Assembly: GCA_009801085.1 (NCBI GenBank)
Contig: VNWV01000005.1
Location: forward strand, 558,001-622,000
DNA length: 64,000 nt
Origin: Lasiodiplodia sp. COLG20
Lineage: Eukaryota > Ascomycota > Dothideomycetes > Botryosphaeriales > Botryosphaeriaceae
Direction of reading: 5' to 3'
How positions within the stretch are numbered: the stretch's first letter is position 1; the number at the start of each line of letters is the position of its first letter. Of this stretch, positions 1 to 64,000 are shown piece by piece. The notes below the pieces were generated by a model that had not been told where the DNA came from, did no database searches, and was given only the letters and a program-made list of their open reading frames with translations. A program made the translations under genes and the position numbers.

Positions 1-744
1 GCCCGCGCAGCAAGTGGAGCCGCCCGCTCGAGCAAATGTTGTGCAGGGCAGGCGCACCGGCGGTTGAGGCTCGTGACAGTGATGGTCGCACAGCAGCTGT
101 CAGCCCCGTTGAATGCACGTGCTGAGGGGTCCGCCACCGCCAGGCTCTCCGCGCGGTGAAGCTCACGACTCGATCGCTGCCAAACAACCCAAATCAAGCA
201 AGACAAAGCCACCGAAAGGGCATAATAGCGTGCGCCGCAGCTGGGCTGAGGAGCAACACTGCTGATCGAAGACCGAAGATCCTTCACAGCCCTAGGTTAC
301 CACGCCATCTCGGCTGAGAAGATCCAGATGTTGTTGACCTTGGCGGTTGAGCCAAATGCGAAGCGGTCAAGGCGCATGAAACGTATCGAATATGGCCAGG
401 ACAGCGGGAGCTTGTCGCATGCGCCTCTCATTCCTGTGGTGGTCACCAAAGGCGTGCCTTGTGTTCTGCCGCCCATTGCTGTCGGAAAAATCTTGCTTTG
501 CCACCAACTTAATCCTGGAACCTGGAAGAATAGGGCTTATAAAGTCCTGGAAGTGGTTGGATCACTCCTGGGGGCAGATTCGATACCGTCTTGGGCGGAA
601 GTGCCGATACTCCAAAGTCGATTGCGGCGTTTCGATGCATCTCAACACAACTCACTGCCTAGGAAAGGCGATCTTCGTCACGGAACAGCGGCTTGTAAAG
701 GCCGCACACACACTCATTGTCCTGCCAACCCAGAGATTTTGTCT
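1..744. other. No gene recognised at left edge
   Basis: This stretch lies 3' of the F-box gene. Short open frames exist on the + strand but show no domain, no splice context and no recognisable family. I see no tRNA or repeat. It probably holds the 3' end of the F-box transcript and flanking sequence of a gene outside the window. Confidence 0.5.
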
Positions 745-2459
745 CTAGGTGAAATCATACACGACTAACGCTTGACTCCCCTCACTCCGTTCTCGCAACA
801 CAATCACTTTCTCCTCGTCAAATCCAATCCAACCTTTTGTTACAGTTGTCTCATCAAGACTGTGGTCTAGGGCGAGTCCGAGGTCAGAGCTGTGGCCGGC
901 TTCCGTGTCAGAGGGGTGATCCAAGTCCGACCGGAGAGGGGTCCGTTTTTCGGGTTTGATCCGGATACTCAGCTCCCCGGCAGGATTGCGCCTTCTAGTT
1001 GCGGAAGAAACCATGCCCCCCTCCAGCTCCCAAACGCGCAATTCATCGCCGCGTGAAGTGACGGAGACTGCTTTTCCTCTGCCTCCCACGTGCGCCCCAG
1101 ACACCGATGACGTATGGCCCCATAACCTTGTGCCTGGTCCAATGTTCAACGAGGATGTCGTTGAGGTGACCATGTAAAGAGTAAGGGTGTTGTCTGGGTG
1201 CGAGCTGAGGAGATAAGGATGCGAGTATGAAAGGGACGTTGGCTTAGAACAGATCGGAACTGATGTCGCCGGTGTGCCTGGGTCCGAACGCCCACCGGGA
1301 GAAGGTGGTAGGCTCAAGTTTGAAACTAGCGATTGGAAACCCGGCTGGTCGGCTGACGCGAGCCGTGAATCCACAAGCTTTCCTTTTGGGGTAATGTGCA
1401 TCTCTTGGATACCAACGGTCCATCCGGAGAAATATGTGGGTAAGGCATATGCGATCGATGCCACAACACTTTGCGAGGAATGTCGGATGGAAAGCGATAA
1501 CGGCGGCCAGACGGTATGTGACCGTAGCGAGTATAGTAACCGAGGTGGATCCAAGATATCTTGCTTTCGTAAATCTTGTGACTCCTTGGGAAAACTGTAA
1601 AGTGATAATAGCTGCATGCCAGTCATTGTTAATATGTAAGGGGAAGCAAATGCCAGAGCTGAGAGCATGCCATTGGAGGAGGCAGGATGGCTGTATAAAA
1701 GAGAGAATATCATGCTGCTTTTAATTAGTTGATAGATAGAGAAGCTCCCGTCTTCAAATCCCACGGCAACGTGTTGATGAGAGAGATTCTTTGGGTCTGT
1801 GTCGACGGTCAAGGACGTCGGTGCAGGATGTACGCGGTCGTCATTATTCCCCAAAGCGATGCTCGCGAGAAGGGCTCGGTCTTTCTGAGTCGACCAGGCA
1901 CGCAGCCCAGCAATCGCATCTGCAGTGTAGATGGTGCCGTCGTGCAGGTGGACCAAAATCGGTGGCACGGGTGGCGCCTCTGACAGCGGTATCTCATCCA
2001 CATCACAACTTCCCCGCGACCAGTTGTGACGAAGTTTATACTGCTTCTTCCAGTTGGTTTCCTTGCCTTTCTTCACCAAAGTTGCCTCATCAAGCCATTT
2101 CGAAAGTTTAGAGGAGAAGTGGAGATGATCGGGTGTGTTCGCGTCCTTGATCCCGGGTAATCTCGATGCGCGAGGCCGGACGAAACGATTGTAATAGGCA
2201 GCTTTCCAAAGTTGATGATCGCTGGCGACGGCGTGGAACCGTTTCGATATCCTAGTGGAATGTCAGTGCCTGGTCTCTCGCAGGCATGAAAGAATGCTTA
2301 CCTCTGACATATATTCAACGTAGCGACTGGTACGTATGAAAGGATGCGCAAGAGTAGCTCATCACTCAACTGAGACAGCTTGTCGGAGATGGGCTTTCTC
2401 ACTCGCTTCGCTGGAGGCAACGCATGTTGGTCGCTATCTTCAGCGCAACGCTTAGGCAT
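745..2459 (-). CDS. F-box protein with WD40-like C-terminal region
   Basis: Two exons, 2459-2302 and 2251-745, flank a 50-nt intron (2252-2301, GTAAGC donor, CTAG acceptor). The protein is 554 aa. I chose the ATG at 2457-2459 because the frame upstream holds no other ATG before a TAA. Residues about 26-73 form an F-box (LSDELLLRILSYVP, then SKRFHAVASDHQLWKAAY). The intron splits this domain, and removing it joins the two halves in phase. The remainder has WD-like blocks such as 'DGTIYTADAIAGLRAWS' and 'LWGHTSSVSGAHV...LRVWELEGG'. F-box proteins usually bind Skp1 in SCF ubiquitin ligases and present substrates through such repeats; that role is inferred. The substrate is unknown. The gene is divergent from the SAE2-like gene, with 360 bp between starts. 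Confidence 0.85.
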
Positions 2460-2819
2460 CGTAGCGACAGAGCGGCGGCGCACGCGAGTGTCGGAGGAGA
2501 AGGCGGGAGTCACTGTCGGGGTTCGCGGCAAGCGCGAGTCGGTTCGTTATCGATTGCGATAATGAAATTAGCGCGCACGTGCAGCGCGTCACCGCGGTGG
2601 CGGCGTAGCTAATGGAACGCGCCACGTCTCCAGGCAACCACGCGTAGCGCATCCTTCATGACCACCAAGCGGTCGTGCAGCTCTCCTGGAATGTAACCCA
2701 TACCATCTCGCACTGCAAATCGTCCGCCTTTCTTTCGCTTTTGACCCCGTTTGACGCAGCGACTGAACAACAATCGCGAAAGTGGCGCGTAGAGACGCGT
2801 CCTCATTTTTAACCGAGTC
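2460..2819. promoter_or_regulatory. Divergent promoter, F-box gene / SAE2-like gene
   Basis: A 360-bp GC-rich spacer separates two opposite start codons, so both promoters must lie here or overlap. No specific binding site can be claimed from sequence alone. Confidence 0.5.
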
Positions 2820-5391
2820 ATGGAGAAGCAAGATGAAGCTGCCTTGCCATGGCCAGAGATAGATGACACGGACGATGCGATCGAAAGACACTCCGAGATT
2901 CTGCAGCAAAATATCAGAAATAACAATATCCGTCGTACGCATATCTATTGCCATTTCCTGCTCAAGCTTTTGCTAACCACGTCTAGATCAAAACGAAAAG
3001 CGAGCGCTAGAACGCAGCAACACAAAGCTCCTTGTTCGTATTGAGGAATTAGAACGAGAACATGAGGAGTTGAAGCGTCAGCTTGAGACTGCCATCCAGG
3101 CTTCTAAGTCCGCCGTACCGCAAACCGACCCTTTGTCGACGTCCAACACATACGCTCCTCCACGCAGTTCCGCAACCGTCGCGACCCAGGAGGCAACAGT
3201 CCCTTTTCATGAACACAAAGAGCTCGAGCGCATGTACAAGGTCATCCTCCGAGAGAACGATAAGCTGAGACAAAACTCGGAACTGGTGGCCAAGCAGAAT
3301 GCCACGATGAAAGGCCGGGTCAAGGAGTGGAGTGCATGGGCCTCTAAGGAACGCGAGAAAAGGCGTAAGAGCCGTCAAGACAATGCAGCAGGCAAGTCTG
3401 CCAAAGATTCTCTGGTCGACATGGACAGGCCACCATCACCCGCGAGCATCGCATCACCCTCGTTGAAAGCACAACACACGCCAGGACTTGGTCTGGACAC
3501 GGAAAATATGCGTCAAAAAATAACAGAACAGGCCTGTAAGCTTCTGGGAAATGACGTTGAACCCCTCAAAGCAGTCTCGGCTGCTGCAGACCTCCCGGAA
3601 ATCATTTCATCCGACATTCCGGAGGAGCTCCCACAGATCACTGATGTATCGGCAGCGCTTCCTCATTCAAAACATGAGGGGGGTCTGTCTGAACAACAAA
3701 AGTGCCAACCTGAGCAGCGAAATCAGGCCGAACCATCATCGCAATCCCATCGTGGTTCTTTGAGACTCACATCCAGCCAAACAACCCAGGATGTTGATGA
3801 TCGTAACGAAAACATGCAGGATGCAGAGGAACCTTCTGAACACCATCATTCTTCTGATGACGAGCCAATAGTTGTCTCCGAAAGGTCCTTGAAACGAAAG
3901 CATCCTAGCCATGTCCCAGTGTATCAAGACACTCTAGGCCGACGCTCAGAACCACCACCCCCTGTCAAAGCGGAGTCTGCTGATACTCAGGCCACGACAC
4001 CACCTGTTCCTGCGCTTCTCAACAGAGTCAGCACTCTTGATCTCGATGATATGGGGATTCAGATACAAACACCAAGGAAGCGTAGTCGTATGCAGGATGC
4101 CATCCGCAAATCGCAGCTGCAGAAAGATGTATGGACAAAGTCTCGTCCAGCACTACTTCGCGAACGGTCTTCAAGCCTCCCGCTAGACTTCTCTCGAGGG
4201 ACAGGGCTTGCCGAAGAACCGAAACTAGAGGCGCAAGACGAAAATGTTGTGTTTGAAGTTCCTGATTCAGATCCCAGCCCTGCAGATGAAGAGCAGGATG
4301 ACTTGCGGGAGTCTGCAAAAGCTATCTTAACGAGAAGCCCCAATAATCTGCGTAAAGCCAGAGTGCTGCGTTCTCGAGATGTCAACATACAACCACAGCC
4401 TCAGCTCGGGACTCTTCCTGCTCTTCGACCAAGACGAGGCGGCGATGAGGGGCGAGGGGCAAAGGCTGTGCCGCTGCTCTCAGAGGACGGAGAAGGCACG
4501 GAGATACGAGAGCTCTCCCCAGCAAAGATGGAAGAGTCACGCCGGCGCTTTGCCGAATTGTACGATAATCCACCGCCAGAGCGAAAGCCACTCAGATCCC
4601 CGAGGACTCCAGCAACCAAGCGTGCAGCCCGATCATCCCCAAGGTCGACTGTGACGAAGAGTCGGGACGCCACAACGCCTAAGTCCCGAAAAGCAATCCC
4701 TTCTAAAAAGTCCCTGGCCTCTCAACTCCTGACACCGCAAACGGGATCTCGCACATCAAACAGCAGTAGCTCGCTACGCCAACGTAATCGCCAACAAGCT
4801 CCATCAGCTCCCCTCCGTACTAAATCCCTCTCTAATCTCAACCTCTCCGACTTCAAGATCAACCCCAACGCCAACGCTGGGCTTGAATTTGCTTTCACAG
4901 AAGTCGTCCGCAACAGCGATGCGCGACGTTGCCTTCCTGGCTGTACTAAGCCCGACTGCTGCGGTCGCGACTTTCGTGCAATGATCGAAGCCGGCCTGAA
5001 TCCCCCGCTTCCGCATAGCTTCTGGGACGACTCGCAATCTCAGCAAGAGCCACCTTTCACAACAGAGCAGGAAGCAAATGATCACAGGTATCTCCGGTGG
5101 TTCATGGGTAATGGCTACTCGCGCGACCGCGTATATGCCATGCCTGTTGTTCAACGTGATGACCTCGTTGTCCAAGCGAAGATCAAGCTCCTAGCCAATC
5201 AAGCAGGTCGTCACAGGCATGCACATCAGCGCGCGCGTACGCCACCAGGATTTTGGCGGGCTGATTTCCCAGGGACGCAGGAGATTGAGAAGGACAGAGA
5301 GGAAGCTCGAAAGAGGGAGAGAGAGGTGGTGGAGGAAAGGTGGAGAGAGGCGATGACAGAGGGCGGACGTTGGATGTTCAGAGACGAGTAA
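2820..5391 (+). CDS. SAE2: DNA end-resection factor, Sae2/Ctp1/CtIP family
   Basis: Two exons, 2820-2934 and 2987-5391, with a 52-nt intron (GTACGC donor, GTCTAG acceptor), give 839 aa. Splicing creates a continuous N-terminal coiled coil (about 15-60: 'ERSNTKLLVRIEELEREHEE'), the usual oligomerisation region. A second predicted coil lies near residues 100-130. The middle is long, acidic/serine-rich and low in conservation, with many S/TP sites. The C-terminus carries the family hallmark: a Cys cluster (CLPGCTKPDCC), the RHR motif at about 780-782 and 'TPPGFWRADFPGTQE', as in Ctp1 and CtIP. Family role: phosphorylation-activated cofactor of the Mre11-Rad50-Nbs1 nuclease that starts double-strand-break resection in the nucleus. 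It is much longer than yeast Sae2 (345 aa) and nearer CtIP in size. The family call is secure from the C-terminal motif. Confidence 0.92.
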
Positions 5392-6881
5392 GCTGCTACT
5401 CTACAAGACTGGTTTCAATTACAATGTATTGCTTGGTATGAAGTTTTCGATGCTGGACTATCTTGATTTAAGCTGGCTTGTTTGCTCGCCCATCGGCTAA
5501 TATGGGCGGAGGGGAGTGTGTTCTATCTTACCACAGTGTTTGGCTACTTAGAGTTCTTCGATTGCATGTTTGGGTGAAAAGCACCAGAGCTATAATTCTC
5601 TACGAACAACTTAATAGATGTTTCGATTGCATGGTAAAAAAAAAAATAAATGTCCTCTCTGTGTTTATCTCTGAAAACCCTTCTCTTCCGAGCCCCTTTA
5701 TGATTGACGCGCAGCAGAAAAAAAAGAGGTAGGAGAAGCCAAGAACAAAGGCCACCGGAGACCCAGCCCCACTTTCAGACGTTTGAAACATGTTGCACGC
5801 TACGGTGCCAGGACATTCTCTTTTGGGGATATACGCATCGAGTCAATACGAGGTGTGGGGTCGACAAAATGCAACCACTCGGCGAAATTATACAATTGTG
5901 TCAATCTGTAGGTACATTTATGCTCAGCTGCGAATATGCAAACCTCGGAGATAAGAAGCTCGGCTGCTCAAGGTGTAGTACGTCTGACCCAGTGCGAATG
6001 ACGGTTCGCATCTGAATGGAGCACTAGTTCGAAAGGTACCACATTCTCACATGCTACTTTCGGGCTTAGTGACGTTTGCTACCAAGGAATCAATCAAACG
6101 AGGCGTCACGATGGAAGATGGCGCCATCTAGATTGAGACAAGTGGTGCCTCTGGGCATGTCCGGGCTAAGCGATGCATGAGAGGCAGCTCGACAGCGACG
6201 GAGTCATGCCCTGGTCCAATGCAGTGATCACAGCAGGGTGTCAAGCGACTGGAGGAGGCGATGGACCAGGATGGCGGTACTACGTCAGGATTCAGTTTAG
6301 GCGGCGGGCGGAGAGCGGGCGGAATGGCGCTTAGGCTGCATTGTCCACGCGGACGCCTGAGGCTGACAGCGAGCGGCGGGCGGCGCGGAAGGCGGCCCAA
6401 CGAGGCGGGCGGTGCCTGCAGCTGTGGGAGGACGAGAGTGCGTCGTTGCGACTCAGCAGACAGAGGAGGGTGGGCGTCGAGCTGCACGTTCCAGAGGCAC
6501 GCGAGGACGGCCCTGCAAAAGGTTTCTGCGCACTAGCGAGCAATAGGGAAGGCTGCCGCTTCTTACCCCAGGTTTTCCAAGGTTCTGCGAAGACTCGGAC
6601 GACCTCTGCGCCTGCCCAACGTTCTGCTTGCGCTCCCAAACCGAAGAAATGCTGCCACAGCCCGCGCGCAGCTTCTGATGACGCCTGGTCGGCCTCGGAT
6701 GTCGCCGACTGCCCTCATGGACTTTTCGCTATCGCCCGCCCTCATCGTCCTTCCGCCGCGCCACAACCTGTCAGCTGTGCCGCGCCCATCCATACGAGGG
6801 CGCGCCCTCTTTGCCTCAGCTCTGCTCTCACTGCCTTTTTCTGGGAAGTGAGCAGGGCGGGCGCCGCATGAGACACTTCCC
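5392..6881. other. Intergenic: SAE2-like 3' flank and TSC2 upstream region
   Basis: The first half is moderately AT-rich, with an A-run at about 5636-5646. The part after about 6250 is strongly GC-rich, which makes open frames on both strands by chance. No coding domain or RNA gene is visible. The distal part is likely TSC2 promoter and 5' UTR. Confidence 0.45.
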
Positions 6882-6965
6882 GTGAGTTCGCGACCAGTCC
6901 CATCGTGCCGCATTTCGTGTATCTCCTGCCGCAGCCCCGCTGTCTAACCATGCTTTTTCCCCCAG
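6882..6965 (+). other. Probable 5' UTR intron of the TSC2 gene
   Basis: A GTGAGT donor at 6882, a CTAAC branch site at 6944-6948 and a pyrimidine-rich CCCCCAG acceptor ending at 6965 make a well-formed 84-nt intron 30 nt upstream of the TSC2 start. It contains one upstream ATG (about 6950), so splicing would remove a uORF start. This is inferred from signals only. Confidence 0.5.
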
Positions 6966-6995
6966 AACATAGCTTGCCTACCAGCGACCGCTCTC

Positions 6996-9900
6996 ATGTC
7001 CTCGTCGCCGCCGCCCGAGGCGCTGCCTCAGGTGCCGCCGACCTCCATGCGCAACTCGTCCTCGACCAGTTCAATCTCGAATTTGTTCAAAGACCTCATT
7101 GGCCGCTCACGCAACTCGACCTGCGACATCCCCTCCGCTTCTACCAATATCGCCCCGGTGCAAGGAATTTTTGCGAGGAGACCGAGCGTGTCGACGCTTC
7201 CGCGACACATTCATACCTCGTCTCCAGACAATGCAGACTTTGCGAACATACGTCATTCGCTCCGTATTCGGCCGAGCCACTATGACGGCGACATTCAAAT
7301 TCCACCCGTCCTCGGAGGTCCTCCGGAGTTGGAGGAATTGCTGGAACGGCTCAGTCCGAAGGCGTCACTATCGGCTCGCATCGATGCTGCCCACCGGCTG
7401 TGCCCCATACTCGAGCAATATCCGGTGAAAGGCGTTTGGGCAGTATGGGTACTTGCCCAAGAATCGCTACTAAAGAGCAAAGATCCGGAGGCTATCCAGG
7501 CAGCATGCCGTCTGCTGTCGCGATTGGTGCAGCTGCCCGACCTCTCTTCTGCCGAAAGGAGCAACTTCTTCTCTTTCATATCTGGAGTGGAACAGGAGCA
7601 GGTCACGGAGATACGATTGCAGCTTCTCGGCTGCCTTACCCATGGCGGACGGTCTATTGATGCCTTTGAGAGCAAGATCGCACCTCTCCTAACGCGAATA
7701 CTCGATAGATGCTACGAAGCTGCGCGGAAAGCGAGGAACGCCCAAAGAGACTCAAGATCTGATCTTGAGCTTGCTGAAGACGCCAACCTACAACAAGTCT
7801 TCCGTTTTATCATCGATATTTTCAAGTTCAACTCTCAGCTCCTGGCGGACAAGCATATCGAAGAGCTCTTGGAGAAGGTGCTGTATGTCTCAAGACGCAC
7901 AACAAGAAAACCGGATCTAAAGGGCGGAATCACTGTCATTGAGACACTAATCACGTACGCCGAGTTGCCGCAGCCGCTTCTCAAGCCATGCTTGGAGCTA
8001 TTGTGTTCTGTCTGCAACAGGATGCTTCTTCTCGATGACCTCCGAGACCAGGCCGAGCGGGTGATCACACACTTATTTTTTTCACACGTGGCCCCGGCTG
8101 CTATCTATGAATTCATTGAGATCCTTTATGGTCAACTTGGTTCCTCTAAACAGAGGACGAATGTTGTTCGTGGAGCCGTCAAGGTCTTGGAAGACATGCT
8201 CTTCCATCCAAGAGCTGCGCATCTCCAGGAACTGCAACTTTCGCTCTTCTTGCCTGCACTGAACAACCTGATCTCGGTCGAGTATGCCAACCGGCGAGCG
8301 TCTGAGACGAATTCAGACGCGGACAATCACACTCTGAAGAAGATCAAAGCCGACAACTTCCACCTGGAATCGGACATCTGCAACATCATGTGGAAACTGC
8401 TCATCTCTGGAGATGCGGACAACAAGTACACCCGGCAGCTTCTTCAGGAATATGATTGGTCAACATTCCTGGAGATTATCGTCAAATGCGCCAATGACGT
8501 TTCTGACAATGAAGTTCGAGACTTCACGAACTTGGCCTCGGAGACTTTCTCAAGTCCCACTGATGACGGAGAGGATGAAGAGGAAGAACAGGAAAACACG
8601 CACCCATCCATTCCTCTCCGCGGTGTCCTTTTGAAGCTTTTCGAAATTCGTAATGAACTTGATATCATCCAGAGGCAAGAGACTATGGCTATGCTTGTCC
8701 GCGTTGGCCCAAAGCTCCCGGATGACATTGCCAAAGGAGTCATCAAATACTACGAGGATGAACGCCTTCTTCAGCCGCCGAGCGAGGATTGGAAGGCCGC
8801 ATGGGAACAGCTGCTTATTCCGTTCTTCAGGGACAAGCGCCGGTCAACCGACCTGCGGAAATATGCCATGGGCACAATTATCAGGACATATGATTACATT
8901 TCCTTCATGTTGTCGCCTGATGTCCAGGTTACTTGCGCGAAATTTATCCTTGAACATATTCACGAAGAACTGGATCCAGATGTTCTCACCATTCTTGCTG
9001 ATGCAGCTGTCAGCATTGCTGTCGAAGCATCGGATGAGCTGTTCGAATACGTGATAGATCTGTTCCGCGTCTATCTCTGGGAGTTCATTGGAGACATACA
9101 TGAGCATCATGCAGCCGGAGACTTAATGTACGAGGACAATCCAGTTTCTCCAAGCAAGGTCATCACCAAGGCATTGATCCGTATCTTCATCCGCACCTAC
9201 ATACATTCGGGTTGGAAGGCATCAAAGGCATACGAACTGATCCTGTACGTGGCGGGAACCAAAAAGTGCAACATGGATGCCCGGATCGCCGCAATCAGAT
9301 TCCTTGCTCGCCTCCGCAGTGATGCAAATTTTGCGCTGCGCGTCAATGCGGCACCCGAAGGCGAAAACATAGCTGCGCTATTAAACAGGACGGCGGATAC
9401 TCTTGTTCCCATCCCGAAAGAAGAAGGCTCCTCGGAGGCGACGAGCCCTACGAGCATGGAAGAAAAGAGCCTAACACGGCGCTCGCTCGTGGGTTCGGTC
9501 CAATTTCCTCAATCTCGGAATCCGTCTCGAGTCTCCAGCGGCGTAGTGAAGGCCAAACCCGTACAGCCTCTCTGGACGTATCCAGATCAAGAAGGCCTCC
9601 CAGAGCAACCGCCAGCGATACCCAGCCTTGTACTCTTCACTGATCTTGGAGGCACGAGGGTTCAGAGCGACACAGAAAACGAAGCGACAGAGGAGAATGG
9701 CGATGCCACTGACACCGTTCACCGTGAATTGTTTCCGACAAGTCGGTGGCTGGAGATTGCTATTTCTCTCTTCCAAAATTGCAATGATTGGGAAGTTCTC
9801 AGCTACTTGTTCGTACATTTTGGAGCACAGCTTTGCAATCACGCACTTTGGAAAAATTGTATCCCACAACTACGGCTTCTTCGCAGCGTCCTGAGTGACC

Positions 9901-11918
9901 AGATCAGGAACGGCAGCGTGCCAGAGCCGCCTCCGTACTCGGCCGTCAAGAAAGCCGACGTAGCTGTCTGCTACTTCCACATCCTCACCATGTTGGTTAG
10001 TTATCACCAGCATTTTGAAAAGAGTGAGGAGGACGATCTTGTCAAAACGTTCTATCTGGGTATTGGCTCTTGGGATAGGACATCGAAGTGGTGCATCCAT
10101 GCTCTGACTGTTTGCTGTCACGAAATACCTGATTCGACGACGAAGCACCTTCAAAATATCGTCCAGAAGATGTCTCAGATCATAACGCAACCGCAAATTG
10201 CAATTCACATCTTGGAATTCCTTACCCATCTGGTTCGGCTACCCGACTTGTACGTCAATTTCCGCGACGACGAGTTCAAGATGGTCTTTGGCGTCTGCTT
10301 CCGCTACCTGCAGTATGTGCGCGATCAGCAGGAGAAAGCCGCGAGTCCAGCGCCTGCTCGTCTCAGCGGGGCTGGCTTGAGACACACGGCTCCATCCCGC
10401 GACCTCCGGGACTCGAAAATGATCGACCAGAACACTGGCAAGGCGAAGTCAGCGGATGACCTTCCTCAATACGTGCACGCTTTGGCCTATCATGTCATTA
10501 CCTTCTGGTTCATGGCCATCAAACTTGAAGACCGTGAAAAGTTTATCCCATGGATCATCAAGAAACTGATCCACACTGATCGCTTTGGGCGTGAGAGCCT
10601 CGAAGAACAAGCTCTGATCACCATCGACATGTTGTACAGTCGTGCCTATACCGATCGAGATGAGACTGGGTACCAAGAGTCTTTCGCGAAGGAGGCCGAT
10701 GGAGAGGTCACCAAGCGATCATGGGTCATCGGTGGAGAAATGATCCTGACGCTTGAGACGGCTGCACGGACTGGCATTACTCAAATCATCAAGCGTCGAC
10801 CATCGTACACAGGCTACGGCATCTATCACCCACATCTTATCCCCCCACCTCGTCATCAAGTTCCGCTGCTTACAGGCCTGGCCGCGGATGCCTTCTACAC
10901 GTCTTCTTATGTCGGCGTTTTGCCTGAAGATATCTTCCAGGGCCTGTTCACCCCGATAACACTTTTCGATCCCGGTGCCGTCGAGAGATCTCCGTGGGTC
11001 AAATTGCCGGAGGATGATGCCACCCGTCGTTCCATCGGCGTGTTGGACCGCGCATCGACTGTCGATAGTCACAGGGTCGGCGTGATATTCATCGGCGAGG
11101 GTCAGACCAACGAGCAAGAGATTCTTGCTAACGTCATGGGCTCTGCAGACTACACGGTATTTGTCGAGTCTCTTGGAGAAGGCAAGCTTGTCCGCCTCAA
11201 AGGATCGAAGATGAACACGCAAGGACTGGATCGAGAGTTCGACAGCGATGGCACACATGCAGTCTGCTGGCGCGACCGTGCTGTGGAGATGGTCTTCCAC
11301 GTCATCACCATGATGCCTACGGATCTGGAAGTTGATCCTTACTGCATCAACAAGAAGAAGCATATCGGCAATGATTTCGTCAACATTGTCTTCAACAACT
11401 CGGGTCTACCTTTCCGTTTCGACACGTTCCCTTCGCAGTTCAACTACGTTTATATTGTCATCACTCCCGAAGCTCGTACGACTTTCGTCGACACGCGAGA
11501 AAATGACGGACTCGACCAGTTCTACAAGGTACAAGTCCTCACGCAGCCCGGGTTTCCGGAGGTATCGCCGGCGTCGGAGACGAAGGTCATCAGCGGGAAG
11601 GGCCTTCCTGCCTACATCCGTATGCTTGCGCTCAACGCGAGCGTGTTCTGTCAGGTGTGGTCCAGTCGCGATGCAGGCGAGTACGTGTCGTCGTGGCGCA
11701 GTCGTCTTCGGGAGATCAAGAAACTCTGGGACAAACATTTGCCTGGCGGGCCGACGCCACCGCCCAGTGCCGCAGGCCTCGGCATGAACAGCGGCGGCGG
11801 CGGTCTCTTCCATCGTCAGAGCATCGTGACGTACAATAGCGAGGGCAATAGATCCAGCATCATGAGCGGCACGAGCGCGGAGATGGAGCGGCAGAACTCG
11901 AGCGGGTCGCGTGGTTGA
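6996..11918 (+). CDS. TSC2: Tuberin (TSC2), Rheb GTPase-activating protein
   Basis: A single coding exon of 1640 aa. The start is the first ATG after the putative 5' UTR intron. The N-terminal two thirds are HEAT-like alpha-helical sequence typical of tuberin ('GVWAVWVLAQESLL', 'HALWKNCIPQLRLLRSVL'). The Rap/Ran-GAP domain lies at about 1355-1530 ('RVGVIFIGEGQTNEQEIL' to 'FPSQFNYVYIVITPEA'). Within it, HIGNDFVNIVFNNSG contains Asn-1459, which aligns by motif with the catalytic asparagine thumb of human TSC2. Family role: with TSC1 it stimulates GTP hydrolysis by Rheb, restraining TORC1 and linking nutrient uptake to growth. No TSC1 gene is in the window. The tail after about 1590 is Gly/Ser-rich and probably disordered. 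The lack of any coding intron over 4.9 kb is unusual beside its intron-containing neighbours. Confidence 0.95.
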   Translation: MSSSPPPEALPQVPPTSMRNSSSTSSISNLFKDLIGRSRNSTCDIPSASTNIAPVQGIFARRPSVSTLPRHIHTSSPDNADFANIRHSLRIRPSHYDGDIQIPPVLGGPPELEELLERLSPKASLSARIDAAHRLCPILEQYPVKGVWAVWVLAQESLLKSKDPEAIQAACRLLSRLVQLPDLSSAERSNFFSFISGVEQEQVTEIRLQLLGCLTHGGRSIDAFESKIAPLLTRILDRCYEAARKARNAQRDSRSDLELAEDANLQQVFRFIIDIFKFNSQLLADKHIEELLEKVLYVSRRTTRKPDLKGGITVIETLITYAELPQPLLKPCLELLCSVCNRMLLLDDLRDQAERVITHLFFSHVAPAAIYEFIEILYGQLGSSKQRTNVVRGAVKVLEDMLFHPRAAHLQELQLSLFLPALNNLISVEYANRRASETNSDADNHTLKKIKADNFHLESDICNIMWKLLISGDADNKYTRQLLQEYDWSTFLEIIVKCANDVSDNEVRDFTNLASETFSSPTDDGEDEEEEQENTHPSIPLRGVLLKLFEIRNELDIIQRQETMAMLVRVGPKLPDDIAKGVIKYYEDERLLQPPSEDWKAAWEQLLIPFFRDKRRSTDLRKYAMGTIIRTYDYISFMLSPDVQVTCAKFILEHIHEELDPDVLTILADAAVSIAVEASDELFEYVIDLFRVYLWEFIGDIHEHHAAGDLMYEDNPVSPSKVITKALIRIFIRTYIHSGWKASKAYELILYVAGTKKCNMDARIAAIRFLARLRSDANFALRVNAAPEGENIAALLNRTADTLVPIPKEEGSSEATSPTSMEEKSLTRRSLVGSVQFPQSRNPSRVSSGVVKAKPVQPLWTYPDQEGLPEQPPAIPSLVLFTDLGGTRVQSDTENEATEENGDATDTVHRELFPTSRWLEIAISLFQNCNDWEVLSYLFVHFGAQLCNHALWKNCIPQLRLLRSVLSDQIRNGSVPEPPPYSAVKKADVAVCYFHILTMLVSYHQHFEKSEEDDLVKTFYLGIGSWDRTSKWCIHALTVCCHEIPDSTTKHLQNIVQKMSQIITQPQIAIHILEFLTHLVRLPDLYVNFRDDEFKMVFGVCFRYLQYVRDQQEKAASPAPARLSGAGLRHTAPSRDLRDSKMIDQNTGKAKSADDLPQYVHALAYHVITFWFMAIKLEDREKFIPWIIKKLIHTDRFGRESLEEQALITIDMLYSRAYTDRDETGYQESFAKEADGEVTKRSWVIGGEMILTLETAARTGITQIIKRRPSYTGYGIYHPHLIPPPRHQVPLLTGLAADAFYTSSYVGVLPEDIFQGLFTPITLFDPGAVERSPWVKLPEDDATRRSIGVLDRASTVDSHRVGVIFIGEGQTNEQEILANVMGSADYTVFVESLGEGKLVRLKGSKMNTQGLDREFDSDGTHAVCWRDRAVEMVFHVITMMPTDLEVDPYCINKKKHIGNDFVNIVFNNSGLPFRFDTFPSQFNYVYIVITPEARTTFVDTRENDGLDQFYKVQVLTQPGFPEVSPASETKVISGKGLPAYIRMLALNASVFCQVWSSRDAGEYVSSWRSRLREIKKLWDKHLPGGPTPPPSAAGLGMNSGGGGLFHRQSIVTYNSEGNRSSIMSGTSAEMERQNSSGSRG

Positions 11919-12747
11919 GTTTCCCCCTAATTCTTTAGTCCCTTTTTCCTTCCTCTCTTGCTCTTGTTGCTGCTTCTTTGCTCGACTGATACCCCCCGTT
12001 GTGGCGTTCGGGAACACTCTCACATCATCATCATCATCATCGACGGCGACCGAAACAAAAACGACAAAATAAAGGAATAATAATTAGCATTACGGTAAGC
12101 GGAGGTCATTGTGTTTTTGCGCTGTAAGAAAAAAAAAAGTTGAAGGGTCCTTTTCTCTTCCTCATGGATTGCACACAGACAGAAGATAGACCGAATGGGC
12201 GGACACTGTTGACATTTCTGGGCGTTGTTTTCGTTGATGTTGACAATGTTTGCATGGCGGAATGATGGAGCTTTCTATCTATGGCTGGGAAGTGCCGGTG
12301 GGAAGAGGAAAAAGTACCTTTGTTTGCGGAATACCTCAATCTTCTACGGATGCCTTTAAATGTGAATTATGAAGGCTGACTTCAGCCGTCTTCGTAAGAA
12401 ACGAAAAAGGCTGGTGATGCACGGAAAGCAGAGAGAAGCGCAGGTTGAGAAGGAATTGCACAAGAAGAAACTTGGTTCAGATTCAGAGCTCAGGACTTGA
12501 TGACTTGATGGTACATAGAAGCTGTAGCTTAGGTAGGTCTTTCAGCTTCTAGAATGGCGTGTAGATTTGGTAATGACATCACGACACTATGCCGTTTTCG
12601 CACTAGTGCAGAAGCGGGGAGACCTCGGGGCTCTTGGTTGCGCGGCGGGATCAGAAAGTCTTGGAGCTGCCTTTCCACTCGACTGCACATCCACCTCCAC
12701 CCTCCTTCCTCCGTTTCTTGGGCCAATCTTTGTGCAAGTCTTCCACG
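11919..12747. other. Intergenic: TSC2 3' UTR and CSE1 promoter
   Basis: This spacer holds a (CAT)6 microsatellite at 12023-12041 and AATAAA-like A-rich sequence near 12066-12080 that could direct TSC2 polyadenylation. Pyrimidine-rich sequence just before 12748 is typical of a fungal 5' UTR. No further gene is seen. Confidence 0.5.
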
Positions 12748-15700
12748 ATGGCCGGAAACACTCAGGCTATCGCCCAGCTCCTGCAGCAGAGTCTGGATCC
12801 TCGTCACGCCAAAGAAGGTGCGTCTGTTTACACTGTTTGCTTTCCAAACTGATGCCCGCACCTCCGCCTACACACCCTCCGCTCCCCGCCCCCACGCCCT
12901 CCCGCTGCATGCCCGCACGCGACCGAGTGCCTATGAAGAATCTGCCGTACTGACAGTCATTTGCGCAGCCGAGGTCGCCATTAAGCAGCAAGAGGGCACG
13001 CCAGGCTTCTCGATTGCCTTACTCCACATCGTCGCCGATGCCTCCATACCCCAGACTTCGAGACTCGCCGCCGCCCTCTACTTCAAGAACTTCGTTAGGC
13101 GCAACTGGACCGTATGTATCCGGCCAAGCGCTTCCAGACAACATGGGTGGTAATCGATTTGCAGGATGTGGAAGGCAACTATAAGCTGCCGCAAAATGAG
13201 GTCGTCACGGTCAAGCAGGAGCTCATTGGCCTCATGATCTCTCAGCCGCCGTCCATACAACCTCAGCTCGGCGAGGCCATCAGCACAATTGCCGAAAGTG
13301 ATTTCTACGAGCGGTGGGAGAGCCTTGTTGACGTGCGTTCTCTTGTGCCCGAACCCCGCGCCCGACGTTTGCTTATACGCTTGCCAGGATCTCGTGTCGC
13401 GCTTGACGGCCGACAACCCTGTCACCAACAACGGCGTGCTACAGGTCGCCCACTCGGTCTTCAAGCGCTGGAGGCCGCTTTTCAGGTCCGATGACCTCTA
13501 CACCGAGATCAACTTCGTGCTGGGCAAGTTTGCCGACCCCTTCCTCCAGCTCTTTCAGGTGCGTGTGATTGCGTAAGTAAAATTGCGGAATAGCTGCCTA
13601 ACAGTCTTCTAGAACACCGATGCGCAAATTACCGCCAATGCAGGCAACAAGGAAGCTCTGCAGAGCTGGGTCGCTTCCCTGAACCTCATTCTCAAGCTCG
13701 TCGTCGATCTCTCTTGCCAGGACCTGCCCCCGCAGTTTGACGAAAACATCAAGGGCCTGAGTGGGCTCCTCCACAAGTACCTTACCTACGACAACCCCGC
13801 GCTACACACCGATGATGACACAGAGGCTGGCCCTCTCGAGTTCGTCAAGGCTGGCATTTTCGAGGTCTTGATTCTCTACACCCAGAAGTACGAGGACGAG
13901 TTTGGACAGTACCTTGGAAGCTTCATTGAGAGCTCTTGGAGCCTCCTGACCAACATTGGCGCCGAGACAAAGTACGATATCCTCGTCAGCAAGGCATTGC
14001 AGTTCCTGACCTCGGTCACCTCGAACAATGCGCATGCTCAGCTTTTCAACAATGAGGCAACCCTCAACCAGGTGGTCGAGAAGGTCATCCTGCCCAACCT
14101 GTCCCTTCGCGAATCCGACATTGAGATGTTCGAAGATGAACCCATTGAGTTCATTCGTAGGGATCTGGAGGGATCCGACAGCGATACCAGGAGACGTGCT
14201 GCTACCGATTTCCTGCGCCAGTTGATGACCCAGTTCGAGGGTTTGGTGACGGGCGTTGTGAACCAGTACATTGACAGGTACCTCCAACATTACGCGCAGA
14301 ACATGGCGGAAAACTGGAAATCCAAGGATACGGCTGTCTACCTCTTCTGCTCCATCGCTGCCAAGGGAACTTCTACCGCCCAGTTTGGTGTAAAGACCGT
14401 CAACTCTCATGTCAACATTCTGGAATTCTTCCAGAGGAACATCGCAGATGACCTTACTGGTGACAGCGTCGAGCCCATCCTCAAGGTCGACGCTATCAAG
14501 TACGTCTATCTCTTCCGTAGTCAGCTCACCCAGGAGTACTGGCAAGCCGCTTTCCCCCTTCTTGTCAGACATCTCGGCGTTTCCAACTTTGTCATCTACT
14601 CTTACGCTGCTATTGCGGTTGAGAGGGCGCTCTATCTCACTGGCGACAACCGGCAACCGGTCATCCCGAGGGACACTGTTGCACCCTTGGCAAAGGATCT
14701 GCTGGTACACCTCTTTGGTCTGATCCAGAAGGAGTCGGCTCCGGAAAAGATCCAGGAGAATGAGTTCTTGATGAAGTGCGTTATGAGAGTTCTCATCGTC
14801 ATCAAGGAAGGTGTTCTGCCAATCGCAGATGCCGTTCTCAAGAACTTCATCAACATCACCATGGTCATTCGCCACAACCCCAGCAACCCGCGCTTCTACT
14901 ACTACCATTTCGAGGGCATTGGTGCACTCATCAGGGGTGCCGCGCCTTCGGAGCCTCAGAAGCTGGAGCAAGCTCTCTACGATCCTTTCTCGACGATTCT
15001 CCGTACCGAGGTTGAGGAATTTACGCCTTACATTTTCCAGCTTTTCGCAGCTCTGCTTGAGTCGAACCCCTCTGGTGTCCTGCCCGAGTACTACAAGTCG
15101 CTGATTCCTCCGCTCTTGATGCCCGTTGTTTGGGAGAACAAGGGTAACATCCCGGCTTTGGTCCGCCTGTTGTCCGCCATGGTCAGCCGTGACCCCGGTA
15201 GCATCGTCCAGAACAACCAGCTCGAGCCCATGCTTGGTATCTTCCAGAAGCTCGTGTCCACCAAGACAAACGAGGCCCACGGCTTCGATCTGCTGGAGGC
15301 TATTGTGGCTGCAGTTCCGGCCGATAACCTGAAGCAGTACTTCGTGCCCATGCTCACCATCATGCTCACACGGTTGTCGAACTCAAAGACCGAGACTTTC
15401 GCTTCTCGCTTTGTGCGCTTCTACCACTTTGTTGCTGCGCGTGATGACAAGGGCCTGGGCTCGGACTTCTTCATCGGCGCTGCCGACAGTGTCCAGCAAG
15501 AGTAAGTTCTGCCCTAACCATGATTTATTGGGATGAGTTGACTAATGACTTGACCAGCGTGTTCCGCCCTATCTATCCTCAAATTATCCTGCCTGACACT
15601 CAAAAGCTCACGCGCCCCTTCGACCGCAAGACGGCCGTTGTCTCCCTCACCAAGACCCTCACCGACGGTCAGGCCTTCGTCGAGCGCTACAAGAAGGGAT

Positions 15701-16002
15701 GGGCTTTCACCTGTGAGGCTCTCCTCAAGCTCCTCATCAACCCGCCCGTCGCACCCAGCAGCGACGACATCATTCCGGAGCAGGACGTCGACGACCTGGG
15801 CTTCGGTGTCGGCTTCACGCAGCTGAACACGTGCCGCAAGGCCGCCGTCGACCCTTTCCCGGAGATCACCGATGTCAAGAGATGGGTTGGCGAGTACCTG
15901 AGGCAGGCCGACCAGAGGAACGGTGGCAGGGTGAGCGCGTTCGTGCAGGAGAGGTTGAGCGACGAGGCTAAGCAGGCGTTGATGGCGACTATGCAGGGTT
16001 AG
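12748..16002 (+). CDS. CSE1: Importin-alpha re-exporter Cse1 (CAS/exportin-2)
   Basis: Six exons join in frame: 12748-12817, 12969-13111, 13165-13332, 13388-13558, 13613-15501, 15558-16002. The product is 961 aa, essentially the yeast Cse1 length (960). The start (MAGNTQAIAQLLQQSLDP) is supported by the importin-beta N-terminal domain that follows ('RLAAALYFKNFVRRNWTDVE' across the second intron). The central part matches the Cse1 domain, and the C-terminal CAS/CSE1 domain includes 'FYHFVAARDDKGLGSDFF' and the last exon. Family role: a karyopherin-beta that with Ran-GTP carries importin alpha back to the cytoplasm. Introns cluster at the 5' end, as is common in fungal genes. The fifth intron splits the codon that reads GAC after splicing. 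Confidence 0.96.
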
Positions 16003-16668
16003 AGCAGGGTTTTTCTTTTGGACGGTGGGATTGAGGTAGAAAACGGATGATGCGATTGATACCAATGATAGGGAGGAAAAGCAGAATGTAAAAGAGCGCG
16101 CGCTCAACGGGGTGGTGACTTCATTTGAAAGAGTAGAATGGTACATTTGGTGGTCGACAGCTAGTCGGATCAAGCAAAATAAGAAATTATTATTCAAGTG
16201 CGATAAACGTTCTGGTAATGCTGTGTTGTGGTTGACTAATTTTGGAACCATGGGTGAGTAATGAGCTTAGGATAAGTTTTCGTTTGTTGGGAGAGTTGAG
16301 GGCCCGAACGGGAAAAAATATGTTTCTGGCAAGAAAGAAGCAATTGGAGAACCTTTAGATGCAGTTCGACATGAATTCAAAGGACAAGTACGATTGATTG
16401 AGTGATAGCTAGCTGACTTCTATTGGCATCTATGGTACAGATTAGAAGAAAGCTCGAGGTGAAAAAAGCGCATCGCCATTACTAAACGTGTCAACTTCTC
16501 ACTGCTGTCAGCTTGACACTTCGCGTTCCTTCTTTCCCTTTCTTCCTTCTACTTCCCATGCAACTCCCTCTAACCCCCTACACAACTACATGTACTCAAA
16601 CCAATCCCCACTCAATGACACTTTCCCCCCGCACAAGACAAAACACCGCCATTCTCTCTCTCTCTGTC
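16003..16668. other. Convergent intergenic region, CSE1 / TRS120 3' ends
   Basis: This 666-bp spacer lies between two convergent genes. It contains pyrimidine-rich tracts (about 16520-16670) and no coding or RNA feature that I can support; it should hold both 3' UTRs. Confidence 0.5.
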
Positions 16669-19600
16669 TCACAGCACAACCTGCACCCAACACAGACTCC
16701 CGATATGGCTGGCGGGGAACGGGCCCTCTGCGACCTCGAGGCCGAGCTCGATGACGAAGCCGGCCTGGCTGACGCCAAAGGGGCAGACGAGCTCGCTCTC
16801 GAGCTTGGCCTCGGCGCGGGGCTCGAGGCGCACGCGGCGGGCCCAGCCGAGCAGCTGCTGGGCGACGCGCGAGCGCACGCTGTCGTCCGGGTCGGCGAGG
16901 GGCGCGCCGCGCACGCGCACGATGGGCGCGACGGTGAAGCTGTGCGGCGTGTCGGGCGACGTGTTGAGGAGGGTGGCGGTGAGCTTGGCCGTGTCGCCGC
17001 GGCGGAGGGAGTAGAGCGGGGGAGGGGTGGTCGTGGTGGTGGTGGATGATAGGGGGTTGGGGATGCGGAGTTCGGCGGGCAATGTCATGCTGATGGACAG
17101 GATGGACATGATGTAGCCGACCGTCTCGGGCGTCAGCTTGAGGGCGGCGCAGTTGACGAGGCCGTGGCGGGACCCGGAGCGGTCGCGCCAGCGGCAGCGC
17201 AGGCTCTGCAGCAGCTTCTGCCGGTACCAGAAGCACATGCGCTCCTCGCGCGACAGCGGTTGCGTGTCCGTCAGCACGAACTGCCGGTCCTGCGCCGCGG
17301 GGATGGCGTCGTTGGAGTGCGGCAGATGGATCTTGGGAACCAGCACCGCCATGCTGCTGGCCTGGCCCGGCTTGAGGAAGTCGGACCGGCTGGCGAGGTC
17401 GTTCGGCGCCTGTTGTTTGGTGGGGGAGGAGGCGGCGACCGTGGCGGCGGGGATGTCGTCGTACCAGGCCTCGACGCTGAGCTCGCGGTCTGAGATGTTG
17501 AGGAATTCGAAGATCAGCATGAAGTGCTCGTTCAGGTCGACCTGCGGGAACTTGGCCGCGATGTGCTCGCTCGCCTCGCGGCCGGGCAGCACGGAGAAAT
17601 GCGACGCCGTGATGGATGGCTGGACGGTGACTGCGATTTCCTGGGAGACTCTGCTCGTCACCCAGTATTCTCCGGGTTCCGGTTTGTCCGCTGCAGCGTA
17701 CTCGACGCCAACAATCCCCTTGTTCAGACCTGTGACGCCGAAAACGTCGACGGTGAAGGTCATGGTTTTGTGTGGGTCTAGCTGCGACGAGGACTTGAAG
17801 TCCGCAGACTTCCACTCCGCGCGCCCAATATCTTGGCCGAGCTCGTAGATTTTTGAGGGGAGGTTGCTACTTCTGCGTGAGACCCTCAATACGTCCACGG
17901 TGTTGTTGCGGCCAAGCATGTGTAGAATGCTGGCCTTGATGGGTTTATCCTTCTCATCGTGGCTAATGGTGACTTTGAACGACTTGGTCTCTCCCTCCAG
18001 AAGGGAGAGGGTGTCTTGTATCAGATTCGTTCTGACAGCAAGGCTCGGCTGCTGCGGGACCACGGTAACGGAAGGCAGAACCGGCTGTCCTCTTGAGACA
18101 GGCCTAATCGTCGTAGCTGTGCCTGGTCTGGAAGACTCATTCGTCTTCTTGATCTTCGCGATATTGTGGCCCACCTCCTTCATCTTCTCCACCTCTTGGA
18201 TTGTCGTTCGACTGATGGAGACATCAAAATCCCTCTCGCGACACTGGCGCACCTTGATGCGTAGCTTCACAAGGTCGTGCACGTCTGGTACGGTGGCAAC
18301 GACCGGGACACGCAGTGGCTGCACAGCGCATGGCGGTATTTGGTAAGTTAGATTAGGGGGGCAAGAAATCTCGACATCTTTCGTAGACACCAGCTTGATG
18401 GATTCAATGTCGAGAGGAAAGGCGAAGGGATTGCGCAGTGTTACAATGAACTCACTGGGCTCGCCCGCCACGAGTGGCACCACTGTCGAACCCTTGTTTT
18501 TGTCTCCGAATGCTTGATGCTCGAACCTGGCGCTTGTTCGTTGTGCGTCATCGGCATTTGTGGTTTTGCGGAGAGTCAAATCACGCCCTGCGCGCTCTGA
18601 ATCATACTTGACGCTGTGCACAAGATGATCGTACCAGAATATTGCTTCAGTCTGCTCCATACCAACGGCCTTCGCAGCTTCCAAAGAACGATGTATGTTT
18701 TGCACCAAACGATGCTGATCTTCTCTTGGCATGAGGCATCTGAAGCCTGGGTCCGTCTCTTCGAGGGGCTCTTGTGGGGCAATTATGCTGAGGAATGATG
18801 AGGAAAAGTCCAATACTCCTTGAAGATCTGCCATCGCCTCACAGACATTGATACACCGTCGGAGCACCTCCGCCTTGAGCACAATGCTTCCGTAAGCCCG
18901 GAGATTTTCTCCGACACCATCGACCTTTGGCCCAAGTCGACTTCTGGCGGGGACGCCGTATTCGCGTACGAATTGCTCCAGGAAGATGAAGACTGTTTCA
19001 CCATATTTCCTGTCGGTTGGCTGAATTAGGCCGCCCGAAAGCATTCCTGCTGCAGGATGAATTCCCATTTCAGCAGCACCTAGCTTCCGCGCTTGAAGCA
19101 ATGCTGGGACTAGGATGTCCATCAAGAGGGTGACGACGAAAGCCCTTTTCCTTGAAAGACCCAGTTTGGCCAAGCACCCAGCCGCTTCCGCATATACCGT
19201 GGCCCTCTCGGTGTCGGTGATGGTCGGTGATGAGGACACCGAATCGATGGCGTCCGAGAGTATGTTTGAAATGTAGACAATTCTGCTGGAACTTCCTTTT
19301 ACTGGCGGCGAGTTGTTTTCGGACTGACTCTCAACCTTCGCAACGAATTCCTGGGGGGTGAAATTTTTACCCAAGTGTTCTATCGCTGTGAGAAGGTTCG
19401 CCATTCGGATCTTGTTTTCCGCGTCGATCAAAGTGAGCAGGTGGCCGGAATCGCTCCTGAAAGAGAGCCTGTAAAAGCTCATGATTCGAGAAATCATTTC
19501 TGGGGCCCATTCAATGATATTTGCAAGAGTACCGGACACGGGCATCCCTTTTGTGCTGGGAGTGCAGGTGGTGGGTATCTGTGTAGCGGTGTTAATCACA

Positions 19601-20868
19601 GAGACTCTAAATTTCCAGGGGCGGCTTACCTCAAACTCTTGTTCTTGGCCGACAAGTATCACAGAGCAGATCAACATCTGCTCCAGGGCCTTCCCCATAA
19701 CCAGATGTTCATTGACATTCTCTGCCTTGAGATAAGTTTCATGAGCTCTTTTGAGGCCTTCAGCGACAAAGCCAGCCATCAAGCAAACTTGAGCATCAAC
19801 TAGGTCGTGCCGGCAAGCGTTGCTGAGCCTTGCCTTTTCTTCCATACTGCCGGATCCGAAGCCTTGAATTGAAAAGCGCTGAAGGGCGCGAGGGCGTGAA
19901 GGTGCCGAATCAGTCGGAGTCGTGTCGCCAGATCGATCTTCAGCCGGGGAAAGTTCTGGTGGGGTAATAGCACGAGGGTGCTCGGTTGGAGGGCTCAGCC
20001 GCAAGCCAAGGGAACCCCGCCTCCCAGTCGCTTCCTGCTTCTGTAGCTGTTGGATCTGGACAGGCTGAGCGGGAGATCCAGTTCGGGTTGGACTGTTTTC
20101 TATCGATCCAAAGCCAAAAGAACTTTGGCGGACAAGGGAGAAAGGCGATTTGGGGGGCTGAGGGGACGAAGGGCCAGAAGCAATGCTAATCTCCGGCAGA
20201 GCTTGCAAAGACTTGGAGAGTCCGGTCATCTCGGCCAGTAGTAATGACGAAAGATCGCACATTACAGTCTTCATGGTGGTACTAGTGGATTCCGCTTGAG
20301 GCGGCACGAGCATCGTCTCTTCGGGCAACCATGGCGGCAGAGAAGGGAGACCACTGTCGAAAAGCAGCAGCTTGTGTACTATGGCGCGAGGGTACTCCTC
20401 GCGCATGACATCAACGACTTCATTGAGTTCTTCTCGTTTCAAAGCAACATTAGTCTTGTCCTCAGCAGCGTTGGCAGTGTCGCTGTCCAAGGCCTCCTGA
20501 TACTCCTCTCCATCAGCTACACCAAGGACCATGAGCGGCTCTCGGCATAGCTCGAAGGGGGAGAGGGAGATGTAGGAAGCTGGCGGCATGGATGTTGTGA
20601 AATAATACAACACGGTGCCCTGGGGGTTGCGCAGGGGAGAGAACATGGCTTGGGCACACAATTAGCAAGATTGGCTCATGGTGCACTGCGGGGGCCGCGT
20701 ACTTCTGTCGGGACGCGGGTCGGGAGTGACATCTCCAAGGCGGATGGAGGATTCAGGCTGCAGGCGCTCGACACAGGTCATGAATCGCGAGCGCTTGATC
20801 TTCCCCGCGGGGACCAGGAGCACCCGAATGCGCGCGGGCGCAATGGGCGAGAAAGGATCAACGGCCAT
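16669..20868 (-). CDS. TRS120: TRAPPII complex subunit Trs120 (TRAPPC9 family)
   Basis: Exon 1 is 20868-20703, followed by an intron at 20649-20702. A long second exon follows, which I split again at a 51-nt intron (19579-19629). The spliced product is 1364 aa. The N-terminus (PFSPIAPARIRVLLVPAG, then 'FSPLRNPQGTVLYYF') is the conserved Trs120 start. The middle contains helical repeats and the C-terminal half has beta-rich ASH-like segments ('EPSEFIVTLRNPFAFPLDIE'). The end (IGSLCWVQVVL) matches the family terminus. Family role: a scaffold of TRAPPII, the exchange factor for Ypt31/32 (Rab11) at the late Golgi. The 51-nt segment is in frame and stop-free but has GTAAGC, TTAAC and CACAG signals, and removing it gives 'EQEFE-IPTTC', matching homologues. 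The C-terminal 600 codons are unusually GC-rich. Confidence 0.93.
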
Positions 20869-21617
20869 GGTGACATCTGGTGTGGCTCGTGGCCGCCCCG
20901 GCGATGATAACTAGAGCAGCTCCGCGGCGGTCAGACCTCCAATGCGGTCACGTGGCGGAAAGCGGGCTTGTTGGGCAGGGGCGGCGTCAGGCAGCGATCG
21001 CAGGCCTGCTGCACCGTCCTGCGTCCAGGGAAGGGCGGGGGAAATTGGCGGCGAGGGTGGCGGGCTCGGTGAAGCTTGAGGTTGCGCAGCATCAGGGAGC
21101 GCTGGATGGCCGAAAGGAGCGACAGCAGCGGGGCCCCCGGGCGGGTCAGGGCACCGTGGTGGCGGGGCGGGCTTTCTTTTCGGCGGGCGGAATCGCAGCT
21201 TGGCCGCTGGCGGAGGTGCAGCCCTACCTGACTCGTGCGCCGCTGCCCGCACCTCCACATGCACCAGCACCTTTCCGGCATCAGCCTCAGTGCCTCCTCC
21301 CCGCCCCCTGTGCTTTGTCAGACCCTTCGCGTCACAGCGCTTGTCTGCGGCTCTTGGTGGCGCAGGGCAAACACTAGTATCCCGTGCTTCCATCACTTCC
21401 CTTCTCCTTCGGCTTCTACCCATCGCCCACGCCACCGCTCCATCTCCTCTTTTTATAGATACCCGGCCGCCGCCCTGCGCACTGCGAGCTTTCCGCATGC
21501 ACGATACCGGCACCTCTTCCCCGCATCTCAACTAATACCACAGGGCTGCCTGGGGACACTGGCCTGCGCATTTTGAGACACGTCGCCAAATCGCCACCGC
21601 TGCCCAACCAGCTCGCC
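20869..21617. promoter_or_regulatory. Divergent promoter, TRS120 / DUF3684 ATPase
   Basis: This 749-bp GC-rich region separates two opposite starts, with pyrimidine-rich runs on the + strand after about 21380 that look like a fungal 5' UTR. Overlapping open frames here are compositional. No defined operator is recognisable. Confidence 0.45.
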
Positions 21618-24600
21618 ATGGCCGGTTCCATCAACTATGCTCGCATGCGCGAGCTGACTATGCAAGAGGGCCAGGATGATACCGTCACCGTCAACACCCG
21701 CGCTCTTATCGACAAGGTCTTGGCCCGGTACTCTGCCGAATTTACCACCTTAAGAGAACTGGTCCAGAACGCCGCAGATGCTGGTGCCACCAAGGCCACC
21801 ATCAGGTTGGAGACGGATCCGTCCACGCGTGTGCCCTTGCCACAGACCCAGGATCCGTCCGTCGTGCTCAGACACGTCGTCAAGAACCACACCTTGAGGA
21901 GCCTCGACGTAGCTAATAACGGCAAGCCTTTCACCGATGCCGACTGGTCGCGTCTACGCTGTATCGCCGAGGGAAACCCTGACGAGACCAAAATCGGTGC
22001 TTTTGGCGTCGGCTTCTACTCGGTCTTCAGCGAATGTGACGAGCCTTTTGTGATATCTGGCAACAAGACCAGTAAGTTCCTATCGGACCGTTTGTATGCA
22101 GTACCTTTGCTGACGCTTTGCAGTGGCCTTTTTCTGGAAGGGAAACACTCTCGCCGTCAAATCTTCAACTTTACCTCCTGAGCAGGCCTCGGACAGTACT
22201 CGATTCATCTTAGACTATCGCAAATCCTCTGACAAGAACGGAGATGTGACGCCTTCTCCGGTTCCTGACCTTTTTGAACTGTCCAAATTCCTCACCACCA
22301 GTCTTACCTTTCTCGCATTACAGAACATAGAACTGTACGTTGATGATTTCAGAATACTGCAATTAACCAAGACAACATCTGCTGCTGCTCCAACTTCAAT
22401 ACCGAGCCATATCGGGAGGAAATCCGAGAAAGGACTCATGGAGATCCGCGAAGTCATGCACCAGACAGCAAACATCAAGGCCGAGTGGACCAACGTGATA
22501 GCTTGGGACAGAAAAGACCATACCCAGGACTCCGTGGTTGAAGAGGCAGTGCCCGCCGTACCCAGTTTCAAGGGCTTTTTCGCGAGGTTCAACATCGGCA
22601 CCGCGAGCAAGAGGGAACAGGAGCAAAAGGCAGCCAGAGAGAAGGCAGAAGCGGAGCAAAGAGCAGTTGCGGAAGATGTGGCTGGCATCTCACAAGCAAC
22701 CATTGCCTTGCGTATCAACACTGTCCACATAAACACCAAGGTTCCGAAGATCCTGTCCAGCGAGCTTCTTCGAGCAACCAAGAAACCGCCTCCTCAGCAG
22801 ACTCGCTTAGCTATCTTGACTGCGGATCAGACTAGCCTGGAAACTTCAATAACGGACGCCTCTGGTCTCACCGTGGAGCGCTCTTCCGACCTCTTTGCCT
22901 CCGCTCTGCCAACGAAGAATGGACGTGTCTTCATCGGCTTCCCAACAGGTCAGACGACCGGCTACCAGTGCCATATCTTCGCGCCTTCTCTGATTCCCAC
23001 TGTCGAACGTGAGAGTATTGACCTGTCGAATCGTCACGTCTCAACGTGGAACGAGGCTATGCTCGAAATCGCTGGTATCGCTTGCCGGATGGCGTTTGAC
23101 AGCGGCATGACTACCATCAAAGAAACCCTGTCGAAGGAGTTGGCATCCGCTGGGGCATCCAAACCTACGGTTGATCACATCTCGAAGGTCATTCCTGATG
23201 CGTTGCGACTGTTGAAGCAATGGACCGCTCGAGAAGCTACACCATCTGGTGTGGTAGGAAGATGCGTTGAAGAAGGGTTCTGGAGGGCATCCAAAAAGAC
23301 GGATATGCTCTCAACTAACGGCGTCCTGCCCTGTCAGAATGTGCGCGTCTCAATGCTGAAGCTAGGGTTCCTTCAAGACCTTCCCATGGTTCCCGAACAG
23401 CTCATCGAAGAGACGAGAACCTTCGTCGAGAAAATGCTGAGTCGACGCATTCTGTACTACCTTACAGTAGAGGATATCGTCCAGCGCCTTGAGAACAAAC
23501 CTCTGAGCGAGGAGGAAATGCGCGAGTTCCTCAAGTTCACTGCCCAAATGTCTAATTCTGATACAATCGACGCCAGCGACCTCAAGAAACTCTTTAATGC
23601 CGCAGTGTTGACCGATGGTTCGACTATTATCGCTCTTGGAAGCATCACCTTCTATTTGAATGCTGCCAAGTACCCTCCTGATCTACCCTTTCCGGATTCT
23701 GTCATGCCGTTGAAGTACACAAAGGACTTCACCCGGGCACAACTCGAGGGTTTCGGATGGGAAGAACTCCCTGTGGAGGAATGGATACGCTATCTCTTGG
23801 AGTTCAACCAGCTTAATGGCGGCAAATCACTCACCAAGGATGCCGAGTTTGCCACCTTAGTCCTCAAGGTGATATCTAAGCAGTGGGATCAACTCAGAGC
23901 GCACCAGCGAACCGCGGTGGTCGCGCTTCTCCAGCCTCACACTGTAATGCCTACAAAGAACGGCATGCAGACACCACAGCAGACATATCACCCCAACGTA
24001 AAGCTCTTTGAAGATCTTCCAAACCTCACTGTACCGGGCTTGAAATCAAAATTCCTCGAGGCACTGGGGCTTCGCCAGACCATTGACCTGGACTACGTCT
24101 TCACCCGACTGCTGGCTACTCCTAACAAATCCGCCGACGACAATCAGCCTAAGTGGAGTCACATGGATCTCATTGAATACTTGACGGATGTTCGGGACTC
24201 GATCCCCGCCAAGGATCGCACCGTTCTTGCCGAAAAGCAAATTTGGCCTGTAGAAGACTATGCTGGATTCCGGGGGGACGCGAAGCGGTCGTATAAATTG
24301 CAGCAGATCTATGAGCCAAGCAAGGACAACAAAGCACTCGGTCTTCCGGTCATCAAATGGCGCGCGAATGCAGAGTATAAGTCTATGGACCCGAAGGCCA
24401 AGTTCCTTCGCGACTTGGGTCTGCGAAAGAGCCCGAGCTGGAATGAGGTTATCGACATGGTTCTCGATTCAGCAAAGACAAATGATGCCCAGCAGTACGA
24501 GAAGGTCATGTATCACTTCTTGTCCAATCGCGCGATGTGGCAGAACATTCCGCCAGCCGCGCTAGCAGACAAGAAAATCCTACCTGTGGAGTCTTCTCCT

Positions 24601-26940
24601 TTCCCCTTCCTGGTTCGGCCATCAGAGTGCGTCACAAACTCCGATGCATCCCTCTTTGGGTACAATATTCTGCGCCGTGACATTCAGCCCCATGCAGCCG
24701 TCTTTGGTGTTTCTCGGGACCCTCCAATCGATGCTTGCGCCAGAAAATTGATCAGGTCTCCTCCAGGCAGCAAACAAGAAGCTGCTCTCTACTTCGGATA
24801 CATGGCTGGGAGAATTGCCGACATCCAGAGTCAGCGCCACATTGCGCAGGAGCTTGGTAGTTCTCCAATCGTCCCACTTCCTGGTTCGCAAGGCTCCGTA
24901 AAAGTTAGGCACATTCCACCGCAATCTTGTTTTGTTGGTGAGAGCAAAGAGTTTGGCAACATTCTGAACTTTGTGGACTTCGGAAGTATTGCAAACGCTT
25001 TCTTACGCACTGTTGGCGCCAAAGACCAACCTACCATTCTGGAGCTCGCCCGTATGGTCGTTGAAAATCCTACAAAGGTTTTACAGGAGCTTCAGGCGCC
25101 AAAGTATATGGACTTGCTTCGACAGTTCGCCGTTGAGGAGAAGGAACTCAAGTCGGATAAGAGCGTTTGGGGTGCATTCAAGACCAGGCCAGTGTTGCTT
25201 GCCTTCAAGGATGAACAGCAAGATGGGAAGGCAGCCGCGGAGAAGGAGAAGTCATTACTTGACGGTGATGATGACGACATCGACGACCCTACCATCCAGC
25301 AGGTTCTCGTCAGTGCCACTGCCTCTCAGATTGTCATCCGAGACAATGTGCAGTATTATGGCGTGTTCCGGCACTCGCTCCTGGTTGCTCCCGAGGATGA
25401 AGTTCTTGAACAGTTCTACATGCACCTTGGTGCCGAGAAGCTCAGCGATCGTGTCAACGTTGAGAAGATCGCCGGCAACCCAATCCCTGGTGGAGAGCAC
25501 CAGGCAGCCGCATTGAAGACGCTTCTCATAGAGCGAACGCCGATTTTCCTCGTGTCCTACAGCAAGGACCAAATATACCACGATACACGGTGGTTGGAAT
25601 CAAATCTGGATGTGAAGCTTGTATCATCCCTTACGCACCGCCTTCAGTTGCCGGGACAGCGAGCTGTGTCGCTCAAGACCAGCGCTGGCCTTCTCAGAGT
25701 GAGGTCGAGATTCCAGACGTCAACCATTCTTTACGTTCGTCAGGATTTCGACTTTTACGAAGTCAGCCGCGAGCTCGTGCCGCTCTTGCTAAAGCGCCAA
25801 AACCCAAAGCATGAGGCTTTAATCCTGGAGACGATCTTGAGTAACAGCCTGCGTCGCTTACGAGACAAGGGATATGATGTGCACCGCATTCTCGCCCGTA
25901 AAGAAAGACACAGAGCTCTGGAGCAGGCTAGGCTTGCTGAGGAGGAGAAGCAAAGAATCGCAGAGGAGGAAAGAATTGCAAACGCACCTCCGCCTTATTC
26001 CGAGCCAACATCGACAAAACAGCCTCTTCCTCCAGTGCAGCAACCGCCACAAATTGAGGCGGCTGCCAATGCGGTGCCCCCGAAGACTCCAGAGAAGTCG
26101 ATGCCGAGGATGCCTGGTGCTTTTGACTCACCTGAGCACGACGTACCGGACAACCAGGTCCAACGTCGCTCAAGTATCGAATCAGCCTCCAACAACAACC
26201 GCCGCAGCAAGTTCATGTCGAACTTCACCAAAGCCTTCGAAAATCTAACTGCTGGCAACAACCGCTCCAGCATTTCGGCTCCAGGCGCCAGCAACACCAC
26301 CAGCGCCGGCGGTGGTGGGCAGTCCCGGCCTAGCGACCCTAACAACATGTCGAGCGACATCAGGGCCAATCTAGAGTCGGCGCTGCAGAAGTGCCGGGCG
26401 CACAACTCGCCACACGTACAGTCGGAGGCGCGGACGCGCGACATCGACGAAGCGCGCGGGTCATACTGCGACAGCAGCACGAGCAAGGACCTGTCGCGCT
26501 GGATCCCGTCGCACCAGGGCACCGGCATCGCCGTCTACCTCGCCAACAACCCTGTCCGCCCCGTCCCGACGGGCGACCCGGCCTTCCTCGCCGGCATCGA
26601 CGCCTTCGCCAACCTTGTGCTCCGCATCGGCGGCTCCGTCTTCGGCCTCGGCAATGCGCCCGGCGTGCTCAACATCTTCTACGAGGAGACGAGCAGCACC
26701 ATTGCGTTCAACCAGGGCGGCGCGCTGTTCTTCAATTATCATTACTTCTTGACGCTACATAATACTGCAATGGACGCGAGTGAGGGAAAGAGGGATGCGC
26801 ATATCTTCTGGTGGGAGGCGTTCTGTCACGAGATTGCGCACAATTTGGCTCAGGAGCATAGTGCGCAGCACGTTTTCTATGAGGGAAGTTTTGTGAAGGC
26901 GACGTTCGCCAGTATGTCAAGGCTGGTTGGGGGCATGTAG
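21618..26940 (+). CDS. Giant GHKL (Hsp90-like) ATPase, DUF3684 / sacsin-Nov-like, with C-terminal HExxH
   Basis: Exons 21618-22071 and 22124-26940 (52-nt intron, GTAAGT/TTTGCAG) give 1756 aa. I prefer the ATG at 21618 (context GCCATGG) over an in-frame ATG 45 nt upstream. The N-terminus is an Hsp90-type ATPase fold: N-box ELVQNAADAG (Glu47, Asn51, Asp54), a 'VANNGKPF' loop in the G1 position and KIGAFGVGFYSVF as the glycine-rich lid box. This arrangement resembles sacsin and Nov proteins. In fungi such proteins carry DUF3684. The middle is long and largely helical; residues about 1310-1345 are a charged coil; about 1350-1500 is Pro/Ser/Asn-rich linker. The C-terminal about 200 aa form a separate module ending in HEIAHNLAQEH (1720-1730). 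Cellular function is unknown; a chaperone-like role is inference. The gene is divergent from TRS120. Confidence 0.9.
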
Positions 26941-29900
26941 GTGAATGTTCTTTTTGGTCATTATTAGAAGCGCATGGTATGGTAGACTGTCCTCGATTTT
27001 GCCTGCTTAGATTTCCTTTTTGTTCTTTGTTGCATCTGGTCTGCTGTTTCTTGCAAGAAGGGAGTGGAGATAGTAGAAGAAGAACTGAGGCATTGAATCA
27101 CGTGCTCAAGCTTGTAGATGAGTTAGGTACAGCACGAAATAGACCATCTGCTGGAGTTGGCAGAAATGTTACGAGAAAAAGACACTTCACTCCGTTATTT
27201 CCCGGTCCCACGTTTCCTTTGTTCCTCATTGTTTTCTCCGCTATGCTACGACACCGTCCACGCAAGCTTTTTCAGCCGCATGCAACATGGTCAGCTTTTT
27301 CCTCGTCCGAGATGTCCAAAATATAAGACACCGAGCAGGTGGTGGCTTTGTTGGACGAATGGGACGCGTCCATTGAATGAGATATCCAACCCGGTTCTCA
27401 GCATGCACGTCCCCCTCTCTTTCTCTCACGGACAAGCACTATACGGCTCTTTGAAGAGGCGGGCCAAGCGGTCCACCGATATGGTGCGGTCTGTTACAAC
27501 CTTAGCTCGGCGGTATGCACGGCCATCAGCTTTGTTTGGCGTCTATCCGACGAGTTTCGTGATGACGGGAAAGAATTGTGATTTTTGATGCTGTGCGTGT
27601 GACAGCTGGTAGGCCTAAGGCTTGAGTGACTCGGCCTGAAAAAAAAAAAAAGTTTGACGTTTGACAATCTGTTGGCTTTTCTCGGCAAGACGAACGGCCT
27701 GTTTTTGGCTTCGTTGCGTAGCAGTGGCGTAAGCATGACAGGGCGGAGTGACGTCGGGGGCGGGGTGACGACGACGACGACGAAGAACGGCTGTTGGTTA
27801 TGTGAGACTTGAAAGTTGGGGGAAGGGATGGGGTGGAGGTGGATTGTTGTTGCCGTTCTTTGTCGATGGCTGGCTGCTTAAGGAAAAGTAGGAAAGCGGG
27901 CGGGTTGAGGAGATGGGTAGTGGGAGGTGGTCATGAATAAAGCGAGCCGAGATACTATAATTGATCGTCTGGACAGCTTCAGTAGTGTTATGTAACTGGG
28001 TGGATTAAACGTTCTGGCCATGGTCTCATCTTGATCGCTCTATCGCGAGGCCAGGCCCAGTCGAAGAAAGTAGGTCTGGATTGATCCGAGAAAAGGACTT
28101 CTGGTAGCCTCTCTCACACAATCAGCGCATTCGACGGGGGCCTGACCTTAATTTTGATTAAGCAAGTTGACAGCACAAAGGACAACCCGCCGCTGACGCA
28201 GGTACACCTGACTGGTTCTGCCCTCGACACGGCACCGCGGCAATCACTTGAAGTGTTATCGATAGCAGCAGCTTTCTATTTCAGCTATTACGAGAGCAGG
28301 CGCACTCGATCGGGACTTCTCGTCAGTGATCCTTCCATCGGCGCAGCTGAGTGCTTGGCGATGTTCCTTTCTCAGCTTACTTCAGAACATATCTCACCAC
28401 AACCCCTATTAGAATCTGGCGTCTATCTTTGCGGTAATTCCAGCCAAACTTCTGAAACGGGCGCCCGGTATGTTGGCGCTTGTGCGACAAGAGGCGGCCC
28501 AGAACAGTTCCAGACTGCAGCAAGAGCTTCCGTACGAGCGGGAGTCGTGCAGGAAACATGCCCGTGCGTTGGGACCGGAGAGAGCTATGTAGAGGAGGGG
28601 CGATAATGCGCCCGGCGCAGCAGATGGAATTCGTTATATTGAGCACTGTTAAAATTCCAATCCCGGATCGGCGTGCGTCGGACAGGGCAGATATTAGCGA
28701 CTGTGGCTTGATGATCGCCGGCGTTTAAGATTTTGCTTCTCGCTGCAGATATAGTGATTGGAGACAAACCTCGCTCGCGTAGATCAGCAATTAGAGAGCG
28801 ATGCGATGCGATGCGATGCAGCGCGGAGGACAAGCTGCGGCGCTGCGGTAGCACCCGCGCCGCTGCATGTCTTTGCTGCAACTACTTGGTAATCACCGTG
28901 GCCGTGAAACTAGCACAGGGTTATTTTTCGAATCAGTATCATCCAATGTTCGGAGTGGGTGATTCAGATAGCCACAGGAATGTTGTCGTGGTGTCGCTCC
29001 GGCCGAAGCATCCGAAGCGTAGGCCATTCGGATGCAAGCCACGACGCATTGTTCGCGGACGAGAGCACAAGGCAGCCGACACGGTGTTGGTGAGGCGCGT
29101 CATGGGTGTGGTGATGGGTTAGGGGCAGCATCGGACGGAGGCAAGCGTCGGGGAGTGCTCGTGTCGCAAGTGTGTGCAACCTTGGATTCCCCTCTCCTTT
29201 CTGTTTCATCAGTGGTAGCGTTTCAGCGGCCAGGCGTGAGGAATGCGGGGACGCGGCCGTTTCAGGGACGGATTCAGGCTCCGGCTGCTGCGAAGGGCGA
29301 GTCTTTGTGAGAGGTCAGTCTTGTTCTCTGGTGCCCGGTAAGGCCATGGGAGAGATCACGCGTTGTTCTGCGGCCCAAAGTGCCTTGCATATCTGCACGT
29401 CATGCTGACGCCGCGCATGAGCTTGTTACCGCCTGTCCGCTGCAGCGGATCACCGCAGAAAGTCCTCGAGCAGAGCAAATGCGCTGCATTCTGCCCGTCC
29501 CCCCAGTGACACGGCGAGCCGCGCATGCGCGCAACGGACGTCGCCCGCTGGACTACGTCTCAATATTCTAGCCGCGGGCGCATACTGAAGGATTCAATGC
29601 AGTGGCGCAGTGACAGGTCGCAAGGTGGCCTCAGAAAGCAGCGCAGCGGATGGGGCAGGAATGGCGAGGACAGGGCACGGCCCTGGCCTGCACGCATAAC
29701 GCGACCGTCCGAGATGAGGGAAACACGGAGTCCCGGGCTGAGGCCAATCAGGACCCGCTCGGGAGGGCCGTAGGGCAGCAGGCCCCGGCCGCTGATCATT
29801 GTAGCTGGAGCTGACGCTGGAGCCAGGCCTCGCGCGAGCCTGGCCCAAGACCTGTCCAAGCAACAAACGCCGCTGCCGCCGCCGCGAGCCTCAATCAAAC

Positions 29901-30411
29901 AACTACGCTCCAGCCCATGCGATACAACCTGGCGAGCGCGAGAGCGAGGTGGGCGGGCAAGCGTGGTTGCTGCTAAGGGGGATCCAGACATGCAGCGCAT
30001 GCTCAAGCGCAGAGCCGACCCAAGCTGTCGGCGACGCGTGGACGTATAAACCAGCGGCTCTGCCAGAATTCTTCGCGTGAGCCCAGCTCGTGTCGTCACC
30101 GCTTCCCTGCTCTGCTGCGTTCGAGCCCCCGCGGACCGTCGCCCGCCCGCCGTTCCTTCCCGCTCTACCCTCCGCCGCCGTCCGCACCCGCCTAAACAGG
30201 AAGGCACCCCAGCTAAGCGAGCGCTAGCGCGCCTGGCCGCCTATTTCTTCCCTCCAACTGCGCTTGCTCTTGCTCCTCTTCTTCCTCCTCATCCTTCTTT
30301 TACCCATCCACACTCCCTTGCAACTTCCGCTTTCTTCACTCAGTCGTTCCTTCCTTTGTGCGCCTCGGTCGTACACCCTTAGGTCCTCTCGCTGTGCTTG
30401 AGGCCGTCCAC
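26941..30411. other. Long region without a recognisable gene
   Basis: About 3.5 kb between the DUF3684 gene and the CAP gene. It contains (GAC)5 at 27767-27784, (GATGC)4 at 28800-28819 and an A-run near 27639-27651. After about 29500 the sequence is GC-rich and open in several frames on both strands. None of the frames shows a domain, signal peptide or coherent splice sites. It may hold a long promoter for the CAP gene or a non-coding RNA; I can support neither. Confidence 0.4.
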
Positions 30412-30600
30412 GTAAGTCTACAACACCACTGACCTCATCACTGACCTCACTCACCTCGTCCCACCTGTCCATCACCTTTTGCCTCACTCGCCGGCCTCCT
30501 GCTTCACTCCCGCTGTCGTATATAAGTTGCTGCTTTCACTCTCTTTCAACCCCATCGGTCACCTCGTCCAAGCTCTTTCATCCCCTTACCTAACCTTCAG
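30412..30600 (+). other. Possible 5' UTR intron of the CAP-protein gene
   Basis: A consensus GTAAGT donor at 30412 and a CTAACCTTCAG acceptor ending at 30600 bracket a pyrimidine-rich 189-nt segment 34 nt upstream of the start codon. The branch-to-acceptor distance is very short, so another acceptor may be used. Confidence 0.35.
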
Positions 30601-30634
30601 CCTTAGTCCTTCTCATTACATTCGACAAGTCGCC

Positions 30635-31687
30635 ATGCGCTTCTCGGCTTTGATTGCCGGCGGCCTGGCTGCCCTGGCCACGGCGGCTCCGGTCATGGTC
30701 ACCCGCACTGTTGTCAAGGTCGTCACCCACCATGGACCCAGGCCCACCGACTTCGTCAACAAGCACGTAGAGCCCCCTCATGTCGTCGTCATCACCAAGG
30801 CTGTTACCATTACCAACTCGCGCCCTCCCGTCGTCTTCCTCAGCACGGCCAAGCCTACTCTCCCGCTCCAGTCCAGGCCCCCCTCCATCCCTTCGACTGC
30901 CATCTCCTACCAGGGTGCTGCTGTCTCCAAGGAGGTCCAGCCCCCTGCCTACACGGCCCGTGCCAGTTCCGGTTCTAGCAGCAACGGTGTGGGTAGCGAC
31001 TGCGGTGCTCTTCACCCTCAGGACCCCCAGCTCTGCCAAGATTCGCTGGATGCTCACAACCGTCACCGTCGCAACCACACCGTTCCCGAAATGAAGTGGT
31101 CCAAGGACTTGTTCCAGAGCGCCTTCTTCGTTGCCTCGCGCTGCAACTTCAGCCACCTCATGTAAGTGTGCCATCTTCCTCCTCTTGAAATGACTCAAGC
31201 TGACCAGACTCCAGGGACTACAACGGTGGAGGCTATGGCCAGAACCTTGAGATTGGCAGTCCTAGGGGCGAGATCCAGAGGGCCATCACCAATGGCTGGT
31301 ACAACTCGGAGGTTGGCTACTGGCCCGACGAGTACTATGGCCAGCCGACGCCCCCCGACATGATCGACCCCTCCAGCACGACTTGGGAGCGCTACGGTCA
31401 CTTCACTCAAGTCATCTGGGCCGACTCGGACGAGGTCGGATGCGCCCAGGCTGAGTGCCCCAGGCTCGGATGCAGCCCCTCCATGGACGAGTGCCATGAC
31501 GGCTACCTTCCCGACGGCAAGTACGGCCGTTATCTGACGGTCTGCAACTACAAGAGTGCCGGTTAGTCACCCGGATTTCCCGAACGTTAAGCACCTACTG
31601 ACACATGTGCCAGGCAACGTCAAGGGCGCCTTCGACAAGAACGTCATCCGCCCTCCCGTGGACGAGGAGACCTATGTGGCCGTCTAA
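30635..31687 (+). CDS. Secreted CAP-domain protein (SCP/PR-1/Pry family)
   Basis: Three exons, 30635-31161, 31215-31561 and 31614-31687, give 315 aa. The start is the ATG in context GTCGCCATGC. Residues 1-18 are a clear signal peptide (MRFSALIAGGLAALATAA). Residues 19-125 are Pro/Thr/Val-rich and probably extended or O-glycosylated. The CAP domain fills about 130-305: 'DAHNRHRRNH' holds the first histidine, NLEIG and HFTQVIW (238-244) are family signatures, and paired Cys residues follow ('GCAQAECPRLGC', 'TVCNY'). Family role: extracellular; yeast Pry proteins bind and export sterols and fatty acids, and fungal members occur in host interaction. Which applies here is not known. Phase closes across both introns, one of which splits the codon before 'DYNGGGYGQN'. 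Confidence 0.93.
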
Positions 31688-33564
31688 GTTCGTTGACCAC
31701 CAGTACATTCCTTTGCAGTACAGGAGTGAAGACAGTTCCCGGCGTACCCTTCTCTTTTCAATGGGGATACCTTATGGGAGGGTCAGTGCTATTTCAGCGT
31801 AGTGGTTTTCTTTCCTTCTTTTCTCTGTCAATTCTCAGATCCTCGGGCCTCTTTCTCATTTCAAGAAGTCGGAATCGGGGCTTCTTGCAGTATCACAGAT
31901 CAAGCAGGCTTCGAGAGTAGGCTCAGAGGGAGGCACCTTTACTTCATGGTACACACTTTTTTTTCACAGCCGGTGGAGCGTGAGGGATTCTTTGGACTGA
32001 ATCAGATATGAGAAATGACAGGATACCCGTCAACGAGTGGTTCTTTCATTGAGTGACAACGGTGACGAAGTCGTGCAACACGGACGATGACTTGAGGTTG
32101 GAATCGAATTAGTCGGTCTAATCTCAAGAGGCTTAGCGTGGAATAGGCCGGCCAATGGAAATGCTGGCATCACGCACACACAACCATGCCTTAACGACGC
32201 GTCCGCTTTCTCTTCCTGTCGCTTGCTGTCACACAGAAGTAAACAGATTCATGCGCTCGATCATCTTGATATCATTTTTTAAAATTCTTACGTTTATTGC
32301 TCGGCCGAGCAGCTCCGCATAATAATGACCTTGAAACTTACGTCTAATGACCAATGGTACTACAGCTGTACCATTTCTACTGACTCTATTTTAGATCATG
32401 CAATACTTCGAACATACCCTTCCGTTAATCGACGCTAGCTATATATCTCTTTCGGTTCAAATTTTCCTTGGGATTCGGCAATAAACTAGAGTAATCTAAA
32501 ACGAGATTTTACTTCATTCTGGACTACGAGCTGATCCGCGCGCTACGTTCCGCATTTCCTTCCAGACCGTTTGACAGCAAATGTCCATCTTGACTCCCTT
32601 GCGTCTGCCTTATTCTAGCTTACCGCGCACAAGGCAAATGGAGAGCGTCATCGGTATCACGAACTTCTGGCCCAGATCTTCATGACGCGGCCACGTGGGA
32701 TGGTTTTGTCTTACGGTTGAGTGCGGAACGGATACAGATTGAGTCCTCCTACGAATTTGCGCGCCAAGGAGCGGCAAGGGATGGGAACCAGGAGTGAGGA
32801 CTAGTCTGCAGTAAGCTACATATGGTTGCCTTGACCCGCAGCGCAATGCGCAGAGTCGACCTTCGCGAACCGCGGCAAGCCGAGCAGTGCGAACAAGTTC
32901 TTTGCTCGGCTCCTTCAGGCATCGTGGCGTCTGGCTGTGGAAGCTGAAGACTGATTCTGCGAGTTTCTGAGAATCACTCGGGAAGAATAAATCTTGAAAC
33001 TAGTGTTCGTGCTCTTTCTCACCTACAGGAAAGACTACATTGAGGCTTTTGTCCTGAGCTTTACTCGTATGTCCATTACATGATTGTTACTAGCAGATAT
33101 TCAGTTCCTACAGTCGGCTTATTACTAAAATATTTTACTCTCTACGTTCGGGTCGTAAGCAGAGGCAGGCCGCCGGAGGCCCGCCTCTTCTGTCTCCGAT
33201 ATTACATCAATACCTGGCCTATGGCACTTCCCCTCTCGCCTTCTCGCACAAGACTTGGCTTGATCAGCATGCTGCGTAGACTCCAAACACCGTTAATATG
33301 CATATCTGCTATAACCGGATATCAACAACACCGCCTCCTCGTATCCAACCAACAGGCGAAGAGAAGCAAAACAAACACAATCATCATCATTATCCCCAAT
33401 CATTCCCTACAGAAAACCAAGAATCGTCAAGCAGCCAGCCCAGCCTAACGCCGCACCTTTTTTGCCTCGTTCAGAACCGAAAAACCCGGCCGGACAAATC
33501 AAACCCCCCATCCTTCCCTCTCACTAATCAAAGACCGCGGCCGTCAGCCTCGTAGTAGGGCATT
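31688..33564. other. AT-rich intergenic region, CAP gene / GCP2 gene
   Basis: About 1.9 kb, notably more AT-rich than the flanks around 32240-32530 and 33060-33440. It has a 10-bp perfect palindrome (TACAGCTGTA, about 32360) and no supported gene. It contains the 3' ends of two convergent genes. Confidence 0.45.
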
Positions 33565-36422
33565 TCAATACACCGTCTCCCCCTTAACATTAACGCCCAA
33601 CCCCAACCCCTCGCTCGCGGCGCTCAACCTGGCGCATAAGCTCAAGAACACGACCGTCTCGGTGGCGGCGTAGTAGTTGAGCGTGTCGAGCAGGATGCGC
33701 AGGTGCTTGGTGAAGTTGTCCTCGTACTTCTGGAGCAGGTCGATCATCTTGCCGAGCTTGGTCGGGTCGAAGGCGAAGGAGCGGGCGGACGAGCCCTTGT
33801 CGGTGCCGCCTGAGGCGGAGGGGTTGGCGTTGGTGGCGAGGTCGGCGTCGGCCGAGATGAGGTAGCGCGAGAGCGAGGACGTGTAGTTGGCGAACATGGT
33901 GCAGGTGTTGAGGATCTTGGAGTTGATCTGGCTGCCGGTTAGTCATTGACTTTCAATCTTTTCTTTCATCTCGAGTTGCGGAGCTTACCTTAAGGAGCTT
34001 CGCGTTGGTGAGCATGCACTCCTTCAAGCACGTCGCCAAGAAATCAACGTGATCCTGCATCAACTCATCCACGGTCCGCTTGACTTGGGGTCCTCCTCCG
34101 GCAGACGGGTCGGCGCCTCCGTCCACTGGTGGTGCTGTTACCATAGGGTCTATTGATTCCGTTGATTGAACGACCTCTGCGTTCTCTGCAGCGTCGCCCT
34201 TGCTGACGGCGTTGAGCCGCGACATCATGCTCTGCCAGTTCGGTTCAATGACTTCGGCAGTGCTATAGTACAGCAGCTGCTGGACGAAGACCAACATGCG
34301 CGCGCGTAGTGTCCATGCCTTCCGTTTCCACATCTCGATCTTCGGGTTCGATGACCGGTGTTTCCAGCTGCGGACCTTCGAGTGCTCTGACCAACTACCA
34401 ACGAGCAGAGTCTCGAGGTGGCGTAGTGAAAGGAGGTAGCGGAAGAGAAGTTGGTATCGCGTCAGCGTGACACGGCTGACGACGAGGGATAAGGGAAAGG
34501 GCATGGCGTAGTCGAGGACTAACGCATCAAAGCCAATGATGTCTTTGTCGTCGGTGATGGTTGCGCTTTGCGGTGCTGGGACATAGTTTGAGAAGCTCCC
34601 TGTTGCGGCATCCTGGTCCAACCCAGTCACCGTAACGATCTTCATGAGCCAGTTGGTCAAACCGATCTCATTCATCTGGACTTTGACGTCTTCTTTATAA
34701 GGATCTTCTGCTGCCACACTGCCAGGCTGGCGCAGAACAATATCCAGCAGTGATTGGAGTTTGCCGATGTTGACGGCTTTGGCCGGCTTCTTGAGCTCCG
34801 AAGTGCCAAGTTCGAGGAAGTAAGAGAAGAAGTCGGATCGATCGAGGAAGAAGTAGTGTTTGAGAGAACGAAGGCGGGCGGGTAGTGCGTGCGTTGTGAG
34901 GAGCAGATGAAGAAGCGATGAATTTGCGTAGGCGTATGCACTGTTAACGTTTTCAAGAAAGCGTGGGTCGTCGAAGGTGATTGGTACGTCTTGCACCCTT
35001 TTGCTAACATCAACACCGCCGCACTCTCGCACGACGTTCAGGTATTTGCCCGCAAGCAGGACCTTATCCTTTACGCCTTCCAGCTGTGGTGGGACAAGGT
35101 TGTCCCGGATTGTGTAGCGCTTCTCCCAGTACTCGTCTGTGTAGTCCTGATCAAGCCTCTCGCGCTTGATGCTTTTCTGTTCCTTGATGAGAAATTCAGC
35201 GTGGGGATCCTTGATTGATCCATGGTGTAGCCATTCGTTAAGCATTGTCATGTACGGACGACTCGCTTCGCGCAGCAACGTTGTGAGCAGTGTTCTTGCG
35301 GCCGGGTCGCCAGACATGGACGCCAAACGTTTTGATATTAAGCCCAGCACACTTCCACCCTTGCACACCTTCTTGCTTCCTATTGAGCCTTGCGCGATGT
35401 TCCCTCCCTCTCGAAGAGATTCAAGAATATCTTCTAAGTTCTCCGTCTCGTCGAGATCATCGTCGTTCTCATCATCAAGGAGGGCATTTGCTTTCAAGAC
35501 CTCGATGCCCATGGTGTATAGCTGGTACAGCATATGGCTTGTTGGTTTGGTGTGCAGGTTCAGTAGATGAAGGGTGAAAGTTGGGTTGGTGAGCATCTGA
35601 TGCTCCAGTTGGGCCATGAGTACCAAATAGTCTTTGAGAAGCTTCCGGACAACTGCACACAATGCGTGATTGACTGCGCCGTATTGTTCCCTACTTTGGA
35701 CCTCGATGAAAGCCTCGAGAGCCGAGTAATGGGTTGCCATTTTCAGCATTGACGTTGTCAGGTCGCGCAAGCTAGGGTCTAGCCCAGAGGCTACTCTGAA
35801 CGAGGGGCCCATCAGACGGCTCTTTTCCTCCGTAGGAGTGTACGAAGCGGCATATCGGATATATTGCCCCTCAAAGCCCATGAAGACGAAGAGCAGGTCC
35901 TCTATTATAGCAGATTCTTGGGCATCGACGGGAAGCTCGGCCAGCGATTGCGGCTGCAGGTCAAGAGGAGCTAACAAGGCGAGTTGTGGAATGGATATGC
36001 GCGATGCGAGCGGGGCGGTAGTATGGGGGACGAGAGAAGCCTGCGGTTTCCATGGTTCTAAGAGAGAGTCAGCAATTGCATGCACCAATGCGGCATAACA
36101 TACCTCGCTCTTCCTTCTTGGGTTCGGCGGTGGTTGGAGTGCTGGGAGCGCTGACAGCGGTCTGTTTGCCATCCCTACTCCTTCGAGAGTTGGAGCGGCT
36201 CTCGGTGTGCCTGGCAGGACCGCGCTTCACGGTGACAGACTCGCGCGTGAGGACATTGTTGCGCTCGATGCGGCGCTCACCGGCCTTGCTGGTCGACTGC
36301 GAGCGCGAATGGGAGTGCGAGTTGGAATGCGACTCTTGGGCAGTCGAGGCAACACGGGGGCGAGAGGAGCTGGGGACGCGTTCATGGCCGTAATATTTGG
36401 AGTTGGGGCGCGACGACGACAT
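33565..36422 (-). CDS. Gamma-tubulin complex component 2 (GCP2/Spc97/Alp4)
   Basis: Three exons on the minus strand, 36422-36104, 36057-33989 and 33927-33565 (introns of 46 and 61 nt), give 916 aa. The N-terminal about 105 residues are Ser/Arg-rich and low complexity. The GCP N-domain follows ('IIEDLLFVFMGFEGQYIRY'). The GCP2-diagnostic stretch is 'WLHHGSIKDPHAEFLI' through 'DEYWEKRYTIRDNLVP' and 'GKYLNVVRECGG'. The C-domain that contacts gamma-tubulin occupies about 480-900 ('RSDFFSYFLELGTSEL', 'LVVSRVTLTRYQLLFRYLL'). Family role: with GCP3 and gamma-tubulin it forms the gamma-tubulin small complex that nucleates microtubules at spindle pole bodies. GCP2 rather than GCP3 is chosen from the central motif. 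The ACB-domain gene is divergent, 875 bp away. Confidence 0.93.
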
Positions 36423-37297
36423 GGCGGTTGGTGGGGGAGCTCATGTGGCGTTGAACAAGAGAGCGACGCAATGTTTGTACACGAAGAGCTGCCGGGCAGT
36501 GATCGCGGGGAGCGCGTCGCCTAGCGCGCGTCGTCGTTGTGGCGCCTGTGGCCGTGCATCCAGCCCTACAGCTCGCCGACCGAGTCAAGCACCTCCCGCC
36601 TGCATGTGGGCGAACCGTTTGACCAGCGACCGCTATCCCGTCGACTCTCGCTGAGATGATCTCGTCCTTCTTCTCCCCTCAATTCTGGCAATACTTGGAC
36701 GCCGTGCCTGACGTCTGGGAGAGTACAGGATTCGTTTTCGGCCCGGGCCCACGAGGCGGTCAGCATTGGAGAGCCACTATCAGGCGAACGAAATGAGGGT
36801 GAGCACGCAGAGTAGGAGACCTAGTTGATTGTAGCGTCTTTCCCCTGCGCCTCGTCAAGCCTGACACTGTATGGTACCGTGCGTACCCTGTTTCGGACGC
36901 CGAATCATGTGCGTAAGGGCTCGCGGAGGGCAGAATCTGTCCAGGTCGAATGGAATTCCAGGCTAATAATTTATGCTTTTATGAGCCGTGAAGTGTCGAG
37001 CATGGAAGGTGTGGGGAACAGGAAGGCGACGGCATCGGACTGGAACGGGACCCTGATACCGGGGACAAGTCGGCTCCGCCTTCCAATCGCGCAGCCTCGG
37101 TCCAATGCGGCATGTGTTGCGCTCCCGCGAAGGCGACTGCGGAGAGACACGATCCACATCTTCCCCGGCGCCACGACACGTCCCCGACATACATTCTCTG
37201 CCTTCGCATGTACGCTCTATTGCTACCCCACCCGCGACTTCAGTCCAGTGGTTCATGACCTCGCGCAACACCACAAGAGCTAAGAATTGGCGCTGAT
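36423..37297. promoter_or_regulatory. Divergent promoter, GCP2 / ATG37-like
   Basis: An 875-bp spacer between opposite starts. Apparent open frames overlap each other on both strands and lack conserved features. No RNA gene is seen. Confidence 0.45.
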
Positions 37298-38478
37298 ATG
37301 TCCGACTCTGTGGGTATGACGCACCGCGCATTCCCGTCCTTCTCCACCACGCGACCGCCCGCGGAGCTAACACAGCTCCTTGATACTCAGATAGAGTCTT
37401 CAGCCATGCCCTCAACACCGTCAACAAGATTCGGATCGGCTCCGAGAAGCCACCCTCGGCCATCCGCTTGAAGCTCTATGGCCTGTACAAACAGAGCATG
37501 GGTATGATCCGATTGCCCGCACGCCTCAACAACATTTAACACGCTTTGCAGAGGGCGATGTCGACGGCATCATGGAGCGCCCGGAAGGCGATGACGAACA
37601 GACAAAGCGGTCGCAAGAGAAATGGTACACAGCCCGCCAGAGTCCTCTCGGACATGTCATGATTTAACGCCTTCTCCACCAGGGATGCATGGAAACAGCA
37701 GAACGGCCTATCGCGAACCGAAGCTAAACGCCGCTACATTACCACCTTGATCGACACCATGCACAAGTACGCCTCGCCGAGCCCAGACGCACGGGAGCTG
37801 GTCGCTGAGCTGGAATTCGTCTGGGACCAAGTCAAGTCCAACGTACCCTCGTCATCTTCGTCATCGCCCCACGCCCTAGGCATGCCCTCCTACCCCGCCC
37901 TTGGCTCATCCCGCGAGTCGCACGAGTACCCCCCGCCGCAAATACAGGCCTCGCAGATGCGCATCCTCACCCCCGCCGGCGCCGGCGAAGAGGAAGCCGG
38001 GGACGACGACGACGAATTTGTGGACGCGCAAGACTCGGGCTCCCACCACGGCGCCGACGCGAACCCACGGCGGAACATCCGAGAGCGGCCCCCGGCGCGG
38101 GAACGGTCGGCGAGCGACAAGCAGTGGCGGCTTCGGGTGGAGCAGGCGTTGGTCAAGCTGACGGCTGAGGTGGCCGCCCTGCGTGAGCAGCTCGAGTCGC
38201 GCCGGCTATTCCAGCACACGCGCCGCCGCCGCTTCCTCTCCTGGGTCGGCCGATTCCTGTGGTTCATCGTGAAGCTGGTTGCCGCCGACATGGTCATCCT
38301 GGGCATAATACTGCTGTGGATGCGCCGCAAGAAGGACCGTCGTCTCGAGGGCGCCATCCGCGTGCTGTTGGGAGACGCGGTCGTGCAGATGCAGCGCGTC
38401 GGTAGCCAGCAGGTTGCCAATATTGGCAAAATTCAGTTGCCCAAACTACCTGCCAAGCTGCCCATGACCAAGAGCTAG
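37298..38478 (+). CDS. ATG37: Membrane-anchored acyl-CoA-binding protein, Atg37/ACBD5-like
   Basis: Four exons, 37298-37313 (only 16 nt), 37391-37501, 37552-37624 and 37683-38478, give 331 aa. The tiny first exon is supported because splicing creates the fungal ACBP start MSDSVDRVFSHALNTVNKI. The acyl-CoA-binding domain covers about 1-98 ('LKLYGLYKQSMEGDVDG', 'KWDAWKQQNGLSRTEAKRRY'). A Ser/acidic linker and a short coiled segment (about 205-235) follow. A transmembrane helix lies at about 251-279 (FLSWVGRFLWFIVKLVAADM onward), then a basic tail. An ACB domain plus a C-terminal membrane anchor is the Atg37/ACBD5 architecture: peroxisomal membrane proteins used in pexophagy and organelle contact. 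Localisation here is inferred from architecture. Confidence 0.9.
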
Positions 38479-39601
38479 TCGAGGCCGTGGTTGAATACAT
38501 ATCGTTGCCGTCTTTGTAAATTGCCCCGAGCATGTTGGGGCTTGATACCACACAGCATCGATCACGACCGTCACGAATCACGACAAGGCGTGGTCGAGCC
38601 GATTGTAAATTCTGTCCTTTCTAATATTTCCTTTTTTGTCGACCTTGCCTCCGCTAGTTTTGTCGACGCTTTGGAGCAGTTTGGGGGTTGAATTGACTCA
38701 GAGAGACGTTGGCATAGGCAGATTCCCAGGACAGATATCTCTTTCGTGTACATTTAGAATTGTACGAGATGAGTTCCGCCTTCTCTTCCCTGTGTGACCC
38801 CTGATAATATCACTGAAAAGGAGAAAGAATCACGATGGCGTGGTGACGACGCCAAGTTGCATTTGTGCCACAGTCACACCAAGTATTTGCGGCAATCCAG
38901 CCTTGACCTTATTCACAGCACAATTGGCATATCCGGGAGCAGCGGGAGCGGAGGCCATGGAATCGGATGGGTGTCACGCAAATATCCGTCGGACCGGAGG
39001 GCGTGATACTATCCTATCAAACCCTAGGAAGTGATGGCAACAGAAGCCAGCAAGATAAAGTACTCAAAGCTGACAATTATATTATGCCTATCAACAGGTA
39101 GCGTAAACGGGAATCAAGTAATTTCGTTTGTCAGGTATCAGGCGCTCAGATGGAAGTCTGTGCTGCTGTCCAAGCATCGTGATTCTTTTGGCTGACAACC
39201 TTGCAACTATGACCACACTCCGCCGGAACGGATTTTGGCATCTCACTGTGCTTGTGAATCAAGCAACCGGAAGATACTGAAATGGGTAAAATTTTCCAGT
39301 GCAACTGCCCATGCTACTCTTAAATGGATGATACCTTGGGCTGGACTTGCCATGCTGCGTTAAGTATCATCATATCATACCGAATGAGTGGCACCTCACG
39401 CGATTCTCCCACGAGCTAAGCAGTGTGGACAACTCCAAACGTCCATTTCATGCTCCAGCAAACATCCTGTGCACCACCACAATCCTACCTTTCCCCAGAA
39501 CTCAACGATGCCCGCCACTATAAAGCTATTCTAGCAACCTTCCAACTTTGCCCACGCATACCAGGCATACCAGGCATCCTCACCTCCTCAAGCACCCAAA
39601 A
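38479..39601. other. Intergenic: ATG37-like 3' flank and upstream of small secreted protein gene
   Basis: About 1.1 kb of moderately AT-rich sequence with no supported gene, tRNA or repeat. Confidence 0.45.
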
Positions 39602-40360
39602 ATGCACCACCCAATCGCTACCCTCTTCTCCCTTCTACTATCCTTCATCCCCCTCCTAGCACTTCTCCCAACCCTCACCACCGCCGTCCCCGCATTCGAG
39701 TCAGGCTGGCACCTCCTCAACATCACCCACATCCCCGTCAGGTCGACCGGGCCCGACATCTGCAATGGCAGCATCAGTTTTACGCTGGCGAAAGGCAACA
39801 AATTCGCCTCACGCGTGTGCTCCCACACCTTCGTCGCGTCGACAGACGAGCAGGTCTCGGGCGGGCCGTTCGCGTGTAGTGACGACTGGCCGGATTTGAC
39901 GTACTACTGGCGTGAGGATAATGGTGCTGATGATGAGGAACAATCGACAGGAATTGCGGCAGCAACGGAAGGGAAGGGAAGTAATGTGGTGTTGGACATT
40001 TGGTTCGCATATCTCGACTGTCGGTACGTTGGATCTTTCTCCCCCTACCCTGAAATTTCCCCTCTTCTCTCTTAGAGAAAGACAAAATGGAGAGAAGCTA
40101 CCCCAGAAAGAGACGACAACGGAAGAGCCATGCCGATAAGTGTGTGTGTGACTATCAATTGGGGATAACAAACATCATGAGCCAGACCCAACGGCGGCGC
40201 TGTGTCCGAATCGGGCAGCCTAACACTGCCGCCGCCCACGACAACGGACACCTTCGCCGCCGGCAGCCGCACGTGGGACGACGTGTACGTGGCAGCCGAG
40301 ACGATAAGTTCGACAGCGTGGTTCCCCGGGCAGTACGAGGAGGTTTGTTTGAGCGCCTAG
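39602..40360 (+). CDS. Small secreted protein, unknown family
   Basis: Exon 39602-40023, intron 40024-40185 (162 nt, GTACGT/GCCAG), exon 40186-40360; 198 aa. Residues 1 to about 28 are a strong signal peptide with a long hydrophobic core ('IATLFSLLLSFIPLLALLP'). The mature part has five Cys, one N-glycosylation site (NITH) and a Thr/Pro stretch (LTLPPPTTTD) near the splice junction. Splicing joins 'YLDCR' to 'PNGGAVSESG' and keeps a Tyr/Trp-rich end to a TAG. I recognise no domain. Gene model: phase closes, but the intron is longer than its neighbours and a second good acceptor at 40076 gives a short alternative ending in TAA, so the 3' part is less certain. It could be a cell-wall or effector-type protein. 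Confidence 0.62.
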
Positions 40361-41563
40361 CCAAGTTTGGAAGCCGGTGATTCGGAAGAAGGGACGGCAA
40401 CAGCGACGAAGACAGCACCAACAACAACGGGGGTTGGGGGGAGACTAGCTTACTCGTATCGGATTTGGTTGATGTTGTGTCCTCTTCCTTAAAAGGGTCA
40501 TCGGTTGACACGGCCTAGAAGCAGAAAGGGTTCTTCGTTGAGGTTGAGAAGGGGGAAGTTTGCTCAGGGTGCGCCTCTGCGCTCAACTGTCCGATCCAAT
40601 AGTCAGTCTAGGTGCCATTGATAGTTGACAGCTGTGCTGGCTGGTTGGGAGAAGAAATGTGGCCAAGTGTCCTAGCCTTTTGTACTTTTTTTGTCCGTGG
40701 CGACTGTCTTGTTTCCGAAAAGAGAATTTGAAATTGCGTTCTTGCCCCAGCTTGTTTGTCTCAAGAGACGCAAGTTATTTGAACTACCTGTAAACGTGTC
40801 ATTTACAAATCCAAGGGGCTGATTTCATTTGCCGCGAAGTCATCTCCTTCTGTGTTACCTGATCATCGGCTGTCGCAAGCCAAATCGAACTTACAGAGGG
40901 TGCTGCAGCGGATGGCTAGCGTGAAGAATAGCAGGGCTCTAGAACATAGTGTACCTACGCCCCAGCTCTGCCTTAGAAAAATAATACATGTGGGTAGCTG
41001 AAGCTATCGTCCGGACGTGTATGTAGAATTTTTAATTCGATATTCTCATCGGGCGATAGCTTCAACTACCTACCCATGACACGAGCAAAAAAACAAATCC
41101 ACGCGAGCCATCGGCTGCGAGAGGGGACTGTACAGAAACAGAAAACTCCAGCAAAACCGCTTGAAACTAAGCAAATGATTCCAAAAAGTATTTGATATCG
41201 AACTACAGGCAACATGTTGACAATGCGGCAAAAAAGATTTTCTTCAAGAAGAGTGGATCGTTTAATGATATATAACAGTGGAACCGCAAAAGAAAATAGA
41301 AGACTAGTACAGATAGCTGGTATACTCCGGCCGTGACCATGTGTGTGAATGCAACATCGGAATCACCCCAACAATGACGTGCACGCTCTCAACTTTTTTC
41401 GGATAGTTCAAAAGGGTTATTTCGTTGACTCCCCACCGTTTCAGCACCTCAATTCCTTCCCTCCTAGACTCCATAATCCCTCCTTGCCATTGCACACTAC
41501 CCCCACTCTACGTAGCGCGCCCTAAAAAGACTCAGAAGAAAGATAGAAAGGAATCCATCCATC
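40361..41563. other. Intergenic region with a long hairpin
   Basis: About 1.2 kb between the small secreted protein gene and the 3' end of PMT2. Apart from the inverted repeat listed separately, I see nothing coding. Confidence 0.45.
40987..41078. repeat. Imperfect inverted repeat (hairpin)
   Basis: The arm at 40987-41014 and the arm at 41050-41078 are near-complementary, sharing GAAGCTATCG and CATG/GGGTAG blocks, and are separated by a 35-nt AT-rich loop. The right arm has a small insertion relative to the left. The fold would be a hairpin of about 25 bp. It may be a MITE remnant, a structured 3' UTR element or a small-RNA precursor. Confidence 0.6.
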
Positions 41564-43971
41564 TTACGCGTCCGTAACGCGCCACGTGCTGAACCACTTC
41601 AGATGGTTCCACTGCGCATTTGGTCCGACCATGCCGAAAGTGATGGCGCGGAAGTGGATGAAAAGTCCGAGGGTGATAGCATAGAGGATGCTGTAGACGG
41701 CCCACTTGATCTGTGCGCGCGCGTTCCTGGTAAACCAATCGACCAGGAAAGAGAAGGAAAGGATAGCAAAGTAGAGGGCCGGGAAGTAATGGTGAACGTA
41801 TGTGACACGAGCCATGGCAACGAATGGGAAGTAGTGGAGGAACCAGCCGATGATGGGGTAGATTCCAGCGTAGTGGATCTGGTCGATTTCCGCAGGCTTG
41901 AGCTCCACATATCCACGCTGCCAACGAATAAGGTACCAAGCGACGACGAGGCCGACGCCGACGAGAGAGGCAGTAGAAGACCAGTAGACGAAGGGGTTGC
42001 CCAGGAGGAAGTATTTGACGGCTACGGATAAATGTCAGCAAAATGAAATCAGAATGCAGCAAATTGACTTACTATCGTCACCCCAGCCGCACATGCGCAG
42101 ACCGACGTGGAGAATGGGCCACTGCCAGGGCGCGGAGGCAAGATCGTCCTGCTTGTCCGGGTCAGGGACAAGGGCGTTGTTCGAGGTCATCATAGCAACG
42201 TTGAGATGAATGAAGTCACGGAAGAAAGGCGACTTGTAGGCACCAGGGTCACCAGCGGGAAGCCTGTCATTCCAGTGGCTCTCGACGTTCCAGTGGGTGT
42301 ACACGTCCCTGGGGTTGTTGGTCTTGGTGCAGGTAACCTCGATCTGCTTGAAACCCCACTGGGGAAGGTTGACATTGCCTGCGCGGAGATAGCAGCCGAG
42401 GTCGGGGTGCTTTAGACGGAAAGAAGTAGTCAAGGTCCTGATCTTGGAATAGTCGCGAGTGGCAGCGTCGTTGACGACCTCGATTTGCCAGTGGTCCTTG
42501 GTATCGCCGATGGTCACGTTTCCGTAGGATGAGACTTCCCAATCGGCCTTGGTGACAGGGGCAGCAATCTGGTGCGAGTGGAGGTTACGGCCAGTCTGGG
42601 CATGGATCAAACGGATGGTGCTACCGTCCTGCGGGAACCTCATGGGCTCTTCACCAACGTTGTAGTCGGGCTCGAAGCGGTTGGGGTAGATGAACCAGTC
42701 GTTGTTAGCATCCTTGTGGTGGTAGCAAGTAACCTGCTGCTGCTGGGAACCCTCGGGGTAGGTCTGAACGTGCGAGTGGAGAAGGCCGCCGCCGTAGCCC
42801 ATATTCTTGATGGTGGCGCGAGATCCAATAGCAAGCTCCAGAGGGCTGTCCTTTCCAACCTCGGTACCGCGAAGGTTGGCCTGGAAGAGAGAGCTCATCT
42901 GAGCATCGCCGGGACCGCTGTTTTCCAAGATCAGGAAGTGGAGCCAGAAGGAGAACAGGTAGACCATCATGGGTATCATGATGAGCGAAAAGACACGGAA
43001 ACCGAGGTGGGCAGCCAGCTCGACCTTGGGCATCCTGAGGTCTCCAAACTTGTTCCAGAGATCCTCGATAGTGTACAGACCGACCAGAGCGGTAGCGAAG
43101 AAACCAACCCACTTGACACTGCAGACGCAGCCAATGGAGACACCGCACAGCATAAGCCAGAGACCCCACTCGGGCGAGAAAGGATCATGCTGGAGGCGGT
43201 GGAACTTGGCCCAGCAGAAGACGGTGGTGAAGGTAAAGAACAGAAGCATCGAGTCGAGAAGGATGAACCTGCTAATGGTCGCGAGCGAGTTGTCACACAG
43301 GACCATCAGCGCGGCCAGCCAGCACGCCGGCTTGCGGAAGTTCAGCTCCTTGGCCGTGTAGTATGCCAAGGGAACGCAGAGAGCACCGAAGGTCGAGTTG
43401 AAGGCACGCATAAAGGTGTAGTTGAGCTCCTCGGGGTAGACTTCGCCGGACTTAAACTCGAAGGATCCATTGTAACCAGCCAGGTAGCCCGAGAGGCCAA
43501 CCAGCATCTTTCCGAGCGGCGGGTGGACATCGAAATAGAATTCGCGCTTGAGGTAGTGGGAGCCGAACTTGCCGAAGCTGTGCACCTATCGTCAGCAGGA
43601 GTGCTCATGATCCCATTGAGCGGCGGGCCGCGGGGTGGCGCTTACTGAGCTTCGTCCCAGGTGACGATGTTCGAGAGGCCGATCTTGTACATGCGCGTGA
43701 AGAAGGCAGCGGCGGTGAATAGAATGGGCGCCCAGATGTATTCGTACTCGTCGATGATGTCGAGAACGGATTTGGCCTGCTGATCAGCTCGTCGGTCCTG
43801 AGAGCCAAAGCTCCAAGTGGAGCTCTGTCCGTGGGAGCTTACCTTCTGCTTGGTCTTCTCCTCGGTCTGCGGACTGACGAAGGCGGGCTGGTCCTCGCCA
43901 TTGGCGACATTCCTCCGGCGCAGGGCGTCGGCCTGCTGGTCGGCGCCGGTGGCATAGCCTTGCGACGCCAT
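41564..43971 (-). CDS. PMT2: Dolichyl-phosphate-mannose:protein mannosyltransferase, PMT2 family
   Basis: Four exons, 43971-43843, 43776-43646, 43577-42073 and 42021-41564, give 740 aa. The first intron (66 nt, 43777-43842) is in frame and stop-free; removing it restores 'EEKTKQKAKSVLDIIDEYE', the usual PMT2 spacing. Membrane segments start at about residue 57. The catalytic Asp-Glu pair is in TWDEAHFGKFG (Asp84, Glu85), and 'DVHPPLGKML' follows in the lumenal loop. MIR repeats occupy about 330-520 ('LLHSHVQTYPEGSQQQQVTC', 'GRNLHSHQ'). The motif 'MTSNNALVPDPDKQDDLAS' places it with PMT2/PMT1 rather than PMT4, and the first MIR supports PMT2. The last exon holds the C-terminal transmembrane bundle. 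Role: transfers mannose from dolichol phosphate to Ser/Thr of secretory proteins in the ER, normally as a PMT1-PMT2 heterodimer. Confidence 0.94.
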
Positions 43972-44749
43972 GGTGTCAACGTCAACCCCTCAGGAAGCTC
44001 GCGGTGGAGCTGAGCTGAGAGCCGTGCGGGCGAGAGAGCTTGGAAAGCGATTCGGGGGGAAGGGTAACGACAAAAGGAAGTTGCAAAGGAGGGAAAGAAA
44101 GAGCAAAGGCGCAGCGGGTGGAGGATGCGAAGCTCCAGCGGTGCTCGCCGTGATTCGCAAGCCAAGTTGAGCGGAGCAGGGGAAGCGTCGCTCGAAATAG
44201 CACGGGCAGGCCGTGGACTTTTCATACGCGGCCGGCGATCCTCGGTGCGGCAAGGGGGCGGATGCGCGTCGGCGCGGAGCTTGGTCAACGTGTCTTTTCC
44301 ACCCACCTGCGCCCCCAAAAAACGAGCATCAGCGCCCTTCCGACGCGCATGCGCCACGCTGATTGGCTGTCCGCACGCAAGGTGCATGCCATCAATGGTC
44401 CTGCCAATGGCTAGATTTTGTATCCCTATGTCCCATATCTTCGACTGATGTACAAAAACCAACTGGAGGCTCCGGCGCCTGCGGGATGTGGCTCGAGCCA
44501 CTGCAGAGCCGCATCTACTCCTCCGACTAGCTCAAGAAACATCCAACCATCTGAAACGAAAAAAACAAAAAGCGAAAAAAAAGCAAACGATTACCCGTCC
44601 GCCGCTGCGTCTTTGCCTGTCGTATGCCTTTTACATGCAAGGCTGTATGATGATCCCAGTGCGCCCGCATGAAAGTCTATCGTTGTGCGTGTGCAATCCG
44701 CATTCCGAACGAAACCTGCCTGCCCATCATTACACTCCATTCAATCCAT
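43972..44749. promoter_or_regulatory. PMT2 upstream region
   Basis: A 778-bp spacer upstream of PMT2 and downstream of the sugar-transporter stop. The PMT2-proximal 300 bp are GC-rich; an A-rich run lies near 44560-44590. No gene is supported. Confidence 0.45.
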
Positions 44750-47283
44750 CTAATCGTCATCCTGGTTAACACGTCTGTAACTGCCGCTCTGGCTGTCGCC
44801 CTCGCCGTTACCCTTGGAGCGCTTGACCAAGTTAGAGATCCAGCCTCCAACGCCTTCGGACCGCTCGTCCGATTCGGGCTTCGAGTACTTGGGCTTGCCG
44901 CCCTCGACCGGTACCGACGGCGGGTTGATATCGAGGCCAGGAATGGCATTATCCGCGCCAACTCCGCGGCGGATATCCAGCGATGGCACTGGCGAGCCGT
45001 GGCCGCTGAAAAGCGATTCTGCCTCTGCGAGCGTGGCGGGCGTGGGCATCTGCGACGTGGCATCGCCGAAAATACTGTTCATATCCTCTAGACGAACATT
45101 GGCGGTCTCGGGGTAGATGAACCAAACTGTGGACTGTTAGATGCGGACTTTCGACAACAGGGCAGCCAAACTTACCAACAACGAAACTGACAGCGCAGAA
45201 GAAGGCATGCAGAAGATACAAGCGCCATTGAATCGCCTCCTGGAGGATCGGCGTCATCTCACCAACCAGCCAGTTGAAAGCCCAGTTGGTAGCAGTGCTG
45301 AGAGACGCACCCTTGGCACGGATGCTGAGCGGCAGGATTTCGGGCGGGTAGAGCCAGGGGATAGGGCCCCAAGACGCTCCGAAGGCACCGTTGTAAATCA
45401 TGACGAAGATGACGACCAGGCGTGGCGTCCAATCCGGAATATCGAGGTAGATAAAGTACGAGATGGCCGATAGGGAAACAATCATGAGGAAAGCGCCACC
45501 GAGCAGGATGGGACGGCGGCCCCAGCTGTCGACCAGGTACCACGGGGGGATCGTGCAGGCAAGATAGCTCAGACCGTTGATACCGGTCATGAGAATGGCC
45601 GAGCGGCCAACCCAGCCGGCTTGTTCGAACACCAGCGGCGCGTAGTAGGAAATGACGTTGATGCCGTTGAGCTGCGCGAGAGCCTGCGCGGACATGGCGA
45701 TGAAGACACGCTTGTTGTATCTCTTGAACATGTCGCTGTAGGAACGCTCGCCCTCCTGACGCTGAAGCAGGACGTTCATCTTGATCTCGCGGTACTCGTC
45801 GCGCGCCTTGGGGTTGTGGATATCGCCCTTGCCGTAGAGGTTGGCGATAACCACAATTCCCTCCTCGTCGTGGTCATGGTCGAGAAGCCATCTATCGAAG
45901 ATCAGCATGAATCATGAAAGTTGCACCTTTATCAAGAATTACCTCGGAGATTCGCAGATCACCAAGCTACCCAACGCAAGCAAGCTGCCCATGACGCACT
46001 GCATGAGCAAGGGAATTCGCCAAGCCCAGTTGTTCGTGATGTAGCTGCAGAAGTAGTCGACCCAGACACTCGCGGCGTAACCGCAAATGTTTCCGGTAAA
46101 CTCGACGCAAGCCAGCTTGCCGCGGTTGTGGGGCGGGGAGATCTCAGACTGATAGACGGGCACGATGGTGGACAGAGCACCAACACCCAGACCAGCAATG
46201 ATCCTACCAACCATCATCATGGTCAAGTCATTGGCGCACGTCTGAAAAGCACCTCCCACCACGAATATCAGAGATCCGTATAGGATTGTGCGCCGACGCC
46301 CGATCGCGTCTCCTATCCGTCCGACGGCTATCGAGGAGATGAAAGCGCCGACCTCGAGAATGGCCACCATCGTGCCGATCTGGGCACGCGTAGGCTGGTT
46401 GAACTGGTCTTTGAAATACGAACCCCTGCAGGAAGCATCTGGCGTCAGTCGCGTTCGCAGGAGGCCGGGGGAAGCTGCGGGACATACGTGATGATACCCG
46501 ACATAACGCCCTGGTCGTAACCAAACAGAAAGACTCCTAATGACACAAATACACTTGTGAAGTAGCTGTTTATCCATCGTCAGTAGCGTTCCCAGCGATA
46601 CAGTCGATGGGATCTGTCCCTAAGGATACGTACATCAACTTCTTCCCGTGCAACCCGTGCATACGGGACGGCCCATCATTAGGGGCCATGATGGCGGCGA
46701 GCAACCTGAAGCGGCGTCAGCACTGCGGTCGGCGTGGTGGCCGGCCAGGACGGCGATGCATCGTCGCACGTACCGTTCTCCGCGGGAAGCAAGCGGGCGG
46801 TGGATGTTGGGGATCTCTATGTCCTCCTTTCGAATGCGAGCGGGCTTTTCGCTGTCGTCGGCGTAGTGAACGTGGCGAGGGTGCCGGCGGTGCGGGACGG
46901 AAGAGGGTCCAAATTCCTGCGATTGGCGAAGCCGTGCCTGCAAGGGATCCTCCTCGCCGCCGAGCTGGTCGACGAGATCGCCTGTATCGCTCCACAGAGA
47001 GTCGAGGTCCGAGTGGTCGGAGTCGCTGTTGGAATGGCGGCGGCCACGCTTTTCGTCGGTGGAGGAACGTGACGACGAAAGCGTGTGGAGGGGGATGTTG
47101 GCGGGTCGGCGACTTGAGGAGGAAATCTTGACGAGGTTGGGCTGGGTTGGAGCAGCCCTCTCCACGATATCGGGTGTAGCAGGTCTAGGAGCGAGAAGGC
47201 CCGCTGACGTCTCGGGCACAGGGTCCGCAGGCGGCTGTTAGTCTGTACGGTGGAGCCAAGCAGGGCCAGTGGATCACGGGCAT
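44750..47283 (-). CDS. MFS sugar transporter (hexose-transporter-like) with long N-terminal extension
   Basis: Supported exons: 47234-46774, 46705-46634, 46565-46488, 46425-45943, 45891-45176 and 45126-44750; all phases close. The 12-helix sugar-porter core is clear: 'VSLGVFLFGYDQGVMSGIIT', 'GRIGDAIGRRRTILYGS', 'PVYQSEISPPHNRGKLA', 'ESPRWLL', 'QLNGINVISYYAPLVFEQAG', 'DSWGRRPILLGG' and the helix-12 end 'FIYPET'. About 150 cytosolic residues precede helix 1, Ser/Arg-rich, then 'GDLVDQLGGEEDPLQARLR' and 'SRGERLLAAIMA', the last created by splicing. No ATG exists in the first supported exon; the start is probably ATG at 47283-47281 with a 43-nt intron to 47235, giving 730 aa, but this is tentative. 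The substrate is likely a hexose, unproven. The C-tail is Ser/acidic. Confidence 0.86.
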
Positions 47284-48536
47284 TGAAGAAAAACGAGCGA
47301 GTGCGTGGTCGGGTGCTGTACGAGTAGTGTGCTAGGCTGGCAAAGCAAGTTGGTCAACTGGAAAGAGCCGGAGCAGCTGCGAGCTGGGAGTGCAAGACCA
47401 GGGCATGTCTCCGACTGCGAATAGCGGCGCACGCCGGCGAGCTGGGGGCCTGCGGCGATCTCTATCAACGGCTAGAGCAGCATCATCGTACAGCGACAGA
47501 CCGCCAAAGCGTGGACAGACTTGATTTGCCTGCCTGCGGTGGATCGCTTGCGCGACCTAAAATTTTCCACTCCAGGCCCTTTCTCTGCGCGCTGGCTACG
47601 GCGCGATTGGGCTGGGTGCGTTGCTACGTCGCTGAATGCAGCGCCCTAAAGTGGGAACCTCTCTCCACGCCGCCGTCCGCAGCCGCGGCGCAACCGTTTG
47701 GCTGCAGCGCGGCGCCCTCGTCAAGGGTCCTCCGATCGAACGTCACCAGGCACCGGATCCTCGTAGCTCACGGGTCATGTGGACCTGGAGAAGGCGCGCT
47801 CGTGAGCATTTCCCCAGGTCATCGCTAGCGGACTGTGGGGGAAGGACGACACCAAAAACTGGGCGCCTGATTAGTCAAGGCGGCTCAGCTGCCGGCGGGC
47901 AGCGAACCGCCAGCCGTCTCTCTGACCGGGCCTGTCGTGGCGAAAGTGGTGGAGCGGAATGGATCCCAGGGAGGCGCGCTTGCCCTCGCTGGCCCACTTC
48001 GGCCTTCGTTCCTATACCGCCTTTTGTGATTCTCTGCTTCGAAAACTGCCCACGGCGCGTCCGCCTGTGGCCATGAGCCGGCAAAACTCCTCCATCCGGC
48101 CGCTGTGAAGGATCTCTGCCTCATCATGCGCCGCCAATCGCCTCCACCCCACCGAGTAGTACCGCCCATCGCATCTGCGCCTTTCATGCGCCCAGCCGAC
48201 ATTGTGCCTCCGTGTGTTTTGAAGTGATTGCGCCGGCGCAGCCTCATGCCAGTGCCTGCGTCAGGCGCTGCCGGTACCAAACTTCGCCCAGCCACTCAAA
48301 ATGTCCGCTCGGTATAGAGTCTCCCGGCGCCGTCGATCGCTCCCTTTTCACATGCTCGAAACGGGCCTCGCAGCCTCCGTCTGCAAACAGCATGCAGGGT
48401 TCGAGGTGGCGCCCGACTCATGCAATCTGATATGAGCTCTGCAGCAACTTGGGTACATATAACCTAATTGTAATTCCTTCTCCAACACCTGCCACTCCAA
48501 CGAAAAGTTGGGTTCAGATGATTTCCTCCGATTTCA
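47284..48536. other. Intergenic, upstream of sugar transporter
   Basis: About 1.25 kb, GC-rich, with chance open frames on both strands. No domain or repeat is recognised; it probably contains the sugar-transporter promoter. Confidence 0.45.
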
Positions 48537-48636
48537 TCTTCCGTGGCGCAATTGGCTAGCGCGTCTGACTGTTAAAGATATCACTTGTGATATCATTGCA
48601 ATCAGGAGGTTGACAGTTCAAGCCTGTCCGGGAGAG
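48537..48636 (+). tRNA. tRNA-Asn (anticodon GTT) with 26-nt intron
   Basis: A full cloverleaf folds by eye. The acceptor stem is TCTTCCG with CGGGAGA, and the D-stem is GCGC/GCGC. The anticodon stem is TCTGA/TCAGG with loop CTGTTAA (anticodon GTT at 48571-48573). The T-stem is GACAG/CTGTC with loop TTCAAGC, and the discriminator is G at 48636. A 26-nt intron (48575-48600) sits at the canonical position, one nucleotide 3' of the anticodon. It contains the perfect inverted repeat GATATCAC-TT-GTGATATC. A T-run at 48649-48660 is a Pol III terminator. Confidence 0.92.
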
Positions 48637-49573
48637 TTCTCTTTTTGCCTTTTTTTTTTTGTCCCCCCTGCCTCGGCATGACTTTGATCATCGTCACACA
48701 CCTTTTTTCCTTTTGGACGCAGAATATCCCAGCCACCATGCATCGGCGGTGTACCGGTTAGGAGCAGGGTGCGCGTCTCGCTCACATCAGCCACCGGCGT
48801 ATCTCGCGTGGGACGGATCTGCTCAGCTGGTACCCTTAGGGGCTGAGACAGGAAATAAAATAAGAAGGCGTGGTCGATACCTTGCCGGTAGGGTGCATTC
48901 ATGAGCGCAGATGACTGGCCTCGCCGCAGCCGCGCGTCTGCGCCGAGCCGTGATGAGGACTCGCTCTCTGCTGGTGAAAGTGCCCCAAAGCGTCGCGGCG
49001 GGCAGCCTATCACGTAGGGGATGATGCGACTCTCCGCTGAGCACCGGCCACCAGCTGCACGGTCCGCATCGCATCACTGTTATCACTGTCATTGTTGCAG
49101 CTAGCACCGCAGCCCAAACGTGCGAAAAGGAGATGCGGAGTGTTGGATATACTGGGCGAATGAGCGGCGCAAATATAAGCACGCGGGAGCCCACGTGGGG
49201 AAAATCCCCGCCCAGCTCCTGGAGTGGGAACAAAGGCACGGAGAGGATGTGAAAGAATTGCGAAGTAGAATCTACCTCATATTCGTCTGGTCTATATGAT
49301 GTCCCTCTACAGTAAGAAGCACAAGAAGTAGGAAAGTGTGCAGCCGAACGCTGCCAGCTAAAACGTGTAGTATCGTCCAAAGTCTGACCAAGACAGATGC
49401 ATCGTTTCGTGCTCATTCGAAGCCCGTCATGACTGGCCGCCTGCCACGGTCTTCCGGCCAAAACAACATGATATGTGCTTTTTTCCCATTGCCCATACAA
49501 TTCTCTTGGTATCGCAAATACCCACAGACAGACCGAGATGACCGAGATGAGCCCCAAAAACGCCTGTACCCGT
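48637..49573. other. Intergenic: tRNA-Asn terminator and YHM2 3' flank
   Basis: About 0.94 kb. It starts with the Pol III T-run and ends at the YHM2 stop. Nothing else is recognised. Confidence 0.45.
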
Positions 49574-50725
49574 CTAGTGCTTCGCCGTGACCTGGTCGCC
49601 AGTGAGCTTCTCGACGGCTTCCTTAGCACTGTTGGAGAAGAGGTTAGCATGTGTTGCCACTGTGGAGAAAGGTGTGGAGAGAGAACTGGGGAGAGTGGGA
49701 TCACTTACACGTCACCCAAAGCAACCATGCAAACCGTCTGCCAAACGCCCAAACCAATCCTGGGAGTAACGCCCCTGTACAAACCCTTGATTCCGTTCTT
49801 CTGGTAGATGTACTTCGCCGCGCTGGCGACGTTCATCTTCTTCGGCCGGTTGGGGTCCTCGACCTTGCTCTGCAACTCAACGCGAATGACCTCGATGGGC
49901 TGGTTCCAGGCCGAGAGACCACCACCGAGAGTGGAGGCGATGATCTTCTCAACGACGCTGAGCTTCTCGCCGCCTTCCTTGCCGGTGACCCTGCGGATTC
50001 CGGTTTCCGCAACTCGGGACAGGCCGAAGCGAGAACCCCAGTTGGTGACCTGGCGGACGGCGACGGCGTTGACGCCCTTGTTGATGCCGCGGATACCCTC
50101 CTTGCGCCATATCTCCATGAAAGTCTCCATCGTGCCCGGCGGCTTTGCGCCAGAGGCAGCGACCTTGTGCTTTGTGATCTCGACCGTCTTCATGCAGGTG
50201 CAGAAACCCATGGTGGCGTAGGCCTGGGCGAGACCGCCGACCATACCGCCAGTGATGCCACCGACGAAGGGGGAGGCGCCGAAGGAACGTGCGTGGTACT
50301 CAGCCTCGGAGGCGACGAAAAGGAGCACAGCTCCCTTCGTGGAGGCTTCAATCCAGGCCCAGGGGATCAGGCCTTGGTAAACTGCGGGGAAATAGCGTCA
50401 ATACGGCCCTGCTCTATGCGCGTGTGTGACAACTTACAGCCAAGGACTCCACCACGAGCCCAGATCTTGCGGATGGCGCCACCGAAGCCTTCGCTGCGGT
50501 TAGCAGCCATGGTGGTCTTGACGACCTCCAAAGGCTGTACAGTGGTGCGTTAGCAACTGTTGGGTTTCACAATGGCGCAGTCTGGGAGCGACTTACCTGG
50601 CCCAGCGTCGACACTTCGAACATGTTCAGACCCGAGCCAAGCAGCAAGTTGCTGAACTTGATCGGCTTCTTTTCGAGCTTCGGGGGCGCCTCGACGCCTG
50701 CCATGGTGGCTGCGGGAGTGGACAT
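49574..50725 (-). CDS. YHM2: Mitochondrial citrate/2-oxoglutarate carrier Yhm2
   Basis: Four exons, 50725-50597, 50534-50438, 50381-49709 and 49628-49574, give 317 aa, matching the yeast Yhm2 length (314). The start MSTPAATMAGVE leads into 'PIKFSNLLLGSGLNMFEVSTL'. The three carrier repeats show PLEVVK, TVEITK and PIEVIR as the signature positions; the second deviates from the Pro consensus as in Yhm2. 'YATMGFCTCMKTVEITKHK', 'GVNAVAVRQVTNWGSRFGLS' and 'GLYRGVTPRIGLGVWQT' are Yhm2-diagnostic. The last short exon encodes the conserved tail ending TAKH. Role: exchanges mitochondrial citrate for cytosolic oxoglutarate across the inner membrane, supporting NADPH supply and acetyl-CoA export; yeast Yhm2 is also associated with mtDNA nucleoids. 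It is followed upstream, in the same orientation, by citrate synthase. Confidence 0.95.
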
Positions 50726-51973
50726 GATCTAGGTGCTTCGCGGTGGGGAGGGGGCCTGACCAAGGCAGAAGGGTGCTTCGTCGCAAAAGTAGTTTGATAT
50801 GCAGAGCAAAGGGAGGAAGGAGAAGAGGGTTTGAGTGGGCGGCGAGGAATGTATATGGGGGGCGGCGCACAGCTGGGCGCGCAGCGGGATGTCAGTCCGT
50901 GCTTGAGTAGCTTGCTAGTGGCCGAGAGCTGGGTGCACCCGCGGCGTCGGAGCGCTCCTGGATACTTTTCCGTTACGGGACAACAGTTGGGAAGAAAACC
51001 GGGACCGTGCAACGTGCTGATGCTGCGCGCTCTCACACGCTGCTGCTGTTGACAAGTTGCTTTCTTGGGGAGTCGGGGACTAACGGGACGCGCTGCGCAT
51101 AGCCGCGGTTGCAGCTGCCCCCGTTCGCCCTGCCTGTGACAGGCGCCCTAGGTCGTCGCTCGCATCAGGCACATGCTGAGTGAGCTGAGACGGCATGGAA
51201 TCCATTGCCGGTCGTATTGCTGAGCGCCGAAATCAATAATGAATACCGCACGGCGGAAGTCCGACCAGCGCGTCATCGGAGCTCGAGCGGCCCTGTTGTT
51301 GAGGCAGCGCAATGTCCGACGCCGACCCTGCGCACCCACACTCGGCTCCCCAGCGATCCTCAGCAAACTGGCTGCGGTTCAACAACCGCGCCCCGTGCAG
51401 CCCCCCATCAGCCCCAACGTGCCGCCCCCCGGCCCTCACCGCTAGCCTATCTCTAGTTTTGCCGGCGCCTTCCCCCTCCCGCCGCCTCCTCCGCCGCCGA
51501 CGGTGCCTGTAAGCTTGCCATTTCCGTTGCGCTGCGCATCCGATCTTATGTGAGGCTCAAGGTTTATTTTCGTTGACAAGACCAGGTGGCAGGGTCTGCA
51601 GGGCGAACCCAGGGAGCCCTGCGAGCTGCTAGCGCCCGGCCCACACCGCGTCATCGTCGCGAACTCCTCATTTGCAAAAATTGCTTCAGAGCACTCTCAG
51701 GTCCCGTTTCAGGCCCAATGGACACGGGGCCCGCCGCGCGTGAATCGCAACACAGTTGTCGTTTTGTCATGGGCGCATTGGGCCGTAGATACTCCATTCA
51801 CCGTCACTGCGAGGCCGTGTGGCAGGATATCTGTTGTTACATTTCGTACATTTCAAATACTACGCATTGGGTAGACAATGCTTAGCGCCCACTCCAAACC
51901 CGTGAACCAGTCCGTTATCCTAGTTAGGTACAATTTTCCCACCCATCTATGCTCTAAATCCCCCGAAAAGCGT
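50726..51973. promoter_or_regulatory. YHM2 upstream region / citrate synthase 3' flank
   Basis: A 1.25-kb spacer between two co-oriented genes. It is GC-rich near YHM2, with CT-rich tracts around 51440-51500. No additional gene is supported. Confidence 0.45.
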
Positions 51974-52088
51974 TTACAGAGAAGCGCCAACCAGCTTGGC
52001 GTAAGCCTCGGTGCTGAAGGACTTGGGGCGCTCGATGGGCATGCCGACGGCGCGGTCGATGATGAGCTGGGGAAGGACACCGAGAGCG

Positions 52089-52119
<31 letters not shown>

Positions 52120-53658
52120 TCTGCTCGGTGAGGCCGTAGTACTGGAGGAGGACACCGGAGTGGGCGTCGACGTTGGGGTAGGGGTTCTTGGTCTTGCCGT
52201 GCTCGGTGAGGACACCAGGGGCGATCTTGTAGACCTGAGAGACGAGCTTGAACATGGGGTCGTCGGGCAGGTGCTTCTGGGCGAACTCGCGCTGAGAGAC
52301 GTAGCGGGGGTCGGTCTTGCGGAGGACGGCGTGGCCGTAGCCGGGAACGACCTGGCCGGACTTGAGAGTGGACCACAGGTAGTCCTTGATGGACTCGTCG
52401 CTGAGGTCGTTGCCGACGGCGCTCTTCATCTTGGTGAGCCAGTTGAGCACCTCCTGGTTGGCCAGACCGTGGAGAGGGCCAGCAAGACCGTTGAGACCGG
52501 CGGCCAGGGACAGGTAGGGAGAGCTAAGGGCGGAGCCAACAAGGTGGGTGGTGTGGGCGCTGACGTTGCCACCCTCGTGGTCGGAGTGGATGGTCAGGTA
52601 CAGCCTCATGAGCTCAACGAAGTCCTTGTTCTCAGCGAAGCCGAGCTGGTTGGCCAGGTTGTAGGAGTAGTCCTTGTCCTTCTGGACGGGAGCGACCTTG
52701 CCATCCTTGAAGACGTTGCGGTAGATGCGAGCGGCAATGGTGGGCAGCTTGGCAATGAGGTCCATGGAGTCCTCGAACGTGTGCTCCCAGTACTGGGCCT
52801 TGGGGATGCCGCGGGCGTAGGCCTTGGCGAAGGCAGACTGGTGCTCAAGAGCAGTGACGGCAAGAGAGAACTGAGCCATGGGGTGGAGGTCGTTGGGGCA
52901 GCGGTCAATGAGCTCCTCGACGAACTTGGGGATGTCGGAGCGGGCAGCCCACTCGGCAGAGAGGTCGCGGACCTGCTGCTCAGAGGGGACCTCGCCGGTC
53001 AGCAGAAGCCAGAAGAGACCTGTTCCCGTCAGCGCTTGTTTGTCCCCGTCCTGTCAAGCTCAACACATACCCTCGGGAAGAGGCTCCTCGCCGCCGGGAG
53101 CCTTGGGAAGGAGCTGCTGGCACTCGGGGATCTGGATATGGTGAGCCATTGATGACGCAAGTGGTACGTCGGAGAACTTACGGTCTTGCCGCGGAAGCGG
53201 ATACCCTCCTCAGAGTCAAGGACGGAGCCCTTGACGAAGCTGTCAGCATTGGGTGCTATCAAAGCGAGAGCTCGGTGTACTAACCTCCCAGACGAGGGCC
53301 TTGATGCCACGGGCACCACCATAGACCTGGTCGAGGGTGACCTCGCCGAGGACCTTGCTGCCATACTCCCTGGTGTTGAGGTTAGCTAATGGCGGCCTGC
53401 TGCGGTGGCGGGATGGGATGCGCGCACTTCTTGAGCTTCTTGATCTTCTCCTGCTCCTGGGGGACCTTGGCGGCGAAGGTCTCCTTCAAGGACTGCAACA
53501 AGGCGTGTCAGCGCGAGGCGCGTTGAGCGGCGGCAGCAGTGGAAGCTTACGGAAGTCTTGCTAGAGTAGCAGCGCAGGCCGTTGAAGGCGACAGAGCGCG
53601 CGGGCGCCCTGGTAGAGGCGCGCAGAGCGGAGGAACCGAGGCGCAGAGCAGAAGCCAT
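51974..53658 (-). CDS. citA: Citrate synthase, mitochondrial (CitA type)
   Basis: Six exons, 53658-53551, 53492-53428, 53369-53285, 53229-53182, 53131-53071 and 53019-51974 (introns 50-58 nt), give 470 aa. Residues 1 to about 33 are a typical mitochondrial presequence, basic and Ser/Ala-rich, ending near 'NGLRCYSS'. The core is very close to Aspergillus CitA: '[16 protein letters not shown]', '[15 protein letters not shown]' and '[12 protein letters not shown]'. Catalytic residues are visible in [12 protein letters not shown] (His), [15 protein letters not shown] (His and CoA loop) and YPNVDAHSG (Asp). Reaction: acetyl-CoA plus oxaloacetate to citrate, the entry step of the TCA cycle. Methylcitrate synthase is an alternative homologue, but the N-terminus and overall match favour CitA. 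Dense introns at the 5' end are typical. The product is the substrate of the carrier encoded next door. Confidence 0.96.
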
Positions 53659-54488
53659 TGTACAAGACGGAGATGGGGCGGGGGAAGAGGAGAGGAATTG
53701 ATGGGGGAGTGGGTGGGATAAATAAATGGCGCGAAAGTTGGCGGGAAAGCTTTGAGGGCCAGCTGCCCGTTCTCCGGACCTCAGCGCGCCGATTGCGTCG
53801 GCCGTCCGGGTATCGCGTCTGTGCGCGCGGACCGCGTGCCTCGCTGCTGAGGTCTTGGCCCGAGCCTGCGCCGCGGCAGCGACTGTATATGGCAGCGGCC
53901 GCACATCCCTCGTCATCGCCATTACTACACCCGCAACACGCGCACTCGTCGCCTCGAGAAATAAGCACTGCTCCCGGCGCACGCTCAGCCCGTGGCACCC
54001 AGCTGGACGTGCTGCCTCCCGCCAGCGCCGCGACCCCCGTGACCGCCTTCCGCCTCTGGCTTGCCGGGCGCTGCGTTTCACGGCTTCCAAGCGCGAGTGC
54101 CAGATTGTCTCCTGAAGACGCAGTCACCACGCACCTCAGCTTCTACTCCGTATCCCAGCGCCGCCACCCGTAAGCTTTTGATCGTGTCAAGGAAGCGGCG
54201 AGCGCATCCGCTGTGGCCGTAGTCGCTGCGCCTCTCGCTCTCCACCTGCGTACCACCAAGTCTTCAGCTTGCGCCCTCGCAAAGCCCCATCTCACCCGCC
54301 GTCGCCTGGCTGCATCTGCTGCTTCCCGTCTGCTCTCTGCAGGTGTCGAGGTTGATTCAGTGACGTAGCGCCGCCGGCTCCGCTTCAGTACACTCAAGTA
54401 TCCCGCAACCCTTGCTATACAACACGCGCAACTCGCGCGCCCTCTGCTTGAGCTCGACCGTGGCGCCGTCGCGCCGGTAGAAGTAGTC
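53659..54488. promoter_or_regulatory. Divergent promoter, citrate synthase / NRD1-like
   Basis: An 830-bp GC-rich region between opposite starts; open frames here on both strands are compositional. No binding site is claimed. Confidence 0.45.
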
Positions 54489-57002
54489 ATGTCGGCCATC
54501 GACGAGCTGAACACGTTGCTGCTGTCGCTGTCTGCGCTGAAGCCCCCAGGAGCCAACAAGTCGAAGATCACCGCCATCACCAACCTCTGCATCGCAAACG
54601 CAAACGTAGGCCGAGACCGCTCCCCCAGACAGACGTGGGCCCTACTAACCTCTAGTCGCTGTAGCAATGCCCCCAGATCCTCCAGACGATCCGCGACCGT
54701 TTCAATACCTCACCCAACACCCATAAGCTTGGCGTACTTTATGTGCTTGATGCCGTCGTGCGGCAGTGGGCGGACAAGGCCCGGCTGAACAAGGAAGATG
54801 CAGCATCTGCAGGCTCTGACGTTTCCAAGGCGCCGAACTCCATTGGAGTTGCTATTGCGACCCAGTTGCTCCCTCCGATGATGCACGACCTTATTCAGAA
54901 CGCGCCAGAGGACCAGAAGGTACGCTTTGTCGAATCCGTGTGGCGCAGTATTTGTCTTCCGGATATGAGTTGTTTCGTCGTCGCGATTCGAGCAGTTTCA
55001 AAAACTTACGTGGTGGCTGGTTTACTCACACGTTATTTCTTGTTCTAGGAGAGAATTGGCAAGATGATTGAGATCTGGGAACGCGGCAACACGTTTCCCC
55101 AGCAGATGCTCGCCGACTTCAAGCAACGCTTAGGAGCCCGTAAGAATCTCCCCGGCTTGCAGGAACCGCACTATGCGGCGAAACAAGGGTCTGATATCTT
55201 CGTATCTGCAGCTGCGCCCCCAGCAACCGGAACTCCAACGGGTGCCACATCTGACCCGACGGCGGCTCAGCCGCAGACAGCACCAGTAGTTTCAGCTCCG
55301 CCCTCTGGTACAGTCTCACTTCTTGCAAGCCTTGCCAATGTAGGAAAACAGCAGACTGCCGCACCCGCTCAAACTGTCCAATATCAAAACGGCACACAAT
55401 ATGCCGCCCCTACTCAACCGCAGCAACAGAACGTAGGCACTTCTTTGACTGCTCCACCCATGCCTCCGTATGTACCCCAGCCGAACGGCCAAGGTAATGC
55501 TGCGCCTGCACCTGCTGCAGCACCGGCTCCCGCTGCGCCGGCCAATCCCCTGATGCCTCAGGCGTTCCAAAGTATGCCCGGTGGCAACGAGGCCTTCATG
55601 CAGTTCATAGGCTCTTTGGTACAGCAAGGCTGGAGCCCGGAACAAATAGCTCAGGTCATTGCCGCCATGAGCGGTAGTGGTCAAGCTCTGCCCGGTATGC
55701 CAGGTATGCCGGCTGCCACTCAAGCTCCTCAGGCCCAGAACGCATTCGCACAAGCTGCGCCTAATGGTCAGGCCCAAGCTGCACAAGATTATAGGAGTAG
55801 AGATGATCCTCGCGACTTCGATCGCAACCGTGATCGCAGCCGCTCCCCAGATTCGAAGAATCGGCGCACGTCTCCGGTGAACCGCCGTGAGAGCCCGACG
55901 TATGGTGTTTACGACCCCTATACTGCCCCCGGTGCTCCTGATGGACCTGCTGGTGGACCTAGTGGCGGAAACGGTCAGCAGTCCAGTGAGCACGGTGGCA
56001 ACCGTCGTGGTGGTAGGAAAAATAGGAGAAACCGTGATAAGCATCGCAACTCGCCCGCTGTCCAGCAGCAACAACAACAACAGCAGCAGCAGCAGCAGCA
56101 GCAGCCGTCGCAACAGCAGAAGGGCACAAATACTAGGCCTAAGTACATCCAGCATGACCCTACTTTACCGAGGGGCAACATCAAGGTGCTTAGCCGTACT
56201 TTGTTTGTAGGAGGTGTCTCGTAAGTCACCCAGTCTATGTTCTATCTTGACGACCTGATGATCCCTAACTACAGATCCAGGGCCACAGAGCAGGAACTAC
56301 GGCAGATATTCAGCCGCTTTGGCGAGGTTCAGACCTGCATTGTCAACCCGGAGAAGCATCATGCCTTTGTCAAAATGGCCAACCGTACTGACTCTGTTCA
56401 AGCAAAGCTTGGCATGGAGAAGGAGAAGAATCCACAGATTCTCAACAAGGCTCGTCAGGTCTGTTCACAATCCCATGAATTCAAAGCCTCTACTGACATG
56501 GCCAAGACTCGCTGGGGTGTAGGCTTCGGTCCCCGCGAGTGCAGTGACTACAGCACTGGCATCAGTGTTATTCCCATTGAACGCCTGACGGAGGCCGATC
56601 GTAAGTGGGTCGTCACGTCCGAGTACGGTGGAACGGGTGGACGGGCTCTTGAGACTGGCCTCGTGATTGAAGAGCCGGACATTGAGATCGGAACCGGGGT
56701 CTCATCCAAGGGTATGTTCTTCACATCTTGAATACCTGGGGAAGTCAGTTAATGACGCAAACGTTACAGCCATGAGTCGCCGCGTCGGCCCCGAGCCTAC
56801 AGGTAAGCACGGTCACTTTCATGGCCGGCGCAACCATCACGGAGGTCACCATGGCGGCGGTTTCGACCCGAACGCGCCGCGCTTCCGCAAGCCCGATCCG
56901 CGCCCCGGTGGACCCCAGGGAGGGGAACCTCGGCCAGAGCCTCATACGATTGGCGTGCCCCCGGCTGTTCCGGGCTTCGGCTTCCAGCTGCCCGGTATGT
57001 GA
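54489..57002 (+). CDS. NRD1: Nrd1/Seb1-type RNA-binding transcription-termination factor
   Basis: Six exons, 54489-54605, 54665-54919, 55049-56220, 56275-56458, 56507-56711 and 56770-57002, give 721 aa. A CTD-interacting domain fills about 1-150 (MSAIDELNTLLLSLSALKPP; 'NTHKLGVLYVLDAVVRQW'; 'GKMIEIWERGNTFPQQML'). A Pro/Ala/Gln-rich middle follows, then an RS-like basic stretch ('RSRSPDSKNRRTSPVNR'), a run of 14 Gln (463-476) and the RRM from about 507 ('TLFVGGVSSRATEQELRQIF'). The Nrd1/Seb1-specific extension is 'WGVGFGPRECSDYSTGISVI'. The C-terminus is His/Gly/Pro-rich. Role: binds phosphorylated RNA polymerase II CTD and nascent RNA to control termination and 3' processing in the nucleus. 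The 48-nt intron 56459-56506 is in frame and stop-free; removing it restores KARQTRWGVGFG. Confidence 0.93.
56063..56104 (+). repeat. CAG/CAA tract encoding 14 glutamines
   Basis: Fourteen uninterrupted Gln codons (CAG2 CAA4 CAG8) lie inside the NRD1-like gene between the basic region and the RRM. The pure CAG8 part is a likely length-variable microsatellite. Confidence 0.9.
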
Positions 57003-57998
57003 GGTGGTTATAGCGTGCCGCCGACGAGTCACGTTCCTTGTGACGTTGCCCACCGTCCTGATCCAGACGTTTGGGACCGGTGGATGCTGCAGGTTTCCGC
57101 AACTCTCTGATACGTTCAGACTGCCATGCATGACGCTTTGCCTCCTGCTGGCTTTTCTCCACAGCGTCTTCGGCTTTCACCGTGCACACCGTGCTTTTAT
57201 TACTGGGTTCTCAATTCTGGTCTGACTGGTGGAGAGACTTGCTTTTTTCTTTTTTGCTTTTGGCTTCCCTGGTTCCATCCTAGCTTAAATATCGTTTCTG
57301 CGTGTAGTATATCAACCAAAAATTCCGGCGAGGGGCGGGGTGCAAGCAGCGGCTCTTCTTTTGCATCAACGGATGGCGGTTCTTTGCGTTTTCTTGGCTT
57401 GACCAGTAGTTTTTATTTTCTCTTGGTTCTGCATAGCTTGCGAGGTGATATTCCCTCTTATTCGGGCAATTAGGAGGGATTAAGGCAACGGTGCATCTGC
57501 TATCGGTTTCTATACCACTTCTGCTTCTGCATATTATGATTTTCTGCTTGGATGTGAAAATGGAGCAACTCTGTCAGAGTACGAATCGGCGTCGCTATTC
57601 TCTCAACATGATTTGATGTCTCGTTTTGGGTTTTTTGACTTATTGTGATGATCCTTTGTTCTTCTGTTTCCTTGGCATTTCTACGAGCATTCTTTGATGA
57701 GAAGGAGTGTGGCAATCTTTAACGACTTTTGGTAACGAAGGTAATGCACAACCTGGACCCAGCGCAACGCCATGAACGAGTTTCGAACTGCAATTTTTTC
57801 TATCATTATCCCTTGGTGGATTCATGTTAATGGCAGGGCAGCCAGTCAACGCTCCAGGAGAATCGTCATGCACCACGAAAACGTTTGGGTGAGTCATTTC
57901 TCGGGTGTGTGGGCCCAAAACGAGATTGATGGAGCCGGCTCCAACCACTTAGATTGAAGAGCACGAAAACAAAAAGTGCAAAAAAAAAAGCCAATATC
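57003..57998. other. Intergenic: NRD1-like 3' flank
   Basis: About 1 kb, T-rich after 57230, as expected for a fungal 3' UTR and downstream region. The A-run at 57980-57989 is the Pol III terminator of the minus-strand tRNA beyond it. No coding gene is seen. Confidence 0.5.
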
Positions 57999-58127
57999 TA
58001 GCTGCGAATGGTTTCGATCCATTGTCCTCCGGGTTATGAGCCCGGCGCTGTTAAGGTTGTTAGTGAATTTGTTTGATGGTGGTTTGTGGATGAGAATTGC
58101 TTACCGCTTCCGCTGCGCCACGCAGCT
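57999..58127 (-). tRNA. Initiator tRNA-Met (CAT) split by a spliceosomal-type intron in the D-stem
   Basis: Read on the minus strand, exon 58127-58105 (23 nt) and exon 58047-57999 (49 nt) join to a 72-nt initiator tRNA. The acceptor stem is AGCTGCG/CGCAGCT with discriminator A. The D-stem is GCGC/GCGC, the anticodon stem CCGGG/CCCGG with loop CTCATAA, and the T-stem AATGG/CCATT. The T-loop is ATCGAAA, whose A54 and A60 are initiator hallmarks. The insert at 58104-58048 (57 nt) lies between positions 24 and 25 of the D-stem, not beside the anticodon. It has a GTAAGC donor, an ACTAAC branch sequence and AACAG acceptor. The A box (exon 1) and B box GGATCGAAACC (exon 2) are intact and a T10 terminator follows 9 nt downstream. 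The tRNA identity is secure; how the insert is removed is inference. Confidence 0.9.
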
Positions 58128-58864
58128 TTCTTGATGGGCTTGATGAAGAGAAATTGTTGCCAATTTCAATTATGTACCTATTTTGCACACGAAGAAATCA
58201 CCCACGCCTTGCGTCACCTGTTGGACTTTTTGTCCGAGGCATCCTTTTCAGTTTTTTGGTCTCGTGGCTCTCCGGTTCTCCGACCTCGGGCTTGCTCGGC
58301 TTTGATTTTGCCGAATGCGGCGAAGTTGAGGCGGCTCGTTTGCTGCACCTAGCTGCATGACTAGCACATCGCCTATGACGAAGGTCTGCTTACCGTTTGC
58401 ATGTGAAAATTATGTCGCACATGCTCTTGTAAGCTTAACGTACTCCAAACTTAATCCGAGGTGCTAAAAATCATGATAGCGAATTGGATTTGATCAGAAC
58501 AGTCGTAGACTTTGACATCGTAGATCAAAACAAAGATAGAAATCGCGATCGTGGTCAAAACAATCCGTGAGGTGCACGGCTATTTACGTGTGAACATATC
58601 ATTTCAAATAATACGCTCCCTGAAGAATAAGCTAGAGGCATTCGTGCGCTTGTGGAGCCTCTGAGAAATCCGCTTCCCAATCGTCTCTCGTACATATAAA
58701 CAACGGTGCCTGGCTGCCTTCCAGTGGAGCAGACCAATATTCATCCGAGTGGATGTTCGAAGCCGAAGGCCCGGGGTGTATTTCATCGGTGGTGTGACAT
58801 AATGCCTGCAGCCCACTACTTATGCGAGGGCTGCATTGATGTTCTGTGCCACAGTGGAGGCCCT
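58128..58864. other. Intergenic: between PMP47-like stop and initiator tRNA gene
   Basis: About 0.74 kb, AT-rich around 58420-58570. It lies downstream of the PMP47-like gene on the same strand as the tRNA, so a long PMP47 transcript could in principle read into the tRNA. No gene is supported. Confidence 0.45.
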
Positions 58865-60003
58865 TTATTTCTTGATAGCCGCCCTCCTGGCCTTGACGGT
58901 CATGTCGTAGAGAGCATCCTTGAAAGCAAACAAGAACGCAGCCGTAATCACTGACTGAGTGACCTTAGGGCCAATACCTTTCATGACGTCAGTATATCTT
59001 CCTGCCGTATATCCGTTAGGAGCAGCTTACCTCCATAAAGACCAGCCCATCCCTCCTCCTTGACGATGCGGCGGAAGCTCGTCATCATATCTTCCTTGGG
59101 ACCATCCTTGCCGGCAACATGCATGCGGCTCTTCACCGTAATGTACGGGTAGGTGATGGACGTAGCCAGAAGCTTACCCAGCGCACCCAGGTAGAACGAG
59201 TCGGTCGGAGTGACGCGTCGCCTCTTCTCCAAAACGTTCTTCAACTGCTCGAAAAATGTGTATTGCAGGATGGGGTTGATGACGAGGACGAGGGCGGGGA
59301 CGACGCCGGCGAAGAGGCGCATAAAGCCTTCCTCCTTGATCATCGAGAGGAGGGTGCCGATGGTCGACGGGGCCTTGGCGGGCTTGCTGCCGGGAAGCTG
59401 CTCGTTGGACTCGGACTTGCGCGCCGTCATGCGCGTGTTAACGACCCAGATGGGGTTGGTGATGAGCACGGTGGCGCTGCCGGCGATGGCGCCCGCAATC
59501 ATCGACTCGACGGTGGTGAGCTTCTTGGAGGCACGGCCGGCCTTGATGGCACCCTTCTCGAAGCCGGCGCGGGTCCATTCGTACCCTTGTTCCTGTCAGT
59601 CCTTTTTCATCTCGGCCTGTCACATGCTACGCACAGTAGTAGTATACAAAGTTGGTGACGCTGATGCCGAACAGCGCCGACTCGAGACCGGCGTAGAGAC
59701 CGCTAACACCCTCGCGCTGGATGATACGCTTGGCGGCATCGAGCGTTGACGACTGCGCCCGCTTCGACTCGACCTGGGCGCGAGTGGAGAGGGTGATGAG
59801 CGGGTAGCTGGCTTGTATCAGCGCTACGACGGCGGCGGGACTGCTGTCAAGGGAGCCTACGTCAGGGCCATGGAGAGCAGCCCTCCACCAGCACCGGCCA
59901 AGGCGTGAGCCACATTGTCGCTCTGCTGGGCGGCGCTGATGGTCGAAGGACCGGCGGCCTGGCTGTCGGACGTCTTCTTCAGGTCCTGAGCCTGTGCGGA
60001 CAT
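58865..60003 (-). CDS. PMP47: Peroxisomal membrane carrier, Pmp47/SLC25A17-like
   Basis: Four exons, 60003-59861, 59807-59635, 59585-59031 and 58977-58865, give 327 aa. The start MSAQAQDLKKTSDS precedes a polar leader and the first carrier helix ('HALAGAGGGLLSMALTYPL'). The three repeats carry YPLITLSTR, NPIWVVNTRM and YPYITVKSRM, the pattern of peroxisomal Pmp47/Ant1 carriers. 'GLYAGLESALFGISVTNFVY' and 'GFMRLFAGVVPALVLVINP' are family-typical. Role: import of ATP or cofactor nucleotides into peroxisomes for beta-oxidation, in exchange for AMP; the substrate is inferred from the family. The end ARRAAIKK is a basic tail, not a classical PTS1. The gene is divergent from the Abp2-like gene (699 bp). 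Confidence 0.93.
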
Positions 60004-60702
60004 TTTGCGGGGAAAGGTGCGGGAGGGTGTAGGAAAGCTCGGGAAAGCGCTGTCGAAGCGGGCGTGGAAATACTCAATGGAGAGAAGGATTTGAGAAATG
60101 GCAGCCACGATAGAGTTTAAAATCTGACGACAGCGCGGGTGTTCTGCGGATGGGAGACGAAAAAGGAGCGGAGCGTTATGATGGTCTTGGGCTCTTGAAG
60201 CTCCATCATGCATCCAGTCGGCTTTGCGTCCCTGCTCCAAACCTCGGCACTGGCGCAGACACATGGGACGGTCACGTGCAAGACGTTTGGCTGACTGCGG
60301 TTAGCGCCACGCGCGAGAGCGTTTCAGGTCATGGGGTGCCAAAAATATACCTGAAATTAGCGACAAACTCCCCTAAACTTCAGCGAGTCCACCAAAACGA
60401 CCGCAAATTTAGGCACCAACACCCAACATAACCGCCTTTTTGCACCCGAAACCGCCCGCCACCAGCTGCACGCGTCACCGCCTGCCCCAAATCTCGACTC
60501 AAGCCGTGGGGCAAGGCTGCTCCACGCCCACGCGACTGCGCGCACGCCGCAGCGCTCGCGCGACGCGTGACGGCGCCCGTTCGCCTCCTGTCTGGGCATA
60601 CTACTCTGGGGCCCAGAAGACGACAAAAAGCGCTGGACGCCATTGGCGGCACTTATTCCGTGTCACCCGAAGTGGTAGCTGGACTACCGCTCTACGGAAA
60701 CC
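60004..60702. promoter_or_regulatory. Divergent promoter, PMP47-like / ABP2-like
   Basis: A 699-bp spacer between opposite starts, GC-rich near the ABP2-like start. No specific factor site is claimed. Confidence 0.45.
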
Positions 60703-63099
60703 ATGGATTTCAACACTAACGGACCGCATCTTGCCCCGCACCCTCACCAGTACCCGCCGCAGCAGGGCTCTCCCAGTCCCGCCTATTCCCAGTATTCTAC
60801 TGCCATAGACCCGCATCTGGCGTCTACCCCGGCAGCTCAACGCCATTTCCCTCATAATAACATGGCCGGCTCTTCTCCTGGGTTCAATGCCTCGCCGCGC
60901 TACAGCGCCTCGCCAGGCCACCAGCAGCAGCCAAACTTTGTTCCGTCTGATCGATCACTGCCGGCGACAGACAGCATCTCGGCTGATAATCTCGACGAGA
61001 TCTATGCGGCTTTTATCCTGTACTGCAATCCCTACTTTCCTTCGAGTCATGACACAACAGAATTGAAGAAGATATTTAAGAAGCCGCCGATGAGCGATAA
61101 CAAGACATTTGATCCGTATAATCTGTTCGAGCTCTTGAAGAAACTTGAAAAGGGTGAAATTAAAACTTGGATACAACTGGCTCTGGACCTGGGTGTCGAG
61201 CCTCCAGACATCGAAAAGGGCCAAAGCACGCAGAAGGTGCAACAATACGCCGTAAGACTGAAGGTGCGTTTGTCCAATGCTCAGTTCTACTCCCGATGAT
61301 TTTTCCCCTGTTCCCTTCTTCTATCACCTCTACACCTATTCTGCTTTCGCTTCCCTCAAACCTCAAGGCTTTTCGGTCATTTATTTATCTTCTACCTGCG
61401 AGCCTGCTAACCTGACACAAACTAGCGATGGATGCGTGCCATGCACATTGATGCATTTTTCGATTTCTTGCAAGGCAAACCGCATTCGTACTACGCCAAC
61501 ATTCCTCCGTTAAATGAACCATTCCCTCCAGGTGGACGTGATGGTGTCCCACTGGAGGAAGATTTGGCGATCCGCGGCCTTGACCCTGCCTTCAAACCAA
61601 AGCGTGGTCGAAAGAAGGCAGACGAGTTGGAAGACGACAATCATGGCACCCCGCCGCCGAAGAGGCCTCACCTGGACACTTCATTCGCATTCAACAGCGG
61701 GAACCATCCACAATCGGCATATCCAAACAGCGCACTACCTATGAGCGCACATCCTGACAACTTTGTCGGCCATGACCCTTGGACAGCAGCCTCAATGGGA
61801 ACACCTAACACTAACCAGAGGGGGCTAACTCCGAATTCTGCTCTGAATACGGCCGGTGCATCCCACCTTCGTTGGCAGGTGAACAGTCATGAGAACCCCA
61901 GCACGCCTCATCCTCTTTCTGCAGTCAGTCCAATGACAGAGCGACCTCCAGACTCTGCTTTTGATGAGCCGCTGTCTGCAGTGACTCCTGGGTCCCGAAA
62001 ACCCAGGCGTAGGCACGGACCGGCGGTGTCATCTGCATGGCCGAGTAGCGGATCTGGCTCCAGTGGGAAGCTCCGTGGAAGACCACCACAGAACAGATCT
62101 GTTCGCGATGGACCTTACGTGACGTTCCCTGCGAATCCAAACACCAAAGAGCAGCCGACCGTTGACCTCACTCGAACTACGCCGGATCCTACAACTGCGG
62201 GCGCTCAATTGCTGGATGCTGCACAGAGCCAAGGCCAAGGCCTACCTTCCTCGAACCAGGTCCATAGCCCATCTCCAGGTCCAACTCCTAGCCAACAAGC
62301 CCGCTTTCCACCTACGCCGGCGTCAGCAACGCAGTCAGGACCATCCCCTGTACATAGTCGTGCAGGCCAACGCCTGTCCCTGCAGGTGCCACAACACACT
62401 GGGGGCCCGGTCCATCTAGTCACGCCGACTGTACTAGTGAATGGCGAGTCAAACAGTCCAGACAAGCAACCAAGCTCGGCAGAAATAGCCACCGAGCTTC
62501 CTAAAGTCACCAGAGAGATGCTCAAGCGATTGCTTGCCGCTGATCTTCTCCGTGCCGATGTTAATGGTCGAAAACGCCTTCGCGGCCATGAGGCGAAAGA
62601 CCTTGCCGACGCGCTCCTGACACAGCTCAGTAGCCAGAACGAGCCAAGCGGCACGGGCGATGATGCGTCGAACCAAGGCCTTGCAAACTGGCTTGGATTT
62701 TCAACCCATCTTGGCTTAGGGTCGACACCGGTCCCAAGTGGTATCAAAAAGATTGATGTGCAAAAGTATCGGGTTAGCGATGACGGGTATGAGAGCCCTA
62801 TCGATCCAGACGATGACAGTGCGCTAGCTCTAGGCGATGGCTCAAAGATCAAGGAGACTTTCGACGTCAGCTGGGCCCTCACATTGGGTGGCTGTACAGG
62901 GAAGTTTGCCGTCAAAGGCTTGATGATCGAATCAAAGGGATGTGGAGAGAAGGAGGAGAACGAGGGGGGAGAGAAGTTGCAGAGTAAGCAAAAGGAGAAG
63001 AGTCTCGAGGAGAGAGTCAAAGAACTGGAAGGCCAGTTGAAAGGCAAAGACAGAGAGGTGCAGCTATGGAGACAGCGAGTCCTGGAAGCTGTTTTGTGA
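60703..63099 (+). CDS. ARS-binding protein 2 (Abp2) family protein
   Basis: Two exons, 60703-61263 and 61426-63099, around a 162-nt intron (GTGCGT donor, GCTAAC branch, AACTAG acceptor), give 744 aa. Residues 1-90 are Pro/Gln/Ser-rich. The Abp2 domain spans about 93-225 and crosses the splice site: 'DEIYAAFILYCNPYFP', 'LFELLKKLEKGEIKTWIQLA', 'LGVEPPDIEKGQSTQKVQQY' and 'RWMRAMHIDAFFDFLQGKP'. A basic patch (KPKRGRKK) may be a nuclear signal. The middle (270-450) is Ser/Pro-rich. A charged coiled coil ends the protein at about 700-742 ('SLEERVKELEGQLKGKD'). The S. pombe namesake binds replication origins (ARS DNA); function in filamentous fungi is not established, so the role is inferred from the domain. 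Confidence 0.9.
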
Positions 63100-64000
63100 G
63101 TCTGTTGGAGAGCGGCTTTCCCATTTCTTGTTTCTTCTTAACCTTTTACGGAGTAGGGCGGGAGCGTTCTTTGTTGTTTTGGATACCACTGAGTTTGTGT
63201 TTTAGTCTATACCCGTTGGAGAGGAGATTGACTGGAGTCCCTTGCGGCAGAGCCGGTAAGGGCGGAGCCGGAGCCGGGTAATAATCTTCTATTTGTTTCT
63301 AGCGGATCCATTTCGTGTTCAGGAGGTGAATCATTTTCCGGGTGTGTGAGAACTTGACAAAGCATCACCAGCCAGGGGCCGGTACTGCGGCCGAGACGTC
63401 TCGGCAGGGCTAACAGCAGTGCATCCTTCAAGAAATGTCCGTCTACAGGCGGGAGGCTAGTGTTGCTGTCAACGTTCCCGCAGCACTAGGGCAGCGCGAC
63501 GGATCTGCAACGGGCCCTAACGACGGGGAGGTTCCGGCGAAACAGCATCTCGGGCGCCGCCACTAACAAGGGCGTGCTCAGCGTGAGCCTGCATCTTGGG
63601 CTCGCGCTCCGTGCCTGGTGTTGTCAATCACGATGGGCCACGAAACTTGCTCCACACGCCGCACGGTCGTGGCTCGGTGGCATGCCTGAACTCTTCGATT
63701 GCGCTCCACGCACATCGGCGATCTGGTCGATTAGCGTCGCGGCCCGCCCTTCACTTACTCAGGAAACCGCATTGTCTAGAATTCCCATGCGCAGAATCGC
63801 ACCCGCGGGCCTCCTCCAGCGCGAACAATTACCCGCCGCCCAGCACTACTGAAACCTGCCCCCGAGGGCTGCGCGACGAAGACCCTTTTTTTCGCGTGTA
63901 CACTATTGGCGATCGGCACCAGGTCCCGCTAGCCTTCCATTTCGAGCACTTCCCGCCTACTCTGCGTCCTCACGCCGCCGCGCTGCTCTTTGTACCACCT
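63100..64000. other. Right-edge region, no gene recognised
   Basis: This is 3' flank of the ABP2-like gene, GC-rich after about 63480 and probably promoter of a gene to the right. Chance open frames only. Confidence 0.4.

Follow-up and report, generated by a model that had tools for sequence, protein, structure and literature searches.

Initiator tRNA-Met genes of Lasiodiplodia sp. COLG20 very probably carry a spliceosomal (U2-type) intron in the D-stem

The initiator tRNA-Met gene of the fungus Lasiodiplodia sp. COLG20 is interrupted in its D-stem by a 57-nt insert bearing the donor, branch-site and acceptor signals of an mRNA intron, and an insert of this kind occupies the same site in each of the four initiator genes found in the assembly. 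We conclude from sequence, with a probability of about 0.9, that a spliceosomal (U2-type) intron resides in a functional, Pol III-type initiator tRNA-Met gene, in every copy found, and that production of the initiator tRNA would be spliceosome-dependent.

The window analyzed here, a stretch of 64,000 nucleotides, carries the split gene at 58127-57999 on the (-) strand, on which all the features of the gene given below also lie; the gene was read directly from the letters. The 5′ exon (58105..58127; 23 nt, tRNA positions 1-24) pairs with the 3′ exon (57999..58047; 49 nt, tRNA positions 25-73), and the anticodon CAT is within the latter (58038-58036). Between them, the insert (58048..58104) opens with the donor GTAAGC (58099..58104), contains the branch site ACTAAC (58059..58064, branch A at 58060) and closes with the acceptor CAG (58048..58050). 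As the original prediction had it, removal of 57 nt at position 24/25 leaves a perfect cloverleaf: the joined exons make up 72 nt, with 21 of 21 pairs formed. The three mRNA-intron signals that it read in the insert are likewise all in place. The exon/insert boundary has a one-base G/G ambiguity (24|25 or 23|24), and 24|25 was chosen as the junction because it is the sole option that gives the insert GT...AG ends.

An A box (TGGCGCAGCGG, 58110..58120) lies in the 5′ exon and a B box (GGATCGAAACC, 58010..58020) in the 3′ exon, each with identical letters at all four initiator loci. Both were called against the box consensus, and we take them to be the internal promoter elements of Pol III. A 10-T run (57980..57989) is the likely Pol III terminator, and T-runs of 5-10 start 10-20 nt downstream at each of the four loci. 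The letters of the window tRNA show A1-U72 and an anticodon loop closed by three G-C pairs, together with the T-loop AUCGAAA. A1-U72 and the three G-C pairs above the anticodon loop are marks of an initiator tRNA. The A54-U55-C56 triplet is given as an initiator mark in PMC3978253. In unconstrained folding the 72-mer kept the acceptor and T stems, and the D/anticodon region paired otherwise; it is therefore homology and pairing, rather than the minimum-energy fold, that support the cloverleaf.

The original prediction had left it to a genome-wide count whether every initiator gene carries the insert. Three queries were run against the assembly of this one genome (43.5 Mb, 88 contigs): the 5′ exon 23-mer (≤3 mismatches), a pattern of the 3′ half (35 places, ≤3 mismatches) and the joined 72-mer. 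Each query returned the same four initiator loci, on contigs C4, C45 (the window locus), C12 and C67, and at all four the insert is at the same exon junction. The 5′ exon 23-mer is identical at C4 and C45 and has 2 mismatches at C12 and C67, and every 5′ exon match among the four loci has a 3′ half downstream. In a backwards control, allowing 3 mismatches gave 2 chance matches for the 5′ exon, where the real four have 0 or 2 mismatches, and none for the 3′-half pattern. No uninterrupted initiator gene was found in the assembled sequence at ≤3 mismatches to the patterns, a reach that a copy in an assembly gap, or a more divergent one, would escape; the 72-mer matched only positions 23 to 72 at each locus. 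The count is therefore four genes found, four of them with the insert.

The original prediction offered reverse splicing as an example of how the intron may have been gained. A donor-intron search of the genome with the window insert returned only the insert itself; the other three loci were also not returned, so this search is weak for diverged copies. The exon-donor motif had 0 matches in a viral contig collection and a single match, to a bacterial MAG, in a genome contig collection. The latter was taken as chance because the tRNA 3′ half was absent from the stretch viewed.

The four genes are of two types with two genes each (C4 = C45 and C12 = C67). The types differ at six positions, all in the acceptor and T stems, where they make three compensated pairs, and each of the four joined tRNAs forms 21 of 21 cloverleaf pairs and has the anticodon CAT and an initiator T-loop. 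When the 3-kb loci were compared, similarity among the four flanks was not detectable. A TATA-like TATAWA is present ≤60 nt upstream at C12 and C67, and was not found within 60 nt upstream at C4 or at the window locus. Given unrelated flanks, and no difference between the exon types other than the three compensated pairs, all four initiator genes look functional.

The inserts are 59, 57, 55 and 54 nt long (57 nt in the window). GTAAGC opens and YAG closes all four (two with CAG, two with TAG), and all contain ACTAAC or an equivalent (CTAAC in 4 of 4), with the branch A always 12 nt from the last base of the insert. Outside these signals, pairwise identity of the insert bodies ranges from 17/39 to 27/42; the C12 and C67 inserts have their first 21 nt in common and are divergent after that. 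Invariant columns account for 14 of the 15 signal positions vs. 11 of the 45 others (Fisher p = 3e-6), a test that is only indicative, the sequences compared being related. Each insert was shuffled 300,000 times by mononucleotides: the strict set GTAAG/CTAAC/YAG never appeared for any of the four, and a relaxed signal set came up 0, 0, 2 and 1 times. A pseudogene or chance was rejected in view of the recurrence in four copies, the compensated pairs and these shuffles, and recent duplication or a repeat family in view of the dissimilar flanks in the 3-kb comparison.

All four inserts thus have the characters of U2-type introns: (i) a GT donor consensus with an AG acceptor; (ii) CTRAY, suitably spaced from the end, the branch-to-acceptor distance in fungi being 6-36 nt (PMC5832005); and (iii) a length of 54-59 nt, vs. 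49-151 nt for ten mRNA introns of the window. The latter were obtained by spliced alignment of Diplodia seriata proteins to three window genes, CSE1, a PMP47-type carrier and PMT2, with boundaries from a custom script. D. seriata was the best named match (exon identity of 94, 96 and 98% for CSE1, PMP47 and PMT2, respectively); the protein matches were clusters at 90% identity, and nearer relatives may hide behind this name. These matches put the fungus within or close to the Botryosphaeriaceae (Dothideomycetes). Eleven introns were aligned, and the ten GT-AG introns were used (151, 53, 55, 54, 56, 53, 49, 53, 68 and 51 nt; eight of them of 49-56 nt). The excluded GC-AG call, in PMT2 at 43838-43788 (-), is probably an artefact near the variable N-terminus. 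CTRAY was present within the last 35 nt of 8 of the 10 introns, the ends were YAG in 8/10 and AAG in 2/10, and 4 of the 10 donors were GTAAGC or GTAAGT. The tRNA inserts are thus in the size class of the window mRNA introns, with a stronger consensus, and the proposal that 57 nt falls within the local mRNA-intron range held for these ten introns.

A tRNA family search gave at least 60 matches (63 of 1009 candidates scored). The control set consisted of 48 of these; the 12 on C47, a contig taken as mitochondrial, were left out. ARAGORN called a tRNA in 48/48 and flagged an intron in 21 of them, at positions 34-41 in the anticodon loop; two Leu genes (L047, L048) and a Gln gene (L055) have inserts that ARAGORN left unflagged and that the Rfam alignment places in the anticodon loop. 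Canonical eukaryotic tRNA introns (37/38, endonuclease) are, like the initiator inserts, in tRNA genes, but they are in the anticodon loop, and the donor-branch-acceptor order GT...CTRAY...YAG was found in 0 of the 48 other nuclear tRNA genes among the matches listed. In budding yeast, ordinary tRNA introns do not build up when the spliceosome is blocked with pladienolide B (PMC12350175). Unusually long anticodon-loop introns with no mRNA-type signals were seen in tRNA-Gly GCC (L060, L072-L075; 65 nt), tRNA-Ser GCT (L061; 66 nt) and tRNA-Ala AGC (L054; 52 nt). Other tRNA types may carry D-arm introns, since the family search is blind to them. A control pattern for elongator tRNA-Met had 0 matches and says nothing on elongator genes.

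Among the alternatives, we consider it improbable that the insert is an ectopic intron excised by the tRNA endonuclease under guidance of a bulge-helix-bulge (BHB), as in the red alga Cyanidioschyzon merolae, with the exons then sealed by tRNA ligase. The fungus should have the enzyme, because ordinary anticodon-loop introns are present. Ectopic eukaryotic tRNA introns are known from the nucleomorph of Guillardia theta, where many are without a defined BHB, and from C. merolae (PMC3978253); a missing BHB alone is therefore not proof against the endonuclease. At the insert junctions, however, no BHB could be fitted in eight tests, with 2 of 4 pairs of the central helix formed in seven and 3 of 4 in one. 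Because, in addition, the insert is at 24/25 and not at the 37/38 site of the endonuclease, removal by this enzyme is unlikely, and endonuclease cutting would not preserve GTAAGC, ACTAAC and YAG at constant spacing. The C. merolae and G. theta introns are likewise outside 37/38, D-arm included (PMC3978253), and are ascribed to a BHB and the endonuclease, whereas the inserts described here combine the lack of a BHB with full mRNA-intron signals. The original reading, an mRNA-type intron in a tRNA gene, is thus strengthened by invariance at 14 of 15 signal columns, motifs and length like those of the window introns, the lack of a BHB and the absence of this pattern from the 48 other tRNAs. A group I intron was not indicated either. 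The catalytic core of such introns takes a few hundred nt, the inserts have 54-59 nt, and Rfam found a single tRNA and nothing else in the window.

It is about as improbable that the interrupted loci are dead, with the mature initiator tRNA made from an intact gene that is absent from the assembly. The assembly has 88 contigs, and gaps are possible. Dead copies, however, would show drift in the exons as well as in the inserts; perfect exons and three compensated pairs were observed at four loci with unrelated flanks, with only the inserts drifting. The dead copy that the original prediction kept as its alternative is accordingly disfavoured by the lack of an intact match in the assembly and by the three compensated pair changes between the exon types. 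The least probable alternative is that the insert is retained in a working tRNA whose junction loop is enlarged. The unspliced form can build 3 of 4 D-stem pairs along with the T, anticodon and acceptor stems, at 0.2-2.7 kcal/mol above the free minimum, but retention would not explain why inserts of variable length have all kept their donor, branch and acceptor signals, and we know of no enlarged initiator tRNA of such a kind.

Under the preferred reading, a spliceosomal intron in a working gene, Pol III would transcribe the split gene from its intact A and B boxes and stop at the T-run; the insert, lying between the two boxes, would only widen their spacing. The spliceosome would then use the donor at 58104 and the branch A at 58060, excise the 57 nt up to the last base at 58048 and join positions 24 and 25. 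End processing may precede splicing, since in the precursor the acceptor, T and anticodon stems can form and the D-stem can form three of its four pairs. The intron would be older than the present form of the four copies, with either one gain before duplication or later spread among the copies. As all four copies now have the intron, the initiator tRNA would need the spliceosome, and so would translation initiation.

ARAGORN called no tRNA in the window, and scans of the window with ARAGORN allowing introns of ≤150 nt and with the Rfam tRNA model did not see the split initiator gene. The sole window tRNA from Rfam and the intron-tolerant ARAGORN run is a tRNA-Ala(TGC) at 48537-48636 (+), in which ARAGORN reads a 26-nt anticodon-loop intron. 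Such interrupted genes escape both tools here, a blind spot, so that genomes apparently without an initiator tRNA may hide further cases.

Introns have been placed in comparable RNAs before. In a bacterial initiator tRNA gene, an intron of the self-splicing ribozyme type has reportedly been found; it is a ribozyme, and given the size of the core of such introns the 54-59 nt of the present inserts are too short for one. Spliceosomal introns also occur in ascomycete nuclear rRNA genes, e.g., the 18S rDNA, and reverse splicing has been proposed for them. Here too an mRNA-type intron sits in a structural RNA not made by Pol II, but the host is a Pol I rRNA. U6 snRNA, in turn, is a Pol III transcript. 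As of 2017, frequent interruption by introns was known among small structured RNAs for U3 and U6 alone (PMC5832005). The U6 introns of fission yeast and other fungi are likewise mRNA-type introns in a small structured RNA, but the host is a spliceosome component, not a tRNA. The single U6 match in the present genome (L021) seems uninterrupted. The introns of fungal U3 snoRNA, present in most Pezizomycotina, are canonical GT-AG introns with the branch sequence RCTRAC in 129/138 and mostly CAG acceptors (PMC5832005); the spliceosomal signals are alike, and the host is a snoRNA rather than a tRNA. Two U3 matches in this genome (L067, L068) seem uninterrupted, as the whole model is covered in 218 and 216 nt (alignments not viewed), although most Pezizomycotina have U3 introns.

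No described case of a spliceosomal intron in a tRNA gene was met in the literature searched, from which subscription papers were mostly out of reach. As far as could be seen, the tRNA as a host class, the essential initiator included, is new, and the intron would work like those of U6 and U3.

Introns of tRNAs and of mRNAs are held to be separate worlds with separate enzymes. If the reading given here is true, a spliceosome-spliced initiator tRNA crosses this divide in an essential gene and couples splicing to translation initiation; the Pol III substrates of the spliceosome extend beyond U6 and U3; and the four genes offer a dated test case for intron gain in a structural RNA. For this fungal lineage, we regard it as likely that (i) the sole source of initiator tRNA would be an obligate spliceosome substrate, so that splicing capacity would set the capacity for translation start; (ii) selection acting on an essential Pol III RNA would maintain the near-consensus signals GTAAGC and ACTAAC and the fixed 12-nt spacing; and (iii) tRNA would stand as a class of spliceosome substrate.
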